DNA from: Candidatus Magasanikiibacteriota bacterium
Lineage (GTDB): Bacteria; Patescibacteriota; Patescibacteriia; Magasanikbacterales; JACTTX01
Reading direction: 5' to 3'
Assembly (NCBI GenBank): GCA_015661005.1
Contig: JACTTX010000010.1
Location: forward strand, 1-42,736
DNA: 42,736 bases
Below the pieces are notes generated by a model. It had not been told where the DNA came from. It ran no database searches and saw only the letters and a list, made by a program, of their open reading frames with translations. A program made the translations under genes and the position numbers. Each line of letters begins with the position of its first letter. Position 1 is the first letter of the stretch. Positions 1 through 42,736 of the stretch are shown piece after piece.

Positions 1-193
1 CCGGCGGGATCTCACCGACGTACATGCCGGTAAAACCTTCCATCCCTTTCAAGTCGATATAGGCCCCCTTGCCGCCGGTGCGCTGCCAAGCTTTAAGTGG
101 CAACTCAGTGACATCCTCGACACCGTAGCCTTCGATGACCGGAATCCCCTCTTCCTTGAGCCAAATTTCGTAACTGGTTTCTCGCTTCGCCAC
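1..193 (-). CDS. Cupin-domain protein, N-terminal part (runs off window)
   Basis: Reading the minus strand from a GTG at 193 gives an open frame to the window edge (64 codons) containing EGYGVEDVTELPLKAW, RTGGKGAYIDL and GMEGFTGMYVGEIPP. These resemble the N-terminal region of stand-alone cupin proteins known from Proteobacteria and other environmental bacteria; the metal-binding histidines would lie beyond the edge, so no activity can be assigned. The start is supported by AGGA at 202-205, 8 nt upstream. It lies 2 nt after the stop of another frame (196-198). Such a gene would be out of character beside the CPR genes that follow, and the base pattern is more GC-rich by eye. I infer that positions 1 to about 300 come from a different genome or a rearranged edge. 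The family call is from remembered sequence similarity only. Confidence 0.55.
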   Translation of the reverse strand, partial: MAKRETSYEIWLKEEGIPVIEGYGVEDVTELPLKAWQRTGGKGAYIDLKGMEGFTGMYVGEIPP

Positions 194-195
194 GC

Positions 196-300
196 TCAGT
201 GTCCTTTCACTTCTTTGTGTTGAAAATATTCGCCCTGCACTACTTTCTCCGCCAGCCGGTCATCCTCGTCATCCCAAAGACCTAATGGATAACCGTACCA
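196..300 (-). CDS. C-terminal fragment of an unrecognised protein
   Basis: A minus-strand frame different from gltX reads WYGYPLGLWDDEDDRL and then AEKVVQGEYFQHKEVKGH before a TGA at 196-198, immediately upstream of the cupin start. It reads like a genuine protein tail: the codons are balanced, it ends two bases before the next start, and the cupin ribosome-binding site is embedded in it. I do not recognise the family. Its upstream end disappears at the junction with gltX near 290-305, where the left boundary is uncertain. It is best read as the 3' end of the gene preceding the cupin gene in a foreign operon. Confidence 0.4.
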   Translation of the reverse strand, partial: WYGYPLGLWDDEDDRLAEKVVQGEYFQHKEVKGH

Positions 301-859
301 GGGCGTTTTCAAATTCAATTTTTCCGCGAATCAGATCCGTGAAGCCGGTTTTACCGGTTGAGGGCACGTCCAAACGAATGACATGCGGTTCTTTATTGGC
401 CAAACGCCGTTCCACCGCTACCGGGGTCAATTTTTTGCAAAGCTCGTCATATTTCATGGGAACTTTAGCGGTCTGTTGTTCGCTCCGTAATTTATCCAGC
501 CGTTCAGCCCCGCAAAAACAATAATACGCTCTCCCCTTTTCCACCAGCTCGGCGGCGTATCGCGAATAAATTTTGAGGCGTTCTGACTGGACGTAAGGAC
601 CAAACTTGCCGGACTGCGTAACTTCATCTTCGTCATTGATGGAAAGCCCCTCATCCGCGTCCAGTCCCATCTGATGCAATGTTTTGAGAAGATTCAAGAC
701 CGCGCCTTCCACGTATCGCTCACGATCCGTGTCTTCAATGCGCAAAATAAAATCGCCGCCGTGCTTTCCGGCATACAAAAAATTATAAAGCGCGGTCCGT
801 AAACCGCCAACATGGAGAAAACCGGTTGGCGATGGCGCAAAACGAACGCGGGGTTTCAT
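269..859 (-). pseudogene. gltX: Glutamyl-tRNA synthetase, N-terminal part, truncated
   Basis: The 196-residue product starts MKPRVRFAPSPTGFLHVGG, the class I synthetase signature (HIGH equivalent) of GluRS, followed by LRTALYNFL and RIEDTDRERY. A full GluRS is about 460-500 residues; here identity stops after KIEFENALV (about residue 187), where the family normally continues with DDFVLLKSDGYPTYH. Instead there is a short unrelated tail and a stop. The KMSKS motif and anticodon-binding domain are absent. The start ATG overlaps the stop of the upstream TagA-Nudix gene by 4 nt (ATGA), implying translational coupling. Because GluRS is essential, the truncation is more likely a junction artefact of the assembled sequence, or a real rearrangement with another copy elsewhere, than a working short enzyme. 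Confidence 0.85.
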
Positions 860-2040
860 ATTTGCAGAATTACTTTGGCGCCAACATTGTGACGGCGCGG
901 ATGAAGCGTGGTCATCAGTTCATCCTTTGCGACCCAGCGGAATCCTTGGATCTCATCAGTTGCCGTCAGCTCCTTGGCCGCGCCAATAAATTTCACCAGA
1001 AAAATTTTCTGCCGCTTGGCGCGATGACGATGAACGAGCGGCAGTTCATAATAATCTTCAAACGGCAACTGTCGCAAAATCATGTACGAATTACTCCCGG
1101 TTTCTTCTTCTAACTCGCGGTAAAGCGCGGCTTCGGGCGTCTCTCCCCGTTCCATTCCGCCTTGCACAAATTCCCAATGCGGCTTGCCCTCCAATTTATG
1201 AAAGCGCCGATTGTCCGCCAGCAGATACTTCCCTTCTTGGTTGGTGATTACCGCCAGCACATTCTGGCGCACCGGTTTGTAAAGATGAATGCGCCAAAGA
1301 ATGACATACCAAAGGAACACAATTACCGCGTTCCAAATACGCGGCAGACGGGCCGGTTCATGAATGAGCCGCCATATCCATTCTAACCCGAATCGGCGCA
1401 TGATGGTAGGCACGGCGCGGGCGCCGCCCGAAAGATAATCAAGGGCGCCGCCAACGCCAATCGCGATTTGTACGCTCGGCAATTCCCGCAAAAATTCCTT
1501 AATCCATTTTTCCTGCTTGCCCTGTCCAAAAGCGACAACTAAAATTTCCGGTTCTGCTTGTTTAATTTTTTCCAAAACTCCGGTAAATTGTCCACGATCA
1601 AATTGCGCCGCCGGTTCCGTGAATGTCGGGCCGTGCTCGGCGCCGACAATCGGCAAATTTTTGTAACGCTTTTGCAACGCATCGGCGGCGCGCTCCACCG
1701 AGGATTGATTTTTTCCGCCAAGAAAAAAAACTTTGCGTTTTTGCGCCGCGGCCAATTCGCAAAGATCTTCCAGAAGATCCGTGCCGCGGATACGCTCCGG
1801 CAAAGAGCGGCCAAGGATCCAAGAAGCAATGATAACGCCAACGCCGTCGGCGACAGAGAGATCAGCGCTGTCCAAAATTCCGTGGAACCAAAAATCTTTC
1901 TGCGCTTTAACGAGCATCTCGGGATTGGGTGTGACAATATAATGCTGGCGGCCGTCCGACAAAAATTCCTGCAAACGAACGCGTGCCTGCGCACGGGTCA
2001 TCCTATTAAATTGGACACCGAGAATCAAAATCGTTGTCAT
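856..2040 (-). CDS. WecG/TagA-family glycosyltransferase fused to a Nudix hydrolase
   Basis: Two domains in one 394-residue chain. Residues 1 to about 245 match the WecG/TagA/CpsF (GT26) family, which transfers N-acetylmannosamine-type sugars onto lipid-linked GlcNAc: TPNPEMLVKAQ, SVADGVGVI, RIRGTDLLEDL, FFLGGK, VVAFGQGKQEKWI and GVGGALDYLSG. Residues about 255-394 are a Nudix domain with the box GGMERGETPEAALYRE then LEEETGS, matching Gx5Ex7REUxEExGU except that the last hydrophobic residue is Ser. The linker WRLIHEPARLPRIW is the normal end of a TagA protein, so the Nudix part is added after a complete glycosyltransferase. It could hydrolyse a nucleotide sugar or a by-product, or be a separate house-cleaning enzyme translated as a fusion; the substrate is unknown. 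It is the first gene of a coupled pair with gltX. Confidence 0.85.
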   Translation of the reverse strand: MTTILILGVQFNRMTRAQARVRLQEFLSDGRQHYIVTPNPEMLVKAQKDFWFHGILDSADLSVADGVGVIIASWILGRSLPERIRGTDLLEDLCELAAAQKRKVFFLGGKNQSSVERAADALQKRYKNLPIVGAEHGPTFTEPAAQFDRGQFTGVLEKIKQAEPEILVVAFGQGKQEKWIKEFLRELPSVQIAIGVGGALDYLSGGARAVPTIMRRFGLEWIWRLIHEPARLPRIWNAVIVFLWYVILWRIHLYKPVRQNVLAVITNQEGKYLLADNRRFHKLEGKPHWEFVQGGMERGETPEAALYRELEEETGSNSYMILRQLPFEDYYELPLVHRHRAKRQKIFLVKFIGAAKELTATDEIQGFRWVAKDELMTTLHPRRHNVGAKVILQI

Positions 2041-2127
2041 GTTGCACCATTAACCAACGTGAACTTCCCTAATAATAGCGCGATATTGACAAAATGTCCA
2101 CTAAAATATCGTGTTTTTCAGCACTTC

Positions 2128-2156
2128 TTGACAATATCCGGCCATTTTTATATGCT
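2128..2156 (+). promoter_or_regulatory. Sigma70-type promoter of clpB
   Basis: TTGACA (2128-2133), a 17-bp spacer and TATGCT (2151-2156). The predicted transcript start, about 2163, falls inside the CIRCE operator, giving a leader of roughly 67 nt. No Shine-Dalgarno sequence is visible before the ATG at 2230. Confidence 0.75.
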
Positions 2157-2157
2157 A

Positions 2158-2184
2158 TTAGCACTCTCTAACCATGAGTGCTAA
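2158..2184 (+). promoter_or_regulatory. CIRCE operator (HrcA binding site)
   Basis: TTAGCACTC, nine bases (TCTAACCAT), GAGTGCTAA: a perfect match to the CIRCE consensus TTAGCACTC-N9-GAGTGCTAA bound by the heat-shock repressor HrcA. It begins 2 bp after the -10 box and covers the predicted transcript start, the classical repression position. CIRCE usually controls groESL and dnaK operons; here it sits in front of clpB. hrcA itself is not in the window. Confidence 0.95.
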
Positions 2185-2229
2185 CAGGAACCAGCCGTCT
2201 ATTTTCTTTCTGTTATCTGTTCTCTGCCT

Positions 2230-4863
2230 ATGAACCCCCAAAATTTCACCCACAAATCCCAAGAAGCAATCCAAAACGCCAACAACCTTGCCAACATTAA
2301 CGGCCAGCCGCAAATTGAGCCGTGCCATTTATTTTTTGCGCTCGTGGAACAAGAAGAGGGCGTCGTCGGCGCGATTCTCAAAAAACTGAACCTGAACGAA
2401 GTCCAGCTCAAGACCAAACTGCAAGAACAAATTGATCGCGTTCCCAAACAACAGGGCTATAACGTCGGCGGCATCGGGCAGATTTTTATGTCGCAGGAAA
2501 CGATGATGATTTTGAACGCGGCTTTTCAGGAAACGCAAAAACTGCACGATGATTTCATTTCCACCGAACATATCCTTCTTGGTTTCCTGAATTCTAAAAA
2601 TTCCCTCTCTCCCCTTTTGACCGACACCGGATTAAATTATGATCATGTTTTGAAAACGCTCGTCGCCATTCGCGGTTCGCAAAAAGTTGACTCATTGGAA
2701 CCGGAACAAAAATATCAAGCCCTCCAAAAATACGGAAAAAATTTTACGGAACTGGCCCGCAAAGAAAAACTGGATCCGGTCATCGGCCGCGATGAAGAAA
2801 TTCGCCGCGTCATGCAGGTGCTATCAAGACGCACCAAAAATAATCCGGTTTTGATTGGCGAGCCCGGGGTCGGAAAAACCGCTGTTGTTGAAGGGTTGGC
2901 CCAACGCATTGTCGCCACTGACGTGCCGGAGTCCCTTAAAGACAAAGAAATCGTCGGACTGGATATTGGTGCGCTGGTGGCCGGAACAAAATTCCGCGGT
3001 GAATTTGAGGATCGTTTAAAAGCGGTTTTGCGGGAAGTTACGGAAGCCGCGGGTAGAATCGTGCTTTTTATTGACGAATTGCATACCATTGTCGGCGCCG
3101 GTGGGAGCGAAGGCGCGGTTGACGCCTCCAATATGCTGAAACCCGCGCTCGCTCGCGGCGAACTGCATTGTATTGGCGCCACCACTTTGAAAGAGTATCA
3201 AAAATACATTGAGAAGGATATGGCTTTTGAACGTCGTTTCCAGCCAGTGCTTGTGGCCGAACCGTCAGTTGAAGATACCATTGCCATCTTGCGCGGCATC
3301 AAAGAAAAATATGAAGTGCATCACGGTGTGCGCATCACCGATCCCTCGCTCGTTGCCGCCGCCGAACTTTCCAATCGTTATATCACGGAGCGTCATCTGC
3401 CGGACAAGGCGATTGATCTGATTGATGAAGCGGCCTCGGCTTTGCGCATGGAAGTTGATTCCATGCCCGCAGATCTAGATCACATGAAACGGCAAATAAT
3501 GAAATTGGAAATTGAAAAACGCGCCCTCTCCAAAGAAGAAGACGCAGAGTCAAAAGAACGTTTGGAAGAAATTGAAAAAGAACTGGCCAACCTTAAAGAA
3601 AAATCCAGTCAGTTGGAATTACATTGGAAAGCGGAAAAAGACATTATCACCAAAATTCGCGATTACAAAAAGCAGGTGGAAAAAATGAAAGCCGAATCCG
3701 ACATTGCCGAACGCACCGGCGATTTGCAAAAAGTCGCCGAGATCCGTTACGGAAAAATTCCGATGATTGAACAGGCCGTGCGCACGGAGGAAAAACGTTT
3801 GACCGAGGCCCAGCAAAACCGACGCATTTTGAAAGAAGAAGTCAATGCGGAAGATATTGCCGCCGTCGTGGCGCGCTGGACGCATATTCCGGTAACTAGA
3901 ATGTTGGAAGATGAAATCGTGAAATTAGCGCGATTGGAAGAAGAATTGCAGAAACGCGTTGTCGGACAAAAAGAGGCGCTCGCCGCCGTATCTAACGCCA
4001 TTCGCCGCTCCCGCGTCGGCATTGCCGAAGAAAACCGGCCAATCGGATCATTTATTTTCTTGGGACCAACCGGAGTTGGCAAAACGGAATTGGCCAAAGC
4101 GCTCGCCGAATTTTTATTCAATGATGAGAACTCGCTGGTACGCGTGGACATGAGCGAGTACATGGAAAAACATTCGGTCTCCAAAATGATCGGCTCGCCG
4201 CCGGGTTATGTTGGTTATGAAGAAGGTGGACAGATGACAGAAATAATTCGCCGCCGCCCGTACAGCGTCATTCTTTTTGACGAAATTGAAAAGGCGCATC
4301 CGGATGTTTTCAATATGCTTCTTCAAATTCTGGAGGACGGACGTTTGACGGACGCCAAGGGTCGCGTTGTTTCTTTCAAGAACGCGGTGATTGTTATGAC
4401 TTCCAATTTGGGATCGGACGCCATCCTTGATCTGGCGCATTCGGAGCAACTGGGATTTTCCGCTGATCGTCCGGAAGGCGCCGCTCATGACGAAGCGCGG
4501 ATGGGTGACAAAGTGCGGGAGGCCTTGCGCGATCGGTTCAAGCCGGAATTTTTGAATCGTGTTGATGAAATAATTATTTTTCATCCTCTGCGCGAAGCGG
4601 AAATTGAAAAAATTGTGGAACTGCAAATTGAACGCGTCAAAACGCGGCTCAATGAGAAAAAAATTTCCATTGATGTCACACCAGCGGCGCGCGCCTACCT
4701 TGCCAAGAAAGGTTTTGATCCGGTTTATGGCGCGCGGCCTTTGAAACGGGTTATTCAAAGCGAACTTTTGGATCCGCTGGCTTTAAAAATTATTGAGGGA
4801 AAAGTGCCGGAAGGGAAAAAAGTTAAAGTTGACGTGAAGAACGAGAAGCTTTTGATTGGGTGA
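2230..4863 (+). CDS. clpB: ATP-dependent disaggregase ClpB
   Basis: At 877 residues this is a full-length ClpB/Hsp104-type AAA+ chaperone that extracts proteins from aggregates with DnaK. Visible in order: Clp N-domain repeats (about 1-145, [15 protein letters not shown] and [15 protein letters not shown]); first AAA+ module with Walker A GEPGVGKT (about residue 210) and Walker [11 protein letters not shown]; a long coiled-coil middle domain (about 410-530), which separates ClpB from ClpA and ClpC; second AAA+ module with GPTGVGKT (about 611) and [14 protein letters not shown]; and the C-terminal D2-small domain ([21 protein letters not shown]). The gene stands alone behind a promoter with a CIRCE operator, so it should be heat-induced through HrcA. 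The start at 2230 gives the expected [11 protein letters not shown]-terminus. Confidence 0.97.
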
Positions 4864-4893
4864 GATTGTGGATAAAATCACTTTTAAACCTTG

Positions 4894-4902
4894 TGCTATA
4901 CT
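4894..4902 (+). promoter_or_regulatory. Extended -10 promoter of the lipoprotein gene
   Basis: TGCTATACT is an extended -10 element (TGnTATAAT type) with no convincing -35. Its last base is 9 nt before the ATG at 4912, so the transcript would carry only 2-3 leader bases. The same TGCTATACT string precedes ftsE and pyrG in this window. Confidence 0.6.
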
Positions 4903-4911
4903 TTTGGCACT

Positions 4912-5373
4912 ATGAAAAAACTCTTTTTTATTTTTAGCGCGCTCTTGCTTATTGGAGCCGGATGCGGCAAAGGATCACAGCCTGCGGCCGCTCCTTCCGC
5001 ACCGACCGCCAAACCATCCGCCCCTTCAGAAAAACCGTCGGCGGCCGCCAATGTCCCATCCTTAAAACTGGATGAATTACAGGACTACGCCGGTAATTAT
5101 GGCGTCAAAGTCACAAGCGCTTTCCTTGATAAGCCGGGTTTTATTGCGGCTTTCAGCAATCAAGGCGGGGACGTTGGAGAAAATATCGGGAGCTCGGTTC
5201 TTTACAGCGGATTGATGTCTGAAGGAACAATCCTGCTTAACGTTTATCCGGCCGACGGTGTCTTTGTGGCCCTTTACCATGATGACGGTGATGGCAACTT
5301 TTCTGCTCTCAAGGATCAACTGGTGACCGTAAATACTTTACCTTTGCGCACACTCGTCAAGCTCAAAAAATAA
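4912..5373 (+). CDS. Putative lipoprotein of unknown function
   Basis: From the ATG at 4912 the product is 153 residues: MKKLFFIFSALLLIGAGC, a lipoprotein signal peptide with the lipidation cysteine at residue 18 (GAGC variant of the lipobox), then a low-complexity linker rich in Ala, Pro, Ser and Lys (about 20-50), then a small globular part (LKLDELQDYAGNYGVKVTSAF ... LPLRTLVKLKK). An upstream in-frame ATG at 4891 overlaps the promoter and would bury the signal peptide, so it was rejected. I do not recognise the globular part; the linker suggests tethering to the outer face of the membrane. It is followed 38 nt later by another exported protein gene with its own promoter. Confidence 0.75.
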   Translation: MKKLFFIFSALLLIGAGCGKGSQPAAAPSAPTAKPSAPSEKPSAAANVPSLKLDELQDYAGNYGVKVTSAFLDKPGFIAAFSNQGGDVGENIGSSVLYSGLMSEGTILLNVYPADGVFVALYHDDGDGNFSALKDQLVTVNTLPLRTLVKLKK

Positions 5374-5375
5374 TC

Positions 5376-5404
5376 GTGACAAAAGTGGTTTGTTCGTGTA
5401 TATT
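5376..5404 (+). promoter_or_regulatory. Promoter giving a leaderless transcript
   Basis: GTGACA (5376-5381), a 17-bp spacer and TATATT (5399-5404). Only six bases separate the -10 box from the ATG at 5411, so transcription would start at or next to the A of the start codon. There is no room for a ribosome-binding site. Confidence 0.65.
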
Positions 5405-5410
5405 AAGTAT

Positions 5411-6823
5411 ATGAAACGGCAAACCGCTATTGTTTTTATCACGATTTTAAGCGCGGCCGCGATTTTAAGCGCACTTTTGACGCCTGTCTTGGTGCAAGCG
5501 CAGACGCTGGAGTTCAACCCCAATCAAATTCTCTCTGATGAGGAACTTCAAGATTATCAAACACTTACGCAAAAAGAAATTGAAATATTCTTGAAAGCCA
5601 AGGGCAGTGGACTGGCCGGACGAATTTTGCCGGATATAACGGACGCCGCAAAACTCGCTTCGCAGATTATTTTTGACGCCGCCCAAACTTACCGCATTAA
5701 TCCTCGTTACATTTTAACGCTCATCCAAAAAGAACAATCACTTGCGGAAGATCCGACGCCAAGTCAACGCCAATTGGACTGGGCAACTGGGTACGGCGTC
5801 TGTGACGGTTGCAGTATGAATGATCCGGCCATCCAAAAATACAAAGGGTTCGCCAAGCAAATTGATTATGGCGCTGGTAGCGCGCGCTTTTATCTGGACA
5901 ACCCAACACACCCGTCCTTAAAGCGCGTGAACAGCACGGTGATGATTGACGCTACTCCAGTTGTGCCTTTGAATATCGCCACCGCTTATTTTTACACTTA
6001 CACGCCGCACTTGCATGGCAATTTAGTTTTGTGGAACGTCTGGAATCGCTGGTTCACAAAAATTTATCCGAACGGCACGGTCATGCAGGCCAATGGCGAC
6101 AAGGACGTTTGGCTCATTCAAAATGGACTGCGCCGCAAATTTGTGAACAAAGCCGCTTTGGTTTCCAGATTTGATCCCAAAGCGATTGTCACAGTCAGCG
6201 CTTCCGATCTCTTACGTTTTCCGGAAGGAGCGCCGATTAAATTCATGAACTATTCGCTTCTGCGCGCCCCGAATGGTGTAATCTTCCTCTTGACGGATGA
6301 AGTGATCAATCCCTTCGTGTCGGAAAAAGTTGTCCGAAAATTCGGTTATCAGCCTGATGAAATAATTGATGTTGAGGAAGCGGATATCGCCGGTTTTGAA
6401 AAAGGCAACTTTATCACTTCAGCTTCAATTTTTCCTTTGGGCGCCCTTCTTCAGGACAAAAAATCCAAAACTATTTACTGGGTAAAAAATGGAACACGAC
6501 GCGTTGTCGGGTCACCGTTCATTGCCAAGTTAACTTTCCCAAAATCAAAAATCCGCGTTTCTTCAATGAAAGAGCTGTCCGAATATCCGCTGGAAATCAA
6601 TCCTGTTCGCTTACCGGAGGGAATGCTGGTGGCTGTAAAAAATACCAAACAGGTGTACGTAATTTCGGATGGCAAGCGCCGTTATATCCCGAGTGAAACG
6701 ATAATGAAAGGTTTGGGTTATAACGCAAAAAATATTAAATACGTTGATGAAGCAACGCTCACTATGCATAATGAAGGAGAACCGGTATATTTAAACATTG
6801 ACCAACTGGCCTCGGCGCGTTAA
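5411..6823 (+). CDS. Exported protein with lysozyme-like domain and C-terminal repeats
   Basis: The 470-residue product begins MKRQTAIVFITILSAAAIL, a signal peptide or N-terminal anchor ending near VLVQAQ. Residues about 50-220 contain AQTYRINPRYILTLIQKEQS, then QRQLDWATGYGVCDG and YGAGSARFYLDNP. This resembles a lytic-transglycosylase/lysozyme-like domain found in CPR and actinobacterial surface proteins, with Glu in QKEQS as the candidate catalytic residue. Residues about 225-470 hold several related segments of the type DVWLIQNGLRRKFVN, TIYWVKNGTRRVVG and QVYVISDGKRRYIP, which look like a repeated beta-rich module possibly binding cell wall or surface. The start at 5411 is chosen over an in-frame ATG at 5390 because the latter lies upstream of the promoter's -10 box. 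Peptidoglycan remodelling is plausible but inferred. Confidence 0.7.
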   Translation: MKRQTAIVFITILSAAAILSALLTPVLVQAQTLEFNPNQILSDEELQDYQTLTQKEIEIFLKAKGSGLAGRILPDITDAAKLASQIIFDAAQTYRINPRYILTLIQKEQSLAEDPTPSQRQLDWATGYGVCDGCSMNDPAIQKYKGFAKQIDYGAGSARFYLDNPTHPSLKRVNSTVMIDATPVVPLNIATAYFYTYTPHLHGNLVLWNVWNRWFTKIYPNGTVMQANGDKDVWLIQNGLRRKFVNKAALVSRFDPKAIVTVSASDLLRFPEGAPIKFMNYSLLRAPNGVIFLLTDEVINPFVSEKVVRKFGYQPDEIIDVEEADIAGFEKGNFITSASIFPLGALLQDKKSKTIYWVKNGTRRVVGSPFIAKLTFPKSKIRVSSMKELSEYPLEINPVRLPEGMLVAVKNTKQVYVISDGKRRYIPSETIMKGLGYNAKNIKYVDEATLTMHNEGEPVYLNIDQLASAR

Positions 6824-6857
6824 AATTCCCTCGCGCTTAAAGCGTGGCGCATTTCCT

Positions 6858-7652
6858 ATGTCCTTGGTTTTTGCCGCGATTACTCCTCATCCGCCTTTTT
6901 TGGCGCCTAACGCTCCCGCCGAACAAAAAAAGAAACTTAAAAAAACGGCCTCGGCTTTCACGATTCTTGAGCGTGAACTTTACGGTTCATACCCTGATAC
7001 TATCCTAATTGTAACAGGACATGTCACGGCCATGGCGCATGCTTTTGTTCTAAATGCCAGTCCAAAAATGCAACCGAATTTTTCTGAAACCGGCGATTTC
7101 AAAAAATATCCGAACTTCCAAGCTGATACCCGCCTCGCCGCGAATATTAAGGAGGCGACGCACCGGGCGCATTTGCCGCTACAACTCCACCATTCCACCA
7201 AACTGGATCACGGTTCGTCTCTGCCGCTTTTTTATTTGGCGGCGCATCTGCCAAAAGTAAAAGTTATCACGATTGGCTATTCCCTGCTCCCCCCAAAAGA
7301 TCATTTTGATTTCGGATATATTTTAAAAGATGCGCTTCTGCACACCACCGCGCGCTGTGCTTTAATTGCGAGCGGCGACCTCTCACACTGTTTGACTTCG
7401 GACGCGCCCGGCGGATTTTCACCGGCCGGAAAAAAATTTGATGAAAAAATTTTGGAAATGATCCAAAGCGGCAACGCCACGGGTTTAATGGGTCTTGATA
7501 CCAAGATGGTTAAGGGGGCGGAGGAATGCGCGCTCAATTCCCTTTTGATTTTCTTTGGCGCCCTGCAACGAATAAAATATATACCGCGCGTGCTGGCCTA
7601 TGAACATCCCTTTGGCGTCGGATATTTGACGGCGGAAATGGAATTACAGTAG
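6858..7652 (+). CDS. LigB/Memo-superfamily protein (class III extradiol dioxygenase fold)
   Basis: The 264-residue product begins MSLVFAAITPHPPFLAP, the typical opening of the LigB catalytic-subunit superfamily, which includes Memo (AmmeMemoRadiSam protein B). Further family-like features are TILIVTGHVTAM, TKLDHGSSLPLFYL, CALIASGDLSHCL and AYEHPFGVGYL; the His residues in THPHPP, DHGSS and DLSHC are candidate metal ligands. Real extradiol dioxygenases open catechol rings, an unlikely reaction for an organism with this minimal gene set; Memo-like members have other, poorly known roles. The partners AMMECR1 and the radical SAM protein are not nearby. The ATG at 6858 is preferred to one at 6798, which would overlap the previous gene. 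Confidence 0.75.
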   Translation: MSLVFAAITPHPPFLAPNAPAEQKKKLKKTASAFTILERELYGSYPDTILIVTGHVTAMAHAFVLNASPKMQPNFSETGDFKKYPNFQADTRLAANIKEATHRAHLPLQLHHSTKLDHGSSLPLFYLAAHLPKVKVITIGYSLLPPKDHFDFGYILKDALLHTTARCALIASGDLSHCLTSDAPGGFSPAGKKFDEKILEMIQSGNATGLMGLDTKMVKGAEECALNSLLIFFGALQRIKYIPRVLAYEHPFGVGYLTAEMELQ

Positions 7653-7689
7653 TAGCGAAGGGGGGCTACGCCACCGCTTTAATACTGAT

Positions 7690-9435
7690 ATGAAGGTCTC
7701 CGTTATTCCTTTGCGACGCTTACCGACGCATTTTTTTACTTTGGATTATGACACCGCTGATCTTTTGATTGTGCCCGGGATGTTAGTGGAGATTCCCTTT
7801 CGCTCTAAAAAAATCTTGGGCGTTGTTTATGAAATTTCCGTAGAATCTCCGACCAGCACAACGCCGCCCCTCAAAAAAATTCTACAAATTCTTAATGAAA
7901 CACCACTACTGAATGCCACCACTCTCAAATTATTCCGTGATTTTCATGAACTCCATGGCGGGCCGAGTAGCGTTAATTTGGAATTATTTCTCCCGCCACT
8001 CTTAAAACGCCGCCTAAGAAAACTTCACCTTCCAGCAATGACGGGTCAAAGCAATCTACTACCCGGAAATATCACGGTCTTTCGTTATCACGCGGAAGAA
8101 GAACGACAACAATTTTTAAAAGATCAAACCCGCGGGGCTAAACGTCGCGATCAAATTCTGCTGGTTGTACCGCAAATTATAGAGACAAAAAAACTGGCTA
8201 AAAATCTTGACGCGCTTCCCTATCACAGCCAAATGACCTCTGCCGAACGCTTTGAGGTCTGGGAAAAGGCGGCCAATGGCGCGCCATTAATTGTCGGCAC
8301 GCGAATCGCGCTTTTTTTGCCGTGGCAAAAACTCAAAACCATTATCGTTGATAAGGAGCAAGACGAATCTCACGATAATTGGGATCAACACCCGCGTTAT
8401 CGCGGACGGGAAGTGGCCTTGCTTCTCTCTAAACATCTGGGTAGCCGCGTGATTTTCAGTTCCTATTCCCTTGCGGTGGAAACGGCGCTTTTTGCGGAGA
8501 AGAAAAAATGGCGTTCGGAGATCGCTATTTTTCCGCCGCCGCTTCCCGCCACCATCATCAATATGCGTGATGATCGAGATCGGAAAAACTTTTCACCGCT
8601 CTCGCTAACGGCGGAAAATGAAATTCGTAATGCCAACGGTGTTTTTATTTTGGCCAGTCGCACCGGCCTCTTTCATCATGTCTCTTGCCGCGATTGCGCA
8701 GCGGCGCTTCAATGTGAATCGTGCGGCCAGATGCTCACTTTGTATCGTGATCGTAACCTGATCTGTCACGCTTGTTCCCGCGTCAAATCAATGCCCGCCG
8801 TTTGTGCCAATTGTCAGGGCGCAAACTTCCGCCAGTACGGCGCCGGTCTTGAAGCCATCCAAGATCAACTCGCCAAAAAATTTCCCGAGCGCCATAATAT
8901 TTTTGTTGGTACGACCGTTGCGTCTCCGGAAATTGAATGGATGCTAATTGAAAAAATCATCATTGCCGACCCTGATATTTTTTTTCATCTGCCGGACTAC
9001 CGCGGGTTGGAACGGCTCTGGCATAAAATTCAGGAGTTGCGTTTTCTGGCGCCGTCCGCCGCCATCCACATCCAAACTGATCATCCGGACCATCCTTTTT
9101 GGCGCGCCTTAACAACCGCACCCGCAAATTTTTATAATCGCGAATGGCGCGCGCGGCAAAATTTTCTCTATCCGCCGTTTTCGCTTTTATTGGAGCTCTT
9201 TACTGCCACAGCTTCACAATCTGAAGGGCTGAAAGAAGCCCAACACGTCCGAAAAATGGCCACTAATCATGCCGACAGCAAAAATGTTTCTGATCCGCAA
9301 ATTTTACCAACCAGCCGCAAGGAACGCGCGGTTAAAATTCAAATCACCGTGAAGCTTGTTGGGAAAAATCGCGCCGAAGCCCGGCGCCGGATTATTGATG
9401 AATTGCCGGAAAAATGGTACGCTCTAAGCAGATAA
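7690..9435 (+). CDS. priA: PriA-like primosome protein lacking helicase motifs
   Basis: At 581 residues it is shorter than typical PriA (about 700-740). The N-terminus (GMLVEIPFRSKKILGVVYEI) matches the 3'-end-binding domain. Zinc-binding cysteines are retained (CRDC, CESCGQ, CHACSR, CANCQG, about residues 332-378). Family landmarks remain: QILLVVPQIIETKKLA, PLIVGTRIALFLPW, IIVDKEQDESH (DEEHD in active PriA), YRGREVALLL, LPDYRGLERLW and HPFWRAL. Missing are the Walker A loop (GVTGSGKT) expected before the LLVVPQI segment, the acidic box (DKEQ instead of DEEH) and the QVAGRAGR motif VI (replaced by IQELRFLAP). It probably cannot hydrolyse ATP. I infer a structural replication-restart role, or decay. 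It precedes def and fmt on the same strand. Confidence 0.82.
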   Translation: MKVSVIPLRRLPTHFFTLDYDTADLLIVPGMLVEIPFRSKKILGVVYEISVESPTSTTPPLKKILQILNETPLLNATTLKLFRDFHELHGGPSSVNLELFLPPLLKRRLRKLHLPAMTGQSNLLPGNITVFRYHAEEERQQFLKDQTRGAKRRDQILLVVPQIIETKKLAKNLDALPYHSQMTSAERFEVWEKAANGAPLIVGTRIALFLPWQKLKTIIVDKEQDESHDNWDQHPRYRGREVALLLSKHLGSRVIFSSYSLAVETALFAEKKKWRSEIAIFPPPLPATIINMRDDRDRKNFSPLSLTAENEIRNANGVFILASRTGLFHHVSCRDCAAALQCESCGQMLTLYRDRNLICHACSRVKSMPAVCANCQGANFRQYGAGLEAIQDQLAKKFPERHNIFVGTTVASPEIEWMLIEKIIIADPDIFFHLPDYRGLERLWHKIQELRFLAPSAAIHIQTDHPDHPFWRALTTAPANFYNREWRARQNFLYPPFSLLLELFTATASQSEGLKEAQHVRKMATNHADSKNVSDPQILPTSRKERAVKIQITVKLVGKNRAEARRRIIDELPEKWYALSR

Positions 9436-9457
9436 CAACCAACAGATAACATAAAAC

Positions 9458-9988
9458 ATGGGAAATAAACTTTCTATTATCACACATCCGAATTCTGCTC
9501 TGCGTGAAATGGCGCGGGAGATTTTGGCGTCGTCAATTATTTCTCCGGATGTTCAAAATCTGATTGCCGCTATGCTGGTCACGATGTACGGCGATGATGG
9601 AATTGGTCTGGCCGCGCCGCAAGTTGGGCGCTCGGTGCGAATAATTTGCGTCGGCAAACAGGCCTTGAGCATGACCAAAAATCCGGAAGATTTTGCGCAC
9701 GGACAAGATCTGGTACTAATTAATCCGCAAATTACCAAAAAATCTCTGCGGAAAGAGTGGGGTATGGAAGGATGCTTGTCCGTGCCCGGCGTTTTTGGCG
9801 AAGTCAAGCGTTATGTGACTGTGGGGGTGACGGCGCTCTCCCCAACCGGCGCCGCTCTGGCTTTTGATGCCTCTGATTTTTTGGCCCGCGTCATTCAGCA
9901 TGAAATTGATCATCTGGACGGGGCGCTTTTTATTGACAAAGCCCGTGATCTAGTTCGCGCCAAACGGACGAGCCGGACGGAACTTTAA
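9458..9988 (+). CDS. def: Peptide deformylase
   Basis: This 176-residue enzyme removes the formyl group from the N-terminal methionine of new proteins. All three family motifs are present: GIGLAAPQVG (about residues 48-57), EGCLSVPG (about 103-110, supplying the metal-binding Cys) and QHEIDHLDG (about 147-155, two metal-binding His and the catalytic Glu). Length is normal. It lies 22 nt after priA and 38 nt before fmt, the common def-fmt pairing in which formylation and deformylation enzymes are made together. No Shine-Dalgarno sequence is apparent before the ATG. Confidence 0.97.
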   Translation: MGNKLSIITHPNSALREMAREILASSIISPDVQNLIAAMLVTMYGDDGIGLAAPQVGRSVRIICVGKQALSMTKNPEDFAHGQDLVLINPQITKKSLRKEWGMEGCLSVPGVFGEVKRYVTVGVTALSPTGAALAFDASDFLARVIQHEIDHLDGALFIDKARDLVRAKRTSRTEL

Positions 9989-10026
9989 AATTTTTTATGG
10001 CGCCGCGTTTTTTTAACCCCTCACCC

Positions 10027-10968
10027 ATGATCCGCATTATTTTTTTTGGAACGGAAAACTTTGCAGTGCCAATTCTGAACGCGCTCCTTTCTGATCCACG
10101 ATTTTCCGTGGCCGCGGTTGTTACCAAACCGGACCAACCGGCTGGCCGCGGACGCGCCGTGACCGCTCCGCCAATCAAAAAAGAAGCAACCGCTGTCGGC
10201 ATACCGATATTCCAACCGGAAAAACTTTCCGACCCGAAATTTGTCTCCGCGCTTTCGGCGCAAAAGGCGGACGTGGCCGTGGTTGTGCAATATGGCAAAA
10301 TTATTCCCACTGCGGTACTGTCACTATTTCCCCGCGGCGCGGTCAACGTGCACGGTTCTCTGCTCCCTAAATATCGCGGTCCGTCACCAATTCAAACAGG
10401 GCTTTTGAACGGTGAAAAAGAAACGGGGGTTACAATAATGCTGATTGATGAAGAAATGGATCATGGACCGATTCTCTCACAAGAACGCCTTGCCATCACC
10501 GCACACGACACCAGTGAAACGCTTTTTACCAAACTTGCCGAAATTAGCGCTCGTCTTTTACCGGAAACGATCATAAAATTTCTCGATGGCGCCTTAACGC
10601 CACAACCGCAAAATCACCGTCTGGCAACGTACACTAAAATCATTGAACGCGAAGACGGACGTGTTCGCGGTGACGAAACACCGGATGATCTGGAACGAAA
10701 ACTCCGCGCCTTCACTCCATGGCCGGGAGTTTTTGCTGACCTGCAAGGGAAGCGCATAAAAATTTTGGCGCTCTCTCCCCTGCTCAAAGAAAAGGATGAA
10801 AAATTTTCTGAACATCAGAATGTTCTAAGGTGGTGGAAAACACCTGCGGGTCAACCGGCTCTCACTGTTCACAAGGGATCGATTATTTTACATCGCGTTC
10901 AGCTTGAAGGAGGTAAGGCAATGGACGGCACAGATTTTGCCCATGGGTATCAACGATTTTTTAAATAG
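10027..10968 (+). CDS. fmt: Methionyl-tRNA formyltransferase
   Basis: The 313-residue protein starts MIRIIFFGTENFAVPIL (Rossmann nucleotide fold), continues with VVTKPDQPAGRGRAVTAPP and contains the catalytic signature region NVHGSLLPKYRGPSPIQ and MDHGPIL (Asn, His and Asp of formyltransferases). The C-terminal part (about 205-313) matches the tRNA-binding domain (RAFTPWPGVFADLQGKRIKI). It formylates initiator Met-tRNA using 10-formyl-THF. An in-frame ATG at 9997 would add ten residues not found in the family, so 10027 is preferred. It forms a unit with def upstream. Confidence 0.96.
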   Translation: MIRIIFFGTENFAVPILNALLSDPRFSVAAVVTKPDQPAGRGRAVTAPPIKKEATAVGIPIFQPEKLSDPKFVSALSAQKADVAVVVQYGKIIPTAVLSLFPRGAVNVHGSLLPKYRGPSPIQTGLLNGEKETGVTIMLIDEEMDHGPILSQERLAITAHDTSETLFTKLAEISARLLPETIIKFLDGALTPQPQNHRLATYTKIIEREDGRVRGDETPDDLERKLRAFTPWPGVFADLQGKRIKILALSPLLKEKDEKFSEHQNVLRWWKTPAGQPALTVHKGSIILHRVQLEGGKAMDGTDFAHGYQRFFK

Positions 10969-10988
10969 GAAACATAACTTATCCACAG

Positions 10989-11017
10989 TTGCTTGGTGAA
11001 CGAACGTTCACTATACT
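10989..11017 (+). promoter_or_regulatory. lexA promoter with LexA operator in the spacer
   Basis: -35 TTGCTT (10989-10994), a 17-bp spacer and -10 TATACT (11012-11017). The palindrome GTGAACGAACGTTCAC (10996-11011), 7-bp arms around AA, fills almost the whole spacer. It contains GAAC-N4-GTTC, the core of Gram-positive-type LexA boxes (CGAAC-N4-GTTCG). Since a LexA gene follows directly, autoregulation is the obvious reading. Confidence 0.85.
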
Positions 11018-11037
11018 GGTTGATGACCTCTTCCTGT

Positions 11038-11622
11038 ATGAAACCTGTGGATAAGAAGCGGGTGGAAGCGCTCACACGTTTTTGGCAGGCCCATAAACGC
11101 CTGCCAAGCTATCGTGAAATGCTTCAGCTTTTTAGCTGGAGCTCCAAGGGAGCCGTTCATCACTTTGTTGAGCGGCTGATTAGAATTGGCTTGATCCGGA
11201 GAGATGCTGAACACAAGTTATCCCCAACGTCTCGCCTTTTGCACATTCCTATCCTCGGCACTGTTGAGGCCGGCTGGCCGTCACCGGCGGAGGAGGAATT
11301 GGTGGATAACATCTCTCTTGATGAATATCTGATTCCCCGCCGTGAAAGCACTTTTTTACTCAAGGTCTCCGGCGATTCTATGATTAACGCCGGCATCAAT
11401 CCTGGTGACTTGGTGCTTTTAGAACGTGGACGTGATCCCAAACATGGAGACATCGTCGTTGCGGAAGTTGATCACGATTGGACCATGAAATATTTTGACC
11501 AGCCAGAAAAATTTTCGCCAGTGCGTTTACGAGCCGCCAATCCTAAATATCCGGTGATCACAGCGGATGAAGAAATAAAAATCGCCGGCGTGGTGGTGGG
11601 AGTGGTAAGAAAATACCATTAA
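11038..11622 (+). CDS. lexA: LexA-type SOS repressor
   Basis: Counted from the ATG at 11038 the protein is 194 residues. An N-terminal winged-helix domain (RLPSYREMLQLF, GAVHHFVERLIRIGLI) is followed by the S24 self-cleavage domain: cleavage site EAG (Ala78-Gly79), nucleophile Ser114 in SGDSM and general base Lys151 in TMKYF. All three elements are intact, so RecA-stimulated autocleavage should work. A second ATG at 11023 sits only 5 nt past the -10 box and would make the message leaderless; it cannot be excluded. The operator in its own promoter and the Y-family polymerase gene 138 nt downstream make this a compact SOS module. Confidence 0.9.
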   Translation: MKPVDKKRVEALTRFWQAHKRLPSYREMLQLFSWSSKGAVHHFVERLIRIGLIRRDAEHKLSPTSRLLHIPILGTVEAGWPSPAEEELVDNISLDEYLIPRRESTFLLKVSGDSMINAGINPGDLVLLERGRDPKHGDIVVAEVDHDWTMKYFDQPEKFSPVRLRAANPKYPVITADEEIKIAGVVVGVVRKYH

Positions 11623-11675
11623 GCGAACGACGAGCCCGGCGAGGACAAAACAAGCGAGTAGCGCACTCCGCGTTG

Positions 11676-11720
11676 CGAAAGGTTGGGAAACCGCCGGTTT
11701 TCCGCTGGAGGCGCGCGAAG
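11676..11720. repeat. Imperfect palindrome between lexA and dinB
   Basis: The gap holds GGGAAACCGCCGGTTTTCC, nearly self-complementary, in a GC-rich stretch. A similar palindrome (GGGAACCG-G-CGGTTCCC) occurs at 21768-21784. It could be a short dispersed hairpin or affect dinB expression; no T-tract follows, so it is not an obvious terminator. Confidence 0.35.
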
Positions 11721-11760
11721 CGGTGTCGAACTGCGGGTCTTGGCATCCAACACACAAAAT

Positions 11761-13074
11761 ATGCACACTCCTTTCATCCTCTCTTCCTTTCCTCGTGCCA
11801 TTCTCCACGTTGACGGCGACGCTTTTTTTGCTTCCTGCGAACAAGCCGTGCATCCGGAATATAAAGGTCTGCCCGTGATCACCGGAAAAGAACGCGGCAT
11901 TGTTTCCGCGGCGAGCTATGAAGCCAAAGCGTACGGCGTCTCTCGCGGTGTGCCCCTATCAGAGGTCAAAAAACTTTGCCCGAACGCCATTATCCTTCCG
12001 TCTGATTATGAAACCTATTCCCTTTTTTCATTGCGTCTCTACGCCATCATCAGACGTTTTACTTCACAGGTTGAAGAATATTCCATTGATGAAGCGTTTG
12101 CGGACTTAACTGGACTGCGGAGAACTTTACGCGCTTCTTATGAAGATATGGCCGGACAAATCCAAAAAAGAATCCATAAAGAACTTGGGATTACCGTTTC
12201 GGTTGGTTTGGCGCCGAGCAAAGTTTTGGCCAAAGTAGCTTCCAAATGGAAAAAACCCGCCGGTTTGACGGTGATCCGCGGGCGCAATATTCACGATTAT
12301 CTAGAAAAATATCCAGTGGAAAAAATCTGGGGCATTGGTTCGCAGACAACCACCTTCCTCAACAAATACGGCATTAAAACGGCTTTACAATACGCAGAAC
12401 AATCCGAAGAATGGATCAGCGCGCAACTCTCCAAACCTTTTCAAGAAATCTGGCGAGAACTGCGCGGCGAATCAATCCTTCCGGTTACCACCGAACCGAA
12501 AGACACTTACGCTTCTATCGGCAAAAGCAAAACATTTACCCCGTCTTCCAGCAACAAAAATTATGTCTTTGCCCAGTTGGCCAAAAATATTGAAAACGCC
12601 AGCATCAAAGCGCGCCGCTACGGCCTCTTGGCCAAACGTCTCATCATTTATTTGCGCACCCAAGATTTTCGGCACACCGGAGTGGAAGCACAACTCTCCC
12701 GCGCCAGCGCCTTTCCAAATGAACTGCTCGTCGCCGCACAAAATCTCTTTGGCCAAATCTTTAATGAGCATGAACAATATCGCGCCACTGGTGTCGTGCT
12801 GATGGATTTTGTTTCCCAGGATTCTTTACAACTTTCACTGTTTGAACGGCCGCTAACCGTTAACAATCTACGGGCGCTTTATGAAGCCATTGATTCTCTT
12901 GACGCCCGTTTTGGCAAGCATACGGTTTTTGCTGGCGCCGCTTTCCCTGCTTATCAGACACCAACGTATGTCGGAGACCGTGCAGAATTAGCCGGACGCA
13001 AAAAACACAGGATTAAAGGAGAAACTAACCGTCAACGTTTAAGCGTACCGATGATAATGAAGGAAGTGCGATAA
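11761..13074 (+). CDS. dinB: Y-family translesion DNA polymerase (DinB/UmuC)
   Basis: The 437-residue protein opens with ILHVDGDAFFASCEQ (first catalytic Asp), then GVSRGVPLSEVKKLCPNAI and QVEEYSIDEAFADLTG (catalytic Asp-Glu), a thumb region (SVGLAPSKVLAKVASKWKKP, KIWGIG) and a little-finger domain. QLSLF at about residue 360 is a canonical beta-clamp binding motif. DinB and UmuC are hard to separate without a tree; the length and clamp motif fit either. No separate operator is visible in the 138-nt gap after lexA, so it is probably read from the lexA promoter and induced by DNA damage. A long in-frame upstream extension (from 11683) has no family-like sequence and was trimmed to the ATG at 11761. 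Confidence 0.93.
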   Translation: MHTPFILSSFPRAILHVDGDAFFASCEQAVHPEYKGLPVITGKERGIVSAASYEAKAYGVSRGVPLSEVKKLCPNAIILPSDYETYSLFSLRLYAIIRRFTSQVEEYSIDEAFADLTGLRRTLRASYEDMAGQIQKRIHKELGITVSVGLAPSKVLAKVASKWKKPAGLTVIRGRNIHDYLEKYPVEKIWGIGSQTTTFLNKYGIKTALQYAEQSEEWISAQLSKPFQEIWRELRGESILPVTTEPKDTYASIGKSKTFTPSSSNKNYVFAQLAKNIENASIKARRYGLLAKRLIIYLRTQDFRHTGVEAQLSRASAFPNELLVAAQNLFGQIFNEHEQYRATGVVLMDFVSQDSLQLSLFERPLTVNNLRALYEAIDSLDARFGKHTVFAGAAFPAYQTPTYVGDRAELAGRKKHRIKGETNRQRLSVPMIMKEVR

Positions 13075-13094
13075 CAATGGACAGAGAGCATAGT

Positions 13095-13156
13095 GAAGAG
13101 TGAACGGCAAATGACGTTCTTGTTCTAAGCAACACGGCATTTGCCGTTCACTCTTC
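13095..13156. repeat. Palindromic element A (conserved-loop family)
   Basis: Perfect 19-bp arms (13095-13113 and 13138-13156, containing GTGAACGGCAAATG) flank a 24-nt loop whose core is TTCTTGTTCTAAGCAACAC. The same loop occurs in element E inner (36266-36289) and, reversed, near 25401-25425 and 26250-26262. The element lies between the converging 3' ends of dinB and the A2M gene, where it could serve as a two-way terminator. Confidence 0.85.
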
Positions 13157-13163
13157 AACACGA

Positions 13164-16100
13164 TTATCGCGCATTCACCTTGAACACTTTTCCTTCATTG
13201 TGGCCGTTCGCTGACGGATTATAGAACTCGTAAGCGCGAGTCGGCGGCACACGGAACTCGCCGGGTGTTACGGCTTGCGCTAAAAATTCATATTCATAAA
13301 CGCCGGGCCGCAAATTTTCGGCAAACAAGAAGACGCGATCATCACGCAACTCCGTGTGCGACCAGACATTTTCCCACCACCAATCATATTCCCAATCAGC
13401 CAGACAATATGATTCCCCTGACCAATCCGGAAAACACTGTTGCGTTTTATCCGCCAACTGTTGGGGACTGGTCTTCAAAGTAAAATCAATAGGTTCTAAT
13501 CCGGCCGGCAGATGATCTTCAAAGGCCACAAAACGATGCGCTTTGGTGGAGACCAGCCGCATCCGTACCCGCACCGTTTCTCCTTGACGCGCTGAACTCA
13601 AAGGATGCAAACGCTTAGCGTCTTTCAAAGAATACACCTCTGACGTCACGCTAAAGCCATTTTCAAACGACGCAATTTTCTCAATTTCACGATAAACGCG
13701 CATCGTCACGTCATAGAAATAATGCGTATCAGAATCTTTCTTCACAGAAACTTCATGGTCAGCGCCTTTGGCGAGCAGGGTAGAAATTGGAAACTCCACT
13801 TGCCGCTCGCCTGAGAGATCGCCCTTCTCAAACGGTAAGGTCTCTGCCAAGGCCGAATCCAGATACACCTGCACCACGGACGCTTTCTCGGAAATTGGAT
13901 GCTTCGTCACATAATCCGCCAAGCCAATCAAAGTCATAGCCGTACTTTGCGTGCTCATCCAATAACCATTCAATCTTTGCGTCGTGAGCCAACGAATTAA
14001 CCGATCATTCATCTCATCTTTTGGCGTAATCCGCAAAAGAGCTTGCAAATAAATGCTCGTTGAACGGACGTCGCTGTTCATGAAGTAGTCGTTGTAGCCG
14101 GTATCTTCCGTGATGTACGCGGTGGAGGAATTCAGGAAAACAACTTTGGCGCTGATCTCCCCCAGCACGCTCTTAGCCCGTGCGTCACTCCCGTCAATTT
14201 TCTGAAGCGCCATTGCTAAATACGCTTTACCAAAAACCGCCAACTCATCGCGCGCCTCATAGACCGATTGCGCATAACCGCCCAAATTTCCGGCATCATA
14301 GTCCGCCACCATTGCTAAAACCTGCGCCCGCTCGTTCAGATAATATCGCGCTTGTTCTGAAAACGGCCGGGCCAGATATTCCCGCAAATAATTTTGCGCG
14401 CGATTCAACACTTCCCGGTCAACATCATATCCGGCCGCCTGCGCCCGCGACAATCCCCAAAAAACGTAAGCCGTCAGATGCGGATATGTTTGCGTACTCT
14501 CTGACCAGAAACCAAAACCGCCGTCACTCCTCTGCATCGGAATTAAACGCTTGATTGCTTCCCCCACTTTAGCGTGGGCCTTTTTGAGTAGAGCTTCGTC
14601 ACCGACCGCTAATTTTTTGGCAACCAACTCCTCATAGAGCAAGGCGGCAATGAGCGCGCTCGTTGTTTGTTCTGAACAACCGTATTCAAAATCCACCAAA
14701 TACTTAACGCTGTCACCAAGTCCACTTCCAACGTTGGTGGTAACGGCCACTTTCACTTCACCAGCGCCCGGAATAATCTGATCCGGGATCTGAATTTTTT
14801 CTGTGGCGGTACGACCAAAGATGTTTGAAGCCGTCGTAGCTTCCGGCACCGAGTACGGAAGAATGGGGATGGAGACCTCAAACCCGTCTTCCAATCCATT
14901 TCCTTTAACTTGAACGCGAAACTTTGCTTGCATTGACGTGATTGACGCCTTGACTACCCAATAAATCGGGCTACGCGATTTTGCGCCAAGCGTGACAGTT
15001 CGCAACGATTCCCCGGAAACGCCAACGCCTTCAGCAGTTATTTCTACACTGGCAGTCATCGCGCGATCAGTATTATTGAAAACTGTGGCGCCAACAACGG
15101 CCGTATCATCATGACGCATTAAACGCGGCAGGAGCGGCTCAACCATCAAATCACGGCGGGTAATAATTTTAGCTTCAGTGGCGCCGACAATGGTATCTTT
15201 TGTTGCCCCGATCGCCAAAATCTGCCAGCTCGTCAGATTGTCCGGCAGTTTGAAATTCACCGTGGCTCGGCCATCACCGTCCGTGATCACATCCGCTTTC
15301 CAAAAAGCCGTGTCCAAGAAATTACCGCGCACCGCCGGCGACTCCTCACCCTTACCGCCACCCATCCCGTCTCCCTGGGTTTCCACAAACACTTTTTTAA
15401 TGAGTTGCGTTAATGTGTTGGCGGTGGTTACGCCAATTGATCGAGTGAACCAAAACCGACCAAGTATATTTTTGTCAATTGCGCCCAAAAGCGCAACGAC
15501 CCGTTCATCAACAACGCCAATGGAGACCTCGGCCGACACCCCTGTCCCGTCACTCCGACGCGTCCGAACATCCAAGGTTACGTTATTGCCCGGCCGATAC
15601 ACCGCTTTATCCGGTGTAACTTTCAGATCCAAAACCTTTCCGGCGGTATTCACCATCAGATTGGCATACCCAACTCTTAACTCCGGCGCGCCATCACCGC
15701 CGCCTTTAACCGTCACCACGGAAACATAAATGTTCGGCACGGAGCTTCCCGTAATGGGAATTTGAATGGTGCGGTGGTTCGTGTCCAAATCAATTACCCG
15801 ATACTCCCGAATCGTTTCCCGTTCTATTGTGACCAAGGCCTTGGCTTTGGCAAACGGTGTTTGGACCAAAAGTTCCGCCGTCTCGCCAACTTGGTAATCA
15901 GCTTTGGTCTGGATGATTTTCATTGTCTGATCATCGGAAATGCGGATCGTTCCCTCTTCACCTTTATACACATACCGCGATACGGACGCGGCAATTCTCC
16001 GGCCGTGATCATCCGTGGTTTCTGCAACGGCCACAAATTCACCGCCTTCGTCCGGCGTGAAAGAAACATTTGCCTTGCCGTCAAGACCAATGATGAACGG

Positions 16101-19100
16101 TTTGCTTTCAAGAAGAGTATCGGTGTTCACCCAGTCATAAAACGTGTCGCCATTAACACCTTCTTTTTTGACGTTGGACCAAGTGCGTTTATAAAATTTC
16201 ACGGTTCCGGACAGGTTGGGGTGAATCGTGCCTTCAGGATTAACGGCCACGAGATCAAATGCCGCCTTCGGCCCACTCCAACCCTCTGAATAATCCGAGC
16301 GGATGCCAAGGTAGAAATCACCTTTATGCACATTCACCTCGGAATTAGCGGACACTTGACGCTTGTTCACATCCGTTACCGTTACGTTCACCTGATATGT
16401 GGCGCTCGTTTTATAATCCGTTAGACCGGACGGCAAATTCAAATTAAAGTTCCCGTTGCTGTCCAGCACGGCTGTCCCGGTTTTAATGTTCTCAAAATCA
16501 TTGTCGGAACGGCAATACCAATAACAATAGGAGTCCTCGCGCTCACTGTAACTGTACCATTCACCTTGAAGCGGTTGAAAATAAAGAGCGCGACGGGAAA
16601 CGGTGTACTCAACGCTGGCGCCGGAAAGCGGGGCGCCATAATAATATTCGCTATGCACGGGGATATTTATGGCCTTGCCGCTGGTTAATATGTCCGTTGG
16701 CGTCCCCACGGTTACTTTAAAATCCGGCCGCCGAAATTCGCGAACGTCAAAGTAGCCGCTCACCTGTTCACCTTCCAAAGAAACGTAAAAGGTATGAGTC
16801 CCCAATTGCATACTTGGATTCAGCTGGAACTCACCGTGGAACGTCCCGTACTCGGAAACCGGCGCTTTGATCGTACCAACATTATTTCCACTTTCATCAG
16901 TGAAAACAACATCCACTTCTTTGGCGTCAGGCAGTTGTAATTGCGCATCAATGTCCCGTCTGATCACGCCTTTAAAATAAACCAGTTGATCCGGCCGATA
17001 GATGCGGCGATCAGTATAAAGATAACCAATCTGGCGCCGCAAAAGATTTTTATAGGAATAATCCAAACTGAAATTCCACGGACTGATCCCGTCATCCCAG
17101 CCGGTAGTATTCACGCCAAAATGACCGTTGCCATCAGCCAGAACCGCCAGCGTCCTGTCATTATTTTTTTCCGGTGCGGCCAAAAGCGCGGCGCCATTTT
17201 GATCGGTTTGGCCCTTAATAATCCGTTCAAATTTTCGATCATTGCCGTAGGTCTGATAAGTAAACACTTCCAAAGGCAGATTTCCCACCGGCTCGCCGGT
17301 TTTCATGTCCGTTGCCCAAATTAAAAGTTTGCCGCCGTGATCAACTTTTGTTGTCAAAACCGTATCCGCCACAGCCAATAATCGCGATTCCGTATCCGAA
17401 CTCCCGCGACGGCTGTGAGTGTCAGGCATGGCGATGTTTAAACGATAAAAACCGCCCGGCGCCCGTTTACCGGCAATTTCATCAAGATCCAAATTTAAAA
17501 TCTTGTAACTATTGAGCTCCGCGGCCGTGTCATATTGTTTGACGCCGATCTGGTCGCATGAATTTTGATTGAGAAAAAAATCTTCACTGGGAACTTTACA
17601 AAGAGTAGCTGTCACCGGCTTGGTCATGTTCATGGTCCGCACTTGATAAACACGCGGCAAATGCGCGGCTAAAACTCCGGTCTGGCTATACCCCTGAAGC
17701 CAAGCGTCGGAATCATAAGGATCCGTGTCAAAAGTCAGGGTATAGGGCTCGGCCAGATGTTGTCCATAGGCGTCAGTCAAATCCTTGCTAACAGCAATTG
17801 TATATTGCGTTGACGCCTGCCAGCGACCGTAAATGAATAGACCACTCTCAAATGAGCCGAAGCTTACATTCAAGTTTTTCAATTCCGGGGTCACCGTCAC
17901 AAATTTCTTAAGATCTTCATCATCAATTCTATTATTAAAATATATCACTGCGCGATCACGCACCGCTTTGGTTTTACCGCTTACCGGCTGTGTAGCCACA
18001 ACACGCAATCCTAAATTTCCGGTAATCACCGCGTTACTCCATGCCGCTTGAAGCCCATTTGGCCCAACGCCACCGGTGAAACCCTGCGGCAGGATGAACT
18101 CATATTGTTTGCCTAATTCATATCCGTCCCGCTTCTTAATTTGCACAATTTTTTTCCCGCCTTCATTAACCTTCGCATTCGTAAAATCAAACTGCGAATT
18201 GGAAAGTTTTACCGGTTCACTGCCGACTACCGCTTGACCTTTCTCATCAATGGCGCGGGCATAGATGGTTATAGAATTGCGAACCGACAACGGATTCACC
18301 GGGTAATTAAAAAAAAGCAAGGCCGCATCTTTTTGACGAATTGGTTCGTCAGTTGCCATCCGCACGCTGACATTTGGAGTGTGAAAAGTTGTTATGTAAT
18401 CTTCACCCAACGCCGAACCGTCATTGAACTTGACGCCTTTGGCAAGGATCACTATGTATGTGGTGGCCGGCGCCCAGCCGGTTGTCGGGACAAACTCATA
18501 GCCGCTGGTGCCCAGCCAATTATAAGTTCCTTTCACCACCGGAGTAATCTTCAATTGCGGCGGCACGATCAGAGAATTGGTGAGCGTCCGCATGGGCCGA
18601 TCAAAAAGCACGGTCAAGATTTGCGCCGGTCGGACTTCCGCATTATTTGGCGGCGTGAAAACCGTAACTTCCGGATAATTTAAAACAGAAAATTTTTGGG
18701 TGAAAGCCGCTTTGAGACCCTTGCCAAACCAGGCGCGGGCGTCGCGTGTAACCGTCATTTCATAAACTGTTCCTTTTTCCAAATTGTAGGCCGGATCAAA
18801 AGTAACATTATTGCCTTCCCACTTATAACTTCCGGCAATAGACGGTATGAACTTAATGCTTCGTTCCACGCTGGCGCGATTCATCTTTTGGCTAAAATGA
18901 AACGTGAAGGATACGTCTTTTTTAATATCAATTTTTTCTCCGTTAAAATTTGTCTTGATCGTTGGTGATGGCGCCACCACAAAAGCAATCGCGCCCATGG
19001 CAATGACCACGCCAAAAGTAATTAAAATTTGTTTTAATTGCGTTCTAAAAAAATTACCGACTGACTTAAAAAAGACAATAACACGAGCGCTGAAACCGTT

Positions 19101-19124
19101 TAATAAATTTTTCGGATTCCACAT
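13164..19124 (-). CDS. Bacterial alpha-2-macroglobulin
   Basis: The 1986-residue protein has a short cytoplasmic N-terminus, a membrane segment (about 31-53, ILITFGVVIAMGAIAFVVA), Ig-like domains with FHFSQKMNRASVERSI and LFDRPMRTL, the macroglobulin MG repeats, a bait-like region (about 1240-1290 with GDGMGGGKGEESPAVRGN) and the thioester-containing complement-like domain. The thioester motif is GCSEQTT with Cys1483 and Gln1486, so the covalent trap should be functional. Bacterial A2Ms capture attacking proteases in the envelope and are typically encoded beside pbpC, as here; pbpC lies immediately upstream on the same strand (35-nt gap). A cell-surface defence role, for instance against host proteases, is inferred. 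The antisense open frames within it are shadows. Confidence 0.95.
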   Translation of the reverse strand: MWNPKNLLNGFSARVIVFFKSVGNFFRTQLKQILITFGVVIAMGAIAFVVAPSPTIKTNFNGEKIDIKKDVSFTFHFSQKMNRASVERSIKFIPSIAGSYKWEGNNVTFDPAYNLEKGTVYEMTVTRDARAWFGKGLKAAFTQKFSVLNYPEVTVFTPPNNAEVRPAQILTVLFDRPMRTLTNSLIVPPQLKITPVVKGTYNWLGTSGYEFVPTTGWAPATTYIVILAKGVKFNDGSALGEDYITTFHTPNVSVRMATDEPIRQKDAALLFFNYPVNPLSVRNSITIYARAIDEKGQAVVGSEPVKLSNSQFDFTNAKVNEGGKKIVQIKKRDGYELGKQYEFILPQGFTGGVGPNGLQAAWSNAVITGNLGLRVVATQPVSGKTKAVRDRAVIYFNNRIDDEDLKKFVTVTPELKNLNVSFGSFESGLFIYGRWQASTQYTIAVSKDLTDAYGQHLAEPYTLTFDTDPYDSDAWLQGYSQTGVLAAHLPRVYQVRTMNMTKPVTATLCKVPSEDFFLNQNSCDQIGVKQYDTAAELNSYKILNLDLDEIAGKRAPGGFYRLNIAMPDTHSRRGSSDTESRLLAVADTVLTTKVDHGGKLLIWATDMKTGEPVGNLPLEVFTYQTYGNDRKFERIIKGQTDQNGAALLAAPEKNNDRTLAVLADGNGHFGVNTTGWDDGISPWNFSLDYSYKNLLRRQIGYLYTDRRIYRPDQLVYFKGVIRRDIDAQLQLPDAKEVDVVFTDESGNNVGTIKAPVSEYGTFHGEFQLNPSMQLGTHTFYVSLEGEQVSGYFDVREFRRPDFKVTVGTPTDILTSGKAINIPVHSEYYYGAPLSGASVEYTVSRRALYFQPLQGEWYSYSEREDSYCYWYCRSDNDFENIKTGTAVLDSNGNFNLNLPSGLTDYKTSATYQVNVTVTDVNKRQVSANSEVNVHKGDFYLGIRSDYSEGWSGPKAAFDLVAVNPEGTIHPNLSGTVKFYKRTWSNVKKEGVNGDTFYDWVNTDTLLESKPFIIGLDGKANVSFTPDEGGEFVAVAETTDDHGRRIAASVSRYVYKGEEGTIRISDDQTMKIIQTKADYQVGETAELLVQTPFAKAKALVTIERETIREYRVIDLDTNHRTIQIPITGSSVPNIYVSVVTVKGGGDGAPELRVGYANLMVNTAGKVLDLKVTPDKAVYRPGNNVTLDVRTRRSDGTGVSAEVSIGVVDERVVALLGAIDKNILGRFWFTRSIGVTTANTLTQLIKKVFVETQGDGMGGGKGEESPAVRGNFLDTAFWKADVITDGDGRATVNFKLPDNLTSWQILAIGATKDTIVGATEAKIITRRDLMVEPLLPRLMRHDDTAVVGATVFNNTDRAMTASVEITAEGVGVSGESLRTVTLGAKSRSPIYWVVKASITSMQAKFRVQVKGNGLEDGFEVSIPILPYSVPEATTASNIFGRTATEKIQIPDQIIPGAGEVKVAVTTNVGSGLGDSVKYLVDFEYGCSEQTTSALIAALLYEELVAKKLAVGDEALLKKAHAKVGEAIKRLIPMQRSDGGFGFWSESTQTYPHLTAYVFWGLSRAQAAGYDVDREVLNRAQNYLREYLARPFSEQARYYLNERAQVLAMVADYDAGNLGGYAQSVYEARDELAVFGKAYLAMALQKIDGSDARAKSVLGEISAKVVFLNSSTAYITEDTGYNDYFMNSDVRSTSIYLQALLRITPKDEMNDRLIRWLTTQRLNGYWMSTQSTAMTLIGLADYVTKHPISEKASVVQVYLDSALAETLPFEKGDLSGERQVEFPISTLLAKGADHEVSVKKDSDTHYFYDVTMRVYREIEKIASFENGFSVTSEVYSLKDAKRLHPLSSARQGETVRVRMRLVSTKAHRFVAFEDHLPAGLEPIDFTLKTSPQQLADKTQQCFPDWSGESYCLADWEYDWWWENVWSHTELRDDRVFLFAENLRPGVYEYEFLAQAVTPGEFRVPPTRAYEFYNPSANGHNEGKVFKVNAR

Positions 19125-19159
19125 ATTTTAACGGCGATACTACGCGCCTAATGATTGAA

Positions 19160-20167
19160 TTATTTCACAATAAAAGCCACTTGTCCACTCGCGCCTTCTA
19201 AGGTGAGCGTGTATGAGCCGGGCCGAGGCGACCAGAGAAAAATGGGCTGGCTGACGGTGAATTGTTGCCGGTTCAACGTCCAGACATAATTCTTTCCGCC
19301 AATCCCGCCGGCAATGAAGGGAATTTTTTGTAAAGCCGCATCAATGTTCGGATCAATTTGAATTGTATCGCCGTCTAATGGCGCGATAATGACGGGCGCT
19401 GTGACCGCATCCTTTAAATATGCGGCCCGATGGCCTTCGCAGTCCTGAAACGGCGGTTGTTCAAAACCAGCGGCCAAGAGCCAACCATAATATTCCGGCG
19501 GCGGAATAAGATAGATTTTCTTAAGTGTCTTGGCGGCACATGACGATTCGGCCAACAGTTTAGTTTTTGTATCAATCGTCAGCTCTTGATACCAATTATC
19601 GTCGGACACCGGTTCGGTGCCGCTAATGAATTTTTCGGTGCGGGTCTTTGGGCAAACGGGCGTCGTCAACAAACCGGAAGTGGAGCAAATATCCTTGGTG
19701 ATAATGCCAATGGGAATCGGAATTGGAGGCGGATCATTATGCCGATAATAATAACTCATCACGTCATGCCAGATTGGCACAGCGCCGGCCACACCGGAGA
19801 CGCCGTGCATTGGCGAGTTGTCAGCATTGCCGGTCCAAACGCCCACAACAAATTCCGGCGTGAATCCAAAGGCCCAGTTGTCACGAAAGTCAGCGGTCGT
19901 GCCAGTTTTGGCGGGTACGCGTTTTCCAATATCCATGAGCGAGGTTTCGCCAAACGCTTTGCCGCGAGCCGTGCGGTCAGAAAGAATATCCGTCACCAAA
20001 TATCCGGCCTGACGGCCACGTTCGCGTTCAGCAAAATCAAAAATTTGAATCGGCGTTGGCGCCTCATATTTCCAAATAATTTTTCCGCCACTGTCTTTGA
20101 CCTCACTGACAAAATTCAGTGGCACGATTTTATTCCCGTTCGCCAGCGCCGCGTAAGCGCCGGTCAC
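19160..20167 (-). pseudogene. pbpC: pbpC 3' part (transpeptidase end and C-terminal domain), out of frame
   Basis: This 335-residue frame carries the C-terminal half of penicillin-binding protein 1C: MTGAYAALANGNKIVPLNF, the KTG box in VPAKTGTTADFRDNWAFGF, VVGVWTGNADNSPM and the PBP1C C-terminal domain (VIIAPLDGDTIQIDP ... GSYTLTLEG). In the same frame the sequence upstream of its ATG reads GGGEVTLEAVTGAYAAL, so the true protein began earlier, in the frame of the 5' part. See the 5' entry for the break. The A2M gene starts 35 nt after its stop. Confidence 0.88.
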
Positions 20168-20172
20168 CGCTT

Positions 20173-21489
20173 CTAAGGTAACTTCCCCGCCACCCCGAAT
20201 CGCGCCAGTGTATTGGCAAAACCGCTGATGCCAATCTCATTCAAAATTTTTACCGCCGGAATATTCAGTGAACTTCCCAGCGCCTCCCGAACCGTCACCG
20301 GGCCGTAATATTTAAAATTGTAATTACGCGGATAATAGGAGCCCCTCTCGGTTTCAAAGCGCACCGGCAAGTCGGCAATGACCGTGGCCGGAGTAAAATT
20401 TTTCATCAACGCCAGTTCATACAAAAACGGTTTGAGCGCCGAACCGGGCTGACGCGCCACCTTGGCCATATTTATTTTCCCGCTTTCACCATCCCGCCAA
20501 TTCAGGCCGCCGATATAAGCCAAAACATTTCCGGTTTGCGGTTCTACGGCAATGAGAGCGGCATCAGTAACATTGCTCTCGGCCAATTTATAAAGCCGCC
20601 GTTCTACGGAGGCCGCGGCCTGCATCTCTAAATCAGAGTCAAGGGTAGTCGTAATAGTGTAGCCACCGCTCCAAACATCAGGAATTTTTTCTTGCAGTTC
20701 ATCAAGGACGCGAAAAACAAAATGCGGGGCTCGGATATTATCTTGCGGGGGAAAAATTGAGAGGGCAACGTTGGCCGCGGCGCCTTCGGCATCAGCCACA
20801 TCAATTCCCATTGTCTTCATTCGCTCAAAAACATATTTTTGCCGCGCTTTGGCGGCGGACAAATGCGTCAACGGATCATAACGCGATGGCGCGCCGATCA
20901 TTCCGGCCAGTAACGTCGCTTCGGACAAGGAAAGATCGCCGACGTCTTTATGAAAATATTCACGCGCCGCCGCCGGAGCGCCAAAAACGTTGTTGCCAAG
21001 ATAAACGGTATTCAAATATATTTCCAAGGTTTCATCTTTCGTTTGCGTTAAAGACCACCAACGGGCGGCGATAAGCTCACGGGCTTTCTGAATAAAACTA
21101 CGTCGCCGATCGCGAAAATAAAAATTTTTTACGAGCTGTTGTTCAATGGTACTGGCGCCGCCGACCACCCGGCGACGCAATAAATTGTCTCGCGTTGCAC
21201 GGATAAGCGCGCGCCAGTCAATGCCGTGGTGCCGATAAAAACGGCTGTCTTCGGCGGCGAGAACTGCGCTCACAAATAACGGGGGAAATTTATCAAGCGT
21301 AACCGGCTGGGTGGTGCGGCCATCATACGCGCTTACTTCATACAATAATGTGCCGTCCGCCGCTAAAATTCTGGTTGACGAAAATACCGGTGGCGTTTCT
21401 GTAACCGGAATAATGCTCCAAAGCATAAAACTAAAAAACGATATGAGACATATCGTCACGATGATCAACAATTTTTTTCTTGTGCTCAT
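20173..21489 (-). pseudogene. pbpC: pbpC 5' part (transglycosylase and start of transpeptidase)
   Basis: From the ATG at 21489 (MSTRKKLLIIVTICLISFF, membrane anchor) the 438-residue frame includes the complete GT51 glycosyltransferase (AAEDSRFYRHHGIDW, GGASTIEQQLVKNFYF, EIYLNTVYLGNNVFG) and the start of the transpeptidase with SxxK in RQPGSALKPF and SxN in GSSLNIPA. It ends ARFGVAGKLP-stop. Family members have about 15 more residues between ARFG and GGGEVTL, and here the reading frame changes at that point (about 20175-20195), so a deletion not divisible by three splits the gene between the SxN and KTG boxes. The glycosyltransferase could still fold. Real decay, or a sequence error, are both possible. 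Confidence 0.88.
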
Positions 21490-21529
21490 GATCTGGATAC
21501 TGGAGCAACACACCTACGGCGTGTCGCAA

Positions 21530-21553
21530 TTCTCTGGCTCCGGGACCTGGATT
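21530..21553 (-). repeat. Partial copy of the tRNA-Gln 3' end
   Basis: This 24-base segment (TTCTCTGGCTCCGGGACCTG plus GATT) is identical to 21648-21671, which covers the CCA end, acceptor strand and part of the T-arm of tRNA-Gln. The copies are direct repeats 118 bp apart. Such tRNA 3'-end duplications are typical scars of site-specific integration (attL/attR), though no integrase is visible here. Confidence 0.8.
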
Positions 21554-21579
21554 GAACGCGCTCGTCTGCGACTCGCTTC

Positions 21580-21641
21580 GGAGAGGGGCTTCCGCCCCTC
21601 TCCGACTCTCCCCCGGAATAAGTGGGGAACTCCCGTTCCCC
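21580..21641. repeat. Two strong hairpins between the tRNA repeat copies
   Basis: GGAGAGGGGC-TTCC-GCCCCTCTCC (21580-21603) and GGGGAAC-TCCC-GTTCCCC (21624-21641) are perfect stems. On the minus strand they follow tRNA-Gln and precede pbpC, so they may act as processing or termination structures, but neither is followed by a clear T-run. Confidence 0.65.
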
Positions 21642-21652
21642 AAACCCTTCTC

Positions 21653-21726
21653 TGGCTCCGGGACCTGGATTCGAACCAGGATAGCCGCCTTCAAAGGGCG
21701 GAGTCCTACCGTTAGACGATCCCGGA
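21653..21726 (-). tRNA. tRNA-Gln (anticodon TTG)
   Basis: Minus-strand cloverleaf: acceptor TCCGGGA/TCCCGGA, D-arm with TCTAACGGTAGGAC, anticodon stem CCGCC/GGCGG with loop CTTTGAA (anticodon TTG), T-arm CCTGGTTCGAATCCAGG, discriminator G and encoded CCA. A U-rich first anticodon position and G73 fit tRNA-Gln. Confidence 0.95.
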
Positions 21727-21745
21727 TTGTACTACTATGTAGCAT

Positions 21746-21808
21746 CGCCCCCCGCACCCCTTTCTTAGGGAACCGGCGGTTCCCTAACCCTCCGCCACGC
21801 GGGGGGCG
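21746..21808. repeat. Nested GC-rich palindrome
   Basis: Outer arms CGCCCCCCGC (21746-21755) and GCGGGGGGCG (21799-21808) enclose an inner perfect hairpin TTAGGGAACCG-G-CGGTTCCCTAA (21765-21787). A second CATCGCCCC(C)CGCACC string recurs at about 21885-21899, flanking the tandem repeat that follows. Confidence 0.7.
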
Positions 21809-21872
21809 TTTATGTGATCGCAGAGGGCGCGTTAATGTGATCGCAGGGGACGCGTTAATATGACCGGAGATG
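21806..21872. repeat. 23-bp tandem repeat, three copies
   Basis: GCGTTTATGTGATCGCAGAGG (21806-21826), GCGTTAATGTGATCGCAGGGG (21829-21849) and the more diverged GCGTTAATATGACCGGAGATG (21852-21872) are spaced at 23 bp. A second short motif, TCACACCTTG or a close variant, recurs three times at about 21930-21970. No function is evident in this stretch up to the ftsX stop. Confidence 0.65.
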
Positions 21873-21962
21873 GTGACACTTGGTCATCGCCCCCGCACCA
21901 AAACTATCACGCCAACGTTTAAAAAACAAGATCACACCTTGACAGTCACACCTTGCTACAGA

Positions 21963-22901
21963 TCACACTTTCAAATATCTCCTCACCGCCGCGTAACTGG
22001 AAAAAACCGTCAGCAAAAAAACGGCTAGCGCTTCGGTTCCGAACACTCGCCAACCGCGCCGGACAAAATAATCGTGTAGAAGGGCGCCGCCATTTGTGAA
22101 AAGCGGACCGAGATAGGGATCAATCAAACGCGCCGCCCAAACCGTCAACCCCACGACAATCGCCACGGCAATAATCGTGTACAGAAGAGCTTCCAACAAA
22201 AACGGCCCGCGCACAAACCAATTGGTGGCGCCAACCAATTTTTTAATCTGGATTTCCTCGCGCTGGGTGTAAATGGCCACGCGAATGGTGTTGAAAATTA
22301 TCAAAAACGCGATGAAAACAAAAAGCAAGGTCAAAATAAATCCAAACTTTTCAATGCGCTGGGTGATCAAATTGATCCGTTCAATGGCCTTGGAGTGATC
22401 AGTGAAGGTCTTATTTTCTATAATCGCGTCATACTCCGGAATGGCCAGCGCCTTAAAAACTTTTTGATATTCGGCCGCGCCCTCGGTGGTAAAAACCAAG
22501 GTGGCTCCAAGCGGATTCTGATTAAGCTCGGTCACAGCTGAAAGTAATTCCGGCTCGCCTTTGTGCCTTTCTTTAAATTCCGCCAGCACTTGATCAGTAG
22601 TTTTAAAAATTATGCTTTTCACTTCCGGAAATGACTTCACAAATGACTGCACTTCCTCCAAACGTTTCTCCGACGCATCCACTTTGAAAAAAATGGTCAC
22701 GTCAATTTGTTCCTGCACGGCTTTGACACCGGCCGTCGTCACAATATTCACGAGCAAAAGGACATTGACCGAAAGCATTGTTACTACCAAAATAGAGATG
22801 GTGATGGCCGACAGACCAAAATTACGCCAAAAATTTTTGAGGGCGTAGGAGACGACGCGGCCTAAGGAGATTAGGGGACTGGCTTTGTGGTGCGTGGACA
22901 T
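21963..22901 (-). CDS. ftsX: Cell division protein FtsX
   Basis: The 312-residue membrane protein has the FtsX layout: cytoplasmic N-terminus (ALKNFWRNFGLSAITISIL), first membrane segment (about 28-52), a large external domain (about 55-170, VDVTIFF-like region, LGATLVFTTEGAAEYQ), then three membrane segments with the conserved cytoplasmic loop REEIQIKKLVGATNWFVRGPFLLEA. With FtsE it forms an ABC-type complex that activates peptidoglycan hydrolases at the septum. It starts 3 nt after ftsE ends, so the two are translated together. Confidence 0.95.
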   Translation of the reverse strand: MSTHHKASPLISLGRVVSYALKNFWRNFGLSAITISILVVTMLSVNVLLLVNIVTTAGVKAVQEQIDVTIFFKVDASEKRLEEVQSFVKSFPEVKSIIFKTTDQVLAEFKERHKGEPELLSAVTELNQNPLGATLVFTTEGAAEYQKVFKALAIPEYDAIIENKTFTDHSKAIERINLITQRIEKFGFILTLLFVFIAFLIIFNTIRVAIYTQREEIQIKKLVGATNWFVRGPFLLEALLYTIIAVAIVVGLTVWAARLIDPYLGPLFTNGGALLHDYFVRRGWRVFGTEALAVFLLTVFSSYAAVRRYLKV

Positions 22902-22904
22902 AAA

Positions 22905-23585
22905 TTAAATGACGTATTTCCCCGATTCTTGATCATTGACAATCGTGCCGCCGTCAATGGTAATGACACGGCGGCGCAAAGAGTTCACGACTTCGCGATT
23001 ATGCGTCACCAGCACGATGGTTGTTCCGAACTCATTGATCTTTTTCAAAATGGAAATAATTTCTTGCGTATTCAAAGTATCCAGATTACCGGTTGGTTCA
23101 TCTGCCACCAAGATTTTTGGCCGGTGCGCCAGCGCGCGCGCAATTACCACCCGCTGTTGTTCGCCGCCGGAGATTTGTCTGGGATATCTCTCCTCCTTGC
23201 CCTCCAACCCGACCAGTTTCAAAACCTGTGGCACCACATGATGGATGCGTTCATTGCTGGCGCCGGAAACGTGCAAAGCAAATGCGACATTTTCAAAAAC
23301 CGTTTTCTGCGGCAAAAGCTTAAAGTCCTGAAAAATAACGCCAATTTGCCGACGCAAAAGCGGAACGTGCGAATCCCTGATATTGGAAATGTCCCAGCCG
23401 CCAATCGTGATTTGTCCGGTGTCCGGTTTTTCCTCCGCAATCAGGAGTTTGACGAGTGTCGTCTTACCCGTGCCGCTTTGTCCGACAATGGAGACAAATT
23501 CTCCGGGATTAATTTGGAGATAAAGATCGCGCACCCCGACAATATTCGGTGGATAAATTTTATTAACGCCACGTAGAAGAATCAT
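22905..23585 (-). CDS. ftsE: Cell division ATP-binding protein FtsE
   Basis: This 226-residue ABC ATPase contains Walker A GQSGTGKTTLVKLL, the Q-loop in GVIFQDFKLLPQKTVFENV, signature SGGEQQRVVIARAL and Walker B ILVADEPTGNLD, followed by the H-loop VTHN. The LLPQKTVFENV segment is typical of FtsE. It drives FtsX, the next gene. The start ATG is just 7 nt after a TGCTATACT extended -10 box, so the transcript should be leaderless. Confidence 0.96.
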   Translation of the reverse strand: MILLRGVNKIYPPNIVGVRDLYLQINPGEFVSIVGQSGTGKTTLVKLLIAEEKPDTGQITIGGWDISNIRDSHVPLLRRQIGVIFQDFKLLPQKTVFENVAFALHVSGASNERIHHVVPQVLKLVGLEGKEERYPRQISGGEQQRVVIARALAHRPKILVADEPTGNLDTLNTQEIISILKKINEFGTTIVLVTHNREVVNSLRRRVITIDGGTIVNDQESGKYVI

Positions 23586-23592
23586 GACGTAC

Positions 23593-23601
23593 AGTATAGC
23601 A
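23593..23601 (-). promoter_or_regulatory. Extended -10 promoter of ftsEX
   Basis: On the minus strand TGCTATACT (TATACT at 23598-23593) ends 7 nt before the ftsE ATG. Transcription is predicted to begin at or beside the start codon. Confidence 0.6.
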
Positions 23602-23613
23602 GTTCGCGATTAA

Positions 23614-23646
23614 CAAAAAAAGCCGCGCTGTGGAGGCACGCTTTTT
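23614..23646 (-). terminator. Rho-independent terminator after the tRNA pair
   Basis: On the minus strand AAAAAGC-GTGC pairs with GCGC-(bulged G)-GCTTTTT around a 7-nt loop and ends in a run of seven T. It lies 28 nt after the tRNA-Thr 3' end and just before the ftsE promoter. An A-run on the other side means it may work in both directions. Confidence 0.7.
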
Positions 23647-23673
23647 CGGCCGTCGCGATCAGGGATATTTATC

Positions 23674-23747
23674 TGGAGCCGATGGGCAGAATCGGACTGC
23701 CGTCCATGGTTTACGAAACCATTGCTTTGCCACTAAGCTACATCGGC
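23674..23747 (-). tRNA. tRNA-Thr (anticodon CGT)
   Basis: Minus-strand cloverleaf: acceptor GCCGATG/CATCGGC, D-arm GCTTAGTGGCAAAGC, anticodon stem ATGGT/ACCAT with loop TTCGTAA (anticodon CGT), T-arm GGCAGTCCGATTCTGCC, discriminator T and encoded CCA. Confidence 0.94.
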
Positions 23748-23755
23748 GAGTGAGC

Positions 23756-23785
23756 GAAAAGCAAAAACCTGTTTTGCTTTTTTCC
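23756..23785. repeat. Hairpin between the two tRNA genes
   Basis: AAAAGCAAAA-ACCTG-TTTTGCTTTT followed on the plus strand by more T. A very similar hairpin (GAAAAGCGAAA...TTTTCGCTTTTC) lies upstream of tRNA-Lys at 28979-29006. It looks like a tRNA-associated structure, perhaps a terminator or processing signal. Confidence 0.5.
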
Positions 23786-23814
23786 GAGCCCCGTTCTCTT
23801 CACCCTTTTCACTT

Positions 23815-23851
23815 CCAAATGTTTGTCGCCAAAATGGCGACAAACATTTGG
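23815..23851. repeat. 16-bp inverted repeat overlapping the tRNA-Gly CCA end
   Basis: CCAAATGTTTGTCGCC (23815-23830), loop AAAAT, then GGCGACAAACATTTGG (23836-23851) is perfect. Its right arm includes the CCA of tRNA-Gly (TGG on the plus strand). Folding in the precursor would compete with or mark the tRNA 3' end. There is no T-tract. Confidence 0.8.
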
Positions 23852-23922
23852 AGCGAGAGAGGGGAATCGAACCCCCGTCTCAAGCTTGGGAAGCTTGCAT
23901 ACTACCATTGTACGACTCTCGC
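23849..23922 (-). tRNA. tRNA-Gly (anticodon CCC)
   Basis: Minus-strand cloverleaf: acceptor GCGAGAG/CTCTCGC, D-arm GTACAATGGTAGTAT, anticodon stem CAAGC/GCTTG with loop TTCCCAA (anticodon CCC), T-arm GGGGGTTCGATTCCCCT, discriminator T and encoded CCA. Confidence 0.95.
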
Positions 23923-23958
23923 CCGCAAAACCCATCCTAACGCGCGTCCGACATCGCG

Positions 23959-24918
23959 CTACAACCTTACATACCGTACAATTTTGGCGCTGTCAACAAG
24001 CGGTTTCAAAAACGCGTCCAAGTCAGCGTTCCCAATCAAGATATGACGGGCGCGGACTTCCGTCACTTTGGCGTCAGCCCCCTTCCCTTCCGTTTTCACT
24101 TCATCAACACGGATGATGTGATAGCCAAATTGTGATTCCACGATTCCCGAAACCTCACCTTTTTTTAAGGCAAAAGCCGCATTTTCAAATTCCGGCACCA
24201 TCATCCCTTCGCTAAAAAATCCCAGATCACCGCCTTTGGCGGCACTGCCCGGGTCTTGACTGTATTTTTTGGCCAACTCCTCAAAAGACGTCTTCCCTTC
24301 TTTAACCTCTTTCAGAACTTCCTCGGCTTTGGCCAAGGCTGTTTTGTTCAAATCATTTTGCAATTTTTCTTCGTAGACGAACGGGATGACCACATGGGTG
24401 CGGAACTGATCGCGATTCCAATTAAACCGTTCCTTCAATTCATTATCAAGGTCCGTGGCCGTGGCCGTCATGGTGCTGAAACCTTTTTCAAAATCATCCG
24501 GCGTCACCGTGATCCCGCGGCGCGCCAATTCCTGTTTTTCAATATTGGTGCGCACCCAACGCGCCCAAACTATTTCCCGCATCTGCGCTTCATCCGGTTT
24601 TTTTTCCACGTCTTTGAGCGCCTGCGCATTCACAAATTTAATGGTGGCGACGCCGTCCAGATAATCTTTAAGTGAAACCGCGTCCCCGTTCACCGTGCCC
24701 GCCGACAAATTCAGCGTTCGCACCATGACCCGCGTGAAATTATTATCCCAATTTTTTTTGTACACAGCCCAAACCGAGCCACCTAAACCAACGCCAGCCA
24801 AGACCAAAACCACCACCACGATTATCAAGATTCTCCGGCCGCGCCGCGATTTTGGGGTGGTGGGCGCATTTTGAATTGGTTCCACTGGTTGACTGCCTCC
24901 AAGAACATTATCCAGCAT
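23959..24918 (-). CDS. Membrane-anchored parvulin peptidyl-prolyl isomerase (PrsA/SurA-like)
   Basis: The 319-residue protein has a proline-rich cytoplasmic start, a basic stretch (SRRGRR) and one membrane segment (about 29-50, ILIIVVVVLVLAGVGLGGS), then a SurA-N-like helical region (about 70-200) and a parvulin domain (about 205-300): FEELAKKYSQDPGSAAKGGD, LGFFSEGMMVPEFENAAF, GEVSGIVESQFGYHIIRV. It should assist folding of exported proteins outside the membrane. A tail segment (VRARHILIGNADLD) repeats the parvulin opening motif, perhaps the start of a degenerate second domain. It follows the FtsB-like gene with a 7-nt gap. Confidence 0.9.
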   Translation of the reverse strand: MLDNVLGGSQPVEPIQNAPTTPKSRRGRRILIIVVVVLVLAGVGLGGSVWAVYKKNWDNNFTRVMVRTLNLSAGTVNGDAVSLKDYLDGVATIKFVNAQALKDVEKKPDEAQMREIVWARWVRTNIEKQELARRGITVTPDDFEKGFSTMTATATDLDNELKERFNWNRDQFRTHVVIPFVYEEKLQNDLNKTALAKAEEVLKEVKEGKTSFEELAKKYSQDPGSAAKGGDLGFFSEGMMVPEFENAAFALKKGEVSGIVESQFGYHIIRVDEVKTEGKGADAKVTEVRARHILIGNADLDAFLKPLVDSAKIVRYVRL

Positions 24919-24925
24919 ATTTTGG

Positions 24926-25342
24926 TTATTCGCCGGTTAGGGCTGATTTATGAAAGAAATAGTACCACCATTTTTTGGGAATGGATAGGTGTGACCCGTT
25001 CGGGCTGGCCGCACCGCTCTCCCCACTCATCTCTCCAATGCCGATAGCCGTTCCGGTTACTACAGCCACATGCTCACCGGGTTTTTTAAGATTGAAAGTC
25101 AGCCGCGCCGCTTCTTCCACAAACTGCGGGCTTTTTATCTGACTCAAAAGTTCCAGTGATTGAAATTTTTTTGACTCCAAGGCCTGCACTTGTTGTTCCA
25201 AGCGGGAAATTTCCTTGCGGATGGCCAGATCGCGATAATAAGCGCGACCCAAACCAATGGCAAAGAGCGCGACCAAAATCAGCGCGGTCACTAAAAATCC
25301 TCTTGAGAGAAAAAATTTTTTCCAAGCCGCGGACTTTCCCAT
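24926..25342 (-). CDS. FtsB/DivIC-like septum formation initiator
   Basis: From the ATG at 25342 the product is 138 residues: a short basic start (MGKSAAWKKFFLSRG), one membrane helix (about 15-33, LVTALILVALFAIGLGRA) and a coiled coil (about 40-62, IRKEISRLEQQVQALESKK), followed by SPQFVEEAARLTFNLKKPGE. The order and the EEAARLTFNLKKPGE segment match FtsB/DivIC, which links early and late divisome proteins. The rest is a low-complexity tail ending KKWWYYFFHKSALTGE. A longer upstream frame (to 25453) runs through palindromic repeat DNA and was rejected. Confidence 0.8.
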   Translation of the reverse strand: MGKSAAWKKFFLSRGFLVTALILVALFAIGLGRAYYRDLAIRKEISRLEQQVQALESKKFQSLELLSQIKSPQFVEEAARLTFNLKKPGEHVAVVTGTAIGIGEMSGESGAASPNGSHLSIPKKWWYYFFHKSALTGE

Positions 25343-25359
25343 AAACGTTCGGATAGTAA

Positions 25360-25501
25360 TCTGTGAATGTCGTGCGATAGCGCAGAGAGAAGCGCAAATG
25401 TCGTGTTGCTTAGAACAAGAACTCTGCGGCGACTGGCGAATGCAACGGAGCAAATATCGTGTTCTTCAATCAAGAACGATATTTGCCCCCTTCCATTCGC
25501 C
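25360..25501. repeat. Palindromic element B (two copies, one degenerate)
   Basis: The right copy has inner arms GCAAATATCGT (25450-25460) and ACGATATTTGC (25476-25486) around GTTCTTCAATCAAGA, and outer arms GGCGAATG (25435-25442) and CATTCGCC (25494-25501). To its left GCAAATGTCGTGTTGCTTAG (from 25393) is half of the element A type, with its reversed loop. It fills the gap between the PH-domain and FtsB-like genes. Confidence 0.75.
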
Positions 25502-25504
25502 AGT

Positions 25505-25575
25505 ATCCAGCTTCCATCTTCTATCTTCCATCTTCCATCTTCTGATCTCCATCTTCCATCTCCATCCGCTCTTCC
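25505..25575. repeat. Degenerate GGAAGATGGA tandem repeats
   Basis: On the minus strand a purine-rich 9-10 bp unit (GAAGATGGA and variants) is repeated about seven times. It begins inside the 3' end of the PH-domain gene, where it encodes MEMEDGDQKMEDGR, and continues past its stop. Similar runs border element C (26166-26195 and 26345-26410). Confidence 0.7.
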
Positions 25576-26165
25576 AGAACATTTTTTAATGCTTCGCGTT
25601 CCGTTACTTTTAATTTCTCCAACTGCTGAACCATACTTACCAATGTTTGACGGCTCTCGCCACTGGCCGGATCTGCCATAAATTGTTTGCACAAATCAAG
25701 GACAAGACGCTGGACGCGTTCTGGGCGGCGGACGCAAGGGATTTTCAAATTCACCGAACCCCACGCCGTCTGCACATTGACATCCCCGTAATGCAATGAT
25801 GTTTGCCAAAATCCATGGAAGTGAAAAGACACATCCTGAATTTTTTCCAAAGTGGACTCGGAAACAACACGTTCAAAAAATCCGCGCTGATCAAAATCAA
25901 TGATACGCTCATTGGTGATGGCAAAGGCGTTGCGATACCAAAGAAAAAAACGGCGGCCAATCAAGATTAGACCAAGGATGATGAGGGCAATAAATATCGC
26001 GATGCCAATACCGCCCAAAATAAAAAGCGGAAAAAGTAAAAAGAAGGCCGCAAGGATTAAAAGTCCGCCCATAAAATAGGCGCCCCAATCCACCAACGGA
26101 AACCGCCGCACGATCAGGAAGACGCGCTCGTCGGGTTTTAGATTCAGATGACGATGGAAGGACAT
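25521..26165 (-). CDS. Bacterial PH-domain membrane protein (YdbS/DUF304 type)
   Basis: From the ATG at 26165 (MSFHRHLNLKPDERVF) the product is 214 residues with two membrane helices (about 28-75, MGGLLILAAFFLLFPLFIL and IGIAIFIALIILGLILIG) followed by FAITNERIIDFDQRGFF, SESTLEKIQDVSFHF and FGDVNVQTA-like YGDVNVQTAWG, the features of bacterial PH (bPH2) domains. Function in the envelope is unknown. The last 14 residues come from simple GGAAGATGGA repeats and are probably an accidental extension after loss of the original stop. A 14-residue upstream extension (to 26207) also runs through repeat DNA and was rejected. Confidence 0.8.
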   Translation of the reverse strand: MSFHRHLNLKPDERVFLIVRRFPLVDWGAYFMGGLLILAAFFLLFPLFILGGIGIAIFIALIILGLILIGRRFFLWYRNAFAITNERIIDFDQRGFFERVVSESTLEKIQDVSFHFHGFWQTSLHYGDVNVQTAWGSVNLKIPCVRRPERVQRLVLDLCKQFMADPASGESRQTLVSMVQQLEKLKVTEREALKNVLEERMEMEDGDQKMEDGR

Positions 26166-26193
26166 ATGAAAGCTGGAGAGTGGAAGCTGGAGG

Positions 26194-26345
26194 AGAATGA
26201 AGCGCAAATGTCGTTCTTGTCTTGTGCTGAATAGTTATCGGCAAATGTCGTGTTGCTTAGACCAAAAACGCCATAGTGACCGGTGAATGGAGGGGCGCAA
26301 ATATCGTTCTTGATTGGAGAACACGATATTTGCGCCCTTCCATTC
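26194..26345. repeat. Palindromic element C (degenerate nested copy plus hairpin)
   Basis: The right part is a clean hairpin: GGGCGCAAATATCGT (26293-26307), loop with TCTTGATTGGAGAAC, then ACGATATTTGCGCCC (26323-26337), with outer arms GAATGGA (26285-26291) and TCCATTC (26339-26345). The left part (26194-26280) reads CGCAAATGTCGTTCTTGTCT...AATAGTTATCGGCAAATG, colinear with the reverse of element E but decayed in its second half. Confidence 0.75.
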
Positions 26346-26374
26346 TTCGGTCTCCGGCTTCCGGTCTCCGGCTT

Positions 26375-27769
26375 TTAGCTTCTATCTTCCAGCTTCCGGT
26401 CTCCGATACATTCTCGCACGACCGCGCGATCATCCCACGGAATTAACTTTCCGCCGATGTCGGCGATGGCCTGCTCGGCGCCTTTGCCGGTGATCAAAAT
26501 CAGAGGTGGCGGCGCGGCGCCATCTGATTGTCCAAACTCGCTGGCCATCGCGATGGCTTTTTGAATGGCTTCGCGGCGGTCAAGTACGCGAAAAATCCCC
26601 TCACCTTCCATTTTACCACTTTGCGTGGCGCCGGCATACACATCATCAATGATTTTTTGCGGATCGTCGTCATACGGATCTTCGTTGGTGATAATCGTGA
26701 TATCCGCGTTTTGCGCGGAAATCATCCCCATCTTTGGACGGCGAGAAACATCCCGCCCGCCGCCGGCCGAGCCAACAACATGGATAATTTTCCCGTGCGG
26801 CATCTGTTTCACGATTTCCATTGTTTGCGCCAATGCCACCGGCTCAAACGCATAATCAACAATTACGGTGAAGGGTTGACCCTCATTGATAAACTCCATT
26901 CTGCCGGGCACGCCGGAAATTTTTTGCAAACCTTGACGCGATGTTTCAAGCGGCACGCCGAAAGCATAACAAATTGTTGCGGCCATGGCGGCGTTATAAA
27001 TGTTATAAGTTCCGAAAAGTTGAAGATTAAAATTGACGTCATTGATTTTAAAGTGCACGCCACTACCATCAGCGAGCGGTTCTTCGGCCTTAATGAAGGT
27101 GCAGGTGGATTCAGAAATCTGCGTCATCGCGCCTTCAATATGCAGACATAACGGGGACAGTTCTAAAGGGGACAGTTCTAAATTATGATGCGACTTAAAT
27201 GTGTCCCCTTTAGAACTGTCCCCAACGGTCATCAGAAAATCTGACGCGTGCTCATTGTCAGCGTTCACAACTTGAATTGCGCCGACGGCCTGGCTAAACA
27301 ATTTAATTTTTGCGGCTTTGTATTTTTCAAAACTGCCGTGGGCTTCAATATGTTCCGGATAAAGATTGGTCAAGGCGACGAGATCATATTTGATGCCGAT
27401 ATGGCGAAACTGTTCAATGCCTTGTGAAGTGGTTTCAATAATCGCGTGCGTACATCCGGCGTTCACCATCTGCCGCAAAAGTTTTTGCGTTTGAAAACGA
27501 CCGAGCATGGTCATCTTACGGTCGTTCAGCCATTCCTTGTCCGCGATTTTGAAAAGCATGGTTGAGGTAACGCCAACTTTGAAACCGGCGGCTTCAAGAA
27601 TTTTGGCCGTTAAAAAAACGGTGGTGGATTTTCCGCTGGTGCCGGTGATGCCAATAACCTTTAGTTGACGCGATGGATTCCCGTACCAAGTAGCCGCTAG
27701 TTTGGCGAGGGAAAAGTGATATAGCGCCAGAAGTGGTTTGGGGACTAGTTTGCGTAAAAAACGGTTCAT
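26375..27769 (-). CDS. murE: MurE-like Mur ligase with in-frame repeat insertion
   Basis: From the ATG at 27769 (MNRFLRKLVPKPLLALYHF) the enzyme is 464 residues. It has the ATP loop GITGTSGKSTT (about 38-48), the central domain (TTSQGIEQFRHIGIKYDLVA, TNLYPEHIEAHGSFEKY, VVNADNEHASDF) and the C-terminal domain (GVPGRMEFI, VDYAFEPVAL, TNEDPYDDDPQKI). It resembles UDP-MurNAc-tripeptide synthetases but lacks the usual N-terminal UDP-binding domain of about 90 residues, and has NEDPYDDDP where diaminopimelate enzymes have DNPR, so the amino acid it adds is uncertain. Residues about 183-206 are encoded by a REP-like palindrome (see 27153-27223). The C-terminal DRKLEDRS comes from simple repeats. Its promoter is leaderless-type. 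Confidence 0.88.
   Translation of the reverse strand: MNRFLRKLVPKPLLALYHFSLAKLAATWYGNPSRQLKVIGITGTSGKSTTVFLTAKILEAAGFKVGVTSTMLFKIADKEWLNDRKMTMLGRFQTQKLLRQMVNAGCTHAIIETTSQGIEQFRHIGIKYDLVALTNLYPEHIEAHGSFEKYKAAKIKLFSQAVGAIQVVNADNEHASDFLMTVGDSSKGDTFKSHHNLELSPLELSPLCLHIEGAMTQISESTCTFIKAEEPLADGSGVHFKINDVNFNLQLFGTYNIYNAAMAATICYAFGVPLETSRQGLQKISGVPGRMEFINEGQPFTVIVDYAFEPVALAQTMEIVKQMPHGKIIHVVGSAGGGRDVSRRPKMGMISAQNADITIITNEDPYDDDPQKIIDDVYAGATQSGKMEGEGIFRVLDRREAIQKAIAMASEFGQSDGAAPPPLILITGKGAEQAIADIGGKLIPWDDRAVVRECIGDRKLEDRS
27153..27223. repeat. REP-like palindrome inserted in murE
   Basis: Perfect 22-bp arms (27153-27174 and 27202-27223) built from two tandem units, GGGGACAGTTCTAAA and GGGGACAG, around a 27-nt centre. 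A second copy is at 33820-33888. In murE it is read in frame and encodes LELSPLELSPL and flanking residues without a stop. REP sequences of this sort are usually moved by RAYT transposases; none is in the window. Confidence 0.9.
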
Positions 27770-27779
27770 AACTTGCCTA

Positions 27780-27808
27780 AATATAGCGAGTTCTTGACAT
27801 TTTGGCAA
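27780..27808 (-). promoter_or_regulatory. murE promoter (near-leaderless)
   Basis: Minus-strand TTGCCA (27808-27803), a 17-bp spacer and TATATT (27785-27780); the ATG at 27769 is 10 nt further, so the leader is about 4 nt. It overlaps the divergent promoter of the small gene at 27867. An inverted repeat ACTTGCC (27771-27777)/GGCAAGT (27804-27810) spans both and could bind a shared regulator. Confidence 0.65.
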
Positions 27809-27822
27809 GTTTTTGGTATTGT
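27794..27822 (+). promoter_or_regulatory. Promoter of the small orphan gene
   Basis: TTGACA (27794-27799), a 17-bp spacer and TATTGT (27817-27822). The leader is about 38 nt and contains the strong ribosome-binding site AAAGGAG (27855-27861). Confidence 0.75.
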
Positions 27823-27866
27823 AAAGCGTAACAAGACATGACCACTCAAACGCAAAGGAGAACGAA

Positions 27867-28160
27867 ATGAAACTTTGGTTGCAGGTTGGTGCGGACAAGT
27901 TTGAGGAAACTACGCTCCAGGTCGGCGATACGATCCTCGTCCGACTGCGCAATGGCTCGGTTAGCATGAATCGCGGCAGTAGCAAGTTGTGGTTCGGACG
28001 ACGCGAAAACAGGCAAGAGAAGTGGTGCGTAAAGGATAATGCGTCCGCAGTCACGTACGACTATGCGCTCAAGGTCGCCCTCTTCATCGCCGACCTCGCC
28101 CAGCTCATCTGCATGAAAGAACGCGTGGATGAAGAGCACGCACTCTTCATCCTCCGCTAA
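27867..28160 (+). CDS. Small orphan protein with strong RBS and own terminator
   Basis: The product is 97 residues, beginning MKLWLQVGADKFEETTLQVG and ending KERVDEEHALFILR. I recognise no family. It has a beta-rich first half (DTILVRLRNGSVSMN, SKLWFGRRENRQEKW), one central Cys (KWCVKDN) and a helical second half (YDYALKVALFIADLAQLIC) and no signal peptide. It stands alone in its orientation with promoter, AAGGAG Shine-Dalgarno at an ideal distance and a hairpin after the stop, which makes it a convincing gene. The strong Shine-Dalgarno is unlike its neighbours, most of which lack one, so a high translation rate or acquisition from elsewhere is possible. Confidence 0.8.
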   Translation: MKLWLQVGADKFEETTLQVGDTILVRLRNGSVSMNRGSSKLWFGRRENRQEKWCVKDNASAVTYDYALKVALFIADLAQLICMKERVDEEHALFILR

Positions 28161-28172
28161 CACCAGACGCGC

Positions 28173-28200
28173 GAGCCGTCCGAGAAACTTCGGACGGCTC
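28173..28200 (+). terminator. Hairpin after the small orphan gene
   Basis: GAGCCGTCCGA (28173-28183), six-nt loop, TCGGACGGCTC (28190-28200), a perfect 11-bp stem 13 nt after the stop. The following AATCATTTT is only moderately T-rich, so termination is likely but not certain. It also lies after the dedA stop in the other direction. Confidence 0.75.
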
Positions 28201-28224
28201 AATCATTTTCCACGGAAGTTTTTT

Positions 28225-28881
28225 TCAAACGGTTTTTTTGAATCGCGCGGAAAAATTTTTCCAAACGGTTTTTATCATCACCGCTGTTTGCGCCCGATGT
28301 TCTGGATTTTTTAAAATGTGAATCACGCTCGGCGCAATGGAAAGAAGAATGATCAAAATAATTATCGGCGCCAGATATTTATCAATCCCGGGCACGACAC
28401 TCCCCAAAAAATATCCAAGCAAAGTAATGCCAATGGCCCAAAGGCCGCCGCCAATCACGTTATAGGTTAAGAAAGCGGCGTAACGCATTCGTCCGACGCC
28501 GGCAATGACCGGCGCGAAGGTGCGCACAATCGGCATAAATCGCGCCAAGATGATGGTCTTGCCGCCGTGACGCTCATAAAATTTTTGCGCTCGCGCCAAA
28601 TGATCCTTATGAAAAAATAATGAGTCCTCGCGCTTGAAAAGCGCCGGACCGAGCCGCCGACCGATTGAATAACCGACACTGTCACCGGCAACGGCGCAAA
28701 TAAACGCGCCAATGACGGTTACCCAGATATTCAAAACATTTTGCGAGGCCAAAAAACCGGCGGTGAAAAGCAGAGAGTCGCCGGGTAAAAAAAATCCAAT
28801 CAGCAAACCGGACTCGGCAAAGACAATACCAAAAATTCCTAGATAGCCGACGGTCTTTATGAGATTAACAAGATCAAACAC
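28225..28881 (-). CDS. DedA-family membrane protein
   Basis: The 218-residue protein shows the DedA (SNARE-associated) pattern: FAESGLLIGFFLPGDSLLF, AVAGDSVGYSIGRRLG and FARFMPIVRTFAPVIAGVGRM-like LARFMPIVRTFAPVIAGV, with about five membrane segments. The acidic Glu in FAESG and the Arg in ARFMPIVR are the conserved functional residues. DedA proteins flip polyprenyl phosphate or phospholipids, and undecaprenyl phosphate recycling would suit the MurG/MraY genes nearby. It starts with GTG only 10 nt after the CCA of tRNA-Lys, so it is apparently read from the tRNA transcript and becomes near-leaderless after tRNA 3' processing. Confidence 0.93.
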   Translation of the reverse strand: MFDLVNLIKTVGYLGIFGIVFAESGLLIGFFLPGDSLLFTAGFLASQNVLNIWVTVIGAFICAVAGDSVGYSIGRRLGPALFKREDSLFFHKDHLARAQKFYERHGGKTIILARFMPIVRTFAPVIAGVGRMRYAAFLTYNVIGGGLWAIGITLLGYFLGSVVPGIDKYLAPIIILIILLSIAPSVIHILKNPEHRAQTAVMIKTVWKNFSARFKKTV

Positions 28882-28891
28882 GTGTTGATAT

Positions 28892-28967
28892 TGGTGGGTC
28901 GGGTGGGAATCGAACCCACGACCATCAGCTTAAAAGGCTGTTGCTCTACCGACTGAGCTACCGACCC
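28892..28967 (-). tRNA. tRNA-Lys (anticodon TTT)
   Basis: Minus-strand cloverleaf: acceptor GGGTCGG/CCGACCC, D-arm GCTCAGTCGGTAGAGC, anticodon loop CTTTTAA (anticodon TTT), T-arm GTGGGTTCGATTCCCAC, discriminator A and encoded CCA. Confidence 0.96.
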
Positions 28968-28978
28968 AACGAGAGAGT

Positions 28979-29006
28979 GAAAAGCGAAATCTTGTTTTCG
29001 CTTTTC
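28979..29006. repeat. Hairpin upstream of tRNA-Lys
   Basis: GAAAAGCGAAA-TCTTG-TTTTCGCTTTTC is nearly perfect and resembles the hairpin beside the tRNA-Thr/Gly pair at 23756-23785. Fragments of the same motif (AAGATTTCGCGAAGCGAAAA) recur at about 29025-29043. The rest of the gap to 29132 shows nothing recognisable. Confidence 0.5.
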
Positions 29007-29131
29007 CGAACGAGTTGGGTCGGCAAGATTTCGCGAAGCGAAAAATTTACAAGACCCAAGTGAGTGAAATGAAAATGCTGGCACTTTTTCTTCCGAGCGA
29101 CGATGATATTTTTCTAACCCACAAAATCTTA

Positions 29132-30262
29132 TCATTTCCCGCCGTCATTGGCAATGCCGCTTTTCCATGCCAAAAACAACATCAGCGGCGCCAAGATTAT
29201 CGGCGCCAGCAATGCGGCCTTAAGTCCTATCGTGAAGGCAAGCAAAAGAACCGCCAAGGCGCCAATTCCGGCCACAATCTCCATCAATCCGGCGGCATGA
29301 TAAATATCGTGTCCCCGAAAAGAAGAATAGAGCCGTGTTTCCAGCGGCACAAGCGCCAATAAAAATCCAACGGATGCCGCAAAATTGGTGAGCGTCAAGA
29401 AAGAACCGGCAAAAAAACGCCAAACGGAAACTAAAATTATGATCAGGGCGCCGACGGCGACAGCCAGCCGCCACCAAAATGGTTTTATAATTATTCGTTT
29501 TAATCCGCTGACCACCAGAATCGTGGCGGCGGCCGTTGAAACCGGAATCAAACTGATGAAGGCGAGCGACAGCCCGTCCAGATAAACGTAAATCGCCCAG
29601 ATCCAAAAGAGATTTATTTCTAACGCGCGCAAAAAACCGTAAGCCAGGAGCGATCTCATCACCGTCTTGATTGCGATTTTCGGATGGGTGTCAATGTCCA
29701 GCGGACGATTGACGATTGAAACGAGTGGCCACAAAGAAACTAAAATAAACAGCGCCGCGGTCAAAAGAAGGAACGGCTTACCGGCGGTTAAAAGCAGGGC
29801 GCCAACGAAGGGCGCCAAGAGTGAGGCAAACTGCGCGGCAATAGCCAGATTGCCCATGTTCGTTACCACATGAGCGGCCGAAGTGTTGTGAATCATGATA
29901 CTGCGGTAGGCCACGTAATAAAAAGCGTAGTAGAGGCCTTCGCAAATAAACAGCGCGATAAAAACCAGCGGTTGCGGACTGTTGACGCTAAAAAAAATAA
30001 TCAAACCGAGTTCAGCCAGAGTGGCGAGAACGTTGAAATAAAAAATTTTCTTGAAGCGTACGAGACGCGTGTTCGCGACGGTAGTTGTCAGCATTACGAC
30101 AAACACGCTGATCAAAAAAAGAAACGCATACGTCAGTGAATATCCGTTTTTGAGGACAAGAATCGGAACAAAGATACTGTAAAGACCGCGACCGAGAAAA
30201 TGCAAAAAAGCATGGAGATCAAAGCGCCGGAAAATTCGCGTTTCGTTGGTGATGATGCTCAT
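29132..30262 (-). CDS. MFS-type membrane transporter
   Basis: The 376-residue protein is almost entirely hydrophobic with about 11-12 predicted membrane helices. Openings such as FDLHAFLHFLGRGLYSIFVPILVL and IAAQFASLLAPFVGALLL fit the major facilitator superfamily, as found in many CPR genomes. The substrate cannot be read from the sequence. Its start overlaps the stop of the GT39-like gene by 4 nt (ATGA), so it is the last member of the mraY-ftsW-murG-GT39 run. An envelope-related cargo would be in keeping but is inferred. Confidence 0.75.
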   Translation of the reverse strand: MSIITNETRIFRRFDLHAFLHFLGRGLYSIFVPILVLKNGYSLTYAFLFLISVFVVMLTTTVANTRLVRFKKIFYFNVLATLAELGLIIFFSVNSPQPLVFIALFICEGLYYAFYYVAYRSIMIHNTSAAHVVTNMGNLAIAAQFASLLAPFVGALLLTAGKPFLLLTAALFILVSLWPLVSIVNRPLDIDTHPKIAIKTVMRSLLAYGFLRALEINLFWIWAIYVYLDGLSLAFISLIPVSTAAATILVVSGLKRIIIKPFWWRLAVAVGALIIILVSVWRFFAGSFLTLTNFAASVGFLLALVPLETRLYSSFRGHDIYHAAGLMEIVAGIGALAVLLLAFTIGLKAALLAPIILAPLMLFLAWKSGIANDGGK

Positions 30263-31620
30263 AATTTGGAATCTTCAGAGAGACGCGAACCGATGAACCG
30301 ACGGACGAGGCCGCTGATACCGGCCGACGCCAACAAAAATAAAAATGGTTCCGCCGGCAAACGATAACGGCTGTAGGAAACCGGTCCGGTAAGCAGGGCA
30401 AAATAAATTATCATGATCCAAAAAAGAAAAAACCAACGGCGTTCCTTAAAACTGCGCCAAGAAAAAATTGCCGCTATCCAAACCGCTAACCAAAATAATC
30501 TTTCCAGAGCAACGAGCGGATCAGCGATAAAACGTTCCCACAGCACGCTCAATTTTCCGGACAAAAGAAGATTGGACGCCTCGACGGTAATTTTTGGATT
30601 GGTGACATTGCGAATCAGCGCAATGCTACTGCCAATAAAAAACGGAACAGTGCGGACTAAGTGATACTTGGCGTAGCCCGCCGGATCTGCCGATAAATAA
30701 TGGAAGACGGTTTTCATGGCCGCTCTTTGCGCGGCGGCCGTGCGCAAATAATCAAGCGACGTTAATGCTGATTCCTTCAGAAGCCCGGTTATAACTTCGT
30801 CGTTCGGCCGACCGGTTTTGAAACTCAAAAATCCGCCGATGTTGTAAACAAACGCATTGTAAGCCGTGATTGATGAAATCTGCGGACTTCCGGTTATCCG
30901 ATAATTGCGGACTATCCACGGCGCCAAGGGAATGACAACTGCCAAAATAAAAACGATCACCGTCAGAAACACTTTTTTTGAAAAAATGCGCCGTCGTTCG
31001 TTCAAAAAATAAAACATCAAAAAAAATAATGGCAAAAATGTCGCGATTGGCCGAACGAGAATGGCGGCGCCGAGTGACAGACCGGCCGCGGCCATTAGCC
31101 GCCAATAATCAGCGCGGATAAAAAAATAAATCACCAACGTTATCAAAAAAACAAAAAGCGTGTCGCTCATTATGGTAATGGTGTGGAAAATCACGCCGGG
31201 TTCCAAAAGATATAATACCGCGGCCGTGAGCCCGACGCCGCGCGTTACCACTCTCTCCCCTATTTTGAAAATAATCCAAGCGGTGAGCGCGGCCAAAATA
31301 ATTTGCGCCGCCACAACGCCGGTGAAACTTCCAAATAACCATTTTATTCCGGCGGCAAAAAGCGGATAACCAATGGTGCGGAAAATTTCCGGATCAAATG
31401 ACGGCGCGGCGCTTAAAGAAAATACGCCGCGCGTCAGTAAATTGTCAGCCAGCCGGGCGTAGTCCGCGGAATCGTGGCCAAAAACCGGAAACGAGTAAGC
31501 CGGATATTTGTCCAAGTCACCGTGAACGCGTTCATAATGCGCAAACCAAATCAGCGCCGGAACATATATGATCGCCACGATCAAACCAAAAAAGAGCGCC
31601 AGGCGGCGATCACTTTTCAT
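30259..31620 (-). CDS. GT39/ArnT-like membrane glycosyltransferase
   Basis: The 453-residue polytopic protein has the layout of polyprenyl-phosphate-sugar-dependent glycosyltransferases (PMT/ArnT, GT39/GT83): first membrane helix, then an external loop with FGHDSADYARLADNLL (the acidic catalytic-loop type motif), FRTIGYPLFAAGIKWLF, about ten further helices, and a C-terminal RYRLPAEPFLFLLASAGI. It would transfer a sugar from a lipid carrier to a cell-surface acceptor. It overlaps murG by 11 nt and the MFS gene by 4 nt, so it is tightly bound into the peptidoglycan cluster. Acceptor and sugar are unknown. Confidence 0.78.
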   Translation of the reverse strand: MKSDRRLALFFGLIVAIIYVPALIWFAHYERVHGDLDKYPAYSFPVFGHDSADYARLADNLLTRGVFSLSAAPSFDPEIFRTIGYPLFAAGIKWLFGSFTGVVAAQIILAALTAWIIFKIGERVVTRGVGLTAAVLYLLEPGVIFHTITIMSDTLFVFLITLVIYFFIRADYWRLMAAAGLSLGAAILVRPIATFLPLFFLMFYFLNERRRIFSKKVFLTVIVFILAVVIPLAPWIVRNYRITGSPQISSITAYNAFVYNIGGFLSFKTGRPNDEVITGLLKESALTSLDYLRTAAAQRAAMKTVFHYLSADPAGYAKYHLVRTVPFFIGSSIALIRNVTNPKITVEASNLLLSGKLSVLWERFIADPLVALERLFWLAVWIAAIFSWRSFKERRWFFLFWIMIIYFALLTGPVSYSRYRLPAEPFLFLLASAGISGLVRRFIGSRLSEDSKL

Positions 31621-32665
31621 AAATGCCCAAAATTATTTCCGCCAATCTTTCGGCGGCATCGGATGGAAAAACTTTTTTTATATTCTCACCGAGCAACCGC
31701 GCTTTTTCCGGTTCTAACAATAAATCGCGAACAACTCTCGCCAAATGCGGCAGGTCACGCACAACAACCGCCGCGTCAGCATCTTCAAGCGCCGCCGCGT
31801 TTTCCTCCTGCGGCGAGTCCGTTAATGGCACGAGTACCGCCGCTTTGCCAAGCGCCGCCACCTCCGCAATTGTGCCCATACCGGCGCGAGCTATCACCAA
31901 ATCCGCGCTGGCATAAAGATCGCCCATCTCCGCGTCAAACTCCGCCGGATGATACTGATCGGTCTCCTTGAAGTTCCAAAGTTTGCCGATGCCGCAAAGA
32001 TGTATCAGCTCAACATTATTCGGTAAATTTTTGCTCATCTCATTCACGGTAAAGTTGAGCGAAGTTGCTCCCGTGCCGCCGCCAAAGGCCAAAACCACTC
32101 GGCTTTCCGGCCGCACCTTATATTTTGTCCGCGCTCGTTCCGCCGCGCCGTGAAAAATTTCTCGTCTGACCGGATTGCCAATCCAAATTGCCCGCGGAAA
32201 TTTTTCTTTTAATTTTTCCCAAGCAACCGTTATCTGATTGGCCAGCGGCGCCAAAACACGATTGGTAATCCCGCCGGTTAAATCTTGCTGATGAATGACA
32301 CCGCGCACGCCAAGAATTTTTCCGGCCAAATGCACTGGCACGGCCGTGTAACCGCCGGCCGAGACCAAGACGTCCGGTTTGAATTGCAAAATCAAGGAAA
32401 ATGATTTGACTAAAGCGCCAAAAATCGCGACGGGTAAAAATAAATTGCGCCAAGAAAAAAAACGGTCAACTTTGGCCGCAGGAATGGACGTAAATTTAAT
32501 TCCGGCGGCTTTAACCAGCGCTCTCTCCGGCCCGTTTTTGGTGCCGATCCATAAAAATTCCGCCGTTTGCCCGCGCCTTGACGCCATCTCGGTTAAGAAC
32601 TCGGCCACGGCCAGTAGCGGCGTCACTGGTCCAAGAGTTCCGCCGCCGGTGAAGAGGATTTTCAT
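31610..32665 (-). CDS. murG: UDP-GlcNAc transferase MurG (lipid II synthesis)
   Basis: From the ATG at 32665 (MKILFTGGGTLGPVTPLLAV) the enzyme is 351 residues. The first glycine loop reads GGGTLGPVTP rather than the common GGTGGHxxP, with the usual His replaced by Pro. The rest matches MurG: VSAGGYTAVPVHLAGKIL, IHQQDLTGGITNRVLAP, VVLAFGGGTGATSLN, LVIARAGMGTIAEVAALG and LVPLTDSPQEENA. It adds GlcNAc to lipid I on the cytoplasmic face. A longer frame to 32698 adds eleven non-family residues and was rejected. It follows ftsW by 42 nt and overlaps the GT39-like gene. Confidence 0.92.
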   Translation of the reverse strand: MKILFTGGGTLGPVTPLLAVAEFLTEMASRRGQTAEFLWIGTKNGPERALVKAAGIKFTSIPAAKVDRFFSWRNLFLPVAIFGALVKSFSLILQFKPDVLVSAGGYTAVPVHLAGKILGVRGVIHQQDLTGGITNRVLAPLANQITVAWEKLKEKFPRAIWIGNPVRREIFHGAAERARTKYKVRPESRVVLAFGGGTGATSLNFTVNEMSKNLPNNVELIHLCGIGKLWNFKETDQYHPAEFDAEMGDLYASADLVIARAGMGTIAEVAALGKAAVLVPLTDSPQEENAAALEDADAAVVVRDLPHLARVVRDLLLEPEKARLLGENIKKVFPSDAAERLAEIILGIYEK

Positions 32666-32707
32666 AGGGAAGAATGCAGAATATTTACGGGTGTGCATAT
32701 CTAGCTT

Positions 32708-33805
32708 CTAAACCCTTGTCTGTCTGGAAACATTCACCACCATCCCGGCGGCTGCCAAAACCGCAACCAGCGCCGTTCCGCCGGCCGAGACAAACGGCAG
32801 GGGCACACCGGTTAACGGCAAGAGTCCGACCATCGCGGCAATATTTACAAACGACTGTACCGTAATCCAGACAATAATTCCAATCACCAAGTAACGTCCG
32901 AACGCATCCGGCGCAATTTTAGCAATTTTTATGCCGCGCGCCAACAAAATAAAAAGAAAAATTACGAACGCGGCGGCAAAAATAAATCCCAACTCCTCGC
33001 CAATCACGGCAAAAATAGAATCGGCGTTCACTTCCGGCAAGTACTGATATTTTTGGCGCGAGTGCCCGTAACCCAAACCAAAAATTCCGCCCGAGCCAAT
33101 CGCGAGCAGCGCCTGATTAATATGATAACCAATCCCCTGCGGATCAAGTTCCGGATGCAGAAACGTCATAAAACGCCGCGCGCGATAAGGCGCGCTCACA
33201 ATCGCCACCGCTAAACCGCCGAGACCAAGCGCCAAAAGCGTCAACAAATATTTCCATGGAATGTTGGCAACAAAAAGCAGGGCCAAAGTGATGGCGCCAA
33301 AAATAGTGAGCGTTCCGATGTCCGGCTGAAGAATCAAGAGGACGGCCACGACCGCCGGAAAAGCTAAATACTTTATCACGCCGAGCCAATTATTCAAATC
33401 ATCGCGATGGTCGGCGAGCCAGTGAGCGGTGATCATGATAAACGCCAGCTTCATTATTTCCGCGGGCTGAAAAGAAAATAAACTTCCGACTTGCACCCAA
33501 CTGCGCGTTTTGCCGAAACTGGCGCCCACTCCCGGAATAAAAACGGCAACCAATAAAAGCGCCGCTAAAATAAAAATCGGCCAAGCCAGTTTAGCAAATT
33601 TATGATAATCAATTTTAGCGGTTATCAAAAATGCCGCCAGGCCAATGGCGCCGTAAATTAATTGCCGCTTCAAAAAATAAAATGATGATCCGAATTTTTG
33701 AAAGCCCAGCGGCCCGGTGGCCGAAGCGAGCATGATCAAACCAAAGACGACAAACGCCGCAATTAAAATAATGAAAATGAAATCGGGTTTGTGGAATCGC
33801 GGCAT
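32708..33805 (-). CDS. ftsW: Peptidoglycan polymerase FtsW/RodA (SEDS)
   Basis: The 365-residue protein has ten membrane helices and SEDS landmarks: GFQKFGSSFYFLKRQLIYG, FSFQPAEIMKLAFI (the SFQPSE motif with Ala for Ser), LILQPDIGTLTIFGAITLAL (containing the catalytic Asp), GYHINQALLAIGSGGIFGLG, YLPEVNADSIFAVIGEELGF and LPLTGVPLPFVSAGGTALV. This is the SEDS glycan polymerase. Position between murG and mraY favours FtsW over RodA. A REP-like palindrome fills the gap before its start. No SD sequence is visible. Confidence 0.93.
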   Translation of the reverse strand: MPRFHKPDFIFIILIAAFVVFGLIMLASATGPLGFQKFGSSFYFLKRQLIYGAIGLAAFLITAKIDYHKFAKLAWPIFILAALLLVAVFIPGVGASFGKTRSWVQVGSLFSFQPAEIMKLAFIMITAHWLADHRDDLNNWLGVIKYLAFPAVVAVLLILQPDIGTLTIFGAITLALLFVANIPWKYLLTLLALGLGGLAVAIVSAPYRARRFMTFLHPELDPQGIGYHINQALLAIGSGGIFGLGYGHSRQKYQYLPEVNADSIFAVIGEELGFIFAAAFVIFLFILLARGIKIAKIAPDAFGRYLVIGIIVWITVQSFVNIAAMVGLLPLTGVPLPFVSAGGTALVAVLAAAGMVVNVSRQTRV

Positions 33806-33819
33806 AAGGACATCGTGTT

Positions 33820-33888
33820 GGGGACAGTTCTAAAGGGGACACTTCTAAATGCAAAGCGTTTAGAAGTGTCCCCTTTAGAACTGTCCCC
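33820..33888. repeat. REP-like palindrome between ftsW and mraY
   Basis: Perfect 30-bp arms (33820-33849 and 33859-33888), GGGGACAGTTCTAAAGGGGA then CACTTCTAAA, around a 9-nt loop. The first 22 bases equal the murE copy except that the second unit continues CACTT rather than CAGTT. It lies within an otherwise tight run (mraY, ftsW, murG), so the operon tolerated it. Confidence 0.9.
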
Positions 33889-33894
33889 ACGTGG

Positions 33895-34965
33895 TTATCT
33901 CTTTTCCAGAAGAACAACAACAAAAGCCAGGACATTGGTGATGGCGGTGATGAGCCAGAAGCGCATGGTCACCTGCGGCGCCGTCCAGCCCTTGGCTTCA
34001 AAGTGATGATGCAGAGGCGCCACCAAAAAAATTTTCTTGCCATGGCGCAGACGTTTTGACGCCAACTGCAAAGCCACGGATCCGGCTTCAATAATTAACG
34101 TGAAACCAATGAGCGGCAAAAGCAAAACCGAATCCGTAAGAAAAGCCACGACGCTCAAAGTGGTGGTCAGCCCCATAATTCCCGTTTCACCCATATAAAA
34201 TTTGGCCGGCGGAATGTTGTACCAAAGAAAAGCCATTAAGGTTCCGGCTATTACGGCGCAGAAAGCGGCCAGTTCATATTGATGTCGCGTGAAAGCAATC
34301 GCGCCGAAAGTGGCAAAGTCAATGGCAAAAATTCCGCCCGCCAAGCCGTCAAGACCGTCAACAACGCTTGAAGAAAAAAATCCGAGGGTGACGGCAATAA
34401 AAAGCGGCACATACCAAAAGCCCAATGTATATTCGCCGTCAAAAAGAAGGTGAATGGCGTCCCAACCAAGTTTATAATGAAACCACCAGGCGCCAATGAG
34501 CGCGATGGCGAACACCACCAAAACACGATGCCGGAATTTGATGCCGCCGCCTTTGTGCGCCTCGCCGCGATGAGCGACCACAAGCAAATCATCAAGGAGA
34601 CCCAAGATGGAGGCAGTGACCAACGTAAAAAGCGGAATCCACGTTTCACCGCGCGAGAGAAAATTTAAATTTTTGAGAAACGGCCAATTGGTGCGCGGAG
34701 CAATAAACGCAAAAATCAGCGCGAGCGTAAAAGTTGTGACCCAAATCAAAACGCCGGCCATGCGCGGCGTGGAAACCTCGCGCTCTTTATGCAGAGCGCT
34801 AAAAATTGGCGTGGGCGACCCGTCCGGCGCCACGGTGCGCACTTGTTTTTTCCAGCACTTATGTTTTTGCAAAAGACGCAGGAGCCCGGGCGCCCAGGCA
34901 AAACCAACCAGAGCGGCCAAAGCGCCCAAGAGAAGCATGGAAATAATCGCGTCATTGGGAGTCAT
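33895..34965 (-). CDS. mraY: Phospho-MurNAc-pentapeptide transferase MraY
   Basis: The 356-residue polytopic enzyme attaches phospho-MurNAc-pentapeptide to undecaprenyl phosphate (lipid I). MraY motifs are present: GFLDDLLVV-like ILGLLDDLLVVAHRGE, VVDGLDGLAGGIFAIDFA, LWYNIPPAKFYMGETGIMGL (Asp replaced by Glu in the usual MGDTG) and VAPLHHHFEAKGWTAPQV. Length and helix count are normal. It heads the run mraY-ftsW-murG, with a small membrane protein 8 nt upstream. The Glu in FYMGETG is a conservative change to a position that is normally Asp. Confidence 0.94.
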   Translation of the reverse strand: MTPNDAIISMLLLGALAALVGFAWAPGLLRLLQKHKCWKKQVRTVAPDGSPTPIFSALHKEREVSTPRMAGVLIWVTTFTLALIFAFIAPRTNWPFLKNLNFLSRGETWIPLFTLVTASILGLLDDLLVVAHRGEAHKGGGIKFRHRVLVVFAIALIGAWWFHYKLGWDAIHLLFDGEYTLGFWYVPLFIAVTLGFFSSSVVDGLDGLAGGIFAIDFATFGAIAFTRHQYELAAFCAVIAGTLMAFLWYNIPPAKFYMGETGIMGLTTTLSVVAFLTDSVLLLPLIGFTLIIEAGSVALQLASKRLRHGKKIFLVAPLHHHFEAKGWTAPQVTMRFWLITAITNVLAFVVVLLEKR

Positions 34966-34973
34966 AAAAAAGG

Positions 34974-35321
34974 TTAGATGTTCAGTAGAATTACCAAGAT
35001 AGCGGCCAGAACAAGGAGGAGATGAAGGAAGATGTTGGTAACGGCCAAGGCGTAACCGATAATTTTTTCTTTAAGAAAAAGGAGATCGGCAATGATGAGA
35101 TTGGCCAGCAGGGCCGTGAGTCCAAGAACGGGCATAGCGAGTACCAGCCACCACGGGCCAACATAATCAACGCCAATGAAAACAGTGTAATGCAAAAAAA
35201 CCGTGTTCGGTTGGCGCAAGTATAACGGCAAAACTATCCATAGGCCGATATTCAAAACGATGGCGCCAGCCGTTGTCCAAAGTATCAGTGGATTTTTAAA
35301 AAAAAGCTTAAGGGGATACAT
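34974..35321 (-). CDS. Small membrane protein of unknown function
   Basis: The 115-residue product (MYPLKLFFKNPLILWTTAGA start) is hydrophobic with three or four helices: about 13-32, 58-80 (WWLVLAMPVLGLTALLANLI) and 88-113 (ALAVTNIFLHLLLVLAAIL). No family is recognised. It ends 8 nt before mraY on the same strand and so is probably the first gene of the mraY-ftsW-murG transcript. A role beside lipid I/II synthesis is a guess from position. Its start ATG is preceded by no visible SD sequence. Confidence 0.65.
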   Translation of the reverse strand: MYPLKLFFKNPLILWTTAGAIVLNIGLWIVLPLYLRQPNTVFLHYTVFIGVDYVGPWWLVLAMPVLGLTALLANLIIADLLFLKEKIIGYALAVTNIFLHLLLVLAAILVILLNI

Positions 35322-35357
35322 GGTATTATTGTCGGCCCGTCAGGCCCGCGGTCGGTT

Positions 35358-35642
35358 TTATTCCTCACCATCAACGCCGAGCATTTCATCTTCATCAACG
35401 CCTTCGGCCACCACTTCGTTCACTTCCGGAAACTTTTCCAAAATTTCGGACTCAACTCCGGCTTTGAGCGTCAGCGCGGACATCGGACAACCGACACAGG
35501 TTCCGGCAAAACGCACCGTGAGCACACCGCTTTCCGATTCAAACGAAACAACCTCAACATTGCCGGAATGCGTTTTGATGGCCGGACGAACGCGCAAATC
35601 AAGCGCCTTGTCAATTTTTTCCAGTAATTCCTTATTATCCAT
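35358..35642 (-). CDS. NifU C-terminal-domain iron-sulfur scaffold protein
   Basis: From the ATG at 35642 the product is 94 residues, MDNKELLEKIDKALDLRVRP, with the NifU/Nfu core GVLTVRFAGTCVGCPMSALT containing the CxxC that binds a 4Fe-4S cluster, and a short acidic tail. Proteins of this size deliver Fe-S clusters to target enzymes. A TTG three codons upstream is possible but the -10 box TATAAT (35656-35651) ends 8 nt before the ATG, which favours the shorter form with a leader of about 2 nt. It diverges from rpmA. Confidence 0.9.
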   Translation of the reverse strand: MDNKELLEKIDKALDLRVRPAIKTHSGNVEVVSFESESGVLTVRFAGTCVGCPMSALTLKAGVESEILEKFPEVNEVVAEGVDEDEMLGVDGEE

Positions 35643-35683
35643 ATCGGGCAATTATACACAATTCGGCATAAAAAACCAGCGAT

Positions 35684-35722
35684 TGTCAAGCGGTTGACAA
35701 GAAAAAACAATGCTTGTAGAAT
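35684..35722 (+). promoter_or_regulatory. rpmA promoter with -35 palindrome
   Basis: TTGACA (35694-35699), a 17-bp spacer and TAGAAT (35717-35722). The -35 is half of a palindrome TTGTCAA-GCGG-TTGACAA (35683-35700). The nifU-like gene diverges on the other side, with a likely -10 TATAAT at 35656-35651 (minus strand) but with no well-spaced -35. The rpmA leader is about 33 nt with no clear SD. Confidence 0.7.
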
Positions 35723-35761
35723 ATGGGATATCCAAAGTAAAATCCTTACAAACATTCCTAT

Positions 35762-36034
35762 ATGGCCCACAAAAAACAAGGCGGTTCAACAGCGCTTGGC
35801 CGGGATTCACAGTCCAAACGGTTAGGCGTCAAATTGCACGATGGTCAGAAGGCGCAGGCCGGGATGATTATTGTGCGTCAGCGCGGCACGCCAATTCATG
35901 CCGGCAAAAACGTAATGCGCGGCCGTGATGACACTTTGCTTGCCACTGCTGCCGGTAAAGTAAAATTCACCTCCTCCAAAGTCCGTCGTTTTGACGGACA
36001 TCTGGCCAGCCGCAAGTTTGCGAACGTGGTTTAA
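35762..36034 (+). CDS. rpmA: 50S ribosomal protein L27
   Basis: The 90-residue protein starts [20 protein letters not shown], the classic L27 N-terminus that reaches into the peptidyl transferase centre, and continues [38 protein letters not shown]. There is no Firmicutes-type cleavable N-terminal extension. L27 normally pairs with rplU (L21), which is absent here; the gene stands alone with its own promoter and terminator. Confidence 0.97.
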
Positions 36035-36051
36035 ATTAAATCGTTCAAAAC

Positions 36052-36079
36052 AAACGCCCGCGATTTTGCGGGCGTTTTT
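36052..36079 (+). terminator. Rho-independent terminator of rpmA
   Basis: AAACGCCCGC (36052-36061), loop, GCGGGCGTTT (36068-36077) then TT: a GC-rich stem followed by a T-run, 17 nt after the rpmA stop. Confidence 0.9.
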
Positions 36080-36086
36080 ACTTTAG

Positions 36087-36153
36087 TCAGAATAGTTTCC
36101 TGTGAATGTCGTGTTCTTCAATCAAGAACGCCATTCACAGGATACTATTCTGA
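36087..36153. repeat. Palindromic element D
   Basis: Arms of 22 bp (36087-36108 and 36132-36153, containing CCTGTGAATG/CATTCACAGG) with one mismatch, around a 23-nt loop with core GTGTTCTTCAATCAAGAAC. The loop is the same as in element B (25459-25477) although the arms are unrelated beyond AATG/CATT. Confidence 0.85.
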
Positions 36154-36213
36154 TCAGCTTATATTATTCATAAAACAGCTGACATGTTCGCTTGCGACAA
36201 ATAGCGAGTTTAA

Positions 36214-36347
36214 TCAAAGAGTGAGGCGCAAATGGCGTGTATTGTTCAATAGTTACCGGCAAATGGCGTTCTTGTTCTAAGCAACACGACATTTGCCGGT
36301 AACTATTGAACACAAGACAAGAACGCCATTTGCGCCTCACTCTTTGA
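36214..36347. repeat. Nested palindromic element E
   Basis: Outer perfect 25-bp arms (36214-36238 and 36323-36347, containing GGCGCAAATGGCGT) enclose an inner element with perfect 23-bp arms (36243-36265 and 36290-36312, containing AGTTACCGGCAAATG), whose 24-nt loop has the element A core TTCTTGTTCTAAGCAACAC. One family member thus sits inside the loop of another. With element D it occupies most of the 336-nt gap between rpmA and pyrG; no gene is seen there. Confidence 0.9.
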
Positions 36348-36369
36348 CTACATCCACCAACCACAAAAA

Positions 36370-37992
36370 CTATTTACGCCGAATACAAGCCCCCACAAAA
36401 TCGCGGAAAAGCGGATGCGGAGAAAGCGGCCTTGATTGAAACTCCGGATGAAACTGCACGCCGACAAACCACGGATGATCTTTGAGTTCAATAATCTCCA
36501 CCAAATTTCTCTGCGGATTGACGCCGGAGATGATCATTCCTTTTTCTTCCAGTTGATCGCGATAATCATTGTTCAATTCATAACGATGACGATGGCGCTC
36601 CTTGATGATATTTTTTCCATACGCCTTCTGCGCTTTGGTGCCGCGAACCAATTTACAATCGTATGAACCCAAACGCATTGTGCCGCCATATTTTTTGGCG
36701 GCCAAATTTTCCGCTTGTTCCGGAATGATGTGAATGACCGGATTGCTGGTGTGCGGATTTATTTCCGCGGTGTTGGCGCCTTTCAAACCGCAAAGATGGC
36801 GGCTGAATTCCACCACCGCCATCTGCATGCCGTAACACAAGCCAAAATAAGGAATTTTGTGTTCGCGGCAATATTGAATGACTTTGATTTTTCCTTCCAC
36901 CCCGCGGCTTCCGAAGCCGCCCGGAATCAAAACCCCGTCAAATTCATCCAGCATAATCAGACGTTTGGGATCGTTTTCAAACTCTTCCGAGTTCAACCAA
37001 TGCAACTCCGGTTTGCGTTTGTGAAACCAAGCCGCGTGCTTCAACGATTCAATCACGGAAATGTAAGCGTCCGTTAAAATAAAATTGCCGGTAGAAAAAT
37101 ATTTTCCGACAACGGCAATCCGCACCGGCTGGTGCGCCGTTTTTATGGTGCGAACAAGTTTCTGCCAGTCCTTAAGATCGCGCTTTTTACTTTTGAGCCC
37201 GAACTTTTGCAAGATATGATCCCCGATTTTTTCTTTTTCAAAAATGAGCGGCACCTCATAAATACTCCCGACATTCGGCGCGGCGATGATATCCTGCTCC
37301 TGCACACTGCAATGCACCGCCAACTTCCGCTTGCGCGGGCCATCAATGGGTTCCTCCGAGCGGCAAATGATAAAATCCGGCTGAATACCGGCCGAGTTCA
37401 AACTTCTGACCGCGTACTGCGTTGGTTTGGTTTTCATCTCCCCGATGCTTGGCGGCACCGGCAAATACGAGACCAAAACAAAAAGAACATCCTTGGGCGC
37501 CGCCAAACGCATCATCCTCGCCGCTTCTAAAAATAAAACGTTTTGATATTCGCCAACCGTTCCGCCAATTTCAATCAAACAAAAATCGGCCTTGACGGTC
37601 TTGGCCGCCCGCTTAATTCTTCTGATCACTTCTTCCGGCACGTGCGGCACCACTTCCACGCACTTGCCGCCATATTCCAAATTTCGTTCGCGATTAATTA
37701 CGGACTGATAAACGCGGCCGGTCGTCATGTAATTCACGGACGTGATGTCCATGTTTAAAAAGCGTTCGTAGTTGCCGATGTCCTGATCCGTTTCATCGCC
37801 GTCCGTCGTCACAAAAACCTCGCCGTGTTCCACCGGATTCATGGTGCCGGCGTCCACATTTATATAAGGATCAATTTTGACGGCCGTGACGCGGAAACCT
37901 TTGGACTGCAAAATTTTTCCGATGCTCGCCGTGGCCGTTCCCTTCCCCACGCCGGACATGACGCCGCCAATCACAAAAATATATTTCGCCAT
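36370..37992 (-). CDS. pyrG: CTP synthase
   Basis: The 540-residue enzyme aminates UTP to CTP using glutamine. The N-terminal synthase domain (1 to about 270) begins MAKYIFVIGGVMSGVGKGTA (nucleotide loop) and has KIDPYINVDAGTMNPVEHGE, VFVTTDGDETDQDIGNYERF and ICRSEEPI. The C-terminal class I glutamine amidotransferase (about 295-540) has GFGSRGVEGKI, the nucleophile Cys in FGLCYGMQMA and the His-Glu pair in GVQFHPEFQSRP. Length is normal. It diverges from era; a TGCTATACT extended -10 box (38018-38010, minus) gives a leader of about 11 nt without an SD sequence. Confidence 0.98.
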   Translation of the reverse strand: MAKYIFVIGGVMSGVGKGTATASIGKILQSKGFRVTAVKIDPYINVDAGTMNPVEHGEVFVTTDGDETDQDIGNYERFLNMDITSVNYMTTGRVYQSVINRERNLEYGGKCVEVVPHVPEEVIRRIKRAAKTVKADFCLIEIGGTVGEYQNVLFLEAARMMRLAAPKDVLFVLVSYLPVPPSIGEMKTKPTQYAVRSLNSAGIQPDFIICRSEEPIDGPRKRKLAVHCSVQEQDIIAAPNVGSIYEVPLIFEKEKIGDHILQKFGLKSKKRDLKDWQKLVRTIKTAHQPVRIAVVGKYFSTGNFILTDAYISVIESLKHAAWFHKRKPELHWLNSEEFENDPKRLIMLDEFDGVLIPGGFGSRGVEGKIKVIQYCREHKIPYFGLCYGMQMAVVEFSRHLCGLKGANTAEINPHTSNPVIHIIPEQAENLAAKKYGGTMRLGSYDCKLVRGTKAQKAYGKNIIKERHRHRYELNNDYRDQLEEKGMIISGVNPQRNLVEIIELKDHPWFVGVQFHPEFQSRPLSPHPLFRDFVGACIRRK

Positions 37993-38009
37993 AGGAGTTT
38001 ACCGCGGCC

Positions 38010-38050
38010 AGTATAGCACAATTGACAAACAACCAAAAACCGTGTGTAAT
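38010..38050. promoter_or_regulatory. Divergent, overlapping pyrG and era promoters
   Basis: era (plus): TTGACA (38022-38027), 17 bp, TGTAAT (38045-38050); the ATG follows 15 nt later, so the leader is about 9 nt. pyrG (minus): TGCTATACT with TATACT at 38015-38010, ATG 17 nt on. The two promoters interleave, so transcription of the two genes may interfere. Confidence 0.65.
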
Positions 38051-38065
38051 TCACATATTCACCCT

Positions 38066-38908
38066 ATGAAATCCGGTTTCGTTGTCCTGGTCGGCCGCTC
38101 CAATGTGGGCAAATCAACTTTACTGAATACCTTGGTCGGCACCAAAATCGCCATCGTCACCAACAAACCACAAACCACGCGCCAAGCCATCCAAGGCGTT
38201 CTTCACGATGCCCGCGGCCAAGCGGTTTTTGTGGACACGCCGGGGGTGCTTAAAGAATCGCGCTCCGCCATCACCGGGAAACTTCTTCAGGCCGTCAAAA
38301 ATGCGCTGACGGACATTGAAGTTATTTTATACGTCGTTGATCCGACGCGGGAGATTGGCGAGGAAGAACGTTACACCTTGTCCTTAATCCGCCATATTGA
38401 GAAACCAAAAATTCTCGTCATCAATAAAATTGACGCGCCACGAAAATTATTTTTGGAGGATTACCGCGCGTTGGCGCCGGATTTTGATGCCGTGCATGAA
38501 CTGTCGGCCTTGCGGGCCAGTCATATTGAGCCGCTCAAGGATCGCGTCTTTGAACTTTTGCCGGAAGGCGAGGCGCTTTATCCGCCCGAGCAATGGACCA
38601 ACGTCAATTCCAAATTTTGGGTGGCGGAAATAATCCGTGAAAAAATTTTTAACACGACGGAAAAAGAAGTTCCCTACTCCTGCGCCGTGGAAGTTGATGA
38701 AATTGAAGAAAAACCGGAAATGTTTGTGATCACGGCAAGGATTTTGGTTGGGGATGAACGCTACAAAAAAATCGTCATCGGCAAAGGGGCTTCAAAATTA
38801 AAAGAGATCGGTTCCACGGCGCGCCGGGAACTGGAAGCGGCCCTCAACAAAAAAGTTTTTTTGGATCTGCAGGTGGAAACGGATGAGCATTGGGAAAGAA
38901 TGCTGTAA
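38066..38908 (+). CDS. era: GTPase Era
   Basis: The 280-residue protein has the small GTPase domain with G1 GRSNVGKST, G2 region TNKPQTTRQAI, G3 DTPG and G4 NKID, followed by the KH-like RNA-binding domain (YKKIVIGKGASKLKEIGSTA, RRELEAALNKKVFLDLQV). It matures 16S rRNA and the 30S subunit. An upstream in-frame extension starting at 37877 runs antisense to pyrG and was rejected; MKSGFVVLVGRSNVG is the normal Era opening. Confidence 0.96.
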   Translation: MKSGFVVLVGRSNVGKSTLLNTLVGTKIAIVTNKPQTTRQAIQGVLHDARGQAVFVDTPGVLKESRSAITGKLLQAVKNALTDIEVILYVVDPTREIGEEERYTLSLIRHIEKPKILVINKIDAPRKLFLEDYRALAPDFDAVHELSALRASHIEPLKDRVFELLPEGEALYPPEQWTNVNSKFWVAEIIREKIFNTTEKEVPYSCAVEVDEIEEKPEMFVITARILVGDERYKKIVIGKGASKLKEIGSTARRELEAALNKKVFLDLQVETDEHWERML

Positions 38909-38956
38909 ACGATACCAATATACGAATGGGTGCTAATAATACGAATAATTAGCGGC

Positions 38957-39648
38957 TCAACGCTTCCAATATTTTTTTAAATCGTAATACTCTTCCCACT
39001 CCGCTATAGCTTTCTCATATTCTTCGGGCAATCCAATGTCTTTAAAAGAGGCATCTTTCAAAGTCTGACGATAACCTCCGTTTGTTCTATATAGTTTTTA
39101 CTTGTGCTATCCGGCAACAAATCTTTTGAAACCAACGCCCAACCCGAACGGGGTGCGATTTTAGCAAAGTCATCCACACCGATCATTTCTTCTCTCCATC
39201 CCCCTACCATATCAAGCAGTCTTCCTTTCTCTTCTTTCTCCCAGCGTTCTGTCAGCAACGTGTTCATGGCTTCCAATGACATGGGTGTGCCGTCAGCGGT
39301 CTTATCCACTCGCAAGACAAGCATTTGTCCAAGCTTCTCAGCTCTTTCAAGTTCTTTAACAGAAAACGGAATACCCGGGACTTCCGCTAGATGAACACCA
39401 AAAGTTTTCTCTACTTCTTTAGGTCCGAAAACGTTTTCTTTGCCGAGCTTTTCAATTGCCGCTTCAATCTGCTCTGCGACAGCTCCCACAAGTTTTGTTT
39501 CCGGTGTTGCCACTCGTTTTGCCGTTTCCGTGGTTCCAGCTTTTTCTTCTCGTTCCAGTCCCTTGCGCTTAGATTCAGTGGTCTTTGGTTTAAATTCCAC
39601 CAATGTTGTCGAATGACCGCCTTGTCCCCCTCTTTGCTCTATTGGCAT
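38957..39648 (-). pseudogene. CPR-type hypothetical protein, frameshifted near its end
   Basis: From the ATG at 39648 (MPIEQRGGQGGHSTTLVEF) the first frame runs to a stop at 39058: basic linker, then VFGPKEVEKTFGVHLAEVPG, GIPFSVKELERAEKLGQMLV, MSLEAMNTLLTERWEKEE and FAKIAPRSGWALVSKDLLPD, NYIEQTEVIVRL-stop. A different frame continues directly with QTLKDASFKDIGLPEEYEKA and IAEWEEYYDLKKYWKR to a stop at 38957-38959, the ending expected for this family. The break is at about 39055-39065. I recall similar C-terminal regions (SGWALVSKDLLP ... LPKEYEEAI) in other Parcubacteria proteins; function unknown. It lies 114 nt downstream of the repeat-GNAT gene on the same strand. Confidence 0.65.
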
Positions 39649-39761
39649 AGTAGTTGTCAACTTAAGTGAGTAAACAAAACTATGAGAATAGTACTTTAAC
39701 CATTCCATACTACGTATCGTTATCTAACAATTACTCTTTTCATTTTCACTGCCCGAGCCAA

Positions 39762-42736
39762 TTATTCTTTTCTCTCCAACCTCACATAATGAATCTCCTC
39801 ACCCATTTCTTCAACTTTTTCATCTGCTGTAATTTTAAAACCAAGCCTTTCTGCATACTTTTGAATAATAGCATAAGAGCCGGCCCGCATTCTTGTCTCA
39901 ATGGGAAGTTTTAAAAGCTTGGGATCATCATTAATTCTTTCTACTGCTTTTTGAATAAGCTCCATGCCTACTCCTTTCTTTTGCCACTCTGGCAAAACTG
40001 CAATGTCATGAACATAAACAACTTTTTCCCTTTCTTTTTCTGCTGGATAAGCGAGCAAATAGCCGCGCAGAACTCCTTTTTTATCAAACCAGCCCAGATT
40101 TAAAGGGGTGATTTTTTCTTTTTCGCAGGCAATGGAAGACGCGCAGAGAAGATTTTGGATTTCCGGCAAACCTTCAAAATGGCCTGTTGCTCCATAGGTT
40201 TTTTCTTCAATATAGGCAACCGGCAAAGTCAGGGAAAAATCAATTTCTTCTACCCCGGTTTTTGGTTCAGGAAGCTTTTCTGGTTTTGATTCAAGGAAAA
40301 GAGAAAAAACCTCGTCTGCTTTTTTATCAGTGTAAGAAACAAGACTGGCAGGAAGATAGCGGTTTTCAGCGGTTGGAAGGCCGGTCAGATAATCGCTATA
40401 GCCAGTGCCAATAACAACTGGTGAATTTTCAAATTTAGGATTGGTTTTTTTGTAGGCTTCAAAGAATTCTTTGTAAATGCGGGAAATGATTGTTTCATTA
40501 TTGACAATCAATCTTTTGATAAAATTCTTCTGTCCTTCAACATTGTCGCAGGCAATAACTGGAATTTGGTTTTCTTTGAAAAAACGCTCTAAAAAATCAG
40601 GACCAAAAATTTCAGTTAAAGAAACCTTGCCTTTTTCTGCCTGACTATATAAAGCGGCAAGCTCTTTTGGCTCATATCGCCAATCTTGGGTTAAGATGCT
40701 TTGAGCAATGACTCTTTTTTTAATCTCGCCTGTTTCTGGATCAGGGCTTTCCAAAGATATAGACATAATCCCGCAGTTGGGATTCCAAAGATATTCATTA
40801 TGCTTGCCTGAACCCCAAGGCATACAGCAGACTGTGTCGTCGCCAACCGTGGCTGCGGCCGGATGGCTTTTTTGTAAAATTTCTGCTGTTAAAGTTACTT
40901 TATCTGCCTTAAATGCCTTGCCGTAAACTTCTGTTTGCAGATAACTGCTAAAGGATGAAAAAACTTCATTGCCTGGATTTATAATTTTCCGCAAATCAGG
41001 TTCGGATTGGATCCTCTTGAACACTTCTTTTAACGAAAGGCCGGAGAAATCACCAACTTTAAATTTGGTTTCTGGAATTGGTAATTCTTTGAAACGAGAA
41101 GCAAGATAACCTAAATTGTAATGGATCTTTTGTTCGGCAAAAAAATTTAAAAGCTTTTCTAATTTGTAGTTTTCAAAATTCTCTTTAGTTCGGTTTTGAG
41201 TAAAATGAATTCTGGCTTCGTCGCCTGACTCATAATCCTGGAGGGCAAGCAACCGCTCAATTTGACTTTGAGGCTCTTCCTTGCCTTTTAATGCTCTGGC
41301 CTTAATTTGTTCTTTGTTTTCCTCAAAATATTTTAAAAGCGGCTCTTTTAAAAAAGAAAGGATTAGAAACTGATTAAGCAGGCTGGCAAACGTTTTATCT
41401 TGGCTTTTTTCTCTGCTCTCTGTTTCATGAGCTAAAAACTCCAAAAGGTTGGTTTTGATTGCCTCCTGCTTTCCTTCCTGCTCGCGCATCTTTCTTCGGG
41501 TTACTTCGTCAGTTAGGTTTACTTCAAACTCTTGGCGATAGGCAAGAAAAGGGCAAAGCCGGTCTAAAATTCCTTTTGGTAAAGCATCGCGCAGTTCTTG
41601 CGGCAAAAGATCAATCCCAATCCTATCTCGTTCTTCACCAATTTCTAAATAGCGGGCTGGGGTCAAGGCCTGATGCAGCTCTTCTGGCGCATGCTGGTCA
41701 GAACGGTTTAAAAACTCTTTAGGATTCTGCCAATATTCTTTAACTGCTTCAGTAGAAACCGTGGGATGAGAAAAAAGAGATTCTAAGTAACTCGCTAAAA
41801 CAGGATTTTCTTCTTTTAAAGCTTCAAGCTGGTTTTTATCCTCAACTGAAAGAGCCCGACGCAGTTCAACTCCTTTGACAAAAGCTCGAAAAGAAGCAAA
41901 ACGATTCTCTTTTTGAAATTCTTCAGCCCAGTATGGCTGGTAATTTTGAATAACTTGGCCTAAAACCTGATAAGCGTCACGGCCGTGCCAGTCAACAGTA
42001 GTATCATAAGGAACTTGAGTCAAAATTTTCTGCAAGATATCTTTGGACAGTTTGGCTACTGCTCCATGAATAAAGAAAAGAGCGTCATGGCGGTTGTAAT
42101 CGCGAAGATATTCCCAGGAAACTCTGGAACCCAAAACTTTTTCCAAATCGCCAAACCATTTGACGGTCTCTTCTGACCAGATTTCCCTTTCCTTTAACAA
42201 AGAATGAAGATTTTCTGTCTCTTTATAATTAACTGTTACTTTTTCTAATTCCTCTTTTAACCCGCCGTCTAAAATCTTAGCCGTCTCTTGACCGTCTAAA
42301 TAACCGGACATTTTGCTTTGCAAAACAGGGCTTATCTTTTCCCAGTCAATTTTTTCCATCCTCTGTTCTTTGCTTTGAGCTTTCAGGTAATCAATAAGTT
42401 TTCCCCAAGATCTTACACCCCATGACTTTTTCTTTTCCAAAAAACCCTGCAAATTTGGATATTCTTTTTCTTTATGAACAATCTGTTCTTCAATTTTCAA
42501 ATCAGATTCAAAATAAATTAAAAACTTTTCAAACTGATCAAAAGTCTCCTCAACCATTTTTATTCCGCCAAATTTTTCAAGGTTATAAGCCACTGCATCT
42601 CCACTCCCTGCTTCAAGCAGTTTTAAGGCAATTTCTTTGTGGTCAAGGCCTTGGAATTTTTCAAGGTTATAAGCCACTGCATCTCCACTCCCTGCTTCAA
42701 GCAGTTTTAAGGCAATTTCTTTGTGGTCAAGGCCTT
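39762..42736 (-). CDS. Large repeat protein with C-terminal GNAT acetyltransferase (5' end outside window)
   Basis: The frame is open to the window edge (991 codons visible). The first part is a helical repeat: KFQGLDHKEIALKLLEAGSG and DAVAYNLE, a 28-residue unit seen almost twice and identical in DNA (84 bp). It is followed by helical, charged sequence to about residue 590, then a region with a conserved-looking segment VGDDTVCCMPWGSGKHNEYL / WNPNCGIMSISLE whose Cys and His could be catalytic or metal-binding, and a C-terminal GNAT domain (about 880-970): VVYVHDIAVLPEWQKKGVGM with the acetyl-CoA loop QKKGVG. CPR genomes carry families of such repeat-GNAT proteins of unknown role. GTG at 42677 is within the repeat, so it is not the start. 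The gene is by eye more AT-rich than the rest of the window. Confidence 0.8.
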   Translation of the reverse strand, partial: GLDHKEIALKLLEAGSGDAVAYNLEKFQGLDHKEIALKLLEAGSGDAVAYNLEKFGGIKMVEETFDQFEKFLIYFESDLKIEEQIVHKEKEYPNLQGFLEKKKSWGVRSWGKLIDYLKAQSKEQRMEKIDWEKISPVLQSKMSGYLDGQETAKILDGGLKEELEKVTVNYKETENLHSLLKEREIWSEETVKWFGDLEKVLGSRVSWEYLRDYNRHDALFFIHGAVAKLSKDILQKILTQVPYDTTVDWHGRDAYQVLGQVIQNYQPYWAEEFQKENRFASFRAFVKGVELRRALSVEDKNQLEALKEENPVLASYLESLFSHPTVSTEAVKEYWQNPKEFLNRSDQHAPEELHQALTPARYLEIGEERDRIGIDLLPQELRDALPKGILDRLCPFLAYRQEFEVNLTDEVTRRKMREQEGKQEAIKTNLLEFLAHETESREKSQDKTFASLLNQFLILSFLKEPLLKYFEENKEQIKARALKGKEEPQSQIERLLALQDYESGDEARIHFTQNRTKENFENYKLEKLLNFFAEQKIHYNLGYLASRFKELPIPETKFKVGDFSGLSLKEVFKRIQSEPDLRKIINPGNEVFSSFSSYLQTEVYGKAFKADKVTLTAEILQKSHPAAATVGDDTVCCMPWGSGKHNEYLWNPNCGIMSISLESPDPETGEIKKRVIAQSILTQDWRYEPKELAALYSQAEKGKVSLTEIFGPDFLERFFKENQIPVIACDNVEGQKNFIKRLIVNNETIISRIYKEFFEAYKKTNPKFENSPVVIGTGYSDYLTGLPTAENRYLPASLVSYTDKKADEVFSLFLESKPEKLPEPKTGVEEIDFSLTLPVAYIEEKTYGATGHFEGLPEIQNLLCASSIACEKEKITPLNLGWFDKKGVLRGYLLAYPAEKEREKVVYVHDIAVLPEWQKKGVGMELIQKAVERINDDPKLLKLPIETRMRAGSYAIIQKYAERLGFKITADEKVEEMGEEIHYVRLERKE
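42571..42736 (-). repeat. 84-bp identical tandem repeats at the window edge
   Basis: An 82-nt stretch at 42571-42652 recurs without change at 42655-42736, giving an 84-bp (28-codon) period. It encodes the helical unit of the large GNAT protein, and the window stops inside it, as assemblies do in perfect repeats; the true copy number is unknown. Confidence 0.95.

Follow-up and report, generated by a model that had tools for sequence, protein, structure and literature searches.

In-frame copies of an inverted repeat in murE and eight other genes of a Patescibacteria genome, and their probable link to a REP-type transposase

Several families of dispersed bacterial repeats come close to the element examined here. 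Rickettsia palindromic elements (RPEs; Ogata et al. 2000/2002) are in-frame palindromes within genes, either about 150 bp long (RPE-1 type) or tagged with CGTC (RPE-4 and RPE-6), and the passages devoted to them in two papers know of no transposase (PMC10969869, PMC3733652). According to the relevant sections of Di Nocera et al. 2013 (PMC3733652), intragenic REPs of the GTAG and CGTC types are found in several genera inside ORFs, where they code for 20 to 30 residues; in two species the host gene is uvrA. The same sections describe TIRtrons (TIRYT), in which a RAYT-like gene lies between terminal inverted repeats (TIRs), with dispersed singlets, dimers and groups; their TIRtron section names no intragenic TIR copies, the intragenic elements there being GTAG and CGTC REPs, and no TIRtron from Patescibacteria. 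In Pseudomonas fluorescens SBW25, REPs are nearly all extragenic, with 14 of the 1,067 most abundant 16-mers overlapping genes (Bertels and Rainey 2011, PMC3116915). REP/RAYT work also includes that of Nunvar et al. 2010 (PMC2817692). We found no REP/RAYT or MITE work on Patescibacteria among the open-licence papers searched. The locus described here, in a Candidatus Magasanikiibacteriota genome, is best read as a tolerated in-frame insertion into MurE of a transposase-mobilised repeat with a frame-keeping 15-nt unit, a reading to which we give a probability of roughly 0.87.

The locus lies in a window of 42,736 nucleotides, the whole stretch of DNA analysed, from a draft genome of 870 kb (44 contigs, 97.85% complete); the E-values and counts given below refer to this one draft genome. 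On the minus strand, positions 26375-27769 (also given as 26378-27769; ATG at 27769) encode a protein of 464 residues that scores 323.6 bits on the NCBIfam model TIGR01085 (cutoff 257). It has the Mur ligase middle and C-terminal domains, and its predicted model is matched best by MurE crystal structures (Foldseek, E 6e-34). This is the sole MurE of this small Patescibacteria genome, in which no other protein comes close. Model positions 1-68 of TIGR01085, corresponding to the N-terminal domain, are missing from the protein, as they are from its order relatives, and the aligned relatives begin at about the same place as the ATG start at 27769. A longer ORF with a GTG start at 28054 was rejected, the relatives giving it no support.

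Within this ORF, positions 27153-27223 (no strand assigned; GGGGACAGTTCTAAAGGGGACAGTTCTAAATTATGATGCGACTTAAATGTGTCCCCTTTAGAACTGTCCCC, 71 nt) consist of four 15-nt units, two direct (27153-27167 and 27168-27182) and, after a 12-nt spacer, two inverted, of which the inner one is decayed (27195-27208) and the outer one is not (27209-27223). An element at these coordinates in an open reading frame had been noted in the preliminary description, and both points hold. The perfect palindrome reported there does not, since the 29-nt arms are 90% complementary and lie 13 nt apart, and only the 22-bp outer stem is perfect upon DNA folding (z about -9 to -11 versus shuffles). With up to three mismatches, the 15-nt unit has seven matches in the window (0.98 expected). 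One canonical copy of 69 nt (15+15+9+15+15, no strand assigned) occupies 33820-33888, with an FtsW/RodA-family gene on one side and a family 4 glycosyltransferase gene on the other. Its 34-nt arms are 97% complementary, nearer to a perfect palindrome than those of the murE copy. The two copies, 69 nt with better arms and 71 nt, are therefore related but not identical; what had been called the same element is a real, intergenic relative.

The insert-coding stretch comprises the 71-nt element and one further base (27152-27223, minus strand): its 72 nt form 24 codons, the first being GGG (27223) and the last CCG (27152), and specify residues 183-206 of MurE, the peptide GDSSKGDTFKSHHNLELSPLELSP. 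The addition of about 24 residues had been anticipated correctly. Alignment with relatives had been named in advance as a test, and in MAFFT alignments residues 183-206 correspond to a gap in about 38 MurE relatives, namely 28 from the same order plus 10 that come from named genomes, including Candidatus Buchananbacteria, Uhrbacteria, Kerfeldbacteria and Falkowbacteria. This absence is judged at the protein level, across a variable loop, from relatives that are about 50% identical and none of which belongs to the same genus or family. When the insert is set aside, the segment from FL to VHF spans 34 residues, and the segment from FL to ISF in the closest sequence (L034) also spans 34 by hand count. 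In the AlphaFold (AF2) model of MurE (mean pLDDT 81, pTM 0.83), residues 183-203 form the sole segment with a pLDDT below 50, and the peptide is therefore predicted to be a disordered loop at a variable site.

We propose that the element entered murE in a frame that remained open, and that MurE, normal in other respects, is now encoded with a surface loop of 24 residues, predicted to be disordered. The insert peptide is probably made in the cell, and we take it to be neutral, not beneficial. A predicted disordered peptide in a variable loop fits mere tolerance, and the function implied by the word "domesticated" is unsupported. Genuine domestication would mean that a useful peptide or an mRNA hairpin keeps the element in place, for example through translation regulation or protein contacts. 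The hairpin predicted in the murE mRNA is strong (-51.6 kcal/mol, z -8.1), so that an effect on translation is possible, and the outer stem is still perfect despite the decayed inner part. Intergenic copies have perfect outer ends too, however, and proteins unrelated to one another use different reading frames of the repeats, invariably within variable loops or linkers, which speaks against a role for the peptide. Because of this diversity of frames, proteins and loops, no selection for a useful peptide needs to be invoked, and we consider domestication improbable.

The same very stable hairpin might also be skipped by ribosomes, in which case the peptide would be absent from the product; such translational bypass is exemplified by T4 gene 60 and by the mitochondrial byp elements. 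Nevertheless, all nine intragenic inserts of the genome are free of stops and leave the frame intact, an outcome with a chance of about 5e-5 at one-third each, although this figure is overstated, since whole units measure 15 nt. Several of these inserts are moreover singlets of 15-30 nt, and by itself the 30-nt singlet does not fold (0 kcal/mol). Bypass is hence hardly credible, and we return to the tolerated insertion.

In-frame copies occur in eight more genes, encoding UvrA, UvrC, PheS, SecA, a ClpB-type chaperone, Elp3, NrdJ and a glycosyltransferase, none of which is disrupted. MurE and these eight proteins thus all carry the repeat in an intact ORF, as residues with no counterpart in homologues. 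By alignment, the extra residues are clearest in UvrC, UvrA, PheS, ClpB and Elp3, while the copies in SecA, NrdJ and the glycosyltransferase (the last a single unit) sit in variable linkers. With at least nine genes involved in this genome alone, and with precedents in print since 2000 (Rickettsia) and 2013 (GTAG/CGTC REPs), the case can no longer be called rare, as it first had been. Besides its repeat peptide, the B12-dependent ribonucleotide reductase NrdJ (ORF L074:350-4867) contains an intein-like block that matches intein-containing protein models.

The frames read in these proteins are GDSSKGDTSK, GTVLKGTLLN, LELSPLELSP and FRTVP. The 15-nt unit has no stops in four of its six frames, two per strand, whereas the third frame of each strand contains stops. 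Elements lying in the third frame supply the stop codon of neighboring genes, a TAA read as GQF* or GHF*, in clpB, ybeY, a folD-like gene, Sua5/YrdC and other ORFs. Copies in loops and linkers would accordingly be translatable and survive selection, because the unit is 15 nt long and stop-free in two frames per strand, and third-frame copies would end the gene. Of about 33 loci, nine fall inside genes, far below chance (the coding density of the window being near 0.91), a deficit to be expected were most intragenic insertions eliminated. No gene broken by the element was found: the 10 intergenic copies considered, on one strand, each lie between different intact genes, and therefore reveal no disrupted pair. 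Copies of families 2 and 3 in short putative ORFs (C17, C23 and C44) were left out of the intragenic count. So were those that overlap a gene start in C11 and C14 (TsaE), the element lying upstream of the likely start codon.

It may be asked whether the element is itself adapted to gene interiors, its tandem 15-nt unit, its total of 69 nt (23 codons) and its stop-free frames having been selected. We regard this as unlikely. If true, a coding-compatible mobile repeat would have more safe landing sites in a tiny, gene-dense genome, and the core proteome would be decorated by a "coding-compatible" repeat family linked to a transposase.

Across the genome, at least 54 + 65 matches to the word were found with up to one mismatch, versus 0 for the reversed control, and a looser pattern gives at least 128 unit matches. 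They belong to at least 36 loci, 34 in the stretches read around elements and two found later. The canonical doublet is the 69-nt arrangement described above, and 30-nt singlets, each a tandem of two 15-mers, are also present. The word is lineage specific: it was not found in 56 order relatives, nor was its tandem pair in any of 379 further genomes from the phylum. A 22-mer scan of GTDB, from which this genome itself may have been left out, gave no match. A T precedes GGGG at the outer flank in 37 of the 55 ends listed, and no target-site duplication is obvious at the outer flanks of these 55 ends. Since the assembly is a draft in 44 contigs, some of which (C25 and C42) end in these repeats, one could suspect that an assembly or binning artefact misplaced the repeat in murE. 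At nine separate sites, however, a single gene continues in frame from one flank of the copy to the other; a false join of unrelated contigs therefore cannot explain the pattern, and we give this suspicion next to no weight.

A search for a RAYT (Y1 transposase) gene, which the preliminary description had suggested, yielded two genes on contig C32 (L089), with Y1_Tnp matches above the cutoff. The first (C32:3803-4438, 212 residues) has the HUH motif PNHIHLL and the stretch YIELNPVRA, scores 83.5 bits on the REP_Tyr_transpos model NF047646 (cutoff 80), matches the solved TnpA-REP structure 4er8 (E 6e-4), and is flanked by 30-nt inverted ends at C32:3761-3790 and C32:4478-4507. The clpB-type gene has this unit at its 3' end and takes its stop from the terminal repeat C32:4478-4507 (...NFRGQF*). 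The second unit (C32:18290-19042, inverted ends at 18290-18319 and 19013-19042) has its own dispersed copies; its transposase is 60% identical to the first and scores 79.3 bits on NF047646, just under the cutoff of 80, and its ends are a variant 15-nt tandem, GGTGTCACTTCTAAA GGTGCCACTTCTAAA. A third variant, GGTGTCACTCTCAAA GGCGCCACTTCTAAA, also has dispersed copies in the genome, and no transposase was found there for it. In a relative (G044), the RAYT gene L206:1450-2184 has terminal inverted repeats of a 13-nt tandem unit, GATAAAAGGGTCA, of which no dispersed copies were found.

The pairing of enzyme and repeat is best supported by the fact that the word differs between the two transposases, each having a variant to itself. 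The flanking ends suggest that the first transposase moved the element. On this model, the element would be a non-autonomous REP- or MITE-like inverted repeat of the tyrosine (HUH, Y1) transposase family. Its mobile unit would be the 30-nt end, made of two 15-nt units, and two inverted ends around a 9-nt centre would give a 69-nt hairpin of 23 codons. The element probably derives from the intact C32 unit, in which two such ends surround the REP-associated tyrosine transposase gene. Short conserved words scattered genome-wide, in and out of genes, could also be DNA-uptake-type or other host signals that arose in place by mutation. Against this, the units add residues relative to homologues, form inverted pairs and flank a transposase on both sides, and the second transposase has its own word variant; we hold such an origin to be highly improbable. 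The dozens of copies, the repeat-flanked REP-type transposase and the residues without counterpart in relatives instead bear out the earlier proposal that a mobile-type repeat has become coding sequence in MurE.

The insertion pattern thus resembles that of RPEs, as described in the passages cited above: in a reduced genome, palindromes sit in the reading frames of many housekeeping genes unrelated to one another and add a peptide to otherwise normal proteins. It differs in the 15-nt tandem word and in the presence of a cognate transposase (PMC10969869, PMC3733652). The label "REP-like" applies with reservations: the 30-nt end, two 15-mers with no hairpin, lacks the GTAG or GTGG tag of classical REPs as well as the CGTC tag and singlet stem of CGTC REPs, RPE-4 and RPE-6. 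In the portions of PMC3733652 on GTAG/CGTC REPs, by contrast, each singlet has a tag and a hairpin, although REP ends there, too, give genes their stop codons. As in REPIN/RAYT systems, inverted doublets form long hairpins and the transposase lies between inverted repeats (PMC3116915, PMC2817692), but nine of about 33 loci lie inside genes here, against the nearly all extragenic SBW25 set. An HUH-Y1 transposase of RAYT type between inverted repeats, here TIRs unrelated to GTAG repeats, is what TIRtrons share, and the motif GGGGWSAS, given for some of them in the same paper, is matched by family 1 (GGGGACAG/GGGGACAC) and not by family 2 (GGTGTCAC). By TIR layout and motif, the family 1 transposase unit of C32 appears to fit the TIRtron type.

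The kind of element is therefore already known, and its link to a transposase is unusually clear here. In-frame palindromic insertions are now extended to a Patescibacteria genome, and the inserts are seen together with their probable agent of spread, a transposase between copies of the repeat; the Rickettsia elements have no known counterpart. One word read in four frames in nine core enzymes amounts to a set of natural loop-insertion experiments (MurE, UvrA, UvrC, SecA, PheS and ClpB among them), telling which loops tolerate 5 to 39 extra residues. For annotators, REP-encoded peptides may look like "domains" in core proteins.

Other features of the window deserve mention. At the contig end, 42571-42736 contains an exact 82-nt direct repeat, possibly an assembly edge effect. 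A second, unrelated palindromic family (GCAAATGTCGTGTTGCTTAGAACAAGAAC type) is clustered between genes at 13094-13161, 25384-25504, 26194-26356 and 36092-36359, and recurs in at least seven more of the genome stretches that were read. Finally, a very long ORF of 1986 residues occupies 13164-19124 on the minus strand.
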